A stretch of 64,000 nt of DNA from Cyanobacteria bacterium FACHB-DQ100 (GTDB lineage Bacteria; Cyanobacteriota; Cyanobacteriia; Leptolyngbyales; Leptolyngbyaceae): the NCBI GenBank assembly GCA_014695195.1, contig JACJNW010000019.1, positions 1-64,000 on the forward strand. Reading direction: 5' to 3'. The notes beneath the pieces were generated by a model. The model was not told where the DNA came from and did no database searches. It worked only from the letters and a program-made list of their open reading frames with translations. Each line of letters begins with the position of its first letter. The first letter of the stretch is position 1. Shown piece after piece: positions 1 through 64,000 of this stretch. Made by a program: the position numbers and the translations under genes.

Positions 1-1507
<1,507 letters not shown>

Positions 1508-1530
1508 TTTTTAGTCTTGGGTCAAATCTA

Positions 1531-1557
1531 AGCCTCCGCCCTGTGCGGGGGCTTTTT
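1531..1557 (+). terminator. Rho-independent terminator of psbDC
   Basis: AGCCTCCGC (1531-1539), a 5-base loop and GCGGGGGCT (1545-1553) form a 9-bp stem with one G-U pair. It runs straight into TTTTT and lies 24 bases after the psbC stop. Confidence 0.9.
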
Positions 1558-1643
1558 GCATGAGAAAAGTCCGCATCAAGTCAGATGTATTGCTTAAATA
1601 AATTGCAGTGCAATAGAAGGATCAACTTGCACCGTAAAGAAGA

Positions 1644-2273
1644 ATGACTATTGCACTATTACTCACAATCATCGCCGCGATCGCGGGCGCCCTCAGTGCA
1701 GCCGCACGCACCGCTACAAAACTAAAATCCCAAATGACTTCCTATCAGCCCAATACTGTACAAGAAGCGAAATTTGAGCAGGCAAATCAAACCAAACTGC
1801 AACCTGATCTAGATTCAGAGCGTCCCGAACCAGTTGAGGCTCCTGAGTTCTCTGAGGCTGAAGCTTCTGCTCAGGGTTCTGAAGCTTCGACGATTGCAAT
1901 TTCTTCAATGATGCCGATCGCAGAGCCAGATATTTCCTTGGCAACTTCACTCAGAATTTCAGATGTGGTTGAATCGGACTTGTCGATCGAGTCTAAGCCA
2001 CAAGAACATCACCATACGTCAGTTCTCGAAGAAATTGGACAGCTAGACCATAGCGAGGAGCAATTCAGCCAGCTTCAACAGCAGGCAACTGATTCAGATC
2101 ATTTAGTGCGATTAACCGTTGCGGTCGAGCTAGGGGAGATGGCAAAACAAGGGCAAGCCAGCGATCGGGTCGTTGCTCTGCTGAATCAACTCATGCAAGA
2201 TGCGGACATGGAGGTTCGAGTGCAAGCAGGTACCGCACTGGCGATGATTCCGATGGAAACGATCGGCGAGTAA
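1644..2273 (+). CDS. Membrane-anchored protein with C-terminal HEAT-like repeats
   Basis: The 209-residue protein has an N-terminal hydrophobic helix (about residues 2-22) that could be a membrane anchor or signal. An acidic, low-complexity linker rich in Glu, Ser and Pro follows (about 40-130). A C-terminal helical part (about 140-205) reads like one or two HEAT repeats, with a pattern such as DHLVRLTVAVELGEM and DMEVRVQAGTALAMI. HEAT repeats usually bind proteins. No enzyme motif is seen and the role is unknown. It sits alone between the psbDC terminator and a convergent small gene. Confidence 0.7.
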   Translation: MTIALLLTIIAAIAGALSAAARTATKLKSQMTSYQPNTVQEAKFEQANQTKLQPDLDSERPEPVEAPEFSEAEASAQGSEASTIAISSMMPIAEPDISLATSLRISDVVESDLSIESKPQEHHHTSVLEEIGQLDHSEEQFSQLQQQATDSDHLVRLTVAVELGEMAKQGQASDRVVALLNQLMQDADMEVRVQAGTALAMIPMETIGE

Positions 2274-2277
2274 GCGG

Positions 2278-2553
2278 TTAACTCCGATTGCCGTGGGTGG
2301 GGCAAGGTGGCGCAGAAATCGAGCGATCGAGCCAGCCGACCGCTTGCTGCAATCGGGGTAACGCTTCTTCTGGGTTGTCTTTCAGTAGGTAAACCAGCGC
2401 TACCGCAGATTGTTCGATCGCTCTTGCTTTCCGATTTGATTTGAGGCGATGCCAGTCGCGATCTCTGATGCTGAGGCGTTCGACGAGGGCTTGAGCGAGT
2501 TCGATCGTACTAATTTCGGAGAGGGATGGCTGAGAAGAAAGAGTGTCTGACAT
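2278..2553 (-). CDS. Conserved small cyanobacterial protein (possibly DUF6439)
   Basis: This is a 91-residue soluble, helical protein. Its middle reads IELAQALVERLSIRDRDWHR, followed by a repeat-like helical stretch, AVALVYLLKDNPEEALPRLQ, and the ending GWLDRSISAPPCPTH. From memory this matches a small family restricted to cyanobacteria (DUF6439); the match was not searched. The EEALPRLQQA part resembles a TPR helix. The gene is convergent with the HEAT-like gene (4-base gap) and divergent from the coiled-coil gene at 2599. Function unknown. Confidence 0.75.
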   Translation of the reverse strand: MSDTLSSQPSLSEISTIELAQALVERLSIRDRDWHRLKSNRKARAIEQSAVALVYLLKDNPEEALPRLQQAVGWLDRSISAPPCPTHGNRS

Positions 2554-2598
2554 GATTCAGAGTGAGTAGAATGAAGCGTTCATCACTTATTCTGACGC

Positions 2599-2988
2599 AT
2601 GGCGGCTTCTTCCGACGAGATTAACTTTGAGCAGGCTTTAGAGAACGTTGAACGATCTCTCGATCAACTGAAAGGGCGGTATGCCCAGGTTCAGCAGGAC
2701 GAACAGCAGCTTGAAACGTTACAGCAGCGAAAAGCAACGCTTCAAACTCAGAGAAAATCTGCCGCGCTCAAAGCCGAATTACGAGAAATTGAGCAACAAT
2801 TAGAAGAACTGGAATTGAATCTGGAAAGTCGGCTGTTTTCTTGGTCTGGCTTGAAAGAAGTATTCTGGCAGGCGGTACGATTTGGGGGGTTGGGCATTGC
2901 GATCGGCTGGTCGCTGGCATCCATCACCCTTAAAACGCCGACTCCCACCAATTCCTCGACTCCTTCTAATAGTTTGTCTAGCCCTTAG
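2599..2988 (+). CDS. Coiled-coil protein with C-terminal membrane helix
   Basis: The protein has 129 residues. Residues about 8-85 are a long charged coiled coil rich in Gln, Glu and Leu (for example [20 protein letters not shown]). A hydrophobic helix (about 97-112, [12 protein letters not shown]) and a Thr/Ser/Pro tail follow. It is probably a single-span membrane protein with a cytoplasmic coiled coil. No family is recognised. It ends seven bases before the asnS start, so the two are likely co-transcribed. Confidence 0.65.
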
Positions 2989-2995
2989 TATTGTT

Positions 2996-4384
2996 ATGAC
3001 TCGACGTATTGCAGAACTCCTCCGCGCTGGTCAACCTGACGAAACCGTGACGATCCAAGGTTGGGTACGGACTAAGCGAGAACAAAAAGGCTTTTCGTTT
3101 ATTGAAGTGAATGACGGTTCTTCGATGGCGGGGTTGCAAGTCGTGATTAATCAGGATGTACCCGATTACGAGGCGAGTCTGAAGCGAATTAGCACTGGGG
3201 CATCGGTTGAGGTGTCGGGAGTGCTGGTTCCGTCTCCAGGGAAAGGGCAGCGAATTGAATTGAAAGCAAGCTCGGTCACGGTTTATGGGGAAGCTGATCC
3301 CGAAACTTACCCATTGCAGAAAAAGCGACATTCGTTTGAGTTTTTGCGGGAAATTGGACATTTGCGATCGCGCACCAACACATTAAGCGCAGTGTTCCGA
3401 GTCCGAAATGCCTGTGCGACTGCAATTCACCAATTCTTTCAAGAGCGAGGATTTCTGTGGGTGCATACGCCCGTGATTACAGCAAGCGATTGTGAGGGCG
3501 CGGGTGAGATGTTTGCGGTAACAAGTTTGAACTTGAAACAACCGCCGCTGAATGAACAAAAAGATATCGATTATACGCAAGACTTTTTTGGTAAGCCTGC
3601 TTATCTAACAGTAAGCGGACAGCTTGAAGCGGAAATTATGGCGATGGCGTTTAGCAATGTCTATACGTTTGGCCCCACATTTCGAGCGGAAAACTCTAAT
3701 ACTTCGAGACATTTAGCCGAATTCTGGATGGTTGAACCAGAGATGGCATTTTGTGATCTCGAAGGCGATATGGACTTAGCTGAGGCATTTTTGAAATATA
3801 TTTTCAGCTATGTATTGGAGCATTGCCCGGAAGATATGGAGTTTTTCAATCAGAGAATTGATGACTCAGTATTAGCAACCGCAGAGAATATTATTAACAA
3901 TCAATTTGAGCGGATTACTTATACAAAAGCGATCGAACTCCTCGAAAAAGCCGACAAGAAATTTGAGTATCCCGTTGAATGGGGCTTGGATTTGCAGTCG
4001 GAACATGAGCGATATTTAGCTGAGGAATTGTTTAAAAAGCCAACGATCGTCACTGATTATCCAACGCAAATCAAAGCGTTTTATATGCGTCTCAGTGATG
4101 ATGAAAAAACAGTTCGGGCGATGGATATTCTCGCACCTAAAATTGGGGAAATTATCGGCGGATCGCAGCGAGAAGAACGGCTGGACGTTTTAGAGCGTCG
4201 CATCGTACAGCAAGGATTAGATCCTGCAACTTATTGGTGGTATCTGGATTTACGGCGCTACGGAACTGTGCCTCATGCTGGATTTGGTTTAGGGTTTGAG
4301 CGATTGGTGCAATTTATGACAGGAATGGCGAATATTCGCGATGTGATTCCATTCCCTCGAACACCTCAAAACGTGGAGTTTTAG
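2996..4384 (+). CDS. asnS: Asparaginyl-tRNA synthetase
   Basis: A class IIb aminoacyl-tRNA synthetase that charges tRNA-Asn. The 462-residue protein starts [12 protein letters not shown], followed by an N-terminal OB-fold anticodon-binding domain (about 1-115, [20 protein letters not shown]). The catalytic domain has motif 2 ([20 protein letters not shown], from about residue 228) and motif 3 ([12 protein letters not shown], near 429). The ATG at 2996 gives the family length. An upstream in-frame start at 2882 would run through the preceding gene and is rejected. hicB begins one base after the stop. Confidence 0.97.
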
Positions 4385-4385
4385 C

Positions 4386-4604
4386 GTGAGAACAATCAAG
4401 ATCATTGTTGAAAAACATTCAGACGGCTATATTGCTTATCCTCTAGGAATCGAAGGTGTTGTCGTTGGAGAAGGCGACACCTATGAAGAGGCGTTAGCGG
4501 ATGTTAAATCGGCAGTTCGTTTTCATGTTGAGACGTTTGGAGAGAAGGTTCTCGATCCTGAGTCGCTCGTGCTAGAAGCCTTTGTTGCTGAGGCAGCGCT
4601 CTAA
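4386..4604 (+). CDS. hicB: HicB-family antitoxin
   Basis: This 72-residue protein has the HicB fold signature: KIIVEKHSDGYIAYPLGIEG, followed by GEGDTYEEALADVKSAVRFH. HicB antitoxins are partial RNase H-like folds that bind and neutralise the HicA mRNA interferase. The short form ends without an obvious DNA-binding domain. The start is a GTG one base after the asnS stop, so its expression probably depends on asnS transcription. The partner hicA follows with no gap but carries a premature stop, so this antitoxin may now lack a functional toxin. Confidence 0.88.
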   Translation: MRTIKIIVEKHSDGYIAYPLGIEGVVVGEGDTYEEALADVKSAVRFHVETFGEKVLDPESLVLEAFVAEAAL

Positions 4605-4844
4605 ATGCCCAAATTTCCACAAGATGCGCCAAAAGCAAGAGTGCTTCGGGCACTTGAATCGCTTGGTTTTCAAGTAGTACGGGAGAAGCAGCATATTTCG
4701 ATGAGCTGAAAAAACGAAGATGGAACAGAAACGCCCTTGACGCTGCCAAATCATCGTCAAATCAAAGCCTCAACGCTGCGATCGATTTGCACACAAGCTA
4801 GTATCTCACGCGAAGAGTTTTTACAAGCTTATGAAGAGAATTGA
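4605..4844 (+). pseudogene. hicA: HicA mRNA interferase toxin, interrupted by an in-frame TGA
   Basis: The frame from ATG 4605 reads [20 protein letters not shown], then [14 protein letters not shown] and a TGA at 4707-4709. The same frame continues as KNEDGTETPLTLPNHRQIKA and onward to EEFLQAYEEN and TGA at 4842-4844. Together these give a normal HicA of about 79 residues, including the dsRBD-like fold, VVREKQHI and the LPNHRQIK segment. The stop sits where HicA homologues commonly have Arg, so one CGA to TGA change explains it. No frameshift is needed. The catalytic His (in KQHI) survives, but the rest of the fold is lost unless the stop is read through. Confidence 0.85.
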
Positions 4845-5009
4845 TACAGCACTATGAAGATATCAACTTTTGCAACGATCGATTGAGCGATCGCAATATC
4901 TTCGGTTGAAATCTGTAAACTCCATAACACTTAAGGTACAGTTCAAACAATTGCTTGCACAATTAAAATAACAGGCGATATTTGTGATCCCGCTCTGTTC
5001 ATTGAAGCG

Positions 5010-5633
5010 ATGGCAATAACAAACCGACTGCCCCAACAAGCTGAAGTTGAGACTCGCACCCGCATCTTGAAAGCGGCGTTGAAACTGTTTGCAAAGCAAG
5101 GTTACGATGGCACAACAACGCGGGATTTGGCAGAAAAAGCGGGGGTGGCAGAAGGAACACTGTTTCGCCATTTCACGAATAAAAAAGCAATTCTGATTGA
5201 AGTCGCAACGCAGGGTTGGATCGAGATCCTGACCGATTTGCTGACTGAATTGAGTGAGATGGGTAGCTATAAAGCGATCGCTCAAGTAATGCGGAAACGA
5301 ATGCTCAATATGCATCAGAATGTGGATTTGTTTAAGGTCTGTTTTATGGAAGCGCAGTTTCATCCGGATTTGCGCGATCGAATTCAGTCTGAGGTGGTTG
5401 AAAAAATGACCGATGTGGCGGAAGCATTCTTTCAAACCGCGATGGATCAAGGGATTTATCGTCCAATGAATCCGAGAATGGTAGCGCGGGTGTTCTTGGG
5501 AATGTTTACGATCGCTGGATTTAGTCAAGATACGATTATGGCTCCGGGGAGTTCTCCGAATGAAATGAAAGAGATGGCAGAGGGAATTGCCGATATCTTT
5601 TTAAATGGAGTCCTTGCAGAAAAAACTTCATGA
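5010..5633 (+). CDS. TetR/AcrR-family transcriptional regulator
   Basis: The 207-residue protein has an N-terminal TetR helix-turn-helix (about residues 14-62). Its typical pattern is RILKAALKLFAKQGYDGTTT, then LAEKAGVAEGTLFRHFTNKK. The C-terminal all-helical ligand and dimer domain (65-200) matches no named regulator that I recognise. TetR proteins usually repress neighbouring genes and are released by a small ligand. Its stop overlaps the next start (ATGA at 5630-5633), so it is translationally coupled to the peptidase gene. This suggests regulation of its own operon. Confidence 0.9.
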   Translation: MAITNRLPQQAEVETRTRILKAALKLFAKQGYDGTTTRDLAEKAGVAEGTLFRHFTNKKAILIEVATQGWIEILTDLLTELSEMGSYKAIAQVMRKRMLNMHQNVDLFKVCFMEAQFHPDLRDRIQSEVVEKMTDVAEAFFQTAMDQGIYRPMNPRMVARVFLGMFTIAGFSQDTIMAPGSSPNEMKEMAEGIADIFLNGVLAEKTS

Positions 5634-6910
5634 GTCGATTGGCTGACACGCTCAAGTCTAGAAGACAACGGCTTGCAAAATTGATTGATTTCCCGGTGTT
5701 GCTGCGATCGGGAGAATTCAAACCCCGCAATTTTCCGGCGAATCCTTATCCCTTTCGTGCGAGCAGTCATTTTCTCTACTTTGCGGGATTGTCTTTGCCA
5801 AAAGCCGCGATTCGGATCGAAGGCGATCGCTTGACGCTGTTTCTCGACGATCCTGATCCTTTGAGTGCCCTTTGGCATGGTGAATCACCCACTTGTGATC
5901 AGATTGCTGCGGAGATTGGAGCCGATGAAGCTTACCCGCTATCTGAAATAGCAAAGTTTGCAGCAGTATCAGATGATCCAAAGTTTACAACTGCGATCGT
6001 ACAACTGCGTTTAATTCATGACGAAAGCGCGATCGCTGAAATTCGTAAAGCGGTTGCTGTGACGGTTGAAGCTCAACGGACTGGAATGCAGGCAACTCTC
6101 AAGGCGCAAAAGGAATCCCAGATTCGAGCTGCAATGGAAAGTGTGATTCTTTCGCATAACATGACCTGTGCTTATAACAGCATTGTGACTGTACACGGGG
6201 AAGTTTTGCACAATGAACATTACCATCATGCGATCGAACCTTCTGATCTGATTCTTGCCGATGTGGGCGCGGAAGCTCAATCAGGTTGGGCATCAGATGT
6301 GACGCGAACTTGGTCAGCGAGTGGGAGATTTTCGCCAACTCAGAGGGCAATCTACGAGATTGTCTTAGCAGCGCACGATCGGGCGATTGATGAAATTCGT
6401 CCTGGTGTTGAGTACCGCGATATTCATCTATTAGCTTGTGAAACGCTGGCAGAAGGCTTGCTCGATTTAGGCATTCTGCGCGGGAATGCAGCCGATTTAG
6501 TAGATCAAGATGCGCATGCGTTGTTTTTTCCGCATGGAATCGGGCATCTATTGGGTTTAGATGTGCATGATATGGAAGATTTAGGCGATTTAGCAGGATA
6601 TGAAACAGGTCGATCGCGCAGTTCGCGGTTTGGACTTGGGTATCTCAGATTGGATCGACCCCTAAGAGCAGGAATGGTTGTGACGATCGAGCCTGGATTT
6701 TATCAAGTTCCAGCGATTCTCAATGATCCACAACGGCGTGAAAAATACCGCGATATGGTGAACTGGGAGCGATTAACTGATTTTGCTGATGTTCGGGGCA
6801 TTCGGATTGAAGATGATGTGTTGGTGACAGTAGACGGTTCAGAAGTGCTGAGTGCTGCGCTACCAACTGATCCAAGTTTGGTTGAAAGTATTGTGGAGCA
6901 AGGTTCATGA
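5630..6910 (+). CDS. Aminopeptidase P family (Xaa-Pro) metallopeptidase
   Basis: This M24B peptidase releases N-terminal residues preceding proline. The 426-residue protein has an N-terminal creatinase-like domain (about 1-165), beginning with the ARSGEFKPRN-type segment and FRASSHFLYFAG. The pita-bread catalytic domain keeps the dimetal ligands: Asp in ILADVGAE, Asp in ASDVTRTW, His in HGIGHLLGLDVHD, Glu in TIEPGFY and Glu in IRIEDDVLV. It overlaps its neighbours by four bases on both sides (ATGA), so it sits in a tight three-gene operon with the TetR and ChaN-like genes. Confidence 0.92.
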   Translation: MSRLADTLKSRRQRLAKLIDFPVLLRSGEFKPRNFPANPYPFRASSHFLYFAGLSLPKAAIRIEGDRLTLFLDDPDPLSALWHGESPTCDQIAAEIGADEAYPLSEIAKFAAVSDDPKFTTAIVQLRLIHDESAIAEIRKAVAVTVEAQRTGMQATLKAQKESQIRAAMESVILSHNMTCAYNSIVTVHGEVLHNEHYHHAIEPSDLILADVGAEAQSGWASDVTRTWSASGRFSPTQRAIYEIVLAAHDRAIDEIRPGVEYRDIHLLACETLAEGLLDLGILRGNAADLVDQDAHALFFPHGIGHLLGLDVHDMEDLGDLAGYETGRSRSSRFGLGYLRLDRPLRAGMVVTIEPGFYQVPAILNDPQRREKYRDMVNWERLTDFADVRGIRIEDDVLVTVDGSEVLSAALPTDPSLVESIVEQGS

Positions 6911-7785
6911 CTCGGAAATCAATTGCAAACTTCTGTGCATTGTCGTTGAGCTTATTCGTTCTATGGACAGCACCCAGCGATGCTCAAACTCTTCCGGCTG
7001 CGATTTCGGTCAGTACACCCACACAGCAAAGATTAGATCCTCAAGCGGTTCTCAAACAGTTGCGCTCTTCGAGAGTGATCTATTTGGGCGAAACGCATGA
7101 TAGCGAAGCGGATCATCGCGCTCAGTTAGAAATTGTTCGATCGCTCTATCAACAAAATCCCAAGATCGCGATCGGCATGGAAATGTTTCAACGCCCTTTT
7201 CAATCAGGCTTAGATCGTTATTTAGCAGGAGCGTCAACCGAGACGATGCTGCGGGAGTTTACCGAATACGATAAGCGCTGGGGATTCCCGTGGGAATTCT
7301 ACTCTCCTATCGTCAATTTCGCTAAACAAAATCAGCTACCGGTAATTGCGCTGAATACTCCTACAGAAGTCACTCGCAAAGTGGCGCGGCAAGGATTAGA
7401 AAGTCTCACCGAGGCAGAAAAGCGCTACATTCCGCCGATCGCTGAAATTCGCGCAGAGCCGGGGCGATATCGCGATCGCTTACGGGAACTATTCAATGCG
7501 TTTCACTCTGGCAAAGGCAACAATCGCGGGTTTGAGCGATTCTTTCAGGCGCAGGTACTGTGGGATGAAACGATGGCAGATGCGATCGCGCAGTTTTTGA
7601 ACCAGAATCCCGATCGCCAAATGATTGTGCTGGTTGGTCAAGGTCACATTATTTATGGTGAAGGGATTCCTGATCGGGTGGCGCGACGCATTCCGCAGGT
7701 TAAACAGTCCACCGTGCTGCTGAATCCACCCGCACATTTTTTGAAAGAAGAAGCAATTGCCGATTTCTTCTGGAAAACTCGCTAA
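6907..7785 (+). CDS. ChaN-like haem-binding family protein (DUF399)
   Basis: The 292-residue protein begins with a cleavable signal peptide (about 1-27, SIANFCALSLSLFVLWTAPS, ending DAQT), so it is exported. The mature part carries the ChaN/DUF399 signature VIYLGETHDSEADHRAQLEI and IAIGMEMFQRPFQ. Later motifs are the PWEFYSPIVNFAK region and MIVLVGQGHI near the C-terminus. ChaN of Campylobacter binds two haems and has been tied to iron uptake; no function has been shown for cyanobacterial members. Its start overlaps the peptidase stop by four bases. Confidence 0.85.
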   Translation: MTRKSIANFCALSLSLFVLWTAPSDAQTLPAAISVSTPTQQRLDPQAVLKQLRSSRVIYLGETHDSEADHRAQLEIVRSLYQQNPKIAIGMEMFQRPFQSGLDRYLAGASTETMLREFTEYDKRWGFPWEFYSPIVNFAKQNQLPVIALNTPTEVTRKVARQGLESLTEAEKRYIPPIAEIRAEPGRYRDRLRELFNAFHSGKGNNRGFERFFQAQVLWDETMADAIAQFLNQNPDRQMIVLVGQGHIIYGEGIPDRVARRIPQVKQSTVLLNPPAHFLKEEAIADFFWKTR

Positions 7786-8172
7786 GACCGTTCTGCTAAT
7801 TCCTGGACAAAGATTTGATGCTCAGGAGATTGTAGTCCGAGTTGTAAGGTATTCATAACAGTAAACATTTCACCGTTTAACAATGCCGCCACTTCTAGCC
7901 ACAATCCCGGAAATACTTGACTCTGAATGATGCCACTCTCATTCGGTTCCACTAAAACATACTGTTCATTTTCCAGTCTAAACCAGCTCAATTGATTCTC
8001 AAACGTTTGCCAAACAAGGTATTCTTGAACGCGATTCCGGCGATAGGCCAATTAATTCTGCTTTAAAGTTTTCTGGAGTGGCTGCATATCGACGCTCGAA
8101 TTCGGCACGAGTGAGACGATCGCGGCTCGCTAACGGCGCAACGGATTGTTGTTTGGGTTGCTGCAACACCAT
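7782..8172 (-). pseudogene. Uma2-family (DUF820) endonuclease relic with internal deletion
   Basis: From ATG 8172 on the minus strand the frame reads MVLQQPKQQSVAPLASRDRL through TPENFKAELIG, the usual Uma2 N-terminus. At about 8047-8051 the frame must shift, and the sequence resumes as YRRNRVQEYLVWQTFENQLS, through NGEMFTVMNTLQLGLQ, to the stop at 7782. Uma2 proteins are commonly about 190-200 residues; here some 60-90 central residues are missing, including the PD-(D/E)XK-like Asp and Glu motif region. A deletion not divisible by three fits. It is inactive, is convergent with the ChaN gene and overlaps its stop by four bases. Confidence 0.82.
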
Positions 8173-8302
8173 AAGAACTTCCTTAAAGCAGATGCTTTCA
8201 TTTTAGGATGTGAAATCTGTGTGTTTTCTCGATCATAAAGAATTGAATGTTGATCGATCGCCATACCTTTAACATAGAAGTATTGGGAATCAGCGCAAAG
8301 CT

Positions 8303-9379
8303 ATGCAATTTATCGATCAAGCAGAAATTCAGGTTCAAGCCGGCGATGGCGGAGATGGCATGGTGTCATTCCGGCGGGAGAAGTATGTGCCTGCGGGTGG
8401 GCCAAACGGCGGCAATGGGGGACGCGGCGGATCGATCGTTCTCAAAACCAACGAAAATCTTCAAACCCTGCTCGATTTTCGCTACATGAGATTGTTCAAA
8501 GCGGATAACGGACAGAAAGGCGGCTCGAATAATTGCACCGGGGCATCGGGGCGCGATCTCATCATCGAAGTTCCTTGCGGTACGGTGGTTTATGATGCCG
8601 AAACCGATGAAGTGATCGGAGACTTAACCAAACAGGGTCAGACTCTAAAAATCGCAGAAGGCGGACGGGGCGGTTTAGGCAATCATTGTTTTTTGAGTAA
8701 TCGCAATCGTGCGCCGGAAAATGCGTTTCCAGGACAACCCGGAGAAGCACGATCGCTGCGACTCGAACTCAAACTATTAGCCGAAGTTGGAATTATTGGC
8801 TTACCGAACGCAGGTAAATCCACGCTGATTTCTGCATTATCGGCAGCACGTCCGAAAATTGCCAACTATCCGTTTACAACCCTGGTTCCAAACTTGGGAG
8901 TGGTTCGCAAACCAACCGGAGATGGCACTGTGTTTGCAGATATTCCGGGATTAATCGAAGGCGCACACATGGGAATTGGACTCGGACATGATTTCTTGCG
9001 CCATGTGGAGCGGACTCGATTACTGTTGCATCTGGTTGATGTCACTGCCAATGATCCGATCGCAGATTATCAAACCATTCAGGGCGAACTTGATGCTTAT
9101 GGACGAGGGTTAAGCGATCGTCTCCAGATTCTTGCAATCAATAAACTTGATGCGGTCGATCCAGAAAGCGAGGAAGTGAACGCGATCGTTTCTGAATTAG
9201 AACAACTGAGCGGTACGACCGTGTTCAAAATTTCAGCCGTATCACATTTTGGACTTGAGACATTAATGCGGCAAGTTTGGCAGACTCTCGATGAGTTGAA
9301 AGCGCAGGAAGAAGCAGAACAACTCGCGATCGAAGAGTCAATCGAGGAAACAGCCATGTCTTTGGAACCCAGAAGCTAA
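8303..9379 (+). CDS. obgE: GTPase Obg (ribosome-associated)
   Basis: Obg/CgtA is an essential GTPase in 50S ribosome assembly and stress signalling. The 358-residue protein shows the glycine-rich Obg fold (1-158, [20 protein letters not shown] and [11 protein letters not shown]). The G domain has GLPNAGKST (G1), DIPGLIEGA (G3), NKLD (G4) and SAVSHFG (G5). The variable C-terminus is short and acidic. The ATG at 8303 is chosen because the family begins MQFIDQAEI. It has no tight operon partner. Confidence 0.97.
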
Positions 9380-9729
9380 GAGAAAAGACCGCTATTTTAG
9401 TGAGCGATCGTTTTATTGTTGGCAGCTTATCCAGCAATGCAGCGATCGCTGTATTGTTATTGATTTAACACATCATCGTAAGGGATAGCCTAAGGGCGAA
9501 CAGATTAGCTCCTCAGAGATAGGGAGTTTTGGGGATCAACAGTGAGACATTCCCTCGGACAGAAAGCGACTTGGCACCCGTGGTAGAGGGGAACCTAAAC
9601 GCTTCTCAACTAGATTAATTGCATTAATAAACCTTTGTGCCGCATTACCAAGATCACGTTGCTAGGCGATCACAAAAAATCATTAGATAACGCACTGAAT
9701 CTCATTTAAGACACTAGGATTTATTCACT
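9380..9729. other. Intergenic region between obg and glgX with a possible structured leader
   Basis: This gene-free stretch of 350 bases holds no ORF I can support. Its 5' third contains a HIP1 octamer (AGCGATCGCT near 9440). Around 9505-9600 there is G/C-rich, fold-prone sequence: CTCC...GGGAG near 9510-9528, and TTCCCTC (about 9552-9558) facing GAGGGGAA (about 9587-9594). This may be the 5' leader of glgX or a separate small RNA. It did not match any riboswitch consensus I know. Confidence 0.4.
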
Positions 9730-11865
9730 ATGTATGCACCCATCTGGACAGGAAAAGTTTATCCCTTAGGCGCAGCTTGGGACGGAAAAGGAACCAATTT
9801 TTCCCTCTTTTCCGAACACGCCACTGGTGTCGAGGTCTGCTTATTTGATCCAGATGGTTCAGAATTGCGTTTACCGCTCTACCAAGGACAGAACTTTCTT
9901 TGGCATGGTTATGTTCCGGGAGTTGCACCTGGACAGCGATATGGCTTTCGAGTTCATGGAGCATGGGAACCTCAGCGCGGACACCGGTTTAATCCAAATA
10001 AGCTTTTAATTGATCCTTATGCCAAAGCGATCGACGGCGATGTTCAACATGGTGAAGCAATCTTTAGCTACCGATGGGGCGATCTAGCAGAAGATTTAGG
10101 CTTTTCTGATTTAGATGATGCTCATTTAGTGCCTAAGTGTGTAGTGGTTGATCCATCATTTAACTGGCAGGGCGATCAACTCCTACAAACCCCTTGGAAT
10201 GAAACCGTAATCTATGAGATGCACGTCAAGGGATTCACAAAGAACCATCCTGATATTCCCGAAGAGCTACGGGGAACTTATGCCGGAGTTGCACATCCAG
10301 CGGCGATCGAGCATTTGAAAGCGCTGGGTGTGACTGCGGTTGAACTCATGCCTGTGCATCACTTCCTGGCGCATCCAGGGCATCTAGCCGGCAAAGACTT
10401 AAGCAACTATTGGGGCTACGATTCGATTAACTTCTTCTCGCCGTATTCCGGCTACAGTGCGGATAAGAGCCTGGGTGGACAAGTGCGAGAATTCAAACAA
10501 ATGGTCAAAGCTTTGCACGAAGCTGGGATCGAAGTGATTTTGGACGTGGTTTACAATCACACCGGGGAAGGAAATCACTGCGGCCCAATGCTTTCACTGC
10601 GAGGCATTGATAACAAAACGTACTATCGCTTAGTTGAAGGCAATGAGCGGTACTACATGGATTTTACCGGATGTGGCAATTCGCTGAATGTTCAAAGCCC
10701 CCAAGTGCTCAAGCTGATTATGGATAGCTTGCGCTATTGGGTAACAGAAATGCACGTTGATGGTTTCCGGTTTGACTTAGCATCGGCACTAGCGCGGGAA
10801 CTGTATGCGGTAGATAACTTAGCGTCGTTCTTCGACATTATTCATCAAGATCCGATTCTTGCAGGTGTGAAGTTGATTGCGGAACCTTGGGATGTTGGGG
10901 ATGGTGGCTATCAAGTGGGTAACTTCCCAATTCTCTGGTCAGAATGGAACGGAAAATATCGCGATGAAATGCGCGACTTTTGGCGCGGACAAGATGGTAA
11001 GCTCGGCGAATTTGGTTATCGATTCACAGGGAGTCCAGATCTCTATCAACTCAATGGTAGAAGACCTCACGCCAGCATCAACTTCATCACAGCGCACGAT
11101 GGCTTCACGCTTCGAGATTTGGTGAGCTACAACGAAAAGCACAATGAAGCAAATGGTGAAGACAATCGCGACGGTGAAAGCCACAATCGCTCCTGGAATT
11201 GCGGAGTGGAAGGTGAAACCGATGATGCTGAAGTTCTGAGACTGCGCGATCGACAACAGCGCAATATTCTCACAACCTTGATGTTGTCGCAGGGCATTCC
11301 GATGATTGTGATGGGCGATGAAATGGGTCGGACTCAATCCGGCAACAACAATGCTTACTGTCAGAATAATGAACTGTCTTGGTTAGATTGGGAGTTGCGC
11401 GATCGTAATGCGGATTTGCTCAATTTCACACAGCGATTGATTCATTTCCGTCAAGCGCATCCTGTGTTCCGTAGGCAGCGCTGGTTCCAAGGTCAAGCAA
11501 TTCACGGTTCGAGTGTGAGTGACATTGCTTGGTTTAATCCCGATGGTAATGAAATGACCGCTGAGCAATGGTGTAATGGATACGCTAAAGCAATTACGGT
11601 GTTCCTGAATGGTAGTGAACTGCCGGATCGAGGCCCGAAAGGTGGACGCATTAAAGACAATAGCTTCCTACTTCTGTTTAATGCTCATTGGGAAATGATT
11701 GATTTTGCTTTGCCTGAGCGGTTACGCCAACGCAAGTGGACAGCACTGATCAATACAAAAGAGCCGCGCTTCCTGGATGAAAAGATTATCTTCACGGGGA
11801 CGAAGAATGTTCCGGTTATGGGCCGATCGTTGGTTATCTTGCAATCTGGAAACGGTAAAGCTTAG
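9730..11865 (+). CDS. glgX: Glycogen debranching enzyme (isoamylase type)
   Basis: GlgX is a GH13 enzyme that hydrolyses alpha-1,6 branches of glycogen. The 711-residue protein has an N-terminal CBM48 domain (about 10-110, GAAWDGKGTNFSLFSEHA) and an alpha-amylase barrel. Conserved regions are DVVYNHT (about 275), DGFRFDLASAL (nucleophile Asp, about 347), AEPWD (acid/base Glu, about 385) and AHDGFTLRDL (about 457). Length and motif spacing are normal. It is monocistronic, ending at a bidirectional hairpin shared with convergent putA. Confidence 0.95.
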   Translation: MYAPIWTGKVYPLGAAWDGKGTNFSLFSEHATGVEVCLFDPDGSELRLPLYQGQNFLWHGYVPGVAPGQRYGFRVHGAWEPQRGHRFNPNKLLIDPYAKAIDGDVQHGEAIFSYRWGDLAEDLGFSDLDDAHLVPKCVVVDPSFNWQGDQLLQTPWNETVIYEMHVKGFTKNHPDIPEELRGTYAGVAHPAAIEHLKALGVTAVELMPVHHFLAHPGHLAGKDLSNYWGYDSINFFSPYSGYSADKSLGGQVREFKQMVKALHEAGIEVILDVVYNHTGEGNHCGPMLSLRGIDNKTYYRLVEGNERYYMDFTGCGNSLNVQSPQVLKLIMDSLRYWVTEMHVDGFRFDLASALARELYAVDNLASFFDIIHQDPILAGVKLIAEPWDVGDGGYQVGNFPILWSEWNGKYRDEMRDFWRGQDGKLGEFGYRFTGSPDLYQLNGRRPHASINFITAHDGFTLRDLVSYNEKHNEANGEDNRDGESHNRSWNCGVEGETDDAEVLRLRDRQQRNILTTLMLSQGIPMIVMGDEMGRTQSGNNNAYCQNNELSWLDWELRDRNADLLNFTQRLIHFRQAHPVFRRQRWFQGQAIHGSSVSDIAWFNPDGNEMTAEQWCNGYAKAITVFLNGSELPDRGPKGGRIKDNSFLLLFNAHWEMIDFALPERLRQRKWTALINTKEPRFLDEKIIFTGTKNVPVMGRSLVILQSGNGKA

Positions 11866-11894
11866 GTGTGCAAAACCCTCTGCTGTTTGAGTAG

Positions 11895-11934
11895 ACCTGC
11901 TGCATGAATCTCTGACAGGATTCATGCAGCAGGT
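11895..11934. terminator. Bidirectional hairpin between glgX and putA
   Basis: The perfect 16-bp inverted repeat ACCTGCTGCATGAATC / GATTCATGCAGCAGGT has an 8-base loop and lies between two convergent stop codons. It lacks a long U tract on either side, but its position and stability fit a transcription stop for both genes. Confidence 0.8.
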
Positions 11935-11941
11935 AATCAAG

Positions 11942-14911
11942 TTATTCCGCGCCCTCGATCGGTGCAAATCCCTGACGCTGAACATTTTCTGTCACCACGC
12001 GCGGTTCTAGGAATTGGAGCAGATAATCGACTCCGCCTGCCTTAGAACCCACGCCGGAGAGCTTAAAGCCCCCGAACGGTTGACGAGCGACGATCGCGCC
12101 TGTAATGCCGCGATTGATGTACAGATTGCCGACTTCAAACTCTGCCTGTGCTTGCTCAATGTGCGAAGGAGTACGCGAATACAATCCACCCGTCAGGGCG
12201 TAAGGTGTTCCATTTGCCATTTCTAATGCTGCTTGGAACGAGTTTGCTCGCATCACTGCTAACACTGGGCCAAAAATCTCTTCTTGAGCGATCTTGGCAT
12301 CGGCTGGAACATGGGCAAAAATCACAGGCCCGACATAGTAGCCACCTTCGGGGGTGGGAAGCTCGATCGCAACTTCCGCTTCAGTCCGTCCTTTTTCGAT
12401 GTAGTCCCGGATACGCTGTTGTGCTTCACCATCGATCACAGGACCTACTTTTGTACTCGGTCGTTCAGCTTCTCCGATGTTGAGCGATCGTGTGGCTTCG
12501 ATCAATCGCGATAGGAAAGTTTCGTAGACGGGTTCTAGGACGATCGCTTTAGAACAAGCCGAACATTTCTGACCACTGTACCCAAATGCAGATTGCACGA
12601 CACCTTGAACCGCTTGATCTAAGTCTGCACTTTCATCAATGATGACAGCATTCTTACCACCCATCTCAGCAACAACGCGCTTCAGGTGCTTTTGTCCCGG
12701 TTGTAGAACGGCTGCATCTTTGTAGATTTGACATCCAACGGCTTGCGATCCGGTGAATACAATCATGTGGACATCAGGATGCTTAACCAAATGTGCGCCA
12801 ACGGTATGACCTTCACCGGGAATGAATTGGAACACTCCGCGAGGAATTCCAGCTTCAATCAACACTTCTGCGATTTTGGCAGCAATCACTGAAGAGGTTT
12901 CAGCAGGCTTTAATAAAGCACAGTTTCCAGTCACCAAGGCTGCAACGGTCATGCCTACAGGAATTGCCAGAGGGAAGTTCCAAGGAGAAATCACTAATAC
13001 AATTCCGCGAGGATGATAGCGATAGTGGTTCGTTTCACCAGGGAAATCATAGTCTACGCCTCGATCGAGCCGTTCCATCTCATCAGCGTAATAGTTGCAA
13101 AAATCGATCGCTTCTGAAACCTCTCCGTCGCCTTCTTTCACAGGCTTACCCACCTCAAAGGTCATCCAAGCAATCAATTCTTCGCGCCGTTGTTCAAATA
13201 GATTGGCAGCTTTGCGAAGGATTTGAGCGCGTTCACTAGCAGAAGTCCGCCGCCATGCGGGAAACGCTGCTTTCGCAGAGTCGATCGCTTGATTTGCTTG
13301 CTCAATGTTGATCATGCCGATCGTGCCTACCGTTTCACTGCATCGCGATGGATTCTCGGACTTGAGCTTTTGATCGGTTTCAACAAACTCACCATTGATT
13401 AGTGGTAAGTAGGTTTTTCCGAACTGTTGCCGCACTGATTGAAGTGCTGCTTGAATGCGATCGCGCTTGGCACTGTCGGCATAGTCGGTATCGGCTGCAT
13501 TCTCGAACTTATCTAAAGGTTTCAGTTCAGCATGTTCGTTTACTTTCGGAGCAGCGATGAGTTCCTCGATCGGACGTTCTTCCAAGTTCTGCCGCAAAAA
13601 TGAACTATTCGCCGTGTTCTCCAACAATCGACGAATCAGATACGACATTCCCGGAATCAGTTCGCCATAGGGACAATACACCCGAACCCGATAGCCCTGA
13701 TTGACGATCGCTTTCGCTAACTTATCGCCCATTCCGTACAACGTTTGGAACTCAATTCGATGTTTGGGAATGTTCAAATCTTTGGCAATCGCTAACGCAT
13801 GAGCTTGCGATCGCACATTATGACTGCCGATCGCAGCATTCAACACCGCATGATTTTCGAGCAATAGTTCTGTTAACCGCTCATAGTTCGCATCAGTTTC
13901 AGCTTTGTCATTAAATACAGGCTGATCCCAATCCTTCTGAACCGCTTTGATGGTTTCTTGATCCCAGTACGCTCCTTTAACCAATCGTACTGTTACCGGA
14001 GTTCCGCGCTCTTTTGCCCAATTAACTAAGCCTTGTAAGTCCTGCTCACTATCGCGCAAATAGCCTTGAATTGTCATGCCCACATCAGAGCGCGATCGAA
14101 ACTCGTCTTCTAGCAGCAACGCTTTCAGAATGGAGAGCGTTAAATCTTTGTAAGCATATTGCTCCATATCAAAGTGAACGGCTGCTCCTAGCTCTTGAGC
14201 GCGTCGCAGCAAGGTTCGAGCACGATCGGCAACTCGCGCTTTACTGCCTTCTTCATCCAACGGATCGAATTGTGAATAGAATGCTGTGAGCTTGACCGAA
14301 ACCTGAACTTTCGGCAGCGGTTGACCCTCGGCAAAATCGATTTGCTCAACTTTTGACCAGGATTTCGAGGCTTCGGTTAGTTGCTCCATCAAATCGAGAT
14401 AACGATCGAGATACGATTGCGCCTCCGCTTCAGTGATCACCGCTTCACCCAGCAGATCGACCGTAAACGCCATCTTTTCTTTTCGCAGCCGCTCAATCGT
14501 TTTCAACACCTGCTTGAGATTTTCACCCGCAATGTACTTATGCGCCAACGTTTCCACCGCAGTAGACAGCGTGGTTGCAGCCAGTTGTCCGGGCATTGAC
14601 TCAGCATTAGCGAAGTTAAGCAAACTTTTCAGAGCCGCCGGAAGTTCGACGGTACGATCGCTCATGTATTCTTGTAAATGTCTAGCAATTTCGGGCTTAC
14701 TTCGCAGCGACGGCAAACAATCAATCAGGCGAAACAACTGCACCCGCAATCCCGGATTGCCCATTGCCCAGCCCAGCAGCTTATCATCCCACTGCATCTG
14801 ATCCCGCATCTGAGCCAACCACGATCGCGACTCACGAGTCGCACTGAGGAGCTGGCGTGCGATCGCTTGCGTCTGAGATTCGTAACGGTCATGAAAAGCC
14901 TGACTCACCAT
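11942..14911 (-). CDS. putA: Bifunctional proline dehydrogenase / L-glutamate gamma-semialdehyde dehydrogenase
   Basis: PutA oxidises proline to glutamate in two steps: FAD-dependent proline dehydrogenase, then NAD-dependent P5C dehydrogenase. The 989-residue protein has the PRODH barrel at about 100-470 (VSVKLTAFYSQ, RLVKGAYWD, FQTLYGMGD, RVRVYCPYGELIPGMSYLIRR). The aldehyde dehydrogenase domain is at about 490-980, with AEMGGKNAVIID and catalytic Cys783 in YSGQKCSAC. No N-terminal ribbon-helix-helix domain is present, so it should not repress its own gene as E. coli PutA does. It is convergent with glgX. The upstream 280 bases hold no other gene. Confidence 0.95.
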   Translation of the reverse strand: MVSQAFHDRYESQTQAIARQLLSATRESRSWLAQMRDQMQWDDKLLGWAMGNPGLRVQLFRLIDCLPSLRSKPEIARHLQEYMSDRTVELPAALKSLLNFANAESMPGQLAATTLSTAVETLAHKYIAGENLKQVLKTIERLRKEKMAFTVDLLGEAVITEAEAQSYLDRYLDLMEQLTEASKSWSKVEQIDFAEGQPLPKVQVSVKLTAFYSQFDPLDEEGSKARVADRARTLLRRAQELGAAVHFDMEQYAYKDLTLSILKALLLEDEFRSRSDVGMTIQGYLRDSEQDLQGLVNWAKERGTPVTVRLVKGAYWDQETIKAVQKDWDQPVFNDKAETDANYERLTELLLENHAVLNAAIGSHNVRSQAHALAIAKDLNIPKHRIEFQTLYGMGDKLAKAIVNQGYRVRVYCPYGELIPGMSYLIRRLLENTANSSFLRQNLEERPIEELIAAPKVNEHAELKPLDKFENAADTDYADSAKRDRIQAALQSVRQQFGKTYLPLINGEFVETDQKLKSENPSRCSETVGTIGMINIEQANQAIDSAKAAFPAWRRTSASERAQILRKAANLFEQRREELIAWMTFEVGKPVKEGDGEVSEAIDFCNYYADEMERLDRGVDYDFPGETNHYRYHPRGIVLVISPWNFPLAIPVGMTVAALVTGNCALLKPAETSSVIAAKIAEVLIEAGIPRGVFQFIPGEGHTVGAHLVKHPDVHMIVFTGSQAVGCQIYKDAAVLQPGQKHLKRVVAEMGGKNAVIIDESADLDQAVQGVVQSAFGYSGQKCSACSKAIVLEPVYETFLSRLIEATRSLNIGEAERPSTKVGPVIDGEAQQRIRDYIEKGRTEAEVAIELPTPEGGYYVGPVIFAHVPADAKIAQEEIFGPVLAVMRANSFQAALEMANGTPYALTGGLYSRTPSHIEQAQAEFEVGNLYINRGITGAIVARQPFGGFKLSGVGSKAGGVDYLLQFLEPRVVTENVQRQGFAPIEGAE

Positions 14912-15194
14912 AACTTCAACGTCTCCAATAGATAATCTGGGATTCGGGGCAAGTGTTTAATCTCTTACAGTTCCATTCTCAAATCTGTCATGTTCCTCAC
15001 AGCAGGAAATGACAAAGAAGATTCACATATCCTCACTAAAATCAGAGGATATTTATAGTCTGTCATTTATTCCCGGTTTCGGAAGGAGATTTTTGGAGCG
15101 TAAGTTACAAAGTTTGTAGTTTTTAACTTGTGTTCCGAATTTAATGATCTACTACTGTAGGATTTTTTGCATCCTACAAAATAACAATCAAACT

Positions 15195-16037
15195 ATGCCC
15201 CGTCTTTCTGAATTGCACCCCCTGTTTTACCACACCCGCATTCATCAAAAACGCTTGTTTCGCAGAGTGAGCGATCGCCTCCAAGGTCATCAATTCGCCC
15301 AAGAAAACTGCTCTGAATCTTTACCCTTTAGTTGTGTTAAACATCAATCGTTATTGCGGCGAAAATTAGGCGACTCTGATCCAAGATTGCAGGAAAATAA
15401 AATTACTAATCTACAGCTTGCACACCGAACGATCGATGGAATTGTGATCCAACCTGGTGAAACCTTCTCGCTCTGGAACTGTGTCGGAGAGGCGACTGCA
15501 CAAAAGGGTTATGTTGAGGGAATGCAGCTTTCGCGTGGAGAAGTCAAAACCGGGATCGGTGGCGGTTTGTGTCAATTAGCCAACCTTTTATATTGGATGG
15601 CGCTTCATACGCCATTAACCGTGATTGAGCGTCATCATCACAGTTTTGATCCCTTTCCCGATGAAAATCGTACCTTACCCTTTGGTAGTGGAGCCGGGAT
15701 TTTTTACAACTACATTGATCTTCGATTTTATAATTTCACTGACCAGCCGTTTCAAATCCGAGTGTGGCTCACAGGAAATCATCTAAAAGGTGCAGTTTAC
15801 ACTGATCCAAATTGGCCCTATACCTATCATGTCTTTGAGCGGAATCATCGCTTTATTCAAAAGAACGATCGCGTTTATCGTTCCAATGAGATTTGGCGAT
15901 CGCGCATCGATAAACGCACCGGAAATCATCTAGCTGAAGAACTTTTAATTACAAACTTTGCTGAAGTGAAATATGAGATCGACTTATCTGAGATCACTCA
16001 GAAAGAAGTCCTGATTTCAGAATCAGGTGTACTATAA
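15195..16037 (+). CDS. VanW family protein
   Basis: The 280-residue protein carries the VanW domain. After a KITNLQLAHRTIDGIVIQPG segment come ETFSLWNCVGEATAQKGYVEG and GIGGGLCQLANLLYWMAL, the hallmark of the family. VanW was named from a vancomycin-resistance cluster, but its biochemical role is unknown; cell-envelope function is usually inferred. No signal peptide is evident. The ATG at 15195 (MPRLSELHPL) is preferred to one at 15144, which adds a Cys-rich unmatched extension. The 16064 gene follows 26 bases downstream. Confidence 0.85.
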   Translation: MPRLSELHPLFYHTRIHQKRLFRRVSDRLQGHQFAQENCSESLPFSCVKHQSLLRRKLGDSDPRLQENKITNLQLAHRTIDGIVIQPGETFSLWNCVGEATAQKGYVEGMQLSRGEVKTGIGGGLCQLANLLYWMALHTPLTVIERHHHSFDPFPDENRTLPFGSGAGIFYNYIDLRFYNFTDQPFQIRVWLTGNHLKGAVYTDPNWPYTYHVFERNHRFIQKNDRVYRSNEIWRSRIDKRTGNHLAEELLITNFAEVKYEIDLSEITQKEVLISESGVL

Positions 16038-16063
16038 GAGCTTGTAGCGCGAAACAAAGACGC

Positions 16064-16360
16064 ATGAGTTCAGCCGTACAGTTTGGATTGATTTGCTTTT
16101 TGGTATTTTTTGCTCTATCTCAAGTCTTTCAATGGGCGCAAGAACTGACGCTGCCTCTGCCATTTTTTATCTTGGCGGGAGCAGCTTTATCGATCGCCTC
16201 AAACTTCGATCGACGGGCAGGATTTCCCTTCAACTTAATCAATCTTCCAACACCTGAAGCGCCTCCAGTCGAATCCCCAACCCTCACTCAATCCTCGACC
16301 CCAAAATTCCCCCACGAAGTCTCCTTCACCATCCGCAAGCCTGAAAAACAGGATCAGTAA
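16064..16360 (+). CDS. Small membrane protein of unknown function
   Basis: The 98-residue protein has two hydrophobic helices (about 5-24 and 29-46, LPFFILAGAALSIASNFD) and a Pro/Ser/Thr-rich soluble tail. No family is recognised. Same strand as the VanW gene upstream and the PSI accumulation factor gene downstream, with short gaps, so co-transcription is possible. Confidence 0.6.
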   Translation: MSSAVQFGLICFLVFFALSQVFQWAQELTLPLPFFILAGAALSIASNFDRRAGFPFNLINLPTPEAPPVESPTLTQSSTPKFPHEVSFTIRKPEKQDQ

Positions 16361-16417
16361 ACTGCTCCCCTCTTCCGTCACAATGGATTCATAGTGACGT
16401 TCATTTCTCTGACCTTT

Positions 16418-16969
16418 ATGTTTAACCGCTTCGTATTGGCGTTTGTCGCGATCGCGCTCTTTTGTTTCACGATCGCACAACCCGCTTGGGCAAGTCTCGA
16501 CGACGATCGCTTTGATGGCGAAATCTTTGCGCTTTATGCCGGAAACGGCTCACTGGTGCCGCCAAAAGTCACGTTAGCGGATGCGTTCAACCAGAAAAAA
16601 CCTGTCCTGATGGTGTTCTACACCGACGATAGCAGCGACTGTAAACGTTACTCCAGCGTCGTTTCGCAGGCGCAAGCCTTCTACGGTCGCGTGATTGACA
16701 TTATGCCGATCCGGGTCGATTCGCTTCCTGTGAAAGACAAGTTTGACCTGAAAGAACCTGGCTACTACTACAAAGGCTTTGTGCCGCAAACTCTGGTCTT
16801 TGACCAAAACGGCAAAGTGCGGCTCAACGAAGTCGGAACCATCCCTTACGAAAAGATCGATGATGAATTCCGAAGCATTTTTGATCTTCTGCCACGATCG
16901 GAGTCCGTGATTCTCAAACGCCGTCCGGTGAACGAAATCAACACGGAGCTGGTTCCGCAGACGAAATAA
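16418..16969 (+). CDS. Thylakoid membrane photosystem I accumulation factor-like, thioredoxin-fold protein
   Basis: The 183-residue protein has a signal or anchor helix (about 4-27, VLAFVAIALFCFTIAQPAWA). A thioredoxin-like domain follows: KPVLMVFYTDDSSDCKRYSS, then YYYKGFVPQTLVFDQNGKVR. The usual CxxC is reduced to a single Cys (SSDC). It matches from memory a cyanobacterial family annotated as thylakoid membrane PSI accumulation factor (Synechocystis slr1796 type). Its expected place is the lumenal side of the thylakoid membrane. The ATG at 16418 is preferred to a GTG at 16394 because it gives a clean signal peptide. Confidence 0.82.
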   Translation: MFNRFVLAFVAIALFCFTIAQPAWASLDDDRFDGEIFALYAGNGSLVPPKVTLADAFNQKKPVLMVFYTDDSSDCKRYSSVVSQAQAFYGRVIDIMPIRVDSLPVKDKFDLKEPGYYYKGFVPQTLVFDQNGKVRLNEVGTIPYEKIDDEFRSIFDLLPRSESVILKRRPVNEINTELVPQTK

Positions 16970-17060
16970 CCTTGATCCTTAAGAATCACGTCAAGAAAGC
17001 CCACACGAGCGGATTTCCTCGATAAGATTTCGAGTAGGACACCTAGCCCCTCTTCCTGAG

Positions 17061-17672
17061 ATGCCCGACACCTACAGCACTGAGGAACTACTCCAAATTC
17101 TGTCACGAGAGCGGCAAGCCTGCATCAACGGGCAACGCTTAAATCTTGCCGCAATGCCGTCTGGAATTAATCCACTGCTCGATCGCTTTGTTAACTCAGA
17201 CGGCATCCAGCGCTTTACGGCTTACCGCGACTTCCGGAGTGCCATTCACCAGTACCAGATCGAGCATCAAGTTTCGGGCATCGTCTGGACGGCTCTAACG
17301 ATCGAAGGTAAAACGTGCCGCTGCCCCAGAATCCACGAGCAGTTAATTAGCTTGCCGTCTGATTTGGCAATTCTCAAAGCTGAGAAAGCAAAGGTGATCG
17401 AATTTTGGCGCTCCGTCACGATCGGATTTGATTCTTATCTGAGTCTGAATAGCGGCAAACTGCATCAACGGGTGACTCAGGAAGACATTGAGCGAATTGA
17501 TGCGCGATCGGAGTGGGCAGTCTTGAGCCAGCAGGGAAAAGCGGAAACCCTAGAACTAATCTTGCAACTCGGTTGGGGTAAGCCTGAAGAAGCTGTTTAC
17601 CGTCGAGGATTTCCAGAGTCAGGCAGTGAATATATTCATGCAGTGCGACCCGGACGAGTGCCGATCGGGTGA
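17061..17672 (+). CDS. Conserved hypothetical protein, likely cyanobacterial
   Basis: The 203-residue soluble protein has no membrane helix or enzyme motif that I can name. Recognisable blocks are STEELLQILSRERQACINGQ, FTAYRDFRSAIHQYQIEHQV and a Cys pair (KTCRCPRIHEQL). Composition and codon use match the neighbours. It stands alone 91 bases after the thioredoxin-fold gene. A long gene-poor region follows it. Confidence 0.65.
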   Translation: MPDTYSTEELLQILSRERQACINGQRLNLAAMPSGINPLLDRFVNSDGIQRFTAYRDFRSAIHQYQIEHQVSGIVWTALTIEGKTCRCPRIHEQLISLPSDLAILKAEKAKVIEFWRSVTIGFDSYLSLNSGKLHQRVTQEDIERIDARSEWAVLSQQGKAETLELILQLGWGKPEEAVYRRGFPESGSEYIHAVRPGRVPIG

Positions 17673-18280
17673 TGGCGCAATTTTTGATCCCACTCAAACG
17701 TATCGTAATACACGTGGCGGTCTTGGGATTCTGTGCCTCGCGTTGGTTTTGTCCTACTGAACCCGAATCCAGCGAACGCAGAACACAATAATCCAACCAT
17801 TCGGCGCTGTATTGGATTTGCAAAACGCTGGGACACTACCTTAGAAGTGGATAGCATTAGAAGTAGATAGCATTGAAAGCTGATATTTCTATTCCAGAAG
17901 TATGTAGTAACACGCCTTTAAGGTGATAGAAAGAATTGTCTGATGCTAATCTTTCGTAGAAGTTTTGTGACAAGCTTGTGTCAGAATTCGCTACTTGCCT
18001 GATAAACTACACTCAATAAAATAGTTTTTGTCACTAGAATAAATTTTATTGAGTTGAGTTAGCCTTACAGTGAAGTTTTTGCTAATGTTTCAGGCAGAGT
18101 CTATCCTAATGATACTTGGCACCCTCATCAGCATTTTTTACTCATATTTTTTCGTATTTAAGCATTGATTCAGCGCCATGAATTTCGCCCTTAGTTTTAT
18201 CAAACTGTTCTGCGATCGCGCAGTCTTCGGTTCTGGAAATCCTGCTATTCCGCACACCTCTGCCGACAGGTCAATCTAAA
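17673..18280. other. 608-base gene-poor region ahead of the receiver-kinase gene
   Basis: No confident gene is present. A minus-strand frame (17857-17636, 73 codons, starting ATGCTATCCACTTC) yields protein-like text such as QRFANPIQRRMVGLL and HVYYDTFEWDQKLRHH. It overlaps the end of the 17061 gene in convergent orientation and its start falls inside a 16-base tandem repeat, so it stays a weak candidate. The part from 17880 to 18170 is AT-rich, and the promoter of the 18281 gene probably lies there. Confidence 0.4.
17841..17872. repeat. Two-copy 16-bp tandem repeat
   Basis: TTAGAAGTGGATAGCA (17841-17856) is followed directly by TTAGAAGTAGATAGCA (17857-17872). They differ at one base. A weaker third partial copy (TTGAAAGCTGATA) follows. 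Confidence 0.85.
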
Positions 18281-19450
18281 ATGGCGGGCGAAAAAATTGC
18301 TATTGTCGAAGATGAAGCGATTGTTGCACTTAGTTTGCGAGCGCGATTAGAAGCCGCGAATTATGCGGTCACTGGAATTGCTGACTGTGCATCTTCCGCG
18401 CTATCACTTGTTACAAATACGACACCTGATCTTGTTCTTTTAGACATTAAATTAAAAGGCGATCAAACCGGAATTGACATCGCTCAAGCAATTTACGATC
18501 GCTGGCGAATTCCAGTGATTTTTCTCACAGGTTATCCCGATCTAGCCATACTTCATTCTGCCGAAACAGCAGATTTATTCGGCTATTTAGTAAAGCCAAT
18601 TGATTCCATTACTCTCTATGGCGCAATCAAAATTGCACTGCAAAAGTATCAGTATCAACAGCACCTTGAGAAAGTCATTCAGGAACGCACGACTGAATTA
18701 GAAATCATGAGTCTGTGCTTGCAGCAAGAAACTGCAAAATCTCAACGTCTAGAGAGCGAAATCCCCCAAGCCCTCGACGAACTGCACGCCCTCAAATCAC
18801 GACTTGTCACCACCATTTCTCATGAACTTCGTACACCTTTGGCGATCGTTCTCACTTCGGCTGAATTGATCGAGCGGCTCGGTGCAGACTGCTCATCAGA
18901 ACGACGATCGCGCTATTTCCAAAAAATCCGCGATGCGATTCAAGCCATGACAACCATCTTGACTAACACGCTAACCCTTGAAAGAACGAACGCAGCTACA
19001 CTCAAAGCGCAGTCCGCTCCCTTCAATCTGCATCAGTTGTGTCTGGAAATTCTTTCTACTGTCGAGCCTCAGTACCGCATCCAGTCTCGATTTTTTGGTG
19101 AACCACAAGTTAATCTTGATGCTGAGTTGTTCCGGCTGATTTTGACTCATCTGCTCAGTAATGCGCTCAAATTCTCAGAAGAAGACATCGATTTAGAAGT
19201 TCGATACTGCGGAGATCGAGTGACGCTGATCGTGAGCGATCGCGGTCTAGGCATTCCACCCGAAGAGGTGGCTCTGGTGTTTGAGCCATTCTATCGAGCA
19301 AAGAACGTGAGTACGATCGCGGGGGGCGGCTTGGGTCTCGCGATCGTCAAGCAATGCGTCGAGCTTCATGGCGGCACGATCGCAGCGCAGAGCGAATTAA
19401 GGCAAGGAACGATCATGCGGATCGAATTGCCGATCGACGCAACAGTCTAA
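18281..19450 (+). CDS. Response-regulator receiver / histidine kinase hybrid
   Basis: The 389-residue cytoplasmic signalling protein has an N-terminal CheY-like receiver (1-125) with phospho-acceptor Asp55 (PDLVLLDIKLKG) and the conserved Lys in YLVKPID. A coiled coil (about 128-175) leads to a HisKA domain with His181 (TISHELRTPLAIV). The HATPase domain has an N box (LTHLLSNALKFS), a G1 box (SDRGLGIPPEE) and a G2 box (GGGLGLAIVKQC). The receiver-first order means its kinase is probably gated by phosphorylation from another kinase. No partner regulator is adjacent. Confidence 0.92.
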   Translation: MAGEKIAIVEDEAIVALSLRARLEAANYAVTGIADCASSALSLVTNTTPDLVLLDIKLKGDQTGIDIAQAIYDRWRIPVIFLTGYPDLAILHSAETADLFGYLVKPIDSITLYGAIKIALQKYQYQQHLEKVIQERTTELEIMSLCLQQETAKSQRLESEIPQALDELHALKSRLVTTISHELRTPLAIVLTSAELIERLGADCSSERRSRYFQKIRDAIQAMTTILTNTLTLERTNAATLKAQSAPFNLHQLCLEILSTVEPQYRIQSRFFGEPQVNLDAELFRLILTHLLSNALKFSEEDIDLEVRYCGDRVTLIVSDRGLGIPPEEVALVFEPFYRAKNVSTIAGGGLGLAIVKQCVELHGGTIAAQSELRQGTIMRIELPIDATV

Positions 19451-19475
19451 ATTTAAAGCCGTTTAATTATTGCCC

Positions 19476-21575
19476 TCAAACTACTTGGTAAGAAAAGCAA
19501 AACGTTGCCCAAACACTGACATCGAGCGCAAAAAGCTCAGAAGCGTTAATCCAGGAGGATGTGCCGCTTGCACAATGAAGATCTTGTAAAACTGCTTGTG
19601 CAACCTCAAGAAAGTTAGGCAAAGAGCGCACAAATCCTGTTCCTGAACCGAGTACTGCCTGCGCTTGCTGAAACGGAACGCGACTGCAAACTAGATAAAT
19701 TTCAGCGAGTCCAGAGGGAGCTTGAATAATCCAATCTGTAAGAGACTGCGGAACGATCGCGGTTTCGCTCGGTGCGATCGACGTTTGCGCCTGTCCATTC
19801 TGCATCGGATTTAACAGAATACCTGCTCCTTGGTGATCAAGCCCCAACACCAAAAAATGAATCGGACTCAACTCTCCATTTTCAATCCGTAGCCGAATCG
19901 GAGTTCCGACAGGAAGCGCAAGAACTTTTCCATCTGCAGGCACAACCGTTGCCGCAGACGATCGCTCGGTGTGTTGCGCTGCTACCTTAACATCGTTGAC
20001 CTCAAGCGATGCCCGCACTGCCAACTCAGAAACCGTAGAATTTGTGGTTAAGCTCAGCAGCTTCGCCCCTAAAAGCGTTTGCAGTCGTGGTGCAAGGCGG
20101 CGAACCGCTAACTTTATGGCTTCACCCGATTCACCCGATGTGCCTACGATCGCGTCCCGTCCTTGCGAAAATAAGCCATACCCCGCAGGTGGAATCGTGC
20201 CTTTCATCGCATCAGAAGTCAGCGCTGCCACTTGAGTCGTTTCCTCAACTTTGCTGAATAGATAGTCTGCCGCTTGTTCTCCCGCGATCGCGGCTGATAC
20301 TCTTGGCAATCCAGACAGCGCACTCACCGCATCCACCCGCTCAACCCGATTCAAAGCGGCATCGATTGCGATCGCTAATTTGACATCCTTGGCAAAGGTG
20401 CGGATTCTTTCTCGGACTCGTTGCCCAATCTGTAAATTTGCTGATTCGGTTAGCAATCGCGCTTTTGCAACCAATCCATTACGCTCAGCAATTTGTAACA
20501 GGGGACGATCGTCCGTTTCGACCCGCAGCACCGCACCCGGACTATACGCTTCTAACACTTGTGGCGGTAGTCCTCCCAGCCAGAGTTGCACTAGCTTATC
20601 ATCGATCTCCTTGATCACCCCATCTGCGGGTGGTTGAATCGCGGCAATGTGGAAAGGTTTAAGGGGACGATCGCGGTTTTTTTGCCCTATTAATATTGGC
20701 TGTTGCCTGCTATCCACCCGCTTCGCAATCAGTTCCGAAGCTTGTTGCAGGCTAATCCGCAAAGTGGTTTCGGATGTTGCTTGCCACAATTGTTGCGTCA
20801 GCGCATAAGTAAACAATCCTGCAGTAAACCCATTCCACAGCGATTCTGCTGTCAACTGCTGATCTGTTGCAGCCGAGAGAACGACTCCGGGCAGTTGTCC
20901 CGATCGCCATCTCACCCGCGCTTGAGTGCGATCGAGTCCGGTACTGGCAAGCAGCGTTTCTTGGAATTCCAGTTCTGCGGCGATCAGTTGAGAAGCTGGG
21001 TCACTGGGGCGCGATCGCAGCTTTAAGTTACCGCGCTGTGAATAGCCAGGATAAAGGTATCCTGCATCCAGAACCGTTGTGACTTGTGAAGTTGCAAGCG
21101 ATCGCAGCAATAACAATAAGGTGTCTTGAGAAAGCGCGTTGGCGATCGCGTCTTCTTTTGGATCATCTACCGTTAGCAAAACAGGCTGAATATCATCTGC
21201 GGTCGTACCCAGTTTTTGTAAGCTGCCAAATCCGCTAAAGTGAAACACAACCACATCATCGGGTTGCGCTTGTCGAGTCAAATGCTCTATGAAATGCGTT
21301 TCGATTTGCGATCGCGTGGCTTTCTGGTTTGTGAGAACCACGATATCACTGGGATGAAACCCAAAGCGATGAATTAACAGTTCCCTTTGCAATTCCAAAT
21401 CGGTTAAACAACCATTTAACGATGAATTGCGATATTGGTTAATCCCAACCAAGAGCGCGAGTTTGCGCGGCGTGGGCTGTGCCAAAACTCTAGCCGCACG
21501 ACCGAGTAAGAGTTGATCGACTCCCCAGGCTCCGCAAAAGATTCCGGCTGCTTGCAATAGCGATCGACGTTTCAT
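19476..21575 (-). CDS. Caspase-fold (orthocaspase-like) exported protein without the catalytic His-Cys pair
   Basis: The 699-residue protein starts with a twin-arginine-like signal (MKRRSLLQAAGIFCGAWG). A p20-like caspase domain follows (about 37-310): KLALLVGINQYRNSSLNGCL, DLELQRELL, then VVVFHFSGFGS and VTTVLDAGYLYPG. In active orthocaspases the second block is GHG and the third is DxCHSG. Here Phe116 replaces the His, and Gly172 stands where the Cys should be. The rest is a long repeat-poor region with an Ig-like C-terminal part (PVGTPIRLRIENG, SGLAEIYLVCSRVPF). A binding role rather than proteolysis is inferred. It is divergent from the 21754 gene. Confidence 0.85.
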   Translation of the reverse strand: MKRRSLLQAAGIFCGAWGVDQLLLGRAARVLAQPTPRKLALLVGINQYRNSSLNGCLTDLELQRELLIHRFGFHPSDIVVLTNQKATRSQIETHFIEHLTRQAQPDDVVVFHFSGFGSLQKLGTTADDIQPVLLTVDDPKEDAIANALSQDTLLLLLRSLATSQVTTVLDAGYLYPGYSQRGNLKLRSRPSDPASQLIAAELEFQETLLASTGLDRTQARVRWRSGQLPGVVLSAATDQQLTAESLWNGFTAGLFTYALTQQLWQATSETTLRISLQQASELIAKRVDSRQQPILIGQKNRDRPLKPFHIAAIQPPADGVIKEIDDKLVQLWLGGLPPQVLEAYSPGAVLRVETDDRPLLQIAERNGLVAKARLLTESANLQIGQRVRERIRTFAKDVKLAIAIDAALNRVERVDAVSALSGLPRVSAAIAGEQAADYLFSKVEETTQVAALTSDAMKGTIPPAGYGLFSQGRDAIVGTSGESGEAIKLAVRRLAPRLQTLLGAKLLSLTTNSTVSELAVRASLEVNDVKVAAQHTERSSAATVVPADGKVLALPVGTPIRLRIENGELSPIHFLVLGLDHQGAGILLNPMQNGQAQTSIAPSETAIVPQSLTDWIIQAPSGLAEIYLVCSRVPFQQAQAVLGSGTGFVRSLPNFLEVAQAVLQDLHCASGTSSWINASELFALDVSVWATFCFSYQVV

Positions 21576-21753
21576 GCCCTGATCCCGCGCCTCTCTTTTT
21601 CAGAGTAGCAGGTTGAGATTCTTCTCGGAACCCGCATCGATCTGGATCGCTTACGTTTTGCTTCGATCTTTTGCTGTACTGAGAATAAGCCGATACACTG
21701 CAAGGTCAGGTGTATCATGTAAGCCGTTTAATCGGTGTCAGGGAGAATCATCA

Positions 21754-23580
21754 ATGGGTTTACCTTTTGTTTTAGAGATTGCGATCGGATTGGTGTTTAC
21801 CTATCTAATTTTGAGTTTGTTGGCATCAGAGATACAAGAGCTAATCGCAACAGTGCTGCAATGGCGAGCCAAACACTTAAGAGACTCGATCGAGGTGCTG
21901 CTTGGAGGCGGCATTCATTCCCCAGAAGAACAGCGCGTTCGGGATTTAGTGGCCCAATTGTATGATGATCCTCTGCTCAAGAATGTCAATCAAGAAGCAA
22001 AAGGCGTAATGGCGCAAGGGTTTCGGAAAATTACTCGCGCCCTGGTTCCCGGAAATCGACCTGGAGCGTTTGGCAATCAAGCAACAGGCCCGTCCTACAT
22101 CGCCCCGGAGACTTTCGCAACTTCGCTGATCGAGCGTTTGGGTGTGAATTCAATGGTCGATAAGCTCTCAGCAGTGCGATTTGAGAAATTTGTCGATCGC
22201 ATTGCGGGGCATTATTGGGTGAATCAGTATGGAGAAGTGGAATTGCCCTCGGATGACACCTTTAAGGATGGCTGGGAGCGCGGCGCAATTCGAGAAATCG
22301 CTGCCAAGTCAAATCAACCGAGCCTGAGTGCCGATCAAAACTTCCGCTTGCTGGTTGAAGATTACGATCACATCCTCAAAGCTTATCAATCTGGACAAGC
22401 CGATCTCGAAACGAGCATTGCGCGACTCGGAGAAGGATTAGATGCTTACATCGCTGCTTGCTCCAACTTAGATCAAAGCTTTTCTGACACTAAGCTGTAT
22501 GTGCGGCGATTGCAGTCTTATAAATCAAGCCTATTTGGTCAAAACAACGATCGCGCCGTCCTCGCTGGCGGATTGAGACCGAGCATTGCCGAGATTGCAG
22601 AACTCGTCAATCAAGGTACCACGACGCATCAAGAAGTCGCTGCTGCTTACGATCGCATTGCCAATCAAGCTCGCCCGATCGAGGCTCAGGTGAATGCTTC
22701 ACTCCGGTCTCAGATCGAAGATTACCGCCTGGGGCTTGATCCGAATGCTCTGGATCAACCGACGAAATTTGAAGACTTAGACTATGACCTCCAGCAGATC
22801 TTTCTCTCAAATGCAGTGAAGGATCTCACCCCGGAAGAGCAGAAGATGTATACAGAGTATCAGTCTTATAAAAAGATTCGCGATGGACTGAGCCGTCTGC
22901 CGGATACAGTGAAGGAAAGTATGTCAATTTTGGCGCGACGGGCACAAACGCGGGTGCAGAGAACAGAAAACGAGATTAATCAGTTTCGCGATGAGGTTGC
23001 GACTTGGTTCGATCGATCGATGTCTCGCGCTTCTGGAGTGTATAAACGCAACGCAAAAGGGGTCGCGCTTATACTCGGTCTTGCCCTAGCGACGACGACA
23101 AATTCTGATACATTTCATATCTCCAGTCGCTTAGCAGGTGATGACAGTCTACGACGCGTCATTACGAATCGTGCTGCTCAAGTGACAACTCAGAACGCTC
23201 AAAATCCGGTGATTACTCAAGCACAGCTTAATGAGCTAAAAGCCGCAACTGATCAAGCGCTGCAAGACATTCCGTTTCCGATCGGCTGGAGTCCAGCTAA
23301 TCTAACGCGGCAACTGGGCTGTCAGACCGTTTCTGGAACTGCCGCAGCCTGGAATGATGTTTATAACCGTTGTTTCACGTCCCAGCAATCTGTTGCTGCT
23401 TCAAATCCGCTGAACCTCCTGCTGGGTCTGCTGCAAATGATTGCAGGCTGGGCAGTGAGCGGACTTGCGATCGCGATGGGTGCGCCGTTTTGGTTTGATT
23501 TACTCGGTAAGTTGGTGAATGTTCGCAATTCGGGTGGCAAACCAAAACGTACCGCTGAAGAAGAACAGAGAACGAATTAG
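21754..23580 (+). CDS. Large membrane-anchored protein of unknown function
   Basis: The 608-residue protein begins MGLPFVLEIAIGLVFTYLIL, a membrane helix, followed at once by SEIQELIATVLQWRAKHLRD. A long soluble helical region (about 60-430) follows. Two or three further hydrophobic segments lie near 436-452 and 552-585, ending in GAPFWFDLLGKLVNVRNSGG. I recall similar head and tail motifs in uncharacterised proteins of many bacteria; no function is established. A GGGAGAA Shine-Dalgarno precedes the ATG at 21754, which is preferred to a start at 21613 because it places the membrane helix at the N-terminus. Confidence 0.75.
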   Translation: MGLPFVLEIAIGLVFTYLILSLLASEIQELIATVLQWRAKHLRDSIEVLLGGGIHSPEEQRVRDLVAQLYDDPLLKNVNQEAKGVMAQGFRKITRALVPGNRPGAFGNQATGPSYIAPETFATSLIERLGVNSMVDKLSAVRFEKFVDRIAGHYWVNQYGEVELPSDDTFKDGWERGAIREIAAKSNQPSLSADQNFRLLVEDYDHILKAYQSGQADLETSIARLGEGLDAYIAACSNLDQSFSDTKLYVRRLQSYKSSLFGQNNDRAVLAGGLRPSIAEIAELVNQGTTTHQEVAAAYDRIANQARPIEAQVNASLRSQIEDYRLGLDPNALDQPTKFEDLDYDLQQIFLSNAVKDLTPEEQKMYTEYQSYKKIRDGLSRLPDTVKESMSILARRAQTRVQRTENEINQFRDEVATWFDRSMSRASGVYKRNAKGVALILGLALATTTNSDTFHISSRLAGDDSLRRVITNRAAQVTTQNAQNPVITQAQLNELKAATDQALQDIPFPIGWSPANLTRQLGCQTVSGTAAAWNDVYNRCFTSQQSVAASNPLNLLLGLLQMIAGWAVSGLAIAMGAPFWFDLLGKLVNVRNSGGKPKRTAEEEQRTN

Positions 23581-23599
23581 GGCTGAACAAATTAGGGTT

Positions 23600-23760
23600 G
23601 ATACCGAATCAATTTGTTGATGCGACAGATCCTTCGCCCCCTAAATCCCCCATACTGGGGGACTTTGAGAATCCGAAACAGATTTGGCTTGAAGTCCCCC
23701 ACGAGTGGGGGATTTAGGGGGCTTCCAAGATCTGTCGCACTCAAAAATCAATTTGGTATG
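23600..23760. repeat. Palindromic MITE-like element with CCCCCTAAATCCCCC arms
   Basis: The outer arms GATACCGAATCAATTT (from 23600) and AAATCAATTTGGTATG (to 23760) are imperfect inverted copies, as are TGCGACAGATC (23621-23631) and GATCTGTCGCA. Inside, GCCCCCTAAATCCCCC and GGGGGATTTAGGGGGC form a strong hairpin containing smaller ones (CCCCCATACTGGGGG, CCCCCACGAGTGGGGG). It carries no gene and is about 160 bases long. A related copy lies at 27499-27604. Confidence 0.85.
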
Positions 23761-23832
23761 AACTGCGATCGTAGGAGCGACACGATCGCAGTTCAAAAAA
23801 AAACACTGAGTAAGTTTCTTTGCTCTGCTTGA

Positions 23833-25182
23833 TCACAGGATCATTTTTTCCATTGCAATTTGCAAATCTTGAGTTAAATCAGCAACCGCTTGTTTAGCTG
23901 CACGACGACTGCTTTGATAAACAGCAGCCCGATCGCTAACTGAAATCGGCTCGCCAATAGTCATTAAAACCGATTGTTTCCCTAACCTGGGTCGCTTAAA
24001 CGCATTGCCGCCTTTAATCCGCGTAATCATATCCCACAACAGCAGCGTGGTTTCGGCAAAGCGATCGAGCGACGGTTTTTCCAGCACATATTTTCCGGTC
24101 ACAGCAACAAAACTTTCAACCAGTCGCATATGCCAAATTCTTAAGCTCGCTTCTTCAGCAACGCGATCGGCAAGTCCGCGATCGACCGGAGGAATTTCGC
24201 CCAGTTTGAGATCTTCGCGGAAGATGAGATCCCAAGCTGCCTGCTCTAGCCGACGACAGCGATCGATCACATTGCCTTTTGTTTGCAAGTTAAAATACTG
24301 TTCTGCCACCGTCAAAGCGGCATCGAGTAAAATCTCAAGCCGGAGTGCCAGTCTTGCATTCGGTTCAGCGTTTTCAACGGAGGGTAAATCCTGGTGATAA
24401 AACCTTCTGTAGAATGATTCCATGACCGTTAGCATATGTTCTGAGATCGCGTACAATCTCGCATAACGATCTGAGGTATTCGGCTTAATTCCTGTGTCTG
24501 CTTCTAGCGATTTCAAAAGCTGATCTACAGGTTTCCAATCTTGTTTCACATAGTGGTATTGAATTCCAATTGGAACAATCACAACTTGTTCTGAGCGATC
24601 GGCTTTCTGCAAGTCCTCAACGCACCAAAAAGCCATTTGCGCGATACCGGGTTCGAGCGGGCTAACAATCTCGTTATGTCCGTTGGTTGCGCCTTCTGGG
24701 GCTGCCATTAGCGGGAATTGTCCATTTGTTAAGAGATCGCGGGCGGATTTTAATCCGACACGATCGAGCTTGCCCCGATGAATAGGAGTGCCGCCGAGTT
24801 TAGAGTACATCCAGCCGATGTGAGCACCCGCCCACAAAGGAATGCCGCGATCGTACATAAAGTGGGCGTGAGTGGGAGATTGGAGCCGAATTCCTGTTTG
24901 GCGTGCCGTTCGCGGTAAAAGATAGTGAACCAGATACATCAAGCAAAACGGATCGTCTGCACTGGGATGCCGAAACGCCAGCAATAGCCGGATCTTTCCA
25001 GCTTGGAATTGCTGATACAGTTCTGCAAGCTGTTCGACGTTCACCGCATCGATTTTGGCGATCGAGGTTTTGCGACGCATCCACACTGGAAGGATCAATC
25101 GTGCCACGCGCAGGATGTTGCGATCGAGGTCAGGCGGGATGAATTCTAAAGGTGGCTGGACGAATTGACGCGGGTGCGGCAC
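23833..25182 (-). CDS. PlsC-like glycerophosphate acyltransferase family protein
   Basis: The 449-residue protein has the acyltransferase block HX4D in FRHPSADDP (His72 to Asp77). The substrate-binding motif APEGATNGHNE lies near residue 160, followed by a hydrophobic strand VVIVPIGIQYHY. Such enzymes transfer acyl chains to lysophosphatidate or related acceptors at the membrane. The C-terminal 230 residues are helical and have no named domain. This longer architecture is typical of a cyanobacterial variant rather than canonical PlsC (about 220-250 residues), so the substrate is uncertain. Confidence 0.82.
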   Translation of the reverse strand: MPHPRQFVQPPLEFIPPDLDRNILRVARLILPVWMRRKTSIAKIDAVNVEQLAELYQQFQAGKIRLLLAFRHPSADDPFCLMYLVHYLLPRTARQTGIRLQSPTHAHFMYDRGIPLWAGAHIGWMYSKLGGTPIHRGKLDRVGLKSARDLLTNGQFPLMAAPEGATNGHNEIVSPLEPGIAQMAFWCVEDLQKADRSEQVVIVPIGIQYHYVKQDWKPVDQLLKSLEADTGIKPNTSDRYARLYAISEHMLTVMESFYRRFYHQDLPSVENAEPNARLALRLEILLDAALTVAEQYFNLQTKGNVIDRCRRLEQAAWDLIFREDLKLGEIPPVDRGLADRVAEEASLRIWHMRLVESFVAVTGKYVLEKPSLDRFAETTLLLWDMITRIKGGNAFKRPRLGKQSVLMTIGEPISVSDRAAVYQSSRRAAKQAVADLTQDLQIAMEKMIL

Positions 25183-25286
25183 GATCGGAAGCTCCTACAA
25201 AAACAAGATATAAACACAAGCGATGCTTGTATCTTAGAGGCGGTTTTTTCAGTTGATCACACTCGCGTTACAGATTGAAAAGCGGC

Positions 25287-26567
25287 TCAAAAAATGAAAT
25301 TCAACTTCAATTTCCATCCGGTTTCAGTGCGGATCAATTCGATTTGACGAATAAATTCGCGAAAGTAAAATCGGCGTTCTGCCTCGGATAGATCCAGCCA
25401 AAATTGCGGAATCGAAACCGTTTGCGCGATCGCCTTCAAATTCACGGGCGGTAGCTGAGACACTTTATTTTGTAGTTCCGCAATCTCGCTCCGAAGTTTG
25501 TACGATCGCAGTTCTGCGGTTTCCGCATCTAGAATTCCGGTTTCAGTCAGTGATGGGATTTGATTTAAGATGGCTTGCTTTTGCCCGATCACGCCTTGAA
25601 TGTTCGATTTAATTGCATCAATATCTGGGGTTCCCATTTCTGAAACTGCGCGGGGTAAGTCTTCACAAATCCGATCGATCGTGCATTGCAAAATTTCTTC
25701 GTAGGCAATTCCTTTACATTGTTTAGGACATTGCATCGGGCGTAGATATAAATATTCTTTTTTGCCTTTTTTGTGCGATGTCACTCGCGTTACGGTCATG
25801 CCAGATTGACAATCGCCACAGGTGACAAGCCCCGCCAGCGATCGAGGAGCGCTGGCAGTTCGAGCAGGCAATCGGCGGTTGCGTCGGAGTAAGCGATCGA
25901 TTTGGGCGGCTTCGTCGCGCGACAAAATTGCGGGATGCGTATCGGGAATCGTTTCACCGGTTTGGTATTCTAAATCGCCTCGATACACCGGATTGGTGAG
26001 CCAGCGCTGCCCCGTGGAGACGGAAATTTTTTTGGCGTATTTCTTTTCTAAAAATCGAACTGCACCCCGTAAAGAACCATACAGCAAGAAATGATCAAAG
26101 AATTCTTTAACCACAGGAGCAGTGGCGCGATCGAGAATATATCGGTTGCGACTGCGCCGATATCCGTAAGGGGCTTTTCCGGGTGGCGCAAGGGTTTTGA
26201 TGCGGTTACGGGCATGACCTTGGCGGATTCTTCGGCTTTTCTGATTGTGTTGTAGCTCCTGTAATTGTTGTAATGTCGCCGCTGATAACTCGTCTGATTC
26301 AACAGAAATCACTTCAACATTAAGGGATTCGAGTTGAGTTAACCGATCGCGAATCTCTGCAATCGAACTTCCCAGATCTTCAAGTCGTCGAATCAGTAAT
26401 TGCACCGTTTCAGTTTCGCAATCCCGAAGCAGTTGATTGAATTGAGCGCGATCGACCGTCTCACCCGCAAAATCCTGATAGATCTGATCAATCTTCTGTT
26501 CCCACAGCGTTGTATTTGGCGTTTCTTCCAGTAGAGGATCGCTGTAGAGATAGGCAATCACTTTCAT
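25287..26567 (-). CDS. Large serine recombinase family protein (XisF-like)
   Basis: The 426-residue protein has an N-terminal resolvase-like domain with a candidate nucleophile Ser9 in VIAYLYSDPLLEE and the block QLLIRRLEDLGSSIAEIRDR. A recombinase domain follows (KAPYGYRRSRNRYILDRATA, WLTNPVYRGDLEYQ). A zinc-ribbon-like Cys set (VTCGDCQSG, QCPKQCKG) and a C-terminal coiled coil (about 300-380) complete it. This is the layout of phage and element excision integrases, including Nostoc XisF. No attachment sites or cargo were seen, so its target is elsewhere or lost. The VOC gene precedes it on the same strand, 8 bases upstream. Confidence 0.85.
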   Translation of the reverse strand: MKVIAYLYSDPLLEETPNTTLWEQKIDQIYQDFAGETVDRAQFNQLLRDCETETVQLLIRRLEDLGSSIAEIRDRLTQLESLNVEVISVESDELSAATLQQLQELQHNQKSRRIRQGHARNRIKTLAPPGKAPYGYRRSRNRYILDRATAPVVKEFFDHFLLYGSLRGAVRFLEKKYAKKISVSTGQRWLTNPVYRGDLEYQTGETIPDTHPAILSRDEAAQIDRLLRRNRRLPARTASAPRSLAGLVTCGDCQSGMTVTRVTSHKKGKKEYLYLRPMQCPKQCKGIAYEEILQCTIDRICEDLPRAVSEMGTPDIDAIKSNIQGVIGQKQAILNQIPSLTETGILDAETAELRSYKLRSEIAELQNKVSQLPPVNLKAIAQTVSIPQFWLDLSEAERRFYFREFIRQIELIRTETGWKLKLNFIF

Positions 26568-26575
26568 GTTAGAGA

Positions 26576-26941
26576 TTATGCTTCTCCCAGTTCAACAATA
26601 TTGTGATCAGGATCTTTGACAAACAATGCAGCCCGACCCGATGCGCTCATTTGAAATTCGCAATGATGAGCAATTAACTGCTGTTTCGCGGCTTCCAAAT
26701 TTGCCACCGAGAATGCTAAGTGCCGATTTCTTCCCCACTTTTCAGCATTCAAAACTTCCGTCGCCCGGCTCGAATCTGCAATCAGATGAATCTGAAACGA
26801 TCCAATTTCGTACCAAGCCCCCGGAAACTTCAAGACGCGCTCAACCTTTTGCAACCCCAACACCGTGCCATAGAAATGCTCGGATTTCTCTAAGTCAGAA
26901 ACAACGATCGCAGCGTGTAGAAATTGCGTCAATTGAATCAT
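26576..26941 (-). CDS. VOC / glyoxalase family protein
   Basis: The 121-residue single-domain protein has the vicinal oxygen chelate fold. The N-terminal block LHAAIVVSDLEKSEHFYGTV has the first metal-ligand His, and the C-terminal block FVKDPDHNIVELGE has the last Glu. The middle WYEIGSFQIHLIAD gives a further His. Substrates vary in this family (glyoxalase I, dioxygenases, resistance proteins), so no reaction is claimed. Its start overlaps the stop of the upstream secreted-protein gene by four bases (ATGA), suggesting coupling. Confidence 0.85.
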   Translation of the reverse strand: MIQLTQFLHAAIVVSDLEKSEHFYGTVLGLQKVERVLKFPGAWYEIGSFQIHLIADSSRATEVLNAEKWGRNRHLAFSVANLEAAKQQLIAHHCEFQMSASGRAALFVKDPDHNIVELGEA

Positions 26942-27396
26942 TGCGCTCGGTTGAAGTAAGGGGGATTATTATACGGATTATAGGGCGCGGGTTCCGATTT
27001 AGCAGACGGTTGCTCTGCTGTCTTAAAAATATTGACAAATAGAATATTGCGGGCGCGATCGACGCAGCCAATAATGTCAGGATTTCTTGTGCCTGTCGGC
27101 AACTGAAAATAATTTGAGCGACCCGGCTGCGGAAAATCATCGCGGCTGCTCGTTCCTCCCGGACGCGGAAAATCAAAGCCATCTCCGGGTAAGGCTCCAG
27201 CGCGGCGAATCTCCGAGCCACAAAGGTTGGAACGGTCTCCCGCTTTTCTCACCCGAATCACAATTTGGCTGTCGGTTGAGGACTGGCTGAATTGTTCAAT
27301 TAATAAATTCTGAGGAATGCCATATTCCTGTGCTTTAACAGCAGCGGGAATCAGCGCCGCAGTCGTCATCAGTAGAACCATTAGTTTACGTTTCAT
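26938..27396 (-). CDS. Secreted hypothetical protein
   Basis: The 152-residue protein has a clear signal peptide (about 1-22, KLMVLLMTTAALIPAAVKAQ). The mature part has two Cys (NLCGSEIRR and IIGCVDRARN) that may form a disulphide. A Gly/Pro-rich middle (DGFDFPRPGG) and a Pro/Asn/Tyr-rich tail follow. No family is recognised. It is the first gene of a run with the VOC gene and the serine recombinase gene on the minus strand. Confidence 0.65.
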   Translation of the reverse strand: MKRKLMVLLMTTAALIPAAVKAQEYGIPQNLLIEQFSQSSTDSQIVIRVRKAGDRSNLCGSEIRRAGALPGDGFDFPRPGGTSSRDDFPQPGRSNYFQLPTGTRNPDIIGCVDRARNILFVNIFKTAEQPSAKSEPAPYNPYNNPPYFNRAQ

Positions 27397-27498
27397 AACG
27401 GAATCCTTTTAGAAATTAAATGAAGCGGATTAAGGCGATCGATCTGAGTTAAAAGATCTAGTAATCGTGGATTTTCGCTGCGATTGGGTCGGCTTTTT

Positions 27499-27604
27499 GC
27501 CCCCTAAATCCCCCACGAGTGAGGGACTAAGAGAAGAGGAATTCCCCCGACTTGAAGAGACCTTCTAATCTTCAAAGTCCCCCAGAATGGGGGATTTAGG
27601 GGGC
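27499..27604. repeat. Second copy of the CCCCCTAAATCCCCC palindromic repeat
   Basis: GCCCCCTAAATCCCCC (27499-27514) and GGGGGATTTAGGGGGC (27589-27604) are perfect inverted 16-mers. Inside are the hairpin arms CCCCCAGAATGGGGG and a degenerate CCCCACGAGTGAGGG. It lies between divergent genes and lacks the outer GCGACAGATC arms of the 23600 copy, so it is a truncated or different subtype. Confidence 0.85.
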
Positions 27605-27680
27605 TAACCCGAATCCACAAACGCAGCGATCGCTCTCACATCAGTTCAGTAGGAATTACTTCAGCGAGTTATGCAGGCTT

Positions 27681-28844
27681 ATGCGATCGCGTCACGAAAC
27701 TTTAGAAACGTTTTCCACTTTTTTGCAGTTTGAAGGCGATCGAGCAACCACTTGGGCGATCGATGCTCGGTTGCGACGCAGTATGCAAAAACGGATGGAG
27801 ACAGCCTCCGGATCGTCAGAGTTTTGGGCATTGTATTGGTACAAATTCTGGCGAGAATCCTGCGATCGCGTGTCGATCGATCATCTCACCGCATATCTAC
27901 AAGAAACCTGCTACTGGTCAGCGCACAAAATGTTGCTGAGCTTTGCGGCGGTGCAATACACGCTACCGGACTGCTTTCAAGTTGCGATCGTCAAAGTTGA
28001 GAAAATCTTACAGAACTTTAATCCACAACACGGATTTAATCTGCAAAACTATGCCAGCGCGATTTTCTCAAGCACAATCCGAGACACGCTGCGCCAACGC
28101 CAAGAAATTGATATTTGCACAAACTGGGCATTACTGAGAAAAGTCAGTCAAAAACGCTTAATCGAGTCACTTGAGAATGCAGGATTATCATCAGGAGTGA
28201 TCGCATCCTACATCCTCGCGTGGAACTGTTTCAAAACACTCTACACTCCACCCCAAAACGCTTCTACGCGCAAACTCCCGCGCCCAGATGAGCAAACCTG
28301 GAGCGCGATCGCTCATCTTTACAACGAAGAGCGCGAATCTCTCCCGGAAGCCTCATCTCCGGCGATCGAGAAATGGCTTGTCGCTTGTGCAAACTCAGCC
28401 CGAAACTATCTCAACCCCTCAGTCGTTTCCATCAACACGCCCAAACCCGGATACGATTCCGGTGAATTGCTAGACGATGTGCCCGAAAGTCCGCGAGAAT
28501 CTTTGATTTCTGATCTAATCGCTGAAGAAGAACTAGAAGAACGGCAAGACCAACGATCGCAAATTAACCAAGTCCTCGAAATTGCGATCGCTGAACTTGA
28601 TGCAGAACTGCGATCGATCTTGCACCTCTACTACGCAGAACGCTGCACCCAGCAGCAAATGGCAACCCGCCTCAATATCAAGCAATACACGATTTCTCGT
28701 CGGCTTACCAAAGCCAAAGAACTCCTACTAAAATCCCTTGCCGCTTGGAGCCAAACTACGCTGCATATTTCCCTCACCCCTGCCCTACTTCAAACCATGA
28801 GCGCAGTTCTCGAAGACTGGCTGCAATCCCACTACATTCCCTAA
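27681..28844 (+). CDS. Sigma-70 family RNA polymerase sigma factor, cyanobacterial type paired with DUF1822
   Basis: The 387-residue protein has a C-terminal sigma region 4 helix-turn-helix (about 320-365): LDAELRSILHLYYAERCTQQ, then MATRLNIKQYTISRRLTKAK. Region 2-like sequence lies near 110-160 (FNPQHGFNLQNYASAIFSST, then RDTLRQRQEID). The middle 190-310 is longer than in ECF factors and not recognisable as region 3. It probably directs polymerase to a small set of promoters. The next gene, 28 bases on, encodes DUF1822, an arrangement I recall from other cyanobacteria. No anti-sigma factor is evident. Confidence 0.82.
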   Translation: MRSRHETLETFSTFLQFEGDRATTWAIDARLRRSMQKRMETASGSSEFWALYWYKFWRESCDRVSIDHLTAYLQETCYWSAHKMLLSFAAVQYTLPDCFQVAIVKVEKILQNFNPQHGFNLQNYASAIFSSTIRDTLRQRQEIDICTNWALLRKVSQKRLIESLENAGLSSGVIASYILAWNCFKTLYTPPQNASTRKLPRPDEQTWSAIAHLYNEERESLPEASSPAIEKWLVACANSARNYLNPSVVSINTPKPGYDSGELLDDVPESPRESLISDLIAEEELEERQDQRSQINQVLEIAIAELDAELRSILHLYYAERCTQQQMATRLNIKQYTISRRLTKAKELLLKSLAAWSQTTLHISLTPALLQTMSAVLEDWLQSHYIP

Positions 28845-28872
28845 GCGCAATCCCTAACAATCCCTAAAATGT

Positions 28873-29970
28873 ATGTCCTTCGATCTTTTTCTTGACACCG
28901 ATACCGTCCAACTCCAGCAGCCCAACTGGACTGCTTATCTCAATCAGCTTTCTCTCACAGCGCTGCTTCCTTGGTTTGAGGCAGAATCATCAAATGTGCG
29001 GCTCTCACTCAACACCAGCGCCCGCCAAAGCATCTGGGCATTCGTCACCGGAACAGCTTTCACCGTTAACGGCTTTCGATTCGTCGTGATTCCAACTGAA
29101 GCGATCGACCACGACGAACTCCGCATTCCCCAAGAGTGGATCGATTTACCCGTTTGGGCAGGCGACTATTACCTCGCGGCACAGGTTGAACCCGACGAAG
29201 GACGAGTCAGCATTTGGGGCTACGCCACCCATCACACGATCAAAACTCAGGGCAGATTCGAGGGGAGCGATCGCACCTACAGCCTCACCGCCGATCAACT
29301 CAGCAATCCCGAAATTCTCTGGCTCACTTCCGAGCTATGCGCCCCGGTTCTTCGAGCCGAAGTCGCGCCATTACCTGCGATGTCGATCGAGCATGCGAAT
29401 AATTTGATCGATCGCTTGAGCAATCCCAATATTCTCATTCCTCGCCTAGCGATTCCGTTCCCATTGTGGGGCGTGTTGATGGAGCATGGCGGCTGGCGAC
29501 AACGTTTATATCAATCCCGGCAGGGTTTAGCAATTCAGCCTTCGATTCTAGAATGGCTGCAAACCGGAATAACGAATCTCTCCGGAATAACGAATCTCTT
29601 TGGATGGGAGCGGGTTGAACTTCAGCCAAGCTACGCCGCAGCCCGCAGCACCGAACTTGAGACTCCCACAGTGGCGCTGTCTCGGTTGCTAGAAATTGCC
29701 GGACAATCCTATGAATTGCGCGTGGTGCCACAGCCTGACGAGTCGTGGCGGTTTGAGCTAAGCAATACGCTACCGGGCGGAATGATTCCGGGCGGATTTA
29801 AGCTGCGCTTGTTAACCGAGGATTTACAGCCCTTTGAAGGCAATGAGGCGATCGCACCAACAGCAGTAGAATCCTTGTCGATCGACGTTGCCTTAGAACC
29901 CGGAGAAGGGATTGTCTGGGAAACCGAACCAATCGCAGCCCAGTACGATCGAGAAATTCTCCAGTTTTAA
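28873..29970 (+). CDS. DUF1822 family protein
   Basis: The 365-residue soluble protein matches from memory DUF1822, a cyanobacterial family often encoded after a sigma factor and near CHAT-domain genes. Typical blocks are LDLPVWAGDYYLAAQVEPDE-like text near 95-115, VSIWGYATHHTIK, and the ending of the family's second half, WRFELSNTLPGGMIPGGFKL and LEPGEGIVWE. No catalytic motif is seen. An 18-bp perfect tandem duplication in the gene adds six residues (GITNLS then GITNLF). The usual CHAT neighbour is not present here. It may be a partner or regulator of the sigma factor (inference). Confidence 0.82.
   Translation: MSFDLFLDTDTVQLQQPNWTAYLNQLSLTALLPWFEAESSNVRLSLNTSARQSIWAFVTGTAFTVNGFRFVVIPTEAIDHDELRIPQEWIDLPVWAGDYYLAAQVEPDEGRVSIWGYATHHTIKTQGRFEGSDRTYSLTADQLSNPEILWLTSELCAPVLRAEVAPLPAMSIEHANNLIDRLSNPNILIPRLAIPFPLWGVLMEHGGWRQRLYQSRQGLAIQPSILEWLQTGITNLSGITNLFGWERVELQPSYAAARSTELETPTVALSRLLEIAGQSYELRVVPQPDESWRFELSNTLPGGMIPGGFKLRLLTEDLQPFEGNEAIAPTAVESLSIDVALEPGEGIVWETEPIAAQYDREILQF
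29564..29599. repeat. Perfect 18-bp tandem duplication inside the DUF1822 gene
   Basis: CCGGAATAACGAATCTCT occurs twice in a row (29564-29581 and 29582-29599) and keeps the reading frame, duplicating GITNLS/F. Perfect identity suggests a recent slippage event. Confidence 0.95.
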
Positions 29971-30143
29971 CACGGCTGCCATGCATTCTCAGCGAGGTGA
30001 GGCTGAGGCTCAAGCCCTACAAACGACCTAGATACTCGATCGTGCACGAGGCGATACCGTTTTCAGCAAATCATAGCCCACGAACCTGAGAATACTACCT
30101 AACCTAGAAGAATAGATTAGTCGGTTCTCGGTTCTCGGCTGTT

Positions 30144-30509
30144 CTAACTGTCCTCATCACGATTTGCGGGTTGCGGACGCTGGAAAAAATTCGCCACCGT
30201 TTTCAGCGTCACAGGTTCGCGCTCTCGACGGCGTTTGCGATGATTTAAAGCAGAATTGGGACGCTGGCGTTTGCGCGATCGCGTCTGTTGCTCGACACCT
30301 TCATCTGATCGGCGCTTGCGGGGTTCAATGTTCTCGTCTTTTGTCAACCACCAATCGACAATAAACCCGCTTGCCAGCCCCCCAAGCGCGCCTAATAAGA
30401 TGCTAAATAATGCGGGGTAGCCAAGCCCGTAAAAGCTAATCAGGAACAATAGCCAAATCTGAAGCCCAACGGCAAAGCCTTTAGAAACTGGTTCTCCTTT
30501 CGCAGCCAC
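30144..30509 (-). CDS. Small membrane protein with basic tail
   Basis: The 121-residue protein has two membrane helices (about 11-30, VGLQIWLLFLISFYGLG, and 32-52, LFSILLGALGGLASGFIVDW). A strongly basic cytoplasmic tail follows (KRRSDEGVEQQTRSRKRQR, NHRKRRRERE). No family is recognised; the basic tail could bind nucleic acid or acidic lipid. It lies downstream of the permease gene on the same strand, with a hairpin between them. Confidence 0.6.
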   Translation of the reverse strand: MAAKGEPVSKGFAVGLQIWLLFLISFYGLGYPALFSILLGALGGLASGFIVDWWLTKDENIEPRKRRSDEGVEQQTRSRKRQRPNSALNHRKRRREREPVTLKTVANFFQRPQPANRDEDS

Positions 30510-30612
30510 AATGGTTCATCCCTAAAACGCTTCTTGAGAATACAGCGAATTTAGCCCGATCGTGCTTCGCTGGCTGCTTTTATTATGGCGAGTTTTAGCG
30601 AACCTGCTGCAA

Positions 30613-30637
30613 GGACGATCGCTCTTAACGATCGTCC
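30613..30637 (-). terminator. Hairpin after the NCS1 permease gene
   Basis: GGACGATCG (30613-30621) and CGATCGTCC (30629-30637) form a perfect 9-bp stem with a 7-base loop, eight bases past the permease stop. No U tract follows on the minus strand, so termination is plausible but not certain. Confidence 0.55.
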
Positions 30638-30645
30638 GTCTCACT

Positions 30646-31926
30646 CTAAGCTCGAAGTGAACTCGGCAAAACCCGACTCAAAATCACATACAGCACTGCT
30701 GCCGAAACCACTCCGTTAATTGGCGCAATCCCAAACCCTGTTGCACTAGAGAACTGGGCAATCGCAGCCGCGACCCCATACGCAATCACACCTGCCCAAT
30801 TAAACGCAGGGAGCGGTGATTCGAGCGATGGGAAACTTCCCTTACGGGAAAACCAATAATCCGCCATGATAATGCCTCCCACTGGAGGAATCACCGTTCC
30901 TAGAAAGAGCAGAAACGGAATCATCTGTCCGTAGATTCCACCTAGCGCAAGAATCAATGCGAAGGTTGACCCCCCCAACACAAAAGCGGTTCGCTTTGAA
31001 GTACGGAAAAAGTTACTGCCGGCGATCGAAAACGCATAGATTGTGTTGTCCTGAGTTGTCCAGACGTTCAGGATCAGTAGAATTAATCCACCCAGCAGCA
31101 ATCCTTGTTTTGCCATCGCTTCGATCAAATCATTGGTACCGTACACCAAGGTACAGAATGCACCCGCGAAGATGAGCAAGCCATTGATCAACATAAACGC
31201 AGACAAGGTACTCCAGACTGCATTCTTGGTTGAATCTGCGTAGCGGCTCCAGTTTGTTGCCTGAGTTCCACCAGAGATAAAGGTTGCAATCACAACGGCG
31301 ATCGCTTCTGTAAAGCCAATCGACTGAGTTGGAACTAAAGCAAACAGATTGCCTGCGTCTCGAAACCCGATCGACAGACTCAAGGCAATCAGAACGAGCA
31401 TGGCGGGGACGGCTAATCGGCTTAACCAGTCCATTGCCGTATACCCCAGATAAGCTGTCACACAGAACGCATAGGTGAAAAACGCGATCGCAAACCACTC
31501 TAGCGATTCTGGCAGATTCAGCAACTTTAACAACGCATCTGCAATAAACGCATTCGTCACCGCATACCAACCGATTTGGGTAAAACCCAAAATAAAATCG
31601 ACCCAGCGCGACCCGATCGCCCCGAAGCTAAATCGCGCCATCAGCACGGTACTCAACCCGCTTTTTGCCGCAATATAGGCGATTGCAGCACAGTACGACC
31701 CTAGTGCCACATTCCCGATGACCATCACCCAGAGCATATCCGCAAAGCGTAGCGATGATCCGAGTTTGCCCCCTGCAAGCAGCGTCGTCGAAGTCAGCGC
31801 AAACCCCATTAATAAAGGAGCCAACGACCAGATCGGTTTACGATCGGACAGGGGCACGGCAGACAATGGATAGTCCTGATTCGCCTGTGAGCGATCAGGG
31901 ACTTGTGATTCACCAATAAGACTCAT
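30646..31926 (-). CDS. NCS1 family nucleobase/cation symporter (cytosine permease-like)
   Basis: The 426-residue integral membrane protein has about twelve hydrophobic helices. NCS1 features include a first helix ALTSTTLLAGGKLGSSL-type segment, GFTQIGWYAVTNAFIADALL, FISGGTQATNWSRYADSTKN and LNVWTTQDNTIYAFS. NCS1 transporters take up cytosine, purines, allantoin or thiamine-like compounds with H+ or Na+. CodB-like is the closest class from motif reading, but the substrate cannot be fixed. No deaminase gene is adjacent. No riboswitch was recognised in its 105-base leader. Confidence 0.87.
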   Translation of the reverse strand: MSLIGESQVPDRSQANQDYPLSAVPLSDRKPIWSLAPLLMGFALTSTTLLAGGKLGSSLRFADMLWVMVIGNVALGSYCAAIAYIAAKSGLSTVLMARFSFGAIGSRWVDFILGFTQIGWYAVTNAFIADALLKLLNLPESLEWFAIAFFTYAFCVTAYLGYTAMDWLSRLAVPAMLVLIALSLSIGFRDAGNLFALVPTQSIGFTEAIAVVIATFISGGTQATNWSRYADSTKNAVWSTLSAFMLINGLLIFAGAFCTLVYGTNDLIEAMAKQGLLLGGLILLILNVWTTQDNTIYAFSIAGSNFFRTSKRTAFVLGGSTFALILALGGIYGQMIPFLLFLGTVIPPVGGIIMADYWFSRKGSFPSLESPLPAFNWAGVIAYGVAAAIAQFSSATGFGIAPINGVVSAAVLYVILSRVLPSSLRA

Positions 31927-31995
31927 ACGAGAATTCGCCTAGTAAAGATTCCCGATATTCTGCAATACTTAGGCAAATCTTAGGGTATTAGACGT

Positions 31996-32015
31996 TACCG
32001 CAAAACGTTGCGGTA
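31996..32015 (-). terminator. Short hairpin after aroC
   Basis: TACCGCAA, AACG loop, TTGCGGTA: a perfect 8-bp stem 17 bases past the aroC stop. There is no U tract. It also lies in the leader of the downstream permease gene, so it could act there instead. Confidence 0.5.
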
Positions 32016-32031
32016 GAAAGCAGGCTTTCCG

Positions 32032-33111
32032 CTAACCACACTGCCCGCGCTGTCTTAAAAAGTGATCGCATAGCACGAGGGCAACCATCGCTTCAACCAT
32101 CGGAACCGCACGCGGCAACACACAGGGGTCGTGTCTACCTTTCGCTGCTAACGTTACGGCTTCCCCGGTATTGGTCACGGTCTTCTGTTCCTTGCGGATA
32201 GTTGCGGTCGGTTTGAATGCTACACGAATGACGATATTTTCTCCGTTTGAGATTCCGCCTTGTACTCCGCCCGATCGATTCGTCGCGGTGCGAATTTTGC
32301 CTGCTTCATCGGTGTAGAACTCGTCATTGTGTTCGCTTCCGGTCATCAGCGTTCCGGCAAATCCCGAACCAATCTCAAATCCCTTCGTCGCGGGCAGAGA
32401 CATCACTGCTTTTGCTAAGTCTGCCTCTAGCTTGTCAAACACAGGCTCACCCAATCCCATCGGAACGCCACGCGCGACGCACTCGACCACGCCGCCGATC
32501 GAATCTCCCTGCCCCCCGACTTGCTGAATCAGATCAATCATTCGTTCTGCACAGTCTTGATCTGGACAGCGCACAATGTTGCTTTCAACTTGCTCTAGTG
32601 TGACCAAGTTCGGATCGATCGCAGCTTCGAGATCTTTAATCCGCTTAACGTACCCAACAATTTCAATGCCGGATTGCTGAAGCACTTTCTTAGCGATCGC
32701 GCCTGCTGCGACTCGTCCGATCGTTTCTCGCGCCGACGATCGTCCGCCACCTGCCACCGCTCGAATGCCATACTTCGCATCGTAAGTTGCGTCGGCATGA
32801 GAGGGACGATACTTCACTGCCATATCGCTATAGTCTTGCGATCGCTGGTCTTTGTTGCGTACCAGAATCGCGATCGGCGTGCCCAGCGTTTTGCCATCTA
32901 CGATGCCTGAGAGAATTTCACACTGATCGGCTTCATTTCGCGGAGTCGTAATTTTGCTTTGACCGGGACGACGGCGATCGAGTTCGACTTGAATTTCTTC
33001 TGCAGATAGCTCGATCAACGGTGGGCATCCATCGATTACGACACCGACACCGCCGCCGTGTGATTCCCCAAAGGTGCTAATGCGAAATAAATGTCCAAAC
33101 GTACTGCCCAT
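32032..33111 (-). CDS. aroC: Chorismate synthase
   Basis: AroC converts EPSP to chorismate, the last shared step of aromatic amino acid synthesis, using reduced FMN. The 359-residue protein has the family signatures [14 protein letters not shown] (from residue 15), [14 protein letters not shown] (about 101), [10 protein letters not shown] (about 121) and [16 protein letters not shown] (about 285). Length is typical. It precedes the permease gene on the minus strand and is divergent from the DUF1400-like gene at 33256. Confidence 0.97.
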
Positions 33112-33255
33112 GTTGATCTATTGGTTGATCCATTAATTGCTTAAGGTTTCGATCGTACCGGAAAACAGCCTATCGCAAGATAGATTCTTTGGGGTTGTGC
33201 ATCTTTGAGGCTTTAGGGTCGTCTGTAATAGAAAGAGTCTAATGCGTTATTTGTG

Positions 33256-33792
33256 ATGTCTTACTTAAAAAAATCAATTGCATCATGTCTAGGAATCGGG
33301 ATTGCGCTTTTGGTCGCGAGTTCTCCAGCGATCGCGGCAAAGCGAGTTGTGCTCAAATACAAAATTCTGCGCGAGTCAGTTTCGGTTGAAGAACTGGCTC
33401 AGTTTGCTAGAACCGGCGAGGCTTCCAGGGATTTGAAAACTTATCTTCGGCTCTCGCGTCAGAATCCTCAAGCGGTTCAACAAACCTTGACTCGACCAAT
33501 CAAGGTCAACCTAGTTTTGCTCGATCGCGTTCTCAATAGCCCGATTGGAAATGGGGTTCTCGATCAATTGGGGCAGGGAATTCAGACCTCAAAAGGTGGA
33601 GCTGAACGCCAAGCGCTACGGGCTGCTTTAGTGCTGTCTGCTAGCGGAGACGGAGCGATTTCAATTATTGAAATTCTGCAAAACTATCCAACGGAAGACG
33701 TGGTTCTCGATGGTGATCGGATTGAAGGAACATATCGACAGTTGAACGAGTTCGCCGATCGCTTACGTCCGCTAGAACGGATTCTGCGCTAA
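33256..33792 (+). CDS. Secreted DUF1400-domain protein
   Basis: The protein is 178 residues from the ATG at 33256; a GTG directly upstream is less likely. It has a signal peptide (about 5-28, SIASCLGIGIALLVASSPAI, then AAKRV). The mature part matches from memory DUF1400: VLKYKILRESVSVEELAQFA, then GEASRDLKTYLRLSRQNPQA. In cyanobacteria this domain is often N-terminal to an alpha/beta hydrolase; here it stands alone, which is common too. Function unknown. Confidence 0.8.
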   Translation: MSYLKKSIASCLGIGIALLVASSPAIAAKRVVLKYKILRESVSVEELAQFARTGEASRDLKTYLRLSRQNPQAVQQTLTRPIKVNLVLLDRVLNSPIGNGVLDQLGQGIQTSKGGAERQALRAALVLSASGDGAISIIEILQNYPTEDVVLDGDRIEGTYRQLNEFADRLRPLERILR

Positions 33793-33796
33793 AAAC

Positions 33797-33830
33797 AAAG
33801 CAGTCGATCTACAACCGGATCGACTGCTTT
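33797..33830. terminator. Bidirectional terminator between convergent genes
   Basis: AAAGCAGTCGATC (33797-33809) and GATCGACTGCTTT (33818-33830) form a perfect 13-bp stem with an 8-base loop, flanked by A and T tracts, between the DUF1400 gene and the small minus-strand gene. Confidence 0.9.
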
Positions 33831-33848
33831 AACCGAGATAAAAGCCTG

Positions 33849-34049
33849 TTAATACGCTAAGGTCTCAAGCGTTTCGCGCAAATATTGATGTACCAGCGCA
33901 TCTAAATCGATCTCCTGGAGGCTGCGATCGAGCTGCCACCGCTGGAACCCCGAACTTTCTGAGATCGCAAGCTTCAGACTTTCCCACATTTGAGAATCAC
34001 TGAGGTGAGCTGGGTCGGTCGGATTTGCCGAAAAGGGAGAATTTGCCAT
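33849..34049 (-). CDS. Small conserved hypothetical protein
   Basis: From the ATG at 34049 the protein has 66 residues (MANSPFSANPTDPAHL, then SDSQMWESLKLAISESSGFQ). It continues RWQLDRSLQEIDLDALVHQY and is probably all-helical. The compact helical layout suggests a small regulatory or adaptor protein, but no family is recognised. An upstream in-frame start (34115) adds a Cys-rich segment that does not look conserved and is rejected. It ends at the shared terminator with the DUF1400 gene. Confidence 0.6.
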   Translation of the reverse strand: MANSPFSANPTDPAHLSDSQMWESLKLAISESSGFQRWQLDRSLQEIDLDALVHQYLRETLETLAY

Positions 34050-34243
34050 GAGATACCTTGGTGTGAGAGAGCAAGCAGACCGTTCAGGCTGAGAGCAGAA
34101 GCAATAGTCTAACAAAGTCTGCCTTGTACTTCAGCATAGCTTAGTTATTTGTAGTGTCTGTGTTACGGAAAACATTTTAATACTGATTAATACTGATCGT
34201 AGTTTCACTGGCTCAAAGAAACGTACAAGAAAAGGAACAAGAA

Positions 34244-34273
34244 AGGTGGCGCAACCTTTGAGTCACGCCACCT
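34244..34273 (-). terminator. Terminator of the 34306 gene
   Basis: AGGTGGCG (34244-34251) and CGCCACCT (34266-34273) form an 8-bp stem. On the minus strand it is followed by TTTCTTG, and it lies 32 bases past that gene's stop. Confidence 0.75.
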
Positions 34274-34305
34274 GCTAACCTTCACCTACAAACCTTGAAT
34301 CGCGC

Positions 34306-34668
34306 TTATGCAGAGACCATCTCTCGCAATTCTGCCTCTAGAGCGCGTAATAGCTTCTCATCGCCGCGCTCTTTTGCCGCCTGCATTCGACGGGTCACGT
34401 TGCGCTGAATCGTGATGCGGTGAGCATCGCTTACCGAGGGCGATCGCCGCACAAGACTCAACCGCCGGAATTTCGTCGGAGCTTGCAGGGGTTGTACTGT
34501 ACTGCGGGGTCGCGGTGCTTCCGACCAGTCTGCACGAGGAATATTCATCTCAGCGATCGTCTGACAAGTCCAGCCTTTGGGAGCGCGGCAATCCTGCATT
34601 TCTGCTTCGGTGACTTCGATGCTCGGAGCAGAATATTGATAAGATTGAGCAAAACGGGAGTGGCGCAT
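34306..34668 (-). CDS. Hypothetical protein, probably cyanobacterial
   Basis: From the ATG at 34668 the protein has 120 residues, starting MRHSRFAQSYQYSAPSIEVT. A low-complexity middle is followed by a basic helical C-terminus (RITIQRNVTRRMQAAKERGD, EKLLRALEAELREM). No membrane segment or enzyme motif is visible. Function unknown. It has its own terminator downstream. Confidence 0.6.
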   Translation of the reverse strand: MRHSRFAQSYQYSAPSIEVTEAEMQDCRAPKGWTCQTIAEMNIPRADWSEAPRPRSTVQPLQAPTKFRRLSLVRRSPSVSDAHRITIQRNVTRRMQAAKERGDEKLLRALEAELREMVSA

Positions 34669-34781
34669 AAGAAAACTCAGAATTTTATCTAACTGACTTG
34701 CTCTAAACCGGATGAGCAACTTAAATATATTCTGTATCTTATGCGACAGTCTGGAAATAGAAAATACTCCTTAAGAAACAT

Positions 34782-35465
34782 TCAAAAATCTGACTCCTGC
34801 GATTGGAGGCTCTTTAAGTGGGCGCAGACATCGCCAGAATCCCACTGAAGTTCTGCCAGCAGCAGCGTACTGATGCCCGTAATTAATCCCGTCGCGAGAA
34901 ACTGCCACTCGCTCACGATCGGCAAGACAGTCAGCCCTGCCAGATTTAATAAGCCAATAAAAGCGAAAGCACGCGACTGCATTTTTACGCCGGTGTAAAG
35001 ATAGCCCACGCCATCGATCACAAGCCAGAGTGGGCATAGATTCAGCAGAATATAGCCCCAGCCCAAAAAAACTCCTAAATCGGTCAGCACCACTCCAAGC
35101 ACCATCAGAAACACCCAAGCGTTGATGACATCGTTGAGCGGTTTAATCGTGCGCCAGTGCCGGGAAAGCCTGAGCATTGCGATCGTGCCTACGATCGTCA
35201 ACCCTGTCCACAGCACTGCTTGCAGTTGCCAATCCACCATCCAAAACTGAGCGATCGAGAAAATCAAAGTCGAGATTATTCCCCATAAGAGACAGGCTTG
35301 GTCGATGCGGGTGTAAAACGTGGATAAAACGGTTTTTTCGCCTAATTGCCAGTGAACTCGCCACAGCCCTGGTAAATCTTCGATTTCAAACGCCGATCGC
35401 TTTCTTCTCAGTAAGGGTGAGGTGAAGCTGAACCATTCCGGCTCAAGTAGAATTCTCCAGTTCAT
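34782..35465 (-). CDS. Multi-pass membrane protein of unknown function
   Basis: The 227-residue protein has an N-terminal soluble part (1-50) followed by about six hydrophobic helices between 55 and 210 (CLLWGIISTLIFSIAQFWMV, VLWTGLTIVGTIAMLRL, AWVFLMVLGVVLTDLGVFLG, and more). No transporter signature is recognised. It is preceded by an AT-rich 309-base gap and stands alone. Confidence 0.65.
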   Translation of the reverse strand: MNWRILLEPEWFSFTSPLLRRKRSAFEIEDLPGLWRVHWQLGEKTVLSTFYTRIDQACLLWGIISTLIFSIAQFWMVDWQLQAVLWTGLTIVGTIAMLRLSRHWRTIKPLNDVINAWVFLMVLGVVLTDLGVFLGWGYILLNLCPLWLVIDGVGYLYTGVKMQSRAFAFIGLLNLAGLTVLPIVSEWQFLATGLITGISTLLLAELQWDSGDVCAHLKSLQSQESDF

Positions 35466-35774
35466 TTCTTAACAAAAGTTATTATTTTTCTAAGGATACT
35501 GCGATCGCACCATAGAAGCTACTCTTCGATGCAAACAGTAAAAAATTGATGTTAGTTAAAAGGTTTAAACAAAAGGGTCAGTTAATAATTAATTTATGAA
35601 ATGCTTTTGATTAAAGCTGTAGCAATAGTTTCAATTCGGTACAATTAATACTTAAGAGACATCTTCTGAAACATTATCTAGATTTCTAGAGATATAGCTA
35701 TGAAAAAAGTAATCAGCAACAAGCAGACAACTTATTACCAATTACTTTTTTCCTAGCATTAATTTAGCGTTGCG
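35466..35774. other. AT-rich gene-free region
   Basis: No ORF is supportable in these 309 bases. The left part must hold the promoter of the 35465 membrane-protein gene. The right end holds the terminator of the SDR gene (35703-35751). The rest is unusually AT-rich compared with the flanks. Confidence 0.5.
35703..35751. terminator. Hairpin after the SDR gene
   Basis: AAAAAAGTAAT (35703-35713) and ATTACTTTTTT (35741-35751) are perfect 11-base inverted arms around a 27-base loop, giving U-rich ends on both strands. It lies 24 bases past the SDR stop. Confidence 0.65.
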
Positions 35775-36644
35775 TTATCCGTTGACAACGTTGCCGCCGT
35801 TTGGATGCAGAATTTGACCCGACATGTAACTCGAATCATCCGATGCCAAAAATACGTAGCTGGGTGCCACTTCTTCTGGTTGTCCCGCTCGTTGCATCGG
35901 TACTTGCTGACCGAACGATTCGACCTTTTCCGGTGGGAAGGTAGACGGAATCAAGGGTGTCCAAATTGGGCCTGGCGCAACCCCGTTCACGCGAATTTCT
36001 TTCTCAACCAGCGATTGAGATAACGATCGCGTAAACGCCACGATCGCGCCCTTAGTCGAAGAGTAATCAAGCAGCGAGGGACTCCCCTGATATGCCGTTA
36101 CAGAAGTTGTGTTGATGATTGCGCTTCCCGCTTTCAGGTGCGGCAGGGCTGCCTTTGTCATGAAAAACATGCTGAAAATATTGGTGCGGAAGGTGCGCTC
36201 TAGCTGCTCTGCGGTAATATTTTCGATCGTTTCTTGCGGATGTTGCTCCGCCGCATTATTCACCAAAATCTCAAGATGACCGAATTCCGCGATCGTCTTT
36301 TGTACCGCTTGTTGACAAACCGCTTCTTCACCAATGTCCCCCGGAAGCGCAATACAGCGACGACCCTCTTGTTCAACTAGGCGAACAGTTTCCTTGGCAT
36401 CTTCATGTTCGTTCAGATAGGAAATTGCGACATCTGCGCCTTCTTTGGCAAATAAAATTGCAACAGCGCGACCAATTCCACTATCACCACCTGTAATTAG
36501 TGCGACTTTATCCAGTAACTTGTCGCTGCCTTTGTATTTAGAATCCTGGCTCCGAGGCAGTGGATTCATTTGGGATTCGCGCCCCGGTTGCTGGTCTTGC
36601 TGTTGAGCGGGCTGTGTTGGTTGCTTCTCTGAGGCTTGTACCAT
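35775..36644 (-). CDS. SDR family oxidoreductase (YghA/YhdF-like)
   Basis: The 289-residue short-chain dehydrogenase has the NAD(P)-binding motif ITGGDSGIGRAVA, the NNAAEQHPQE strand (NNAA) and the catalytic Ser-Tyr-Lys set (NTTSVTAYQGSPSLLDYSST, then K). The C-terminus has NGVAPGPIWTPLIPS and ends SGQILHPNGGNVVNG. The Gln/Pro-rich N-terminal extension (AQQQDQQPGRESQMNPLPRS) is typical of this stress-associated subfamily. The ATG at 36644 is chosen for a perfect AGGAGG ribosome site about seven bases upstream. The substrate is unknown. Upstream on the same strand lies a small soluble-protein gene. Confidence 0.92.
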   Translation of the reverse strand: MVQASEKQPTQPAQQQDQQPGRESQMNPLPRSQDSKYKGSDKLLDKVALITGGDSGIGRAVAILFAKEGADVAISYLNEHEDAKETVRLVEQEGRRCIALPGDIGEEAVCQQAVQKTIAEFGHLEILVNNAAEQHPQETIENITAEQLERTFRTNIFSMFFMTKAALPHLKAGSAIINTTSVTAYQGSPSLLDYSSTKGAIVAFTRSLSQSLVEKEIRVNGVAPGPIWTPLIPSTFPPEKVESFGQQVPMQRAGQPEEVAPSYVFLASDDSSYMSGQILHPNGGNVVNG

Positions 36645-36713
36645 TGTGATCCTCCTGTGGTATTGCACATTGGCGGCTTGGGCAATCCTGAGAGGATCAC
36701 CCAATGTGAAAAA

Positions 36714-37070
36714 CTACCGCCAAACCTGATTGCCGTTCTCGTCCAGACGAGCCATCCGAATCATGTCAGAGATTTCCTCAGCATCTTTGACGTGGTGCAG
36801 CGCTTTCTTTTCACCTTCGGGCGTGTCAACCACGAAGTAGGTCGGAACGGTAATATGGTCGCCTGTAATGTCAGGGGCATCAACTGCAACTTGTTGTGCT
36901 TTTTCTTCGAGCGACATCGATTCATCGATGCGATCGCCAGGATTTGCCGTCAAACCACCTTTTTCAAGCTCTTTTAACTGCGCTAATTTCTGTTTAGGAT
37001 CGACTTCTTGAGGAGTCATCGGTTGATTAATTTCACCACTATTGTCAGCAGGTTTTGAGTCGTTATTCAT
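36714..37070 (-). CDS. Small acidic hypothetical protein
   Basis: The 117-residue soluble protein is acidic and charged, with a disordered N-terminus (NNDSKPADNSGEINQPMTPQ). The C-terminal half may be folded (VPTYFVVDTPEGEKKALHHV, then DAEEISDMIRMARLDENG). No family is recognised. It lies 69 bases upstream of the SDR gene and downstream of the DUF2231 gene's terminator, so it probably starts a two-gene unit with the SDR. Confidence 0.6.
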   Translation of the reverse strand: MNNDSKPADNSGEINQPMTPQEVDPKQKLAQLKELEKGGLTANPGDRIDESMSLEEKAQQVAVDAPDITGDHITVPTYFVVDTPEGEKKALHHVKDAEEISDMIRMARLDENGNQVWR

Positions 37071-37104
37071 AAAGTAAAAAATTGAACTCTATCTGATATA
37101 AAAG

Positions 37105-37130
37105 TAAAAAAAAGAGGCAGTAACTACCTC
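37105..37130 (-). terminator. Terminator of the DUF2231 gene
   Basis: On the minus strand GAGGTAGTTACTGCCTC folds into a short stem and is followed by a TTTTTTTT run. It lies about 69 bases past the stop of the 37199-37723 gene. Confidence 0.75.
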
Positions 37131-37198
37131 CTTCAAATGTATGAGTTAATTAATCGTCCAAAAGCGTGAAGTCCATTTGCATAAATCAACTGAATTGA

Positions 37199-37723
37199 TT
37201 AGGGTCGTCCTTTCGGTCCAACTCCAATGACTGCAACTTTGTGCCGATAAATTAACTCAGCGCCATACCATCCGGTAATGCCTAAAGTGGCTGCAACAAG
37301 CACTGAAATAATGATGCCAGTCGGCAAAATTGCGCCCGTTTGATTGCCCCAACGAAGCCACAAGTTTGCTGCCGATAATGCCAGTGCTGCAATATTGCCA
37401 ACCATGTGCGCCCAGCCTGCACTGTGTTCGCGCACTCGTTGAATTCGCAGAAAATCACTCATGCCTGTTGCCGCAGCAACCAAACCTGAGATTAAGCCAC
37501 CAATCAGGAGCCAGAAAGAAGCACGCGCCCAGAAAGCATCACTGGTCAGCCAGTAAGCGCCATCGGTGAGCAGCGTACTGGTTAACAGCGCGATCGGAAA
37601 GGTGACAATCAGCGGGTGCAGCGGGTGCTTGGCGACATGAACGGTACTGGGAACGCCACTATCGCGCAATTCTGCCTCATCCGATTCAATCAATAGCGGA
37701 ATATTTGGAGTGGTTCTAGACAT
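37199..37723 (-). CDS. DUF2231 family membrane protein
   Basis: The 174-residue protein has four membrane helices after a 30-residue soluble head. The DUF2231 signature KHPLHPLIVTFPIALL is present, followed by FWLLIGGLISGLVAAATGMS (a G-x-x-D turn) and TLGITGWYGAELIYRHKVAV at the end. The conserved His and Asp could bind haem or a metal, but no activity is known. It lies 29 bases after the DUF2993 gene on the same strand and ends in its own terminator. Confidence 0.88.
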   Translation of the reverse strand: MSRTTPNIPLLIESDEAELRDSGVPSTVHVAKHPLHPLIVTFPIALLTSTLLTDGAYWLTSDAFWARASFWLLIGGLISGLVAAATGMSDFLRIQRVREHSAGWAHMVGNIAALALSAANLWLRWGNQTGAILPTGIIISVLVAATLGITGWYGAELIYRHKVAVIGVGPKGRP

Positions 37724-37752
37724 GGTGTTCTCCTGTTAGAGTAATCTAGCTT

Positions 37753-38490
37753 CTAAGATGACGGAAACTGATGGACGATGGCTTCTGACTGAAGGATTAA
37801 TTTTCCTTTCAATGCAGCCAATCGTTTGATCTGGAGCGACATGTCTCCGACCTCGAAGTTTTTTAGGTCAAGCAGTTCTTTCGCTTCATCTAGCATCGCT
37901 TCGGTAAAGGCAGGGGGTAATTCTTGATGGTCTAGATACTCGACATTTTCGAGTACCACTCGCTGCCCGTCTGAGCTAATTTTTGGAACAGCAGTAAAAG
38001 CAACTGTTTTTCGTTCTTGTGAGTTTTGTAAAACTACTTCTGTACTCAGGCGAACTTTGCCGTCTCCGGGTAGCCCAAAATTGATCTTTTCCGTATCAAC
38101 GATTGCCGTTTCACTGTCAACTTGCACTTCTAAATTCAAATCCTGCATCTTGCTACGAACAAAATCAGATCGAAATGCCCGGTTAATATCGGCTTCTGTT
38201 AAGGTGACGATCGCCTCTGCTTCGGTGGGATGCGTTAGCTCAATTTTTCCAAAGGCAAGGCTGAGTGGATTAACCGCAACTGACCCAGTGTTAAACTCCA
38301 TGCTCTCGATGCGGAGGTCTTGCTTCATCACCATTCCTTCGCCTGCGATCGCGACGGAATTGAGTGTGCCAGCGATGACTTTAAGGGGATCAATATCAAT
38401 TTCAACGTTTAAGTTTTTAACTTCATCAAGCTGACTTTTTATTCCTACTTCTGCAACTTTACTAATCGCTTGATCATCTAAATCGGGCAT
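37753..38490 (-). CDS. DUF2993 (LmeA-like) protein
   Basis: The 245-residue protein matches DUF2993: SKVAEVGIKSQLDEVKNLNV near the start, IDPLKVIAGTLNSVAIAGEG, and a SLAFGKIELTHPTEAEAIVT core. In mycobacteria LmeA of this family binds phospholipid and affects lipomannan; cyanobacterial roles are unknown. No signal peptide is evident here, which is common for cyanobacterial members. It precedes DUF2231 by 29 bases. Confidence 0.85.
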   Translation of the reverse strand: MPDLDDQAISKVAEVGIKSQLDEVKNLNVEIDIDPLKVIAGTLNSVAIAGEGMVMKQDLRIESMEFNTGSVAVNPLSLAFGKIELTHPTEAEAIVTLTEADINRAFRSDFVRSKMQDLNLEVQVDSETAIVDTEKINFGLPGDGKVRLSTEVVLQNSQERKTVAFTAVPKISSDGQRVVLENVEYLDHQELPPAFTEAMLDEAKELLDLKNFEVGDMSLQIKRLAALKGKLILQSEAIVHQFPSS

Positions 38491-38588
38491 GATTTGCTCC
38501 TAAGCCAGTCTAATCAGCCTCACTTTAGACAATTCAAAAAGCTTCTAAATCTACACACTGACAGAGTAAAGTTGTAATCTCGCTCTCT

Positions 38589-39938
38589 CTAGGGGCGGGA
38601 GACGCGGGATGGCAGTTCGATCGTAAATGTAGAACCGAGTCCAAGTTTGCTCTGGACTGAGACTTCGCCCCCCATTAACTCGGTCAGCGCTTTGGTAATG
38701 GCAAGTCCTAACCCTGTGCCGCCATGCTGCCGCGTTGAAGTTTGATTGATTTGCCGAAATTCCTGAAAAATGGTTGCGAACTCAGAGTCGTCAATACCCA
38801 TGCCAGTATCTTGAACCACGATCTGAATCCTGTCGTATTTTCCAGACTGAACTTGAACGCAAACCGATCCAGAATCCGTGAATTTAATTGCATTTGAGAT
38901 TAGATTCACAAGAATTTGTTTGACGCGGGCACGATCGTTAATCAAAATGGGATTGTTTGGAGCAAGATGGGTATGAATGGATAAGTTTTTTTGTGCCGCT
39001 AGCGAGTGCATTTCTTGAACGGTTTGTGTCACTAACTCATTCAAGTCAAAGGCTGCTAGCTGAAGTTCAATTTGCTTTGTGCGCAGATTAGAAAAATCTA
39101 AAATATCTTCAATTAAACTGAGTAAATGTCGTCCATTTTCAAAAATCCGCTCGATCAACTTCATTTGATGCGGCGGAATTTGGCGATGAAATTGCCGTAG
39201 TAGCAGGTCAGAAAATCCAAGAATCGCAGTTAAAGGGGTTCGCAATTCATGAGACATGGTTGCGATGAATTGCTCTTTCAATCGATCGGATTCGATCAGC
39301 TCTAAATTTTGTAATTGGATTTTTCTTAATTGCTCTTCAATTTGCTTACGATTTGTGATATCACGCAATAACCAGCGAAGCGCGACCGTTTCTCCACTTT
39401 CTGTCTTGACGGCTACGATCGTTAATGCGGCTTCAAATCGCGCGCCATTACGGGCGACAAATGAAATCTCCCACTCGCGTACTCGATCGATCGATTGCAG
39501 TTGCAGCAAAAGGGATTGAAAAACATTGCGATGTTCTTCTGCAATAAAATTAATTAAAACTTTCCCGACAATATACTTTTTCTCGATCTGTAATAGCTCA
39601 CATGCAACGCGATTTGCTTCCTGAATTTTGCCGTGCTTGTCGGTAATCAAATATCCGTCTGGAGCAAAATCAAATAGCTCTTCATAACGCCGCTGCTCAG
39701 CTTCTAAGGCTTGTCTTGTCTCAGAAAGTTGTTGATTTTGTTCACAGATCTCTTCTTCGATGACTTTTAGCTCTTCTAAAGCTTCTGATAGGGCAGAAAG
39801 ATACTCTGGAAATGAGGCATCTGATGTAGCCGAAGGTGTTTTATCAGCTGCTTGGTAAAGTTGGTTAAATTGTTGATCGACGGTTTCTAATTGTTGTATT
39901 AGTTTTTGCCGATCGCGGATATTTTTTGATTCATTCAT
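38589..39938 (-). CDS. PAS-domain sensor histidine kinase
   Basis: The 449-residue soluble kinase has an N-terminal coiled coil (1-85) and a PAS domain (about 86-200, LFDFAPDGYLITDKHGKIQE, LLRDITNRKQIEEQ). HisKA has His230 (ATMSHELRTPLTAILGFS). The HATPase domain has an N box (ILVNLISNAIKFTDSG), a G1 box (DTGMGIDDSEF) and a G2 box (GGTGLGLAITKAL). No transmembrane segment is seen, so it senses a cytoplasmic cue through PAS. No response regulator is adjacent. Confidence 0.93.
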   Translation of the reverse strand: MNESKNIRDRQKLIQQLETVDQQFNQLYQAADKTPSATSDASFPEYLSALSEALEELKVIEEEICEQNQQLSETRQALEAEQRRYEELFDFAPDGYLITDKHGKIQEANRVACELLQIEKKYIVGKVLINFIAEEHRNVFQSLLLQLQSIDRVREWEISFVARNGARFEAALTIVAVKTESGETVALRWLLRDITNRKQIEEQLRKIQLQNLELIESDRLKEQFIATMSHELRTPLTAILGFSDLLLRQFHRQIPPHQMKLIERIFENGRHLLSLIEDILDFSNLRTKQIELQLAAFDLNELVTQTVQEMHSLAAQKNLSIHTHLAPNNPILINDRARVKQILVNLISNAIKFTDSGSVCVQVQSGKYDRIQIVVQDTGMGIDDSEFATIFQEFRQINQTSTRQHGGTGLGLAITKALTELMGGEVSVQSKLGLGSTFTIELPSRVSRP

Positions 39939-40203
39939 AACTCTACGATCGAAGTCTTCTAAAAAAGATTTATCTAAATTCGCTGTCTAAAAATCAGAAG
40001 CAATCCGTCTGAATTGATCATAGGTGGGGTGTAATAGCCACTCAAGCTTACGAAATTTTAAGTTTGCGTTAGGCGGATTTGGCTGCCACTCCTAGATTGC
40101 ATCATTACAAATCCTATAGATTCTTGACTCTATCGTGAGGACTGATCACGGAATGTTTAGTAAAATGCGCTAGATTGTCAGAATCTGTCCGCCGATTTGA
40201 CTC

Positions 40204-40428
40204 ATGCCGACTCACAATCATCGATGGTTTTTTCCCTCTGTCCACATCGAGCCAGAATTATTCGAGATTTACCGCTCGACGCATCAGTTTTATCAAGAGG
40301 TGCAGTCGCGTGAAGCGCACGATCGCTACTGTGAATGGTATGCTGCGGCATCAGAACAACATCGCCGCGAACTTGAAAAAATGCGCGGCGATGTCAATGT
40401 ATTCGGTTGGTTTCGGCGCAGAAGTTAG
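40204..40428 (+). CDS. Small conserved cyanobacterial protein
   Basis: The 74-residue protein has a distinct pattern: FFPSVHIEPELFEIYRSTHQ, FYQEVQSREAHDRYCEWYAA and EKMRGDVNVFGWFRRR. I recall similar small proteins in other cyanobacteria; this was not searched. It is helical and soluble. It ends with a 4-base convergent overlap with ftrV. Function unknown. Confidence 0.7.
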   Translation: MPTHNHRWFFPSVHIEPELFEIYRSTHQFYQEVQSREAHDRYCEWYAAASEQHRRELEKMRGDVNVFGWFRRRS

Positions 40429-40646
40429 ATCGCTTCAAGTTCAAACTCTTGCAGATGAGCGCGGAATTTTCCTTCAAATTTCACTAAATACGGAAAATTT
40501 GCACTCACCGGACGACCTTGCCATTCTTTTACGATCGCCATAATTTCGCCTTCTTGACCCTGAATGTCAAACGGCTGATTGCGGTGTTCTGGATGGTGAT
40601 ACACCACGACTGATTCTTTCACCCGAACACGATCGCCAATTTTCAT
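40425..40646 (-). CDS. ftrV: Ferredoxin-thioredoxin reductase, variable chain
   Basis: FTR passes electrons from photosystem I ferredoxin to thioredoxin; the variable chain is the SH3-like heart-shaped partner of the catalytic chain. The 73-residue protein reads MKIGDRVRVKESVVVYHHPE, HRNQPFDIQGQEGEIMAIVK, EWQGRPVSANFPYLVKFEGK and FRAHLQEFELEAI, the family pattern end to end. The ATG at 40646 gives the standard length; longer upstream starts (to 40793) are rejected. The catalytic chain gene (ftrC) is not in this window. The PP2C gene is 100 bases upstream on the same strand. Confidence 0.95.
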   Translation of the reverse strand: MKIGDRVRVKESVVVYHHPEHRNQPFDIQGQEGEIMAIVKEWQGRPVSANFPYLVKFEGKFRAHLQEFELEAI

Positions 40647-40746
40647 CACCTTGAGTGTTCCTCTCTCCGCAAGATTCACCACAATTACTCGACCTAACCG
40701 CAGGATAGACAACTTTTTAATCTTTGCATAATGCGTGTCGATCGCT

Positions 40747-42618
40747 CTATCGTTTGAGCAAATCGTTATTGATGCGCTGACGCAATGATTCAAGCATCGG
40801 CTGAATTCGACCGGCTTCGCTCTTAACGCGCTGCTGCATTCCGATCGGATCGCGGTAGTACCAAGTTCCTAATGCTGCACCCCCACCCAACATCAAAACC
40901 AGTAAAGTTTTCAGCACAAATCGATTCTTGCGCTTCGGCTTCACGATTTCAGTCGGTGGAATCACGATCAGGGGTGGAATGTCCGGAGCTTCTGCGCTCG
41001 GTAACGGCATCGAAACGGGCACTCGGACTTCTGGCAAAGCGGCGGAAACTTGGCAATGAGTGAGAGCGATCGAAGCGTTATCGTGTCCGTTGCGCTGATT
41101 GGCAAAATCGAGCCAGGACTTGACGGCAGCTTCGATCGAGAACTTATCCACTAAAATCAGTTCTGCATAGTCTGACCAAGACTGCTCGACAAAGCCGTTA
41201 TCGCTCATGCCATCCGAACACAGCAGCAGCATTCCGTCTTCTTCGAGAATAAAGCGCCGCACACTTGGATGCAGGTGATGTCCGGCACGGGTTCCCATTG
41301 CCTGAGTCAGTGCGCCGGAATCCGGACGTTTTAGCGCTTCTCGATACAGCGATCGACCCATCCGAACTTCCCGCACCGCGACATCATCATCGACAGTGAG
41401 CTGATGACAGTATTCCGGCGTAATCCAGTAAGCGCGGCTATCTCCGACACTGACGATATAAAGTTCGTGAGCGTTATTCGCGATCGTTCCTCCCGGTAGC
41501 GTGACCCGCTGCGGGATTTGCAGCGCCATTACGAGCGTTGTGCCCATGCGCCGACGCGCTGCGCGATTCTGGGCATCATTTTGCGCGGCGATCAGATTGT
41601 TTACGACTCGGACGATCGCTGCCAACTGATCCCCAATCAAATCCGGTGGCAAGGGTTCTGGCTGTCCCGCAATTTCCGAAAGCAGCGCTTTTACCTGCAA
41701 TTGAATCGACTGTACAGCTAACTGACTGGCAACTTCTCCGCCCTCATGTCCGCCAATGCCATCACAAACGATCGTTAACCGTGCTGACAAGTCATCAAAC
41801 GTCTGAGTTTTAGAAGTCATCGGGTAACAGGTGTCTTCGTTATGCGGTTGACGACCGATATCCGTTGCACCGTACACCTGAGTTCTAAGCGGCAGTTGGG
41901 CAGCCTGTTCGAGTAGAAGCTGATTCAACCGTCTGGAAATGTCGCGATAATTAGCATCTACCGCTTGCATCAAGGCGCAAATCGCTTGTAGAGAGTCTGC
42001 GATCGCAGGTTTGGCATCCAAAAGCAACATCAGCCAACTTTCTGCCAGATTTGCCAGCGTCGGCTGATGGAACGATTCCTCGGTGTTGGCTTCATCTAGA
42101 ACTAATTCTCTCAACCGAATTCGCCAGCCTTCAACCCGAATGTGATCTGGAGAAAGCAAACTAGAAGCGACTCCCAACTCTTGGAGCGGTGTCCACAGTT
42201 CCAAAATTTGCCACAGCCAGTAAATTTGCCGTGTAGGGCTGCCTTGATACCACGCTTCGGTGATGGAAGGCTGCAATTCCCCAGTTTCGGCAATCGGAAC
42301 ATTTTCCAGCAGTAAAATCTCGTCGCCCCCGTCGCGGCAGACTCCATACACCTCCGGAGTGTGCAGACGATACGGATACAGCAGCAGATAGTTTTGTGCC
42401 AATTCTGACGCGAGGAGCGGCACTTGCGGATCGCTTTCCGGTTGCGTATCTAGCCAAATTTGGGAAGTCTTGACCTCGTAGCGATCGCCGATCGTCGTTC
42501 CATTTTTTTTGCGCTGTGCAGCCGTTCCCACTGCCCAGACGTAATGAAACCCTTGAGGCTGAGCGCGACTCACGGCAAGGGTGGAAGGACGATCAAAGAG
42601 TTTGCCAGTTAGGTTCAT
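40747..42618 (-). CDS. PP2C-type (PPM) Ser/Thr phosphatase with novel N-terminal region and membrane anchor
   Basis: The 623-residue protein has an N-terminal part (about 1-240) that resembles no phosphatase and may be a degenerate kinase-like fold (YLLLYPYRLHTPEVYGVCRD, LLSPDHIRVEGWRIRLRELV). A PP2C domain follows (about 245-525) with the metal-binding set: TDIGRQPHNEDTC, IVCDGIGGHEGGEVAS, VSVGDSRAYWI, LLLCSDGMSDNG and GHDNASIAL. A single helix (about 575-592, TLLVLMLGGGAALGTWYY) anchors it near the C-terminus. It dephosphorylates Ser/Thr proteins; the target is unknown. It is convergent with no gene; ftrV follows. Confidence 0.9.
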   Translation of the reverse strand: MNLTGKLFDRPSTLAVSRAQPQGFHYVWAVGTAAQRKKNGTTIGDRYEVKTSQIWLDTQPESDPQVPLLASELAQNYLLLYPYRLHTPEVYGVCRDGGDEILLLENVPIAETGELQPSITEAWYQGSPTRQIYWLWQILELWTPLQELGVASSLLSPDHIRVEGWRIRLRELVLDEANTEESFHQPTLANLAESWLMLLLDAKPAIADSLQAICALMQAVDANYRDISRRLNQLLLEQAAQLPLRTQVYGATDIGRQPHNEDTCYPMTSKTQTFDDLSARLTIVCDGIGGHEGGEVASQLAVQSIQLQVKALLSEIAGQPEPLPPDLIGDQLAAIVRVVNNLIAAQNDAQNRAARRRMGTTLVMALQIPQRVTLPGGTIANNAHELYIVSVGDSRAYWITPEYCHQLTVDDDVAVREVRMGRSLYREALKRPDSGALTQAMGTRAGHHLHPSVRRFILEEDGMLLLCSDGMSDNGFVEQSWSDYAELILVDKFSIEAAVKSWLDFANQRNGHDNASIALTHCQVSAALPEVRVPVSMPLPSAEAPDIPPLIVIPPTEIVKPKRKNRFVLKTLLVLMLGGGAALGTWYYRDPIGMQQRVKSEAGRIQPMLESLRQRINNDLLKR

Positions 42619-42791
42619 AGTGCCAGGCTAGGATGAAGGGGCGAATCGCAACGCATCTTACCGCCAACTGTGCCGAGATGATCAACAGATTGCCGGAATG
42701 TTGCATTCACGGTTTGAAGTTTGTATTAAAGCATGACTTTCCAGTACGCGATCGCTGCACGTTGGATTGGGATGAAAAACGGTCTGAAATT

Positions 42792-43202
42792 ATGACTCCT
42801 ACGATGGTTTGGCTGATTGTCGGTGCGGGACTCTGTTTGGTTGAATTCGTTCTGCCGACTGCGTTTATTGCCTTTGTGTTGGGTTTGAGTGCTTTACTAG
42901 TTGGGATCGTCGCTCACCTCTTGCCGCTTGGGGCACAAGTGGTGCTATGGGTGATTTTGTCGATCGTATTGATGTGGGTGTCTCGTCGGTTTGTCAATCG
43001 TCGCGCCTCGTATAAACTCGATGCTACCGAAGCCGAAACGCTCACGGCGATTCGCCCCGGAGAAGTCGGGCGCGTTCGGTATGAAGGGAATTCTTGGGCG
43101 GCAAAGTGTGAAGGCTCGCTGATTGAGATTCCCCCAGGTCGGCGCGTTTATGTCGTGGGACGCAAGGGAACAACTTTGATAGTGATGCCAGAAGAATTTT
43201 AA
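42792..43202 (+). CDS. nfeD: NfeD family membrane protein (short)
   Basis: The 136-residue protein has two or three N-terminal membrane helices ([55 protein letters not shown]). A C-terminal OB-fold domain follows ([38 protein letters not shown]). Short NfeD proteins act with SPFH/stomatin partners in membrane microdomains. The partner gene starts 11 bases downstream. The ATG at 42792 is chosen because longer starts (42633) add Cys-rich non-homologous sequence. Confidence 0.9.
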
Positions 43203-43213
43203 GGAGAGGTTTT

Positions 43214-44158
43214 ATGTGGGGTTGGTTTATTGCACTTGTGGTTGGCGGTGGAGCGATTTCAAGCGTCAAAATTATTCAGCAGGGAAACGAGGTGCTGATT
43301 GAGCGATTGGGGAGCTACGATCGCAAGCTGTCCCCTGGGCTGAATTTTGTGATTCCGGGACTCGATCGTGTTGCCTTTCAAGAAACGATTCGGGAAAAAG
43401 TCCTCGATATTCCGCCGCAAGGCTGCATTACCCGTGATAACGTTTCGATCACAGTAGATGCCGTTGTGTACTGGCGGATTGTCGATATGGAGAAAGCCTA
43501 TTACAAGGTGCAAAATCTGCAATCGGCAATGGTGAATCTGGTTCTAACACAAATTCGCGCTGAGATGGGACAGTTAGAACTCGATGAAACGTTTACGGCG
43601 CGATCGCAGATTAACGAGATTCTGCTGCGTGAACTCGATACGGCAACTGATCCTTGGGGTGTAAAAGTGACCCGTGTCGAACTGCGTGACATTGTTCCGT
43701 CGAAAGCGGTTCAAGAATCGATGGAACTGCAAATGTCCGCAGAACGCCGCAAACGGGCTGCAATTCTCACATCTGAAGGGGAACGAGAATCGGCGGTGAA
43801 CTCAGCACGCGGTAAAGCGGAGGCTCAGGTGCTAGACGCTGAAGCACGTCAGAAAGCGGCGATTTTGGCGGCTGAGGCGGAGCAAAAAGCGATCGTCCTC
43901 AAAGCCCAAGCGGAACGTCAGCAAGCCGTCCTGAAAGCTCAAGCGACCGCAGAAGCAATTCAGATTGTGACGCAAGCGCTGAATGGTGATGCACGTGCGG
44001 CGGAAGCAGGTAAAGTTCTGCTCGCGATGAGTTATCTGGATATGGGTACGACGGTCGGTAAGAGCGATAGCAGCAAGGTGATGTTTATGGACCCGCGCAG
44101 CATTCCGGCGACGTTGCAAGGAATGTTGTCGATGGTGGATGAAAACGGGAAGGGTTAA
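43214..44158 (+). CDS. SPFH/Band 7 family protein (paraslipin/QmcA-like)
   Basis: The 314-residue stomatin-like protein has an N-terminal hydrophobic anchor ([20 protein letters not shown]), an SPFH domain ([40 protein letters not shown]) and a long Ala/Glu/Lys-rich coiled coil ([20 protein letters not shown]). It organises membrane microdomains and often protects membrane proteins from proteolysis. It is in a two-gene operon with nfeD and has an AAGGAGAGG ribosome site at 43201-43209. Confidence 0.92.
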
Positions 44159-44531
44159 TTACCTTCTGGTAGAGGAGACCTCGCTTCGTTTGAGGTTGAT
44201 GTCCTGATAGAACAGCAATAAACTGATCCCCTTAAATCTTAAATAGAGGAGAGGTTCGCCGTATATTACGGATTACAGCGGGATGGGCATGACTCATCCT
44301 GCTTTCTGTTGTCAGTTGACAGCTTCCAGGAGTTTTTCTGCATTTTGAGATTTTGAGCATTTTCCTGACGATGCTTAAGAATTCGAGGTTTTTGAGAGGC
44401 ATAACGATGCCCATCACCTACTGAGCAGCAAGCTAACGGTTCAAATCAGCGGCGGCAGATAGCCTTGAATTCAGCACCAGTAACTTTTAACTGTCCGCTG
44501 CATTTAAGCTGCATTTAAATTGTTGTACCGC
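44159..44531. other. 373-base gap between the stomatin gene and the DUF4926 gene
   Basis: No gene is supportable. The region holds short palindromes: AGCGGGATG...CATCCTGCT near 44277-44303, GATGGGCAT (about 44282) opposite ATGCCCATC (about 44408), and CAGCGG...CCGCTG near 44448-44502. This patchwork beside a likely toxin-antitoxin pair suggests debris of insertion. Terminators for both convergent genes may lie here, but no hairpin with a U tract stood out. Confidence 0.4.
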
Positions 44532-44780
44532 TCACGCTGTTATCATTTCAGCTTTTGCACTGGGTGGTACTGGCTCGAAGTGCAAAACCATGATTTGCTC
44601 TAGACGCAACCCTAAAGATTCGTATGTACGCCCATTGCGATCGCTGAATTCAACTTCAAATGCAGCACCCTCCGCTAGTGTCTCAACAACTGTACCAACC
44701 TGCCCACGCCACAAATTGTATTGGGGAAGGTCAACGACCAGAGCGACAACATCTAGCAACTTAACTGTATTATTTATCAT
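44532..44780 (-). CDS. DUF4926 domain protein
   Basis: The 82-residue protein starts MINNTVKLLDVVALVVDLPQ and shows the compact SH3-like DUF4926 pattern: YNLWRGQVGTVVETLAEGAA, FEVEFSDRNGRTYESLGLRL. DUF4926 genes are often next to DUF6883 genes, as here, and are thought to be antitoxin or immunity partners (inference). A GGTGGAGG ribosome site precedes the ATG at 44780. The gene starts 18 bases after the DUF6883 stop. Confidence 0.85.
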   Translation of the reverse strand: MINNTVKLLDVVALVVDLPQYNLWRGQVGTVVETLAEGAAFEVEFSDRNGRTYESLGLRLEQIMVLHFEPVPPSAKAEMITA

Positions 44781-44798
44781 GCTTGTTACCTCCACCAA

Positions 44799-45131
44799 TT
44801 ACAGAGGATAGCAGGTCGTTAATTTGGGAATCTCTGAACCCTGCTCAATGATCCAACCACTGCGGAGAGTTGCACTTCTATTTTGCCATTCAATTGTGAA
44901 GTCTAGAGTGTAACGTTGCCCAAACTCATCTTGTCTTCCTAACTGGGCTTCCTGAACTTTGACAACCTCAAGCAGAATTTGACGCAACTCTTCAGCATCA
45001 TCAGCCGTCATTTCAAGAATTGACGAAAAAAGTCGCGCTTTGTGCTTGCCATCGTCATGCTCTAAATTGAGGCAATAGTCCTGTAGCTTACGAATATCAA
45101 CAATTGCATTCTCTGAGTTTGGAATGAGCAT
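44799..45131 (-). CDS. DUF6883 domain protein
   Basis: The 110-residue protein reads MLIPNSENAIVDIRKLQDYC, LNLEHDDGKHKARLFSSILE, then MTADDAEELRQILLEVVKVQ. This is the DUF6883 pattern from memory, seen also at the C-termini of larger, toxin-like or phage-linked proteins. The conserved DDGKHKARLF block holds the best candidate functional residues (Asp, His, Lys, Arg). It is followed 18 bases on by DUF4926, giving a compact two-gene unit. A toxin-partner role is inferred, not shown. Confidence 0.83.
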   Translation of the reverse strand: MLIPNSENAIVDIRKLQDYCLNLEHDDGKHKARLFSSILEMTADDAEELRQILLEVVKVQEAQLGRQDEFGQRYTLDFTIEWQNRSATLRSGWIIEQGSEIPKLTTCYPL

Positions 45132-45160
45132 CTTAAAGCAGCACTATTTCATAAGTGACT

Positions 45161-45379
45161 TCATAAGTGTTTGCTGCACTTAAGCCTTTGCCATATAGCA
45201 CTTGCTTCTGGTCTAGTCGCTATCCAGCCCAGTGGCAAAATGGACAATGGATTCGTCACTTCATCCTGTTTCACAACAAGTTCGCTAAAATCGAGGCTTA
45301 GTTCTGCTAGAGCCTCGACGAAGCTTGTGAGTTGTCTAGATAACAAGAGCGATCTCTGTAATTGATCGCTCTTGTCCAC
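45161..45379 (-). CDS. Short hypothetical frame, possibly a remnant
   Basis: A 72-codon frame from GTG 45379 gives a helical N-terminus (RQLTSFVEALAELSLDFSEL) and ends WIATRPEASAIWQRLKCSKH. Its first codons lie inside the thrS terminator hairpin, so the true start may be internal (a TTG at about codon 12), or it may be a fragment. It sits 29 bases before the DUF6883 gene on the same strand. No family is recognised, so this is a weak call. Confidence 0.35.
   Translation of the reverse strand: MDKSDQLQRSLLLSRQLTSFVEALAELSLDFSELVVKQDEVTNPLSILPLGWIATRPEASAIWQRLKCSKHL
45344..45374 (-). terminator. Terminator of thrS
   Basis: CAAGAGCGATC (45344-45354) and GATCGCTCTTG (45364-45374) form a perfect 11-bp stem with a 9-base loop, 33 bases past the thrS stop. 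On the minus strand it leads into TTATC, a weak U tract. Confidence 0.75.
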
Positions 45380-45406
45380 TCAACACCTTTTCGCAATCAA
45401 GTGCCG

Positions 45407-47221
45407 CTAAAAGTTGGCATGCTCCGTATTTGCGGTTTTGAGTCGATCGACCACTTCCACGACAGGAAGCGCACCTAACTCACCCGAAGCACGAGTCCGA
45501 ATACTCAAGGCATTCGCTTCGACCTCTTTGGCTCCAATTACTGCCATCACCGGAATTTTGTCTTTTTCAGCATTGCGGATCAGCTTACCAAGTCGATCGC
45601 CCGCCGGAGCCACTTCTGCCCGAATACCCGCTTGTTTCATTTGTTGGGCGACTTCGGTTGCAAACGATCGAAACTCATCGCTCACCGGCAACAATCGAAT
45701 CTGCTCTGGAGCCAGCCACATTGGGAAATCTCCCGCATATTCTTCGATCAGAATTCCAATCAGTCGCTCCAATGATCCAAACGGCGCACGGTGAATCATC
45801 ACTGGACGTTTACGGCTACCATCTTCGGCAACGTATTCGAGATCAAAGCGTTCTGGTAAGTTGTAATCGACTTGAACGGTTCCAAGTTGCCATTCGCGAT
45901 CGAGCGCATCACTAAAGATAAAGTCGAGTTTCGGGCCATAAAACGCCGCTTCCCCAATACCCTCGAAGTATTTCATGCCAAGCGTTTCAACCGCACGACG
46001 AATTGCACCCTCAGCTTTCTCCCACGCTTCATCTGAACCGATGTATTTATCAGAGTTTGGATCGCGGAAGCTGAGACGCGCTTTGAAGTTCTTCAGTTGC
46101 AGACTCTTGAACACCGAGAGAATCAGATCGACAACACTGAGGAACTCTGCATCAAGTTGTTCAGGAGTGACGAACAAGTGAGAATCATCCACCGTAAAGC
46201 CGCGCACTCTGGTTAATCCACCGAGTTCACCAGATTGCTCGTAGCGGTAGACGGTTCCAAACTCAGCCAAGCGCATCGGCAAATCGCGGTACGATCGCAG
46301 TTCACTTTTATAAATCTGGATGTGAAATGGACAGTTCATTGGCTTCATCACAAAGCCTTGCTCCTCAGTCCGGGCTTTGTCATCCTCTGCCATCATCGGG
46401 AACATATCCTCGCTGTATTTCTGCCAGTGTCCCGAAGTTTTGAACAGGTCAACTCTAGCAATGTGAGGCGTGACGACAGGTAGATAACCGCGCTTAGTTT
46501 GCTCCTGTTTGAGAAAGTCTTCCAGGGCCGATCGCAGCACGGTTCCTTTCGGTGTCCACATCGGTAAACCAGGCCCAACCAAATCCGAAAAGATAAACAG
46601 CCCTAATTCTTTTCCTAACTTGCGATGATCGCGCTTCATCGCTTCTTCTTTGCGGCGCTTGTATTCGGCTAACTGCTCTGGGGTTTCCCAAGCCGTACCG
46701 TAAATGCGCTGCAATTGGGCTTTGGTTTCATCGCCGCGCCAGTATGCCCCCGCAACCGATTCGAGATCGATCGCATCGGGGTTCAATTCTGCGGTACTGT
46801 CAACGTGTGGACCTGCACAGAGATCCCACCAGTGGTCGCCCAGATGATAGATCGTGATCGGCTCTTGTTTGATGTCGTCGAGAATTTCTAGTTTGTACGG
46901 CTCATTGATCGTTTGAATTCTGGCTTTTGCTTCTTCGCGGCTCACTTCCTCGCGGGTCACAGGCAAATTGCGACGAATAATTTTCGCCATCTCTTTTTTG
47001 ATCGCCTTGAGATCTTTTTCGGTAAATGGCTCCGGGCTATCAAAATCGTAGTAAAACCCGTTTTCGATCCAAGGCCCGATCGTCACCTGCGCCTTCGGAA
47101 AAAGTTTTTGCACCGCCATCGCCATTACGTGCGAAGTCGTATGACGAATCTTCTGTAAGGCTTCGGATTCGCTAGTTTTAGGCAAGTAAATTTTTTCCGA
47201 CTGAGAAGAAGCGTCTGACAT
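45407..47221 (-). CDS. thrS: Threonyl-tRNA synthetase lacking the N-terminal TGS domain
   Basis: ThrRS charges tRNA-Thr and edits Ser-tRNA-Thr. The 604-residue protein keeps the editing domain with the HxxxH motif (His27 and His31, IRHTTSHVMAM) and the Cys/His of LCAGPHVDST. The class II core has motif 2 (YRYEQSGELGGLTRVRGFTV) and motif 3 (MIHRAPFGSLERLIGIL), followed by the anticodon domain (about 500-600). The roughly 60-residue TGS domain at the N-terminus of many bacterial ThrRS is absent. This is a known cyanobacterial variant rather than a truncation. A strong hairpin follows the stop. Confidence 0.97.
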   Translation of the reverse strand: MSDASSQSEKIYLPKTSESEALQKIRHTTSHVMAMAVQKLFPKAQVTIGPWIENGFYYDFDSPEPFTEKDLKAIKKEMAKIIRRNLPVTREEVSREEAKARIQTINEPYKLEILDDIKQEPITIYHLGDHWWDLCAGPHVDSTAELNPDAIDLESVAGAYWRGDETKAQLQRIYGTAWETPEQLAEYKRRKEEAMKRDHRKLGKELGLFIFSDLVGPGLPMWTPKGTVLRSALEDFLKQEQTKRGYLPVVTPHIARVDLFKTSGHWQKYSEDMFPMMAEDDKARTEEQGFVMKPMNCPFHIQIYKSELRSYRDLPMRLAEFGTVYRYEQSGELGGLTRVRGFTVDDSHLFVTPEQLDAEFLSVVDLILSVFKSLQLKNFKARLSFRDPNSDKYIGSDEAWEKAEGAIRRAVETLGMKYFEGIGEAAFYGPKLDFIFSDALDREWQLGTVQVDYNLPERFDLEYVAEDGSRKRPVMIHRAPFGSLERLIGILIEEYAGDFPMWLAPEQIRLLPVSDEFRSFATEVAQQMKQAGIRAEVAPAGDRLGKLIRNAEKDKIPVMAVIGAKEVEANALSIRTRASGELGALPVVEVVDRLKTANTEHANF

Positions 47222-47270
47222 AGAACGAGTAAATGGATGAATGCCTCATCTATCTTACCGATCCCCTGTC

Positions 47271-47315
47271 ATTGTGTGTTCAATCATTATGTGTTCAATC
47301 ATCGCGTGCTCAATC
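47271..47315. repeat. Three 15-bp tandem repeats upstream of thrS
   Basis: ATTGTGTGTTCAATC, ATTATGTGTTCAATC and ATCGCGTGCTCAATC follow each other without gaps between divergent thrS and the 47400 gene. Units differ at two to four positions. Confidence 0.9.
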
Positions 47316-47399
47316 TGTAGGGTTTCGGGGTAAGATGAGGAAAGGTTACGAAATGTAAAGAAAATAAGGAAACTCTGACGCAGGCTTCTGTTTTTAACG

Positions 47400-47717
47400 A
47401 TGTTTAACTCAAATCTACCCGACCGAGACTTACTCAAAACTGTCTTAGAACCGCTGCTGGATGATTTTCAGTATTGGTTTTCGCGATCGCGCACTCTGCT
47501 CGAAACCGAAACCCTTTTCTTTCTCTCACCCAAAGAGCAAGCCAACCTGCTTGATCGTGTGATCCAGACGCAGCAGGAAGTTAACGCCGTTCAAGCCTTG
47601 CTCAAAGCGACCGACGGACAAGCAGGTGTTGATACTTCTGTTTTGGTCGCTTGGCATCAACTCGTGAGCGAATGTTGGCAAGTGAGTATGAAGCTGCGAT
47701 CCCAGAGATCCTCCTAG
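47400..47717 (+). CDS. DUF2605 protein
   Basis: The 105-residue protein reads DLLKTVLEPLLDDFQYWFSR, SRTLLETETLFFLSPKEQAN and LLDRVIQTQQEVNAVQALLK. This is the DUF2605 pattern, a cyanobacterial family usually encoded next to DUF2973, as it is here (163-base gap). All-helical and soluble; no function is established. Confidence 0.88.
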   Translation: MFNSNLPDRDLLKTVLEPLLDDFQYWFSRSRTLLETETLFFLSPKEQANLLDRVIQTQQEVNAVQALLKATDGQAGVDTSVLVAWHQLVSECWQVSMKLRSQRSS

Positions 47718-47879
47718 CGGCTTCAAACTCTCTCTTAAATGGGATGCCAGGATTTAACAAAATCTGAGAGACTATTAGATAATTAGAAAACCAATTTTCA
47801 TACTTCCAGACGGGACTGACTTAATTTCTGTTTGGGTAAATCTCTATTTCGTCGTCCACTTGGCTTGGGAAAGAGGCAT

Positions 47880-48176
47880 ATGATACTGCACCTGCTTTAC
47901 ATTCTGGCGTTCACAACACTGGCATTCTTAGCCGTTGGTAATTTGATTCGGAATATGATGGCCCTGGGAATTGAGTCGCAGCGTCAGTATGCGCCGACTG
48001 CACGATCGCAAAATCGCCCGGTTCCCCATCCTGAACTGCTCGACGAAAACGGCAGAATGATCAATGAACCGCTGTTGGTGATGCGATCGATGAGCGTGGA
48101 AGATGCGCGTGAGCAATTGGACGCAATTTATAAATCTTCGCCGGGTGGGGAATCCGCCCCATCGGGAGACGACTAG
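47880..48176 (+). CDS. DUF2973 membrane protein
   Basis: From the ATG at 47880 the protein has 98 residues: one membrane helix (about 3-22, LHLLYILAFTTLAFLAVGNL) and a soluble tail with the family block HPELLDENGRMINEPLLVMR, followed by SVEDAREQLDAIY. It follows DUF2605, and the two probably act together. The longer start at 47832 adds a basic stretch not expected in the family and is rejected. Confidence 0.88.
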   Translation: MILHLLYILAFTTLAFLAVGNLIRNMMALGIESQRQYAPTARSQNRPVPHPELLDENGRMINEPLLVMRSMSVEDAREQLDAIYKSSPGGESAPSGDD

Positions 48177-48254
48177 CCCCAAGCACAAAAGCCATAATTT
48201 AGAGTAAGGCGCATCGATGACGATCGCGCCTTTTCTATTCTGTGGGAGTGAATC

Positions 48255-49505
48255 ATGACAGGCGGCCCTTCTTGGTGGAACCAGATTCGAGAAACAGTGG
48301 GACAAGGCGTTTCGGAAGCGGGCAAACGAGTTTCGATCGAGTCGCTTTCCCGATCAGTTTCCGGTTGGTTTCGAGTGGACGAAGCCGAAGTGCAGGAAAT
48401 TTTGCGACAAGTGAGAGCAGAACTGCCGACGACTGAAGCGCTATTAGTCGGAAAACCGCAATCGGGGAAAAGCTCGATCGTGCGGAGTTTAACCGGGGTG
48501 TCAGCCGAAATCGTCGGTCAAGGATTCCGCCCGCATACGCAGTACACGCAGCAGTACAGCTATCCCACTCAAGAGTTACCTTTGCTTGTGTTTACGGATA
48601 CGGTCGGTTTAGGCGACGGAATGCAAGAAACTTCAGAGGTGATCCGCGAATTAATCGGCGAACTCCAGCCTGATCAAACTCGTGCTAAGGTTTTGATTCT
48701 CACCGTAAAGATCAGTGACTTTGCCACCGATACTCTCAAACAAATCGCGAGCCAAATTCGCGCTAAACACTCTGAAGTCCCTTGCTTACTTGCTGTCACC
48801 TGTTTGCACGAATTGTATCCAGCCGAGGTGAGTGATCATCCTGACTATCCACCCAGTTTTGCGAATGTCGATCGCGCCTTTTCCACAATTCAGCAGAACT
48901 TTGCAGGATTGTTCGATCGCGCTGTCTTAATCGATTTCACCCTAGAAGAAGACGAATTTCACCCGCCGTTTTATGGATTGGAAGCGTTCATCGAAGCGTT
49001 GTCGGAACTATTACCCGAAGCAGAAGCAAGAACGATCGCGCAACTGTTGAACGATCGAGATGAAGGCAAACAAATCGGTGAACTCTATCGCGATGCCGGA
49101 CGACGCTACATTTTGCCGTTTTCCGTGATGGCGGGGGCTGCGGCTGCGATTCCGATACCTCTGGCGACGATGCCTGTATTAACGGCGCTGCAAGTTTCGA
49201 TGGTTGGTGCATTGGGGCAGTTGTACGGTCAGACCTTAACGCCATCGCAGGCAGGAGGAGTTGTGAGCGCGATCGCGGGGGGATTTGTGGCGCAAGCGAT
49301 CGGGCGAGAATTGATTAAGTTTGTGCCGGGATTTGGCAGTGTGATTGCGGCATCTTGGGCGAGTGCGTACACTTGGGCACTGGGAGAAGCAGCTTGCGTG
49401 TATTTTGGGGATTTGCTCGGCGGGAAAAATCCCGACCCGCAGCGGATTCAAGCTGCGATGAAAGAATCGTTTCAGTTAGCAAAAGAGCGGTTCAAGCGAC
49501 CTTGA
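48255..49505 (+). CDS. Membrane-associated Era/YcjF-like GTPase with DUF697-type C-terminus
   Basis: The 416-residue protein has an N-terminal helical region (1-55). A G domain follows: GKPQSGKSSIV (P-loop), VFTDTVGLGDG (G3) and a degenerate G4 (AVTCLHELYP, where NKxD is expected). The C-terminal part (about 275-400) has several hydrophobic Ala/Gly-rich helices (FSVMAGAAAAIPIPLATMPV, VVSAIAGGFVAQAIG) like DUF697 proteins. It may bind GTP and tubulate or associate with membranes. The target is unknown. It has a HIP1 site nearby but no operon partner. Confidence 0.83.
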   Translation: MTGGPSWWNQIRETVGQGVSEAGKRVSIESLSRSVSGWFRVDEAEVQEILRQVRAELPTTEALLVGKPQSGKSSIVRSLTGVSAEIVGQGFRPHTQYTQQYSYPTQELPLLVFTDTVGLGDGMQETSEVIRELIGELQPDQTRAKVLILTVKISDFATDTLKQIASQIRAKHSEVPCLLAVTCLHELYPAEVSDHPDYPPSFANVDRAFSTIQQNFAGLFDRAVLIDFTLEEDEFHPPFYGLEAFIEALSELLPEAEARTIAQLLNDRDEGKQIGELYRDAGRRYILPFSVMAGAAAAIPIPLATMPVLTALQVSMVGALGQLYGQTLTPSQAGGVVSAIAGGFVAQAIGRELIKFVPGFGSVIAASWASAYTWALGEAACVYFGDLLGGKNPDPQRIQAAMKESFQLAKERFKRP

Positions 49506-49633
49506 TCGGGTATTGAAGTGCGTTTAAAGCAGAGTGCAAGTTCGCCTGCAAAAAGTAACAGTGAAGTGGTAGGATCGCGAACTAAATAAAATGAAGCGGG
49601 ATTAGATTTAGATGCCTGATCCCGCTTGAAGAA

Positions 49634-49996
49634 TTATGCCGAGAATGACTTACCGCAGCCGCAGGTTTGATTGGCGTTAGGGTTAGTGAACTGGAATCCG
49701 CCGCCGATTAAAGCAGTGCTGTAATCCAGCATCAAGCCATAGAGATAAAGTAAGCTTTTCGGATCGCACACAACTTTAAAGCCGTCATAATCAGAAACAT
49801 GATCATCAGGGCGAATGTTGTTTGGATCTTCAAAATCCATGGTGTAGGACATTCCAGAGCAACCGCCGCCGCGCACACCGACGCGCAGACACAGATCTTT
49901 ACCTTGCTGTTCTCGAAGCATCATTACGTGCTTTAGGGCGGATTCGCTCATTTGAATGCCGCGCTGGGGCTGAGTAGCTGGAGTAGTTTGAGTCAT
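49634..49996 (-). CDS. A-type iron-sulfur cluster carrier (IscA/SufA family)
   Basis: The 120-residue protein carries the three conserved cysteines of A-type carriers: Cys46 in [11 protein letters not shown], and Cys112 and Cys114 in QTCGCGKSF. It transfers Fe-S clusters to target enzymes. The ATG at 49996 has a GGAG Shine-Dalgarno about ten bases upstream and gives the usual length; an upstream start (50020) is less likely. It is divergent from the ric gene, so two Fe-S genes share one intergenic region. Confidence 0.93.
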
Positions 49997-50128
49997 GCGA
50001 TCGCTCCTACGAAATCCCAATTGAAACTGGTTATATCCCTATTTTAGCAATTCTGCTCTTGCAATCACGGGTTTCCGTGCAATCGACGATTAAAAGTTAC
50101 GAAGATCATTCAAAAACAAAGCCTATTT

Positions 50129-50142
50129 TTGATCTAAGTCAA
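50129..50142 (+). promoter_or_regulatory. FNR/NnrR-type palindrome upstream of ric
   Basis: TTGATCTAAGTCAA matches the TTGAT-N4-(A/G)TCAA class of sites bound by FNR, DNR and NnrR regulators. Its centre (50135.5) lies about 41.5 bases before a plausible start near 50177, given a TACGCT -10 element at 50165-50170. This is a class II activator spacing. The assignment is sequence inference only. Confidence 0.6.
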
Positions 50143-50199
50143 GGCATTCGCACAATGATTCCCCTACGCTTGAATTGTGAATGGTTCAAGGACAAAGCA

Positions 50200-50919
50200 A
50201 TGACAACTTTCGAGATTAATAATACTGTCGGCGCGGTCGTGCGTGATTATCCTGCTCTTTCGCGTCAGTTTGAACAAGTAAACATTGACTATTGTTGCGG
50301 CGGCAAAAGAACTTTAGAAGAAGCCTGTCGTCAACGCGGTATCGATCCTGAAGCATTCCTAACGCAGTTAGAGAACAATGCAGCTAAAGAACCTGCCTCG
50401 GAGATGAATTTGAGTGGTTTATCGTTGACCGCCCTAGCAAATCATATCGAGCAGACTCATCACGCCTATCTGCATACAGAACTTCCACGCCTCGAAAAGA
50501 TGGTGACAAAAGTTGCTGCGGTGCATGGAGACAAAGAACCTCGTTTACTTGAAATCAGAAACGTCTTTCTAGAGCTATCGGCAGACCTGACAACCCATTT
50601 GCTTAAAGAAGAGCAAGTTTTGTTTCCGATAGTTCGACAGTTAGAAGCGAGTAATGTTCTCCCTATCTTTCATTGTGGTAGTTTGTGCAATCCTGTTTCT
50701 CGGATGGAACTTGAGCATGATGCTGCTGGACGTGCATTAGAAAAACTGCGCCAACTCACCAACAATTACACTCCGCCAGAATGGGCATGTAATACCTATC
50801 GATCGATGCTGAACGCGCTAGAGGCTTTTGAACAAGATATGCACCAGCACATCCACAAAGAAAACAATGTGCTGTTTCCGGGTGCGATCGCATTAGAGCA
50901 AAAGTTTATCCACTCCTGA
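50200..50919 (+). CDS. ric: Iron-sulfur cluster repair di-iron protein Ric/ScdA
   Basis: Ric (also YtfE or ScdA) repairs Fe-S clusters damaged by nitric oxide or oxidants. The 239-residue protein has the ScdA N-terminal domain with the Cys pair (YCCGGKRTLEEAC, Cys32 and Cys33). A hemerythrin-like four-helix bundle has the di-iron His and Glu ligands (LANHIEQTHHAYLHTELPRL, HLLKEEQVLFP, MELEHDAAG, HIHKENNVLFPGA). The ATG at 50200 starts the recognisable domain; in-frame sequence upstream to 50059 overlaps the regulatory box and is not coding. Short genes for CopD-like and YwiC-like proteins follow. Confidence 0.93.
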   Translation: MTTFEINNTVGAVVRDYPALSRQFEQVNIDYCCGGKRTLEEACRQRGIDPEAFLTQLENNAAKEPASEMNLSGLSLTALANHIEQTHHAYLHTELPRLEKMVTKVAAVHGDKEPRLLEIRNVFLELSADLTTHLLKEEQVLFPIVRQLEASNVLPIFHCGSLCNPVSRMELEHDAAGRALEKLRQLTNNYTPPEWACNTYRSMLNALEAFEQDMHQHIHKENNVLFPGAIALEQKFIHS

Positions 50920-50922
50920 TTA

Positions 50923-50991
50923 ATGCTGTTCAAAATTCTAGTCATTCTGCATACTCTAGGAGCGACCGTCTGGACAGGTTGGGTGGGCTAG
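50923..50991 (+). pseudogene. N-terminal stub of a CopD-like membrane protein
   Basis: The 22 codons from ATG 50923 read MLFKILVILHTLGATVWTG, then WVG and TAG at 50989. The first 19 residues match the first helix of CopD/DUF2269-type membrane proteins, whose pattern is LHTLGATxWTGGH. Nothing resembling the remaining helices follows; about 40 bases later the ywiC-like gene begins. It is best read as the surviving end of a deleted gene. Confidence 0.7.
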
Positions 50992-51030
50992 GTTAGAGAT
51001 CAAGGTGCTGTAATCACAAAGGATAGTGCA

Positions 51031-51855
51031 ATGACGCTTCCAGGCTCTAGTTCGCTTCCAGAAAAAGCTTCTCACTCTTCTGGTCAGGCTTGGTATCGTC
51101 CGATCGTGTCACCCGAACATGGAGCCTATGTGATGTTGCTAGTGTCATTTCTCACTGGAGCGGCAGCCGCACAACATTGGACAGGGGCAACTACACTCGC
51201 GCTAATTTCTGCATTTGCAGGATTTCAGGCAGAACATCCATTAGTGCTGCAAATCAAGCAGCGACGAAGTTGGAAACCTCGACTCTTAGCTTGGGGCGGA
51301 CTGTATGCGGTTGTCTCATTTAGTATTGCAGCTTATTTATCTCTGCAAGCTTCTGAATTGTTGTGGTTGTATCTAGGTGCGATCGTCGCTTTTGCGGTCG
51401 ATGCAATTTCAGTCTTTTACCGACAGCAAAAATCATTTGGTAACGAACTATTAACCTTTGCAGCCGTTTGTCTTGCCGCACCATTTGCTCATATTGCAAC
51501 CGGTGGAGCTTTGACAGCTTCAATTGTAGGACTGTGGCTGTTGAACACTCTATTCTTTAGCAGCGCCATTTTTACGGTAAAGCTGCATAAACCGAAAACG
51601 GCATCATTAACGCTAGCACTGATTTATCACGCGATCGCAACTTTGATGGCTTGTGGACTTTGGTACTACGGCTGGTTGAGCTTGTATTCAGCGATCGGAT
51701 TTGGTGTGGTTCTGCTGAAGTTTACTTTGATTTTGGCACGACGCAATTGGTATCAAACAACAGCAATTCAAAATGTTGCCATGCTTGAAACCAGTTCTGC
51801 ATTGTTATTTTTGGCAATCGTGGCACTGTCCCTACTGCCTGCCCATCTCAACTAA
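51031..51855 (+). CDS. YwiC-like family membrane protein
   Basis: The 274-residue protein has about eight membrane helices. The YwiC signature IVSPEHGAYVMLLVSFLTG lies near residue 26, followed by HPLVLQIKQRRSWKPRLLAW and LLTFAAVCLAAPFAHIATG. In Bacillus, ywiC lies beside fnr and nitrate-respiration genes, which fits the FNR-like site and ric upstream here. Biochemical role unknown. It follows the CopD stub by 39 bases and is convergent with the MFS gene. Confidence 0.87.
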   Translation: MTLPGSSSLPEKASHSSGQAWYRPIVSPEHGAYVMLLVSFLTGAAAAQHWTGATTLALISAFAGFQAEHPLVLQIKQRRSWKPRLLAWGGLYAVVSFSIAAYLSLQASELLWLYLGAIVAFAVDAISVFYRQQKSFGNELLTFAAVCLAAPFAHIATGGALTASIVGLWLLNTLFFSSAIFTVKLHKPKTASLTLALIYHAIATLMACGLWYYGWLSLYSAIGFGVVLLKFTLILARRNWYQTTAIQNVAMLETSSALLFLAIVALSLLPAHLN

Positions 51856-51861
51856 AGATCT

Positions 51862-53322
51862 TCACGGCAGAATAGCGGTATCTTGAGAAGGATGAATCAA
51901 CTGTTGCAGAAGCTGTTTGAGCGATCGTCGCTGTGGTTCCCGTAGCCAAATCAAAGGCAACAGTGCCAAAAGTCGCAACACACTAGAGAACACAAACAAT
52001 CCCGTCATTCCGCCAACATCCGCAAACTGCGCGAACCACCCACCGACTAAAGCGCCCATTGCTCCAGCAACACCACCGATCGCACCAGTAATTGCGAAAT
52101 ACTTCGTATGATGTTGAGTGGGTGCGATCTCAAGCTGCAAATTGTTGATGCACAAATCGACGGCTGCGATCGTTCCACCGCCTAATAGATGCAGCATGGG
52201 AAACCAAAGCCAGATTGACAACGAGCTTGCATCAGTTCCTAGCCACAGCACCGGAGTAACAGCAACCAGTATTCCATCTAGCAAGAGAATTGCTCGATTG
52301 CCGATTTGATCCGCTAATTTGCCCCAAAAGAACAGCATCAATAAATTGGCTCCAGCCCCCAAACCGTTATAGAGTGTAACCCAACTCAAATCAAGAGCCA
52401 GATTATCCAGCAAGTACAAATTAAAAAACGGATTGCTCAGATTAATGCCAAACGCCCAGATGCTGAAATAAAGCAGGAACAGTAGAAAATGGAAGTTGTT
52501 TAGAATGCTGCGGGATGCGGTTTCTGGTGGATTGATCGTAAAAACTTCCCCAGCAATTGCACAGTTCTGATCAACTTCTAATGTCTGCGAACAACGAGCT
52601 TGCGGATTTACATCGCTCATTCGAGACTGAAAGCCTAAGCTAATTAACCCAGCCAAAACTCCCACAATCACCATCACGCCATATCCTTCAATGCTGCCAC
52701 CGCTCCAGCGCGACACCATCACCCCCAAACAGGGCAAAGCCACTAAACTGGTGAGGCTGAAGGTACTATTGCGAAAGCCGAAATATCGTCCGCGCAGTTG
52801 TCGAGGCACTAATGTTGCTAACCAAGACAGCCAGGATGCCCCACCCAGTGCACCCAGAGTATGGGTTGCCAACATTACTGCTAACGTTGCCACAATCATT
52901 TGCTGAGGGTGTGTGGGGTGAACACTAAAGACGATGATTGCGATCGCTAACGGCAACCAAAGTAAGCGAGAAATACTATAAATCCATAGGCTGTAGCGCC
53001 GTCGGCTAGTTGTTGAATCTGCCCAATAAGCTCCTAAAGGTTGCAGTAAGTTTGCCAGCATCGGAATGGAAGCAAACATTCCGATCTGGATTGGTGTTGC
53101 TTTTAGCTCGACAAGAAAATTGCTCAGTAACACTCCACCCATGATATTAGAGAAAATTGTTGCGAAAACACCATCCAACGTTGAAGCACGGAGGCTCGAT
53201 CGAATTTCATCTTTGGAAGGTTTTGTAGCGAGAGTGGAGGGAACTGAAGTGGATATTGTCAGAAATTGTACGGGAAGCTCTTCGAGTGGAGAAACACTCG
53301 TTTCGTCTAAATAATTTGTCAC
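51862..53322 (-). CDS. Major facilitator superfamily transporter
   Basis: The 486-residue protein has about twelve hydrophobic helices after a 45-residue cytoplasmic head. The MFS motif A-like loop is LVPRQLRGRYFGFRNSTFSL, and the second-half loop is FFWGKLADQIGNRAILLLDG. The substrate cannot be inferred. The family resembles uncharacterised cyanobacterial MFS members rather than a named efflux pump. It is convergent with the ywiC-like gene (6-base gap). Confidence 0.87.
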   Translation of the reverse strand: MTNYLDETSVSPLEELPVQFLTISTSVPSTLATKPSKDEIRSSLRASTLDGVFATIFSNIMGGVLLSNFLVELKATPIQIGMFASIPMLANLLQPLGAYWADSTTSRRRYSLWIYSISRLLWLPLAIAIIVFSVHPTHPQQMIVATLAVMLATHTLGALGGASWLSWLATLVPRQLRGRYFGFRNSTFSLTSLVALPCLGVMVSRWSGGSIEGYGVMVIVGVLAGLISLGFQSRMSDVNPQARCSQTLEVDQNCAIAGEVFTINPPETASRSILNNFHFLLFLLYFSIWAFGINLSNPFFNLYLLDNLALDLSWVTLYNGLGAGANLLMLFFWGKLADQIGNRAILLLDGILVAVTPVLWLGTDASSLSIWLWFPMLHLLGGGTIAAVDLCINNLQLEIAPTQHHTKYFAITGAIGGVAGAMGALVGGWFAQFADVGGMTGLFVFSSVLRLLALLPLIWLREPQRRSLKQLLQQLIHPSQDTAILP

Positions 53323-53560
53323 ACAGGGTTAATCAAGCTCATCCCTTTCATTCAAGCACTTTATGGTGCCGATCAAATTGTCGGTTAGCAATGAAGATAC
53401 TGAGTCGATGAATAAGCGAATGACTACATTTCGCAACCAGCTTAATCTTCACAAGTTTCTCACGATCGCGATCTATCCTTGGCACATAAGAGAAGCAAGA
53501 GGCTACTGGAATGCTTAAGTGCTTCTGTATTCCATCTTTGCTTAAAGCGAGGTCTGTTTT

Positions 53561-53917
53561 ATGTCAAAAACGATCGTTAACTTAACAGAACATCATATTC
53601 TTCAAGAAATCGAACGAGTCGTAGAAGACTATCCGCAACATCCATACCAACAAGCATTTTCTCATCCTGACTTCCGTCAGCAATTGTTAGTGTGGGTTCT
53701 CAACCGGGTTCCGAGTGTGTTTACCCTGGTTGAGGACACTCAAGAAGTCAGTGTTCACCCAACTTATGCTCCCTACTGTAGCGATCCGCAGTCTTGTACC
53801 GAGTTCGTCATTCGTCAGGGCATCGAAGAAATTTTGGCGCAGAATCAGCAAGAAATCGAACATTGCTTACCTGAAGAGGAAGATGCTGGGTTAGCGCCTT
53901 CTCACTGGTTCGGCTAA
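53561..53917 (+). CDS. Conserved hypothetical protein, possibly distantly ComFB-like
   Basis: The 118-residue soluble protein reads LTEHHILQEIERVVEDYPQH, PYQQAFSHPDFRQQLLVWVL and NRVPSVFTLVEDTQEVSVHP. The block LNRVP with helices before it recalls the ComFB family (LNRLPPRY), but the match is weak. A Cys pair YCSDPQSC and an acidic tail follow. A TTTATG-type leader with AGCGAGG precedes the start. It lies 58 bases before the 53976 gene, so they may be co-transcribed. Confidence 0.65.
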   Translation: MSKTIVNLTEHHILQEIERVVEDYPQHPYQQAFSHPDFRQQLLVWVLNRVPSVFTLVEDTQEVSVHPTYAPYCSDPQSCTEFVIRQGIEEILAQNQQEIEHCLPEEEDAGLAPSHWFG

Positions 53918-53975
53918 TTGTGCATTCTTTGCTCGCGCTGAGAAATAGAGGTTGTAACAGCATTAGGTTTTTCCT

Positions 53976-54830
53976 ATGAAATGGCTTTCAGCGTTTGTTT
54001 TAACTATCGTGCTGCTATTAACCAGCAGCGCGATCACGCAGACCGATATCAACATCAACAATAAGAATTTAATTCGTTTGGGTGGAGATGTTACTGTTCC
54101 GGAAAAACAAGTCGTAGAAAATGCTCATGCAATCGGAGGATCAGTGACAGTACAACCGAATGCACGAGTGACGCAAACCGCGATCGCAATTGGCGGAGAT
54201 GTCACCCTGAAGAAAGGCGCACGCGTAGATGGTGATGCTTATGCCGTTGGCGGTAATGTGGTGCAGGAAGAAGGAGCCACGATTGGGGGCGCAAAACAAA
54301 CGTTTAATGAGGATGCAATGCGGGGAATGCAGCGCGATCGTCATTCCTTTTGGGCAGGTTACGCCGCTCACAGTATTTTTCGGATCATGAGCGCGATCGT
54401 TTCTGCCATTGCTGGCGTGATTCTCCTCCGCGCTGCCCCCTCATTTCTGCCTAATTTGGCAGCAACCGTCCACCGCTATCCTAGCCAAAGTGCGTTATGG
54501 GGGATTGGAGCGTCTATCACTTTGGTTGCTCTCATCCTCTTTCTTGCGATTACTTTAATTGGTATTCCGTTGATCCCACTCTTGATTCTGGTTGCGAGTC
54601 TCGCCACCTTTGTTGGAACATTGGGCATCTCATTGTGGGTGGGTCAGCAAATTACAAAAAGCGACCAGCGCACTCGATTGCAACAGTTCTTGATCGGGTT
54701 GCTATTCATCACGCTCCTGTCTTTGGTTCCAGTTTTAGGCGGAATTGTGACCTTTATTGTGAGCCTACTTGGATTGGGAGCGTTACTTGCTTGGAAAGTG
54801 GGTAGAGTCCAGCCTTTGCTGATGGAATAA
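53976..54830 (+). CDS. Exported repeat protein with membrane domain (polymer-forming type)
   Basis: The 284-residue protein has a signal peptide (1-22). A run of left-handed beta-helix repeats follows (about 32-110): IRLGGDVTVPEKQVVENAHA, IGGSVTVQPNARVTQTAIA, IGGDVTLKKGARVDGDAY, VGGNVVQEEGATIGG. Each turn has the GG(D/S/N)VT core. Three or four membrane helices then fill residues 135-275. This layout of an external beta-helix on a membrane base is found in uncharacterised bacterial proteins with bactofilin-like repeats. Function is unknown; an envelope or cytoskeletal scaffold role is inferred. Confidence 0.78.
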   Translation: MKWLSAFVLTIVLLLTSSAITQTDININNKNLIRLGGDVTVPEKQVVENAHAIGGSVTVQPNARVTQTAIAIGGDVTLKKGARVDGDAYAVGGNVVQEEGATIGGAKQTFNEDAMRGMQRDRHSFWAGYAAHSIFRIMSAIVSAIAGVILLRAAPSFLPNLAATVHRYPSQSALWGIGASITLVALILFLAITLIGIPLIPLLILVASLATFVGTLGISLWVGQQITKSDQRTRLQQFLIGLLFITLLSLVPVLGGIVTFIVSLLGLGALLAWKVGRVQPLLME

Positions 54831-54846
54831 TCTGCTAAGAATTGCT

Positions 54847-55026
54847 TTATTTGAGTGCGATCGACTGATCCTGAATAGGTCGGAGCTTTGCAGCAATCCA
54901 TGGAGCCAAAAGCAGCAGGATTAGACAGATCGACATCAAACCCCCTTGAAACAAGTTGTAATCCGCAGCAATTCGCTCCCAAGAATAGCCCAGAATAAAG
55001 CGACCCAGAACAATCTCAAACGTCAC
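54847..55026 (-). CDS. Small membrane protein of unknown function
   Basis: From the GTG at 55026 the protein has 59 residues with one clear hydrophobic helix (about 28-48, LMSICLILLLLAPWIAAKL). A GGAGGTGATTTG ribosome site precedes it on the minus strand. The start could also be the TTG at 55032. No family is recognised. It is convergent with the 53976 gene (16-base gap). Confidence 0.5.
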   Translation of the reverse strand: MTFEIVLGRFILGYSWERIAADYNLFQGGLMSICLILLLLAPWIAAKLRPIQDQSIALK

Positions 55027-55067
55027 TACCAAATCACCTCCGCTCTTCTAAGCTAGTGTGTTGTTCA

Positions 55068-55418
55068 TTAGAGGATATTTAGTGCGATCGCACTTCCCAA
55101 AAGCGCGGTTGTGATTCCAAGCGCAATGATCACCTGCTTTGGAGTGAAGCGCCGTTTTTGAACTGCTGGAGCAGATGGCGAAATTACGATCGCTCTAGCG
55201 GGTTCGATCGACGGGTCGGCTTTTTGAAGTTGGGTCTGATTGGCAATGGCAAGTGTCTCTAATTCTTGGTCTGAAGCAACTGTCTGTGCTGGTTCAACCG
55301 ATGTGAATGGCTCAGACGAGTCTTGCGGTTCTGAAACTTGAGGATCTGAAACTTGAGGAATAGTATGGCGGTTCGGATCAAGTATTTTACGAGAGTTATT
55401 TGGATGAAAGTTTGTCAT
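55068..55418 (-). CDS. Hypothetical protein with C-terminal membrane anchor
   Basis: From the ATG at 55418 the protein has 116 residues. A disordered, Ser/Glu/Gln-rich head (residues 1-85) precedes a single C-terminal helix (QVIIALGITTALLGSAIALN), so it is probably tail-anchored with the soluble part in the cytoplasm. The in-frame ATG at 55451 is an alternative. No family is recognised. It precedes the 55026 gene on the same strand. Confidence 0.55.
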   Translation of the reverse strand: MTNFHPNNSRKILDPNRHTIPQVSDPQVSEPQDSSEPFTSVEPAQTVASDQELETLAIANQTQLQKADPSIEPARAIVISPSAPAVQKRRFTPKQVIIALGITTALLGSAIALNIL

Positions 55419-55793
55419 AGCTACACCCTGATTCAAAATCAACTGGCTCAAAGTGATAGCAGCGATCGTATTTCAGGGACAATTATTCTGATGATGTAAA
55501 AGAAAGCTAATCTCTACATCAGTTACGAAATGAGTTGCTCAGGGCGTAGAAGCTCGATATTCCTGAAAAACTTCCATCGTTAGAATATGCAAAAAGTATG
55601 GGGAAGTTGTGAGCTTTAATTAGTGTCTCGTTTGTTAAAAAAGACCCTCATTGCCTCTTGCGGAGCGTGGCGTTACCCCTCTCCTTCTCCCTTGGAGAGA
55701 AAGAGAACCAGACTTCTAGTTCCCTCTCCTATGGGAGAGGGTTGGGGTGAGGGCAGATCGACGGTCTTCTTTTTAATTAGGTTTGCCTACTTA
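55419..55793. other. Gene-free region with a G/C-rich repeat
   Basis: No gene is supported in these 375 bases. The left half is AT-rich and probably holds the promoter of the 55418 gene. The right half contains the repeat at 55675-55755. The rest shows nothing recognisable. Confidence 0.45.
55675..55755. repeat. CCCTCTCC-type cyanobacterial intergenic repeat
   Basis: CCCCTCTCCTTCTCCC (from 55676) and GGGAGAGGGTTGGGG (55733-55747) are imperfect inverted arms. CCCTCTCCTATGGGAGAGGG (55722-55741) forms an inner hairpin. The motif CTCACCCCAACCCTC on the minus strand is a repeat I recall from many cyanobacterial genomes. No gene lies inside. Confidence 0.75.
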
Positions 55794-56948
55794 TCAACCA
55801 ATAAACTTTTGAATCGTACCCATTAGCAAATCAATTTCGTTCTCCGTCGTAAAGTAGTGAACGCAAGCACGAATACAATTCGGATTTAATATCACTCTCA
55901 AAAAAATGCTTTTCTCCTCAAGAAACTGAACTAATTGAGAATGCTTTCCATCTACTAGCTGAAATGAAATTAATCCCGCTTCTGGAGCAGTTTGTTTTAA
56001 GCATTTCACATCTGATAGCTGATTTAACTGCTGCCATAGATAAGCACTCCGATCGCAAATCATCGGGTACCGCTCCTGAGCAAAGGGAGCATGAAATTCG
56101 ATCGCTTCACGCAATGCTGAATATAACGGAATCGCTGAAGTGGCAATCTCATATTTGCGACCATCGGACTGAAACCGAACCGGATTTCCAGTAGCATCCG
56201 TAATCACACTCCGCCAGCCGATAAACGTCGGGCTCAATCTTTCTCGCGCTTCAGGGCGAACATACAATCCGCCCACACCCGCTGCGCCACACCACCATTT
56301 ATGCCCCGTAAACGCATAAAAATCAGCCTGCAACTCTGTAAGATTCAGCGGCAATACTCCGACAGATTGTGCCGCATCAACCAGAACTTGCACTGATCGC
56401 GCATGACAAATTTCAACCATTTGCTTCAGCGGTAAAACTTCCCCAGTATTCCAAAGAATATGACTAACAACAAACAATTTAGTATTGGGTTGCAGGAATT
56501 GATCAACGATCGCACAAGGATCACCCGAATTCAGAGTCTCCAACAAGGGGCAGAGCGTTACTTCCAAATCAAATCGCCGCTGAAGTTCGCGGACTGCTGC
56601 CACAATTCCTTGATGTTCACAATCGCTGATTAAGATGTGATCTCCTGCCTTCCAATCAATGCCCCACAGCGCAATATTGCATCCGACAGAAACATCTTCA
56701 GTGAGGGTAATCGTGTCAGCAGTTGTGCCAAGTTCCTTTGCGATCGCTTCCCGCGTTAAATTCCCTTCCTGCACAATCCAAGCATTCGCCGCACTCGAAA
56801 ACGGACCTAATTCCTGAAATCGATCGTGGGCTTGATGCAGCGCCGCGATCGCAGGTCTTGGCATTGTGCCTTGTCCACCATAGTTAAAGTAAGCTTTGCC
56901 GTTGAGATAGGGAAATTCGCTGCGGTGCTGATCGAGTTGAGACGACAT
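55794..56948 (-). CDS. Aminotransferase class V family enzyme, L-cysteine/cystine lyase-like
   Basis: The 384-residue PLP enzyme has the SufS/NifS-like fold. Motifs include FNYGGQGTMPRPAIAALHQA near the start, DHILISDCEHQG, VLVDAAQSVGVLPLNL (PLP Asp) and YAFTGHKWWCGAAG with the PLP Lys in GHKWW. The HKWWCGAAGVGG block and length match from memory the Synechocystis cysteine/cystine C-S lyase that feeds Fe-S assembly in vitro. The mobile loop Cys of true SufS (RxGxHC) is not evident. Alone on the minus strand. Confidence 0.82.
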   Translation of the reverse strand: MSSQLDQHRSEFPYLNGKAYFNYGGQGTMPRPAIAALHQAHDRFQELGPFSSAANAWIVQEGNLTREAIAKELGTTADTITLTEDVSVGCNIALWGIDWKAGDHILISDCEHQGIVAAVRELQRRFDLEVTLCPLLETLNSGDPCAIVDQFLQPNTKLFVVSHILWNTGEVLPLKQMVEICHARSVQVLVDAAQSVGVLPLNLTELQADFYAFTGHKWWCGAAGVGGLYVRPEARERLSPTFIGWRSVITDATGNPVRFQSDGRKYEIATSAIPLYSALREAIEFHAPFAQERYPMICDRSAYLWQQLNQLSDVKCLKQTAPEAGLISFQLVDGKHSQLVQFLEEKSIFLRVILNPNCIRACVHYFTTENEIDLLMGTIQKFIG

Positions 56949-57208
56949 GGTAGAAGGCGATTGATCTGTCTTCTAAACATAACAAAAGGAGCAGCGCCGC
57001 GCTCTGTCACTCCTGGCAGTCCAGTTAATTTTGCATCAAGAAACAAAACTTCATTAAGGTATCGCTTAATCCCTCATTAATTTTGAATTGCTATTATAGG
57101 GAGAATGAGCACGATTAACGTTAACTTTCTGCAATTCTCGCTTTAGAATTAGACATAATCGATGCCTCTGGTTGATGCCGCAGTCCGCTACCTTCTACCT
57201 TTATAGAG

Positions 57209-58720
57209 ATGTTCATCACCGCCGACCTGCTGCTAAATTATCAACGCTGTAGCCGCCGAGCTTTTCTCGATCGATATGGGGATGTGGAACAAAAAGACCC
57301 CCCCAACGATTATCTGCTAAAGCTGATACAAGATAGTGCAGAAAATCGGCGACAAGTCCTTTCGAGCCACGAGCATCGAGAGCCTAGGTATCAATCAGGC
57401 GACTGGCAAAAAGGCGCAGAAGAAACTTTAAAGTTAATGCGGGAAGGAGTCGAGCGAATTTATCAGCCTGTGTTGCTGGCTGAGGAAGCAGGCGTTACGC
57501 TCGTTGCCAATCCTGACCTGCTAGAAAAACAGCCGGGACAATCCATCTTTGGCGATTGGATTTATGTGCCAAGCGAAATTAAATTAAGCAAGCGCCCAAA
57601 GCAAGAGTATCAAATTGTTGTGGCGTATTTTGCCAAGGTACTCGCAGCAGTTCAGGGGGCTTGGGTCGAGGAAGCTTGGTTAATTTTGAAAGAGCGCGGC
57701 GCGTTTTCGGTGGACTTATGGGAAACTGTTCCCCGCATGGAGGCGATTCTTGCCAATTGCATTCAAACCATAGCGCAGCAACACGAACCGGAAGTCTTTA
57801 TCTCTCGGAGTCGCTGTAGTTTGTGCCATTGGTTTAGTCATTGCTACGCGATCGCCAAATCTGAACAGCATCTTTCTTTACTTCCAGGGGTGACGCAACC
57901 TCGCTACGTTCAACTGCAAGCCCTCAATCTCACGACCCTCGAAGCTCTTGCAGAAACACCTCCTGCCCGTCTTGAACCACTTCCTGGTTTTGGCAGCGAG
58001 ACGGCGCACAAAATTGTCCGACAGGCGCGATCGACGCTGCAAGATACCGCACTTTTAGGCGAAAGTCTTGCGGCTCACACCGTTGGTAAACGACCGTTCC
58101 GAATGCCAACGATCCCCACTGCCGCGATCGAGCTTTATTTTGATATCGAAGCCGAGCCAAGTTTGAACCTAGTCTACCTGCACGGAATATTGGTCGTCGA
58201 TCGGATAAGCCAGACCGAAACCTTCCACGCCTTACTGGCAGAAACTCCTGAAGAAGAATCAATAGCGTGGCAAAAACTAATTGACTTACTATGGGCGTAT
58301 CCGAATGCGCCCATTTTTCATTTTTGCCCCTATGAAGTGCAAACCGTTGAACGACTTGGAAAGCTGTTTGAAACGCCAGAGGAATTAATTCGACCGTTGT
58401 TAGCCCGATTTATTGACTTGCATGATTGTGTGACTCAGACCGTGACGCTTCCTGTGGAAAGCTATGCACTCAAGCATATTGCTCGTTGGGTTGGGTTTGA
58501 CTGGCGCGATTCGAGTGCAAATGGGGCGCAGTCGATCTATTGGTACGCCCAGTGGTTGACGACAGGCGATCGCAGTTATTTAGAGTCAATTCTGATTTAT
58601 AACGAGGATGACTGCCGTGCCACCTATCAGGTGAAAGAGTGGCTGGTGAATTTTTTGAATCACGCGACTACTTCGTGCAGCGGAACGATCACGCACAATG
58701 AATTAGGTTACGCAGTGTAA
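57209..58720 (+). CDS. TM0106-family RecB-like nuclease with RNase H-like domain
   Basis: The 503-residue protein has a Cas4/RecB-like N-terminal nuclease with an Fe-S cluster Cys set: Cys14 (LLNYQRCSRRAFLD) and Cys203, Cys206 and Cys212 (SRCSLCHWFSHC). The PD-(D/E)XK core lies near residues 95-145 (IFGDWIYVPSEIKL). A helix-hairpin-helix-like segment (LEPLPGFGSETAHKIV) and a DEDD RNase H-like domain follow (AIELYFDIEAEPSLNLVYLH, IYNEDDCRATYQV). This is a known architecture with no defined role; DNA repair is inferred. No CRISPR genes are near. The next gene starts 5 bases downstream. Confidence 0.88.
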   Translation: MFITADLLLNYQRCSRRAFLDRYGDVEQKDPPNDYLLKLIQDSAENRRQVLSSHEHREPRYQSGDWQKGAEETLKLMREGVERIYQPVLLAEEAGVTLVANPDLLEKQPGQSIFGDWIYVPSEIKLSKRPKQEYQIVVAYFAKVLAAVQGAWVEEAWLILKERGAFSVDLWETVPRMEAILANCIQTIAQQHEPEVFISRSRCSLCHWFSHCYAIAKSEQHLSLLPGVTQPRYVQLQALNLTTLEALAETPPARLEPLPGFGSETAHKIVRQARSTLQDTALLGESLAAHTVGKRPFRMPTIPTAAIELYFDIEAEPSLNLVYLHGILVVDRISQTETFHALLAETPEEESIAWQKLIDLLWAYPNAPIFHFCPYEVQTVERLGKLFETPEELIRPLLARFIDLHDCVTQTVTLPVESYALKHIARWVGFDWRDSSANGAQSIYWYAQWLTTGDRSYLESILIYNEDDCRATYQVKEWLVNFLNHATTSCSGTITHNELGYAV

Positions 58721-58725
58721 TTCTT

Positions 58726-59508
58726 ATGGCAAAACTTGAAACAATTCTGATTTACCCAATCAAGTCTCTCGATGCAATCTCGGTAAGTCAGGCAAAAATT
58801 CTACCGGGTGGCAGCTTGGAACACGATCGAGAATTCTGCATTGTCGATCAATCCGACAACTGGGTAAACGGCAAACGTACCGCAAAGATTCACCAAATTC
58901 GATCGCAGTTCGATCTTAAAGCGCGAATTGTGACGCTCTCGGTGCAGAACGATCGTCCGGTGAGCTTTCACCTCGATCACGGTCGGAGCGGCATCGAAGG
59001 CTGGTTGAGTGATTATTGTGGCTTTCGGGTATTTCTCAAGCAAGATCTCACGACTGGATTTCCAGATGATCCGGTATCGCCAGGGCCGACGATCGTCAGC
59101 CTTGCAACCCTGAAACAAGCCGCTTCTTGGTTTGAAGGAATGACGCTTGCAGGAATGCGATCGCGCCTCCGCACAAACTTAGAACTCTCTGAAGTTCCGG
59201 CATTCTGGGAAGAACAGCTTTACTCAGCAGATAAACGTTTGATCGTCTTTCAGCTTGGTGAAGTCGAAATTCAAGGAATTAATTCCTGTCAGCGCTGCAT
59301 CGTCCCGACCCGTGATGCCATTTCAGGAGAACCTTATCCCCAATTTCAAAAAATATTCAACACACAACGCAAAGAAGAACTTCCCGACTGGGTGCCAAAA
59401 GAGCAATTCAATCACTACTATCGTATGGCAGTCAACACTCGAATCGCCCCTGCTGAAGCCGGGAAAGTTCTCAAAGTCGGCGATCGGTTATCGCGCCGGA
59501 CGAGTTGA
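58726..59508 (+). CDS. MOSC domain protein
   Basis: The 260-residue protein has an MOSC N-terminal beta-barrel (ETILIYPIKSLDAISVSQAK, LEHDREFCIVDQSDNWVNGK). The MOSC domain has the conserved Cys in GINSCQRCIVPTRDAISGEP. Proteins of this class bind the molybdenum cofactor and reduce N-hydroxylated compounds or pass sulfur. The partner is unknown. It follows the nuclease gene by 5 bases and overlaps the convergent 59488 gene by 21 bases. Confidence 0.9.
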   Translation: MAKLETILIYPIKSLDAISVSQAKILPGGSLEHDREFCIVDQSDNWVNGKRTAKIHQIRSQFDLKARIVTLSVQNDRPVSFHLDHGRSGIEGWLSDYCGFRVFLKQDLTTGFPDDPVSPGPTIVSLATLKQAASWFEGMTLAGMRSRLRTNLELSEVPAFWEEQLYSADKRLIVFQLGEVEIQGINSCQRCIVPTRDAISGEPYPQFQKIFNTQRKEELPDWVPKEQFNHYYRMAVNTRIAPAEAGKVLKVGDRLSRRTS

Positions 59509-60330
59509 TCCTGCCGCAATCACATTCAATCGCTGTGTTACCATCGTCATGCCGCCATGCCGAACCAACACAGCCGATATCCATTGAGATCCAGCAGTAT
59601 TCGGTGCTTTACCGACTTTGAACAATCCGCCAGAAGTCAGCAAATCTAGATCGACTGTTGCAGGCTTGAGATATCCATTGGCATTGACAGGCTCTTGCAC
59701 CACTGCACCCAGCAGCAAGTCATTCTCAAGCGGCTCCTGCACGATCGCATCAAAGTTAAATTCCTGTCCGGTTCGCACCTGCTCCGGTAGATTCACCTTC
59801 ACCAAGGGCGGCTTCTCTCCAGTCGTAATCAAGTTGCTCTCAGACAGAACTTCCTGGCGCACGATCTTCTGGTTCTGGAACTGTTGGCGCGATCGCAGAG
59901 TTGCGTTTAATTTGACCTGCTGTCCGTCCTTTGTCTGACTTCCTGTAATCTGAGTGAGGGTCTCTGCCTGAATTCCATTTGCACTCGATCGCCAGGAGGT
60001 CAGCTCTGTTTTATAGGTCAGATTCGGGTATTGTTTCCACAGTTGCGCGAGAGACTGTTCCAGCGATCGGCGATTCAGTCCATCAGAATGCGTAAAGTTT
60101 GGGCTATAGAACTGGAGCACCTCTTGCACATTTCTACGGTTTGCAGCAGCATCGAGTTGCGTTAATGCTTGTCTGAGTTCTTGGGGGGCGGTGGCTGGAG
60201 TGCTAGCAATGGATCGATCGCTCCCGACAGATCCTGACGCGATCGCAAGACCCAAGCTCAGTAGAAATAAAATTTGCCGAGACCGGACGCTCAGCGGGGC
60301 AGAAACTCTCAAGCGCATAAGCACACTCAT
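59488..60330 (-). CDS. Exported NTF2-like (SnoaL-type) protein
   Basis: The 280-residue protein has a signal peptide after a basic head (about 12-45, LFLLSLGLAIASGSVG). An NTF2-like domain follows (about 52-165): LRQALTQLDAAANRRNVQEV, LQFYSPNFTHSDGLNRRSLE. A C-terminal Ig-like domain (about 175-275, GEKPPLVKVNLPEQVRTGQE) completes it. No active-site residues can be assigned. It is convergent with MOSC and its coding end overlaps MOSC by 21 bases. Confidence 0.75.
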   Translation of the reverse strand: MSVLMRLRVSAPLSVRSRQILFLLSLGLAIASGSVGSDRSIASTPATAPQELRQALTQLDAAANRRNVQEVLQFYSPNFTHSDGLNRRSLEQSLAQLWKQYPNLTYKTELTSWRSSANGIQAETLTQITGSQTKDGQQVKLNATLRSRQQFQNQKIVRQEVLSESNLITTGEKPPLVKVNLPEQVRTGQEFNFDAIVQEPLENDLLLGAVVQEPVNANGYLKPATVDLDLLTSGGLFKVGKAPNTAGSQWISAVLVRHGGMTMVTQRLNVIAAGSTRPAR

Positions 60331-61071
60331 CCAACAACAAACTTGTAATCACTATACACGCGAAATTCAAAGCAAACCGAACTTCTACGCTTCAAGCGGT
60401 GTCCATTCTGCCTGATAGATGCCGACAGTATTGATCGGATGATGAGCAGATCGATCGGTACAGTCAGTGATGATTTGCTGAAATAGGAATGATTTTAGCT
60501 AGTGCAGAGTCATAGCTTAACTTTAGAGTAAGCACAGTCGGAAAGAGTTACCAGGTGATCTCAAATCTCCAAACCCTCGCTACAGATCTCGGTCTCGCTA
60601 CAGCTCTGGGTAAAGACGCGATTAGGAGTTACACAGAGGAGGCTGATTTATCGCAGGACTTTTGGAAAGATGCGAGCTATGAAGTTAGCTAAACCCTCAT
60701 CTATCTTAAGAAAACTCTCCAAATAAACTTAATTATTCGTTCCACTTTATGTAACAGCTATTTCACAAACAAATGTAAGTTTATTTTGTAAAGAAGTTTA
60801 TCGATAGGTGTACTTAAGGTTTAATAATCAATGCCTTCGTATTAGCAAAACGATTTTGTTTGCATTTCTTAGCAGTCAAAATAGTCGCTAGCTTCTACTT
60901 ACGAACTTTTGCTAAATAAGATTGATTAAGTAAGTAACAGTTAGACACAAAATTTCATAAGTAGACACTAGAAAAATAAAGATAGATATCCATAAGATGA
61001 GGTCAGGTAAATAACGGATTCCGAAGTTTGCCGAATCGTACTTCTTGTATTTTTTAGTAATCATCAAAACC
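60331..61071. other. 741-base region upstream of psbA
   Basis: No complete gene is seen. Positions 60516-60692 form an ORF-like stretch (separate entry). From about 60700 to 61060 the sequence is strongly AT-rich, which fits a psbA promoter and leader. No -35/-10 pair or Shine-Dalgarno could be fixed with confidence. Confidence 0.45.
60516..60692 (+). other. Orphan short frame, possibly a gene fragment
   Basis: A frame of 58 sense codons with no ATG (first possible start GTG 60555) reads LQTLATDLGLATALGKDAIR and SYTEEADLSQDFWKDASYEV, then TAA. The text looks protein-like and helical. I do not recognise the family. It may be a degraded end of a gene or a small protein using GTG. Confidence 0.3.
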
Positions 61072-62154
61072 ATGACCACAACATTACAAAGACGCGAAAG
61101 CGGCAATGTGTGGGAGCGCTTCTGTAACTGGGTAACTTCAACCGATAACCGAATCTACGTAGGCTGGTTCGGCGTGTTGATGATCCCCACCTTACTTTCG
61201 GCGACCATCTGCTACATCATCGCCTTCGTCGCTGCTCCTCCTGTAGACATCGATGGCATCCGCGAACCCGTCGCTGGCTCCTTGCTCTACGGCAACAACA
61301 TTATCTCCGGTGCTGTTGTTCCGTCCTCGAACGCGATCGGTCTGCACTTCTACCCGATCTGGGAAGCCGCATCGCTCGACGAGTGGCTGTACAACGGTGG
61401 CCCTTACCAACTCGTGGTATTCCACTTCCTCATCGGCGTATTCGCTTACCTCGGTCGCCAATGGGAGCTCTCCTACCGTCTCGGTATGCGTCCTTGGATC
61501 TGTGTTGCTTACAGCGCTCCAGTGTCTGCTGCAACGGCAGTGTTCTTGATCTACCCGATCGGACAAGGTTCGTTCTCGGATGGAATGCCCCTCGGTATCT
61601 CTGGAACCTTCAACTTCATGATCGTCTTCCAAGCCGAGCACAACATCTTGATGCACCCCTTCCACATGCTCGGCGTTGCCGGTGTATTCGGCGGATCGCT
61701 CTTCTCGGCGATGCACGGTTCACTCGTGACCTCTTCGCTGGTACGTGAGACCACCGAAGCGGAAAGCCAAAACTACGGCTACAAGTTTGGGCAAGAAGAA
61801 GAGACCTACAACATCGTGGCAGCACACGGCTACTTCGGCCGCTTGATCTTCCAATACGCCTCGTTCAACAACTCTCGCGCACTGCACTTCTTCTTGGGTG
61901 CATGGCCAGTCGTATGTATCTGGTTCACGGCACTGGGTATTTCGACGATGGCGTTCAACCTGAACGGATTCAACTTCAACCAGTCGATTTTGGATTCTCA
62001 AGGTCGCGTGGTGAATACTTGGGCAGACATGATCAACCGTGCGAACCTGGGGATGGAAGTGATGCACGAGCGTAACGCTCACAACTTCCCGCTTGACTTG
62101 GCTGTAGGGGATCAAACACCCGTTGCAGTACAAGCTCCGGCAATCAACGGCTAG
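61072..62154 (+). CDS. psbA: Photosystem II D1 protein (Q130 form)
   Basis: D1 is the PSII reaction-centre subunit that holds the Mn4CaO5 cluster and the QB site. The 360-residue protein starts [20 protein letters not shown]. It keeps Tyr161, Glu189, His190 and the C-terminal ligands His332, Glu333, His337, Asp342 and Ala344, in [12 protein letters not shown] 16-residue tail, cut after Ala344 by CtpA, follows. Gln130 (AYLGRQWEL) marks the D1:1, low-light type rather than the high-light Glu130 type. The ATG at 61072 is chosen over one at 61045 because D1 begins MTTTLQ. Two hairpins follow the stop. Confidence 0.98.
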
Positions 62155-62165
62155 TTGATAAAAAA

Positions 62166-62200
62166 TTGTGGAGGTTACTCTTGCAAGTAACTCTCCACAA
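62166..62200 (+). terminator. Hairpin after psbA
   Basis: TTGTGGAG-GTTACT (62166-62179) and AGTAACTCTCCACAA (62186-62200) form a stem of about 14 bp with one bulge. It lies 11 bases after the psbA stop, without a U tract. Confidence 0.7.
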
Positions 62201-62221
62201 CATAACCCTTGATTGAAAGAT

Positions 62222-62250
62222 ATCCCTCAGTTTTGGCTGGGGGATTTCTT
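62222..62250 (+). terminator. Second terminator after psbA
   Basis: ATCCCTCAG, loop TTTTGG, CTGGGGGAT then TTCTT: a 9-bp stem with one G-U pair followed by a short U-rich tail. Confidence 0.8.
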
Positions 62251-62617
62251 GCTTTAAACTAGCTTACACTTAACAAAAGTTAAAGTTAAGCTTTGCGTCA
62301 GCGTTGAGCGGCGATCGCGATCCTTTCCGCATCATTCACGGATAACGACTGTCCGCTGCACATTTAGCAGGATGCACTGAGGCGGCACCCCTTGAACAAC
62401 GCTTGAGGAGCCATTTAGGATGAAATGAGGGAAAATTCAGTCTCTTTCAATTTGCTTGGTCACGTCACGATTGACAAGAAATGTTCTAGCTTACGCTAAT
62501 CTTGACGGAATCACATCGAAGTCGATCGTTTTGGCATGATCGCGAAAATTTGCAGGACGGGGTAAGCTTGAGTGGCTCCGTACCAGTCATCAGTCTTGGT
62601 GTGAGGTTTTTTGATTA

Positions 62618-64000
62618 ATGAAAGTTTTACTTCTTTACCCGCTGTTTCCAGAGTCGTTCTGGTCTTTCAATAAAGCGTTAGAACTGATCGATCGCAAGGC
62701 ATCTCTGCCTCCGCTTGGCATGATTACCGTTGCTGCTATCTTGCCGCAGACCTGGGAATTTCGGCTGATTGACCGTAATGTGCGATCGGAAACTGATGCC
62801 GATTGGGAATGGGCCGACCTGGTGATTTTATCGGGCATGATCGTGCAGAAGCCTGACCTGTTGCAGCTCATTCACGAAGCAAAACGGCGGGGTAAATTAG
62901 TAGCGGTTGGAGGCCCGTATGTCACCTCTGTACCGGATGCAGTTCTTGGTGCTGGCGCTAATTTCTTGGTGCTGGACGAGGGAGAGATTACCTTACCACT
63001 GTTGGTAGAGGCACTAGAACGGGGCGAAACCTCAGGGATTCTTCGCGCTCCTAAGGGTGAAAAGCCAGATGTATCCGCTTCTCCTGTCCCCCGTTTTGAC
63101 TTGCTCGACCTCAACGCCTACATTGAGATGTCTGTTCAGTTTTCGCGAGGATGCCCCTTTCAGTGCGAATTCTGCGACATCATCGTTCTCTACGGTCGGA
63201 AGCCACGCACAAAAACCCCGGCTCAACTGCTGACAGAATTGCAAGCCCTTTATGATCTCGGTTGGCGGCGATCGGTCTTCATCGTCGATGACAACTTCAT
63301 TGGCAATAAGCGCAACGTCAAACTCCTGCTCCGTGAACTGGTGCCCTGGATGGCAGCCCACAAGTACCCGTTCCGGTTAAGTACAGAAGCCTCGGTTGAT
63401 CTGGCGCAGGATGAAGAACTACTAGACCTGATGGTGCGGGCAAACTTCACGGCGGTCTTTCTGGGGATTGAAACGCCCGATACAGAGAGTTTGGCCATGA
63501 CCCAGAAGTTTCAAAACACACGCAATTCGCTGGTCGAAGCGGTGCAAACCATTAACCGGAAGGGCTTGTCTGTGATGGCAGGCTTTATCCTGGGGTTTGA
63601 TGGTGAGAAACCGGGTGCGGGCGATCGCATTATCCAGTTTGTCGAAGCAACTGCGATTCCCAAAGCCATGTTTGGGATGCTTCACGCCCTACCCAATACC
63701 GCTTTGTGGCATCGGCTGGAAAAGGAAGGTCGTTTGCTGGCATCAAGCAAAGATCTGAGCGGGCAACAGATGGGGCTGATGAATTTTATCCCCACTCGCC
63801 CGATCGACGATCTGGCGCGGGAGTATGTCAATTGTTTTTGGGAACTGTATGAACCCAGCCGCTATCTTGCACGGGTGTATCGCCACTTTATGAATATGCA
63901 GCCAGCGCCCCACAAACGCCCCTTTCAGATGTTGGAGTGGGTGGAACTACGAGCGGTGCTAACGATTTGCTGGCGACAGGGAATCAAGCGTAGTACGCGT
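62618..64000 (+). CDS. B12-binding radical SAM protein, HpnP-like (3' end beyond the window)
   Basis: The frame is open from ATG 62618 to the window end (461 codons). It begins MKVLLLYPLFPESFWSFNKA with a B12-binding-like N-terminal domain (1-150). The radical SAM core has the CX3CX2C cluster motif at Cys179, Cys183 and Cys186 (SRGCPFQCEFC). A DUF4070-like C-terminal part follows (MAGFILGFDGE, MLHALPNTALWHRLEKEGRL). HpnP (hopanoid C-2 methylase) has this layout and the phrase IVLYGRKPRTKTPAQL is shared in my memory, but cyanobacteria have paralogues, so the substrate is uncertain. The last residues and stop lie outside. Confidence 0.85.
   Translation, partial: MKVLLLYPLFPESFWSFNKALELIDRKASLPPLGMITVAAILPQTWEFRLIDRNVRSETDADWEWADLVILSGMIVQKPDLLQLIHEAKRRGKLVAVGGPYVTSVPDAVLGAGANFLVLDEGEITLPLLVEALERGETSGILRAPKGEKPDVSASPVPRFDLLDLNAYIEMSVQFSRGCPFQCEFCDIIVLYGRKPRTKTPAQLLTELQALYDLGWRRSVFIVDDNFIGNKRNVKLLLRELVPWMAAHKYPFRLSTEASVDLAQDEELLDLMVRANFTAVFLGIETPDTESLAMTQKFQNTRNSLVEAVQTINRKGLSVMAGFILGFDGEKPGAGDRIIQFVEATAIPKAMFGMLHALPNTALWHRLEKEGRLLASSKDLSGQQMGLMNFIPTRPIDDLAREYVNCFWELYEPSRYLARVYRHFMNMQPAPHKRPFQMLEWVELRAVLTICWRQGIKRSTR

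Follow-up and report, generated by a model that had tools for sequence, protein, structure and literature searches.

The window analysed here is the 64,000-nucleotide stretch C19:1-64000 of the genome of Cyanobacteria bacterium FACHB-DQ100 (hereafter G000, 5.5 Mb). It carries a short palindrome, predicted to bind a regulator, followed on the same strand by ric, a copD remnant and a ywiC-like gene, and flanked on the other strand by the gene of an A-type Fe-S carrier. The features are as follows.

49634..50020, minus strand: A-type Fe-S carrier (TIGR00049), listed from the first start codon (TTG); a neighbour, probably outside the unit
50129..50142, plus strand: predicted regulator-binding palindrome TTGATCTAAGTCAA (HcpR/DNR-type box), conserved at ric, with an identical copy beside the regulator gene and co-occurring with the regulator
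50165..50170, plus strand: predicted -10 element, TACGCT, separated from the box by 22 nt
near 50177: transcription start as predicted from the spacing, with the box centre at -41.5 (class II)
50200..50919, plus strand: ric, a di-iron protein of the RIC/YtfE/ScdA family, 239 aa
50923..50991, plus strand: copD remnant, a 22-codon frame with an internal loss of 373 bp (junction between 50978 and 50979)
51031..51855, plus strand: ywiC-like gene (PF14256), a probable member of the ric operon

The order of box, ric, copD relic and ywiC-like gene had been given in a preliminary description of this DNA made from its letters alone, and it is confirmed at 50129-51855. In a profile search, the ric product matches TIGR03652 over its full length (250.6 bits for a curated cut-off of 204.7) and it contains the ScdA_N and hemerythrin domains that define a RIC/YtfE di-iron repair protein. 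An open reading frame starting from a TTG at 50059 spans the box, but the N-terminus of the protein in six relatives corresponds to the ATG at 50200, which is located 64 nt from the box centre. The ywiC-like gene belongs to PF14256 with an E-value of 1.3e-29. The copD relic is well accounted for by an alignment with locus L075 of Cyanobacteria bacterium FACHB-63, where an intact copD is placed between ric and ywiC and from which the 373 bp lost in the window can be read. In the same locus, box and spacing are identical to those of the window and ric is 90% identical. At L076, where ric is 73% identical and the upstream neighbours differ, TTGACTTAAGTCAA is found at -70, and the box is also present at ric in the genomes G007 and G005. 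The preliminary description had counted the A-type carrier gene as part of the unit. Its divergent position and its family (TIGR00049) hold; its membership probably does not, since such a gene was found in only one of the 38 other ric loci searched, namely L075 of the same genus. The carrier was therefore rejected as a partner of ric and is probably a bystander.

Taken alone, the box is unremarkable and proves nothing, because loose matches occur at a number close to that of shuffled DNA: with up to two mismatches to TTGATNNNNATCAA, 60 matches are found in the window versus 48.6 expected, 10 of 100 shuffles reach 60, and single mismatches account for six of the 60. The case rests on comparison. 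Over the whole genome, TTGAYNNNNRTCAA is present at 45 sites versus 20 for the reversed control. Exact copies of TTGAYYTARRTCAA are limited to four, at ric, on contig C33 (identical to the ric box), on C35 and on C44. When one mismatch to TTGAYYTARRTCAA is allowed, 36 sites are obtained, of which two display the class II -10 spacing, i.e. the ric site and one within a coding frame; the box of ric-ywiC is the only one of the 36 that combines a gene start with this spacing. At the exact sites on C33, C35 and C44, no -10 element at this spacing was found in either direction. For this reason, C35 was dropped as a further target, and so was C44, whose site also lies within a bisphosphate nucleotidase frame. 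The C35 site (exact TTGATTTAAGTCAA, C35:118175-118188) is located about 240 bp before the substrate-binding gene of an ABC transporter, which is nrtA-like by eye and for which NCBIfam gives only a sub-threshold match to SsuA.

A cognate regulator, which the preliminary description proposed to seek elsewhere in the genome, has a candidate on C33, where the box identical to that of ric stands beside its gene.

G000:C33:14109-14786: candidate DNR/HcpR-type CRP/FNR regulator, 225 aa
G000:C33 (L040, about 8600-8965), minus strand: hcp remnant that has lost most of the gene and has broken frames, divergent from the intact regulator gene

This second copy, found as TTGACTTAGATCAA, is located 91 bp before the regulator gene, between it and the hcp remnant, which consists of an N-terminal piece (assigned by eye) and of fragments from residues 451-551, which lie in two frames. 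In relatives, the regulator gene is likewise next to hcp or norB, with a TTGACnnnnGTCAA-type site between the two genes. Since the C33 site lacks the -10 spacing in both directions, autoregulation is unsupported in G000. The protein combines a cNMP-binding domain with a Crp-type helix-turn-helix, its best solved match is DNR (PDB 3dkw, E 5.7e-28), and none of the NCBIfam models matched it over cut-off. No cysteine is conserved over the 225 aligned positions of the 45 family members, 13 of which have no cysteine there at all, and the conserved N-terminal cysteine cluster that marks FNR is thus missing from the family. FNR proper was rejected on these grounds, and the C33 protein is assigned by its sequence to the DNR/HcpR kind; from the earlier FNR/NnrR-like reading, a regulator of CRP/FNR type is kept and FNR itself is lost. 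The recognition helix is exactly GTIP[E/A]TLSR in 36 of the 45 members, and the C33 gene is the only one with TLSR or TISR, in the frame examined, among the 17 CRP-type genes of G000 (HTH_Crp_2 matches, 15 of them over cut-off). In a tree of 69 CRP-type proteins, from which the truncated L082 was left out, the 45 members form one clade (100/99) versus 24 other cyanobacterial CRP proteins. The norB/glbN-linked rows make up a single clade (100/100) and the G000 member falls among the hcp-linked rows, with weak support for the forks that place the latter basal. Among the 16 hcp-labelled rows are three (L095, L098 and L197) in which the regulator has no hcp next to it, and L126 owes its norB label to a cluster elsewhere in its genome.

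The distribution of these elements across cyanobacteria brings box and regulator together. The ric gene is present in seven of 39 genomes, G000 included, and in 20 of 194 genomes of the class, while the regulator (E at most 1e-40) is present in 37 of the 194. With the genomes taken as independent in the tests, which in fact they are not, the regulator is found in 14 of the 20 ric genomes versus 23 of the 174 others (Fisher 1.4e-7), TTGAYYTAAGTCAA (73 genomes in all) in 36 of 37 genomes with the regulator versus 37 of 157 without (1.3e-17), and the perfect palindrome TTGACTTAAGTCAA in 23 of 37 versus two of 157 (3.8e-18). The sole regulator genome without any TTGAYYTAAGTCAA is G022. Conversely, G142 has the box at norB-ric and the regulator was not found there (4.4-kb contig). 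An exact box is located within 700 bp of the regulator gene in 27 of 38 cases, the other 11 being counted as misses and a partial second match in G028 being excluded. G007, which has neither hcp nor a box near its regulator gene, has kept both the regulator and an unchanged ric box.

For the comparison of the box across cyanobacteria that the preliminary description suggested, the named ric loci whose upstream DNA is available number 19 (a 20th, L092, is cut at the contig start and was excluded). Of these, 15 have the box: in five it stands at ric itself, and in 10 it heads a norB or glbN operon of which ric is a member. Of 36 further loci, some of them from genomes already sampled, 29 contain a box that departs from the perfect palindrome by two mismatches at most; it faces glbN in 12 of them, hcp in nine, norB in seven and another gene in one. 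The seven without are L177, L179, L180 and L181, which are ric loci of a second type (R2, see below), and the regulator loci L197, L203 and L204. The common layout starts with the regulator gene, divergent across the box from norB, glbN, ric, copD and ywiC, from which members drop out from place to place, and the box-headed operons of relatives cover hcp, norB, glbN and ric. No norB was found in the genome G000. Regarding promoter geometry, 46 box promoters were hand-picked by annotation (box facing a non-regulator gene, one of the two L080 boxes, and second loci from genomes already represented, L100, L183, L186 and L188, being left out). In 43 of them (39 of 42 without near copies), the box is followed by TANNNT at a distance of 22 or 23 nt, and the motif was found at no other offset from 19 to 34; the three failures are L196, L211 and the hcp remnant L040. 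When the -10 hexamer is set at -12 to -7, the box centre falls at -41.5 or -42.5 from the predicted starts, which is the geometry of a class II activator. The class II spacing claimed earlier before ric is in line with this, its -10 element being 22 nt behind the box as in the box promoters of relatives.

On this comparative basis, the ric box is very probably the docking site of an NO-type regulator encoded elsewhere in the genome. We read ric-ywiC as an operon that would be switched on in class II manner by the DNR/HcpR-type activator encoded at C33:14109-14786, probably through NO sensing, the same switch heading hcp, norB, glbN and ric-copD-ywiC in relatives, and we give this reading a probability of about 0.86. 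It draws on genome comparison for the box, the regulator, their co-occurrence, the geometry and the target set; we infer that NO is the ligand, that activation takes place in vivo and what YwiC does. The activator would sense NO, bind TTGATCTAAGTCAA centred at -41.5 and contact RNA polymerase as class II activators do; the resulting rise in RIC may allow iron centres damaged by NO to be repaired. In G000, the regulon would have worn down, with hcp and copD as remnants and norB not found, and ric-ywiC would be its surviving part. The earlier proposal left the signal between NO and low oxygen; because of the target genes, NO is the likelier of the two. The stress regulon as then described mostly holds, with a regulator and a conserved box added and the A-type carrier removed; it withstood both refuting checks named with it, namely a box not conserved before ric in relatives and a genome devoid of such a regulator. 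Among the observations that count against the box switch are the control of glbN by NtcA in Nostoc, cited in PMC8400943, the presence of TTGAYYTAAGTCAA somewhere in the 37 regulator-less genomes mentioned above, and the cases of G022 and G142.

Three other explanations of the ric box were weighed. FNR proper could read it by means of its Fe-S cluster, in which case the operon would answer low oxygen rather than NO. The box indeed resembles an FNR site, and norB of Synechocystis is up in far-red light with little oxygen, significantly so in one of two atmospheres (PMC10830646); however, the lack of conserved cysteines in the 45 regulators, and targets that are NO-consuming or NO-repair proteins, make this explanation improbable. 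It is still less probable that the box of G000 has no function at present, being a chance or a relic sequence. The hcp and copD remnants, the failure to find norB and the absence of clear enrichment of loose FNR-like matches in the window would all suit this view, but the box is unchanged in G007 despite the lack of hcp in that genome, the frames of regulator and ric are open, and the -10 spacing is kept. Finally, the many CRP-type paralogues of G000 offer other candidates for reading the ric box. We regard this as the least probable explanation, since the box tracks one regulator family, at 700 bp or less from its gene in most cases, and neither TLSR nor TISR occurs, in the frame examined, in any of the other 16 paralogues.

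In some genomes, ric may be under a second switch. An exact TTGAYYTAAGTCAA is found either at ric or heading its operon in 14 of the 20 ric genomes, and 13 of these have the HcpR-like regulator, the exception being G142. The six others (G017, G023, G096, G133, G145 and G158) have TATGAGSTASCTCATA, with the form TATGAG(G/C)TA(G/C)CTCATA, about 130 nt before the ATG of ric; G158 has in addition an HcpR-like regulator beside hcp. A second CRP-family regulator, named R2 here, is present in 37 of 194 genomes, including all six with the second palindrome at ric and two of the 14 others (G000 and G188), with a partial match in G023 and one that occupies two frames in G158. R2 has the helix ITYEECVRL, its best PDB match reaches only 9.6e-13, and none of the NCBIfam models matched it over cut-off. 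In 1.18 Mb of loci, ATGAGNNNNCTCAT is found exclusively before ric (six genomes), the globin of G000 or norB of G005. R2 loci also include globin (L231, L245), norB (L238, L241), AOX (L233, L257) and ywiC (L232, L234, L248). A perfect R2 site is present in only eight of the 30 R2 loci listed (of 38 matches), three of the eight being the ric sites themselves. In G000, the arrangement on contig C40 (L220) is as follows.

G000:C40:127-825, minus strand: R2 regulator
G000:C40:1906-1921: palindrome TATGAGCTACCTCATA
G000:C40:1977-2417, plus strand: single-domain globin

The C40 palindrome is thus about 1.1 kb from R2 and before a globin (PF00042) with bacterial haemoglobins, 1vhb for example, among its relatives of known structure, and the same palindrome stands at ric in the six genomes without the HcpR-type box at that gene. 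The class II layout does not recur at the six ric palindromes of R2 type, where no TANNNT was found in the stretch 10-39 nt behind. We somewhat favour the view that two interchangeable NO-defence switches serve one gene set (ric, norB, globins, AOX and ywiC), an HcpR/DNR-type regulator acting on TTGACTTAAGTCAA and R2 on TATGAGSTASCTCATA, and that genes moved between the switches across lineages. G000 would have both, with ric on the first and the single-domain globin on the second.

The HcpR-like switch is of a known kind, because Rodionov et al. 2005 (PMC1274295) predicted HcpR with TTGACnnnnGTCAA sites for Anabaena variabilis (Avar17201, hcp) and Synechocystis (slr0449, norB); that paper reports no other such sites in these two genomes. 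As in those cases, TTGACnnnnGTCAA sites accompany a CRP/FNR regulator gene that diverges from hcp or norB, the likeness to slr0449 being one of gene arrangement and site. Unlike them, ric, glbN, copD and ywiC are linked here and the promoter geometry is defined. In a full-text search for cyanobacterial HcpR, only the 2005 work bears on the subject by its title. Our results extend the prior prediction to ric and glbN as targets and to a second switch. The gene dnrN is presumably a homologue of ric. It is HcpR-regulated in B. fragilis and Desulfuromonas according to PMC1274295, which makes a ric-type gene part of an HcpR regulon as here, but in other phyla. Pseudomonas DNR (3dkw), besides being the best solved sequence match, shares an FNR-like site and NO-related targets with the C33 regulator, the nir and nos genes being among its known targets (PMC1274295). 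Likewise, ric of P. stutzeri is positively regulated by the DNR-type DnrD (review PMC9268430), a case of ric under a DNR-type regulator in a proteobacterium; the main text of the review has no occurrence of 'cyanobacteri'. Slr0449 has been named dnr, and metabolomics of its knockout are given, in PMC5318462. NO-defence control in cyanobacteria is little studied: the authors of PMC8400943 ask that the norB-glbN upstream regions be analysed, and PMC10830646, whose authors describe the induction of norB as 'not clear', refers to harm done by NO to the photosynthetic apparatus. What this work offers for tests in culture is a site with its candidate regulator and promoter layout. It may also illustrate how a regulon shrinks towards a single target, or swaps its regulator, while the repair gene persists.

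The alternative oxidase AOX is NO-tolerant, and its gene lies inside the box-headed norB-ric cluster of L100 (5221-5979) and beside ric in L081 (5112-5813), where the second palindrome is found. In L085 (7183-12703), from a cyanobacterial MAG, genes for a cytochrome c, the respiratory nitrate reductase alpha subunit NarG (TIGR01580 match over cut-off) and a 4Fe-4S protein stand just behind a box-headed ric, a cluster that could possibly be an NO source beside an NO repair gene. One box of G200 faces a phosphoketolase-like gene and has no -10 element. In L190 (G170) and L093 (Phormidium tenue FACHB-1050), ric is apparently broken or cut short, and the box and glbN are kept.
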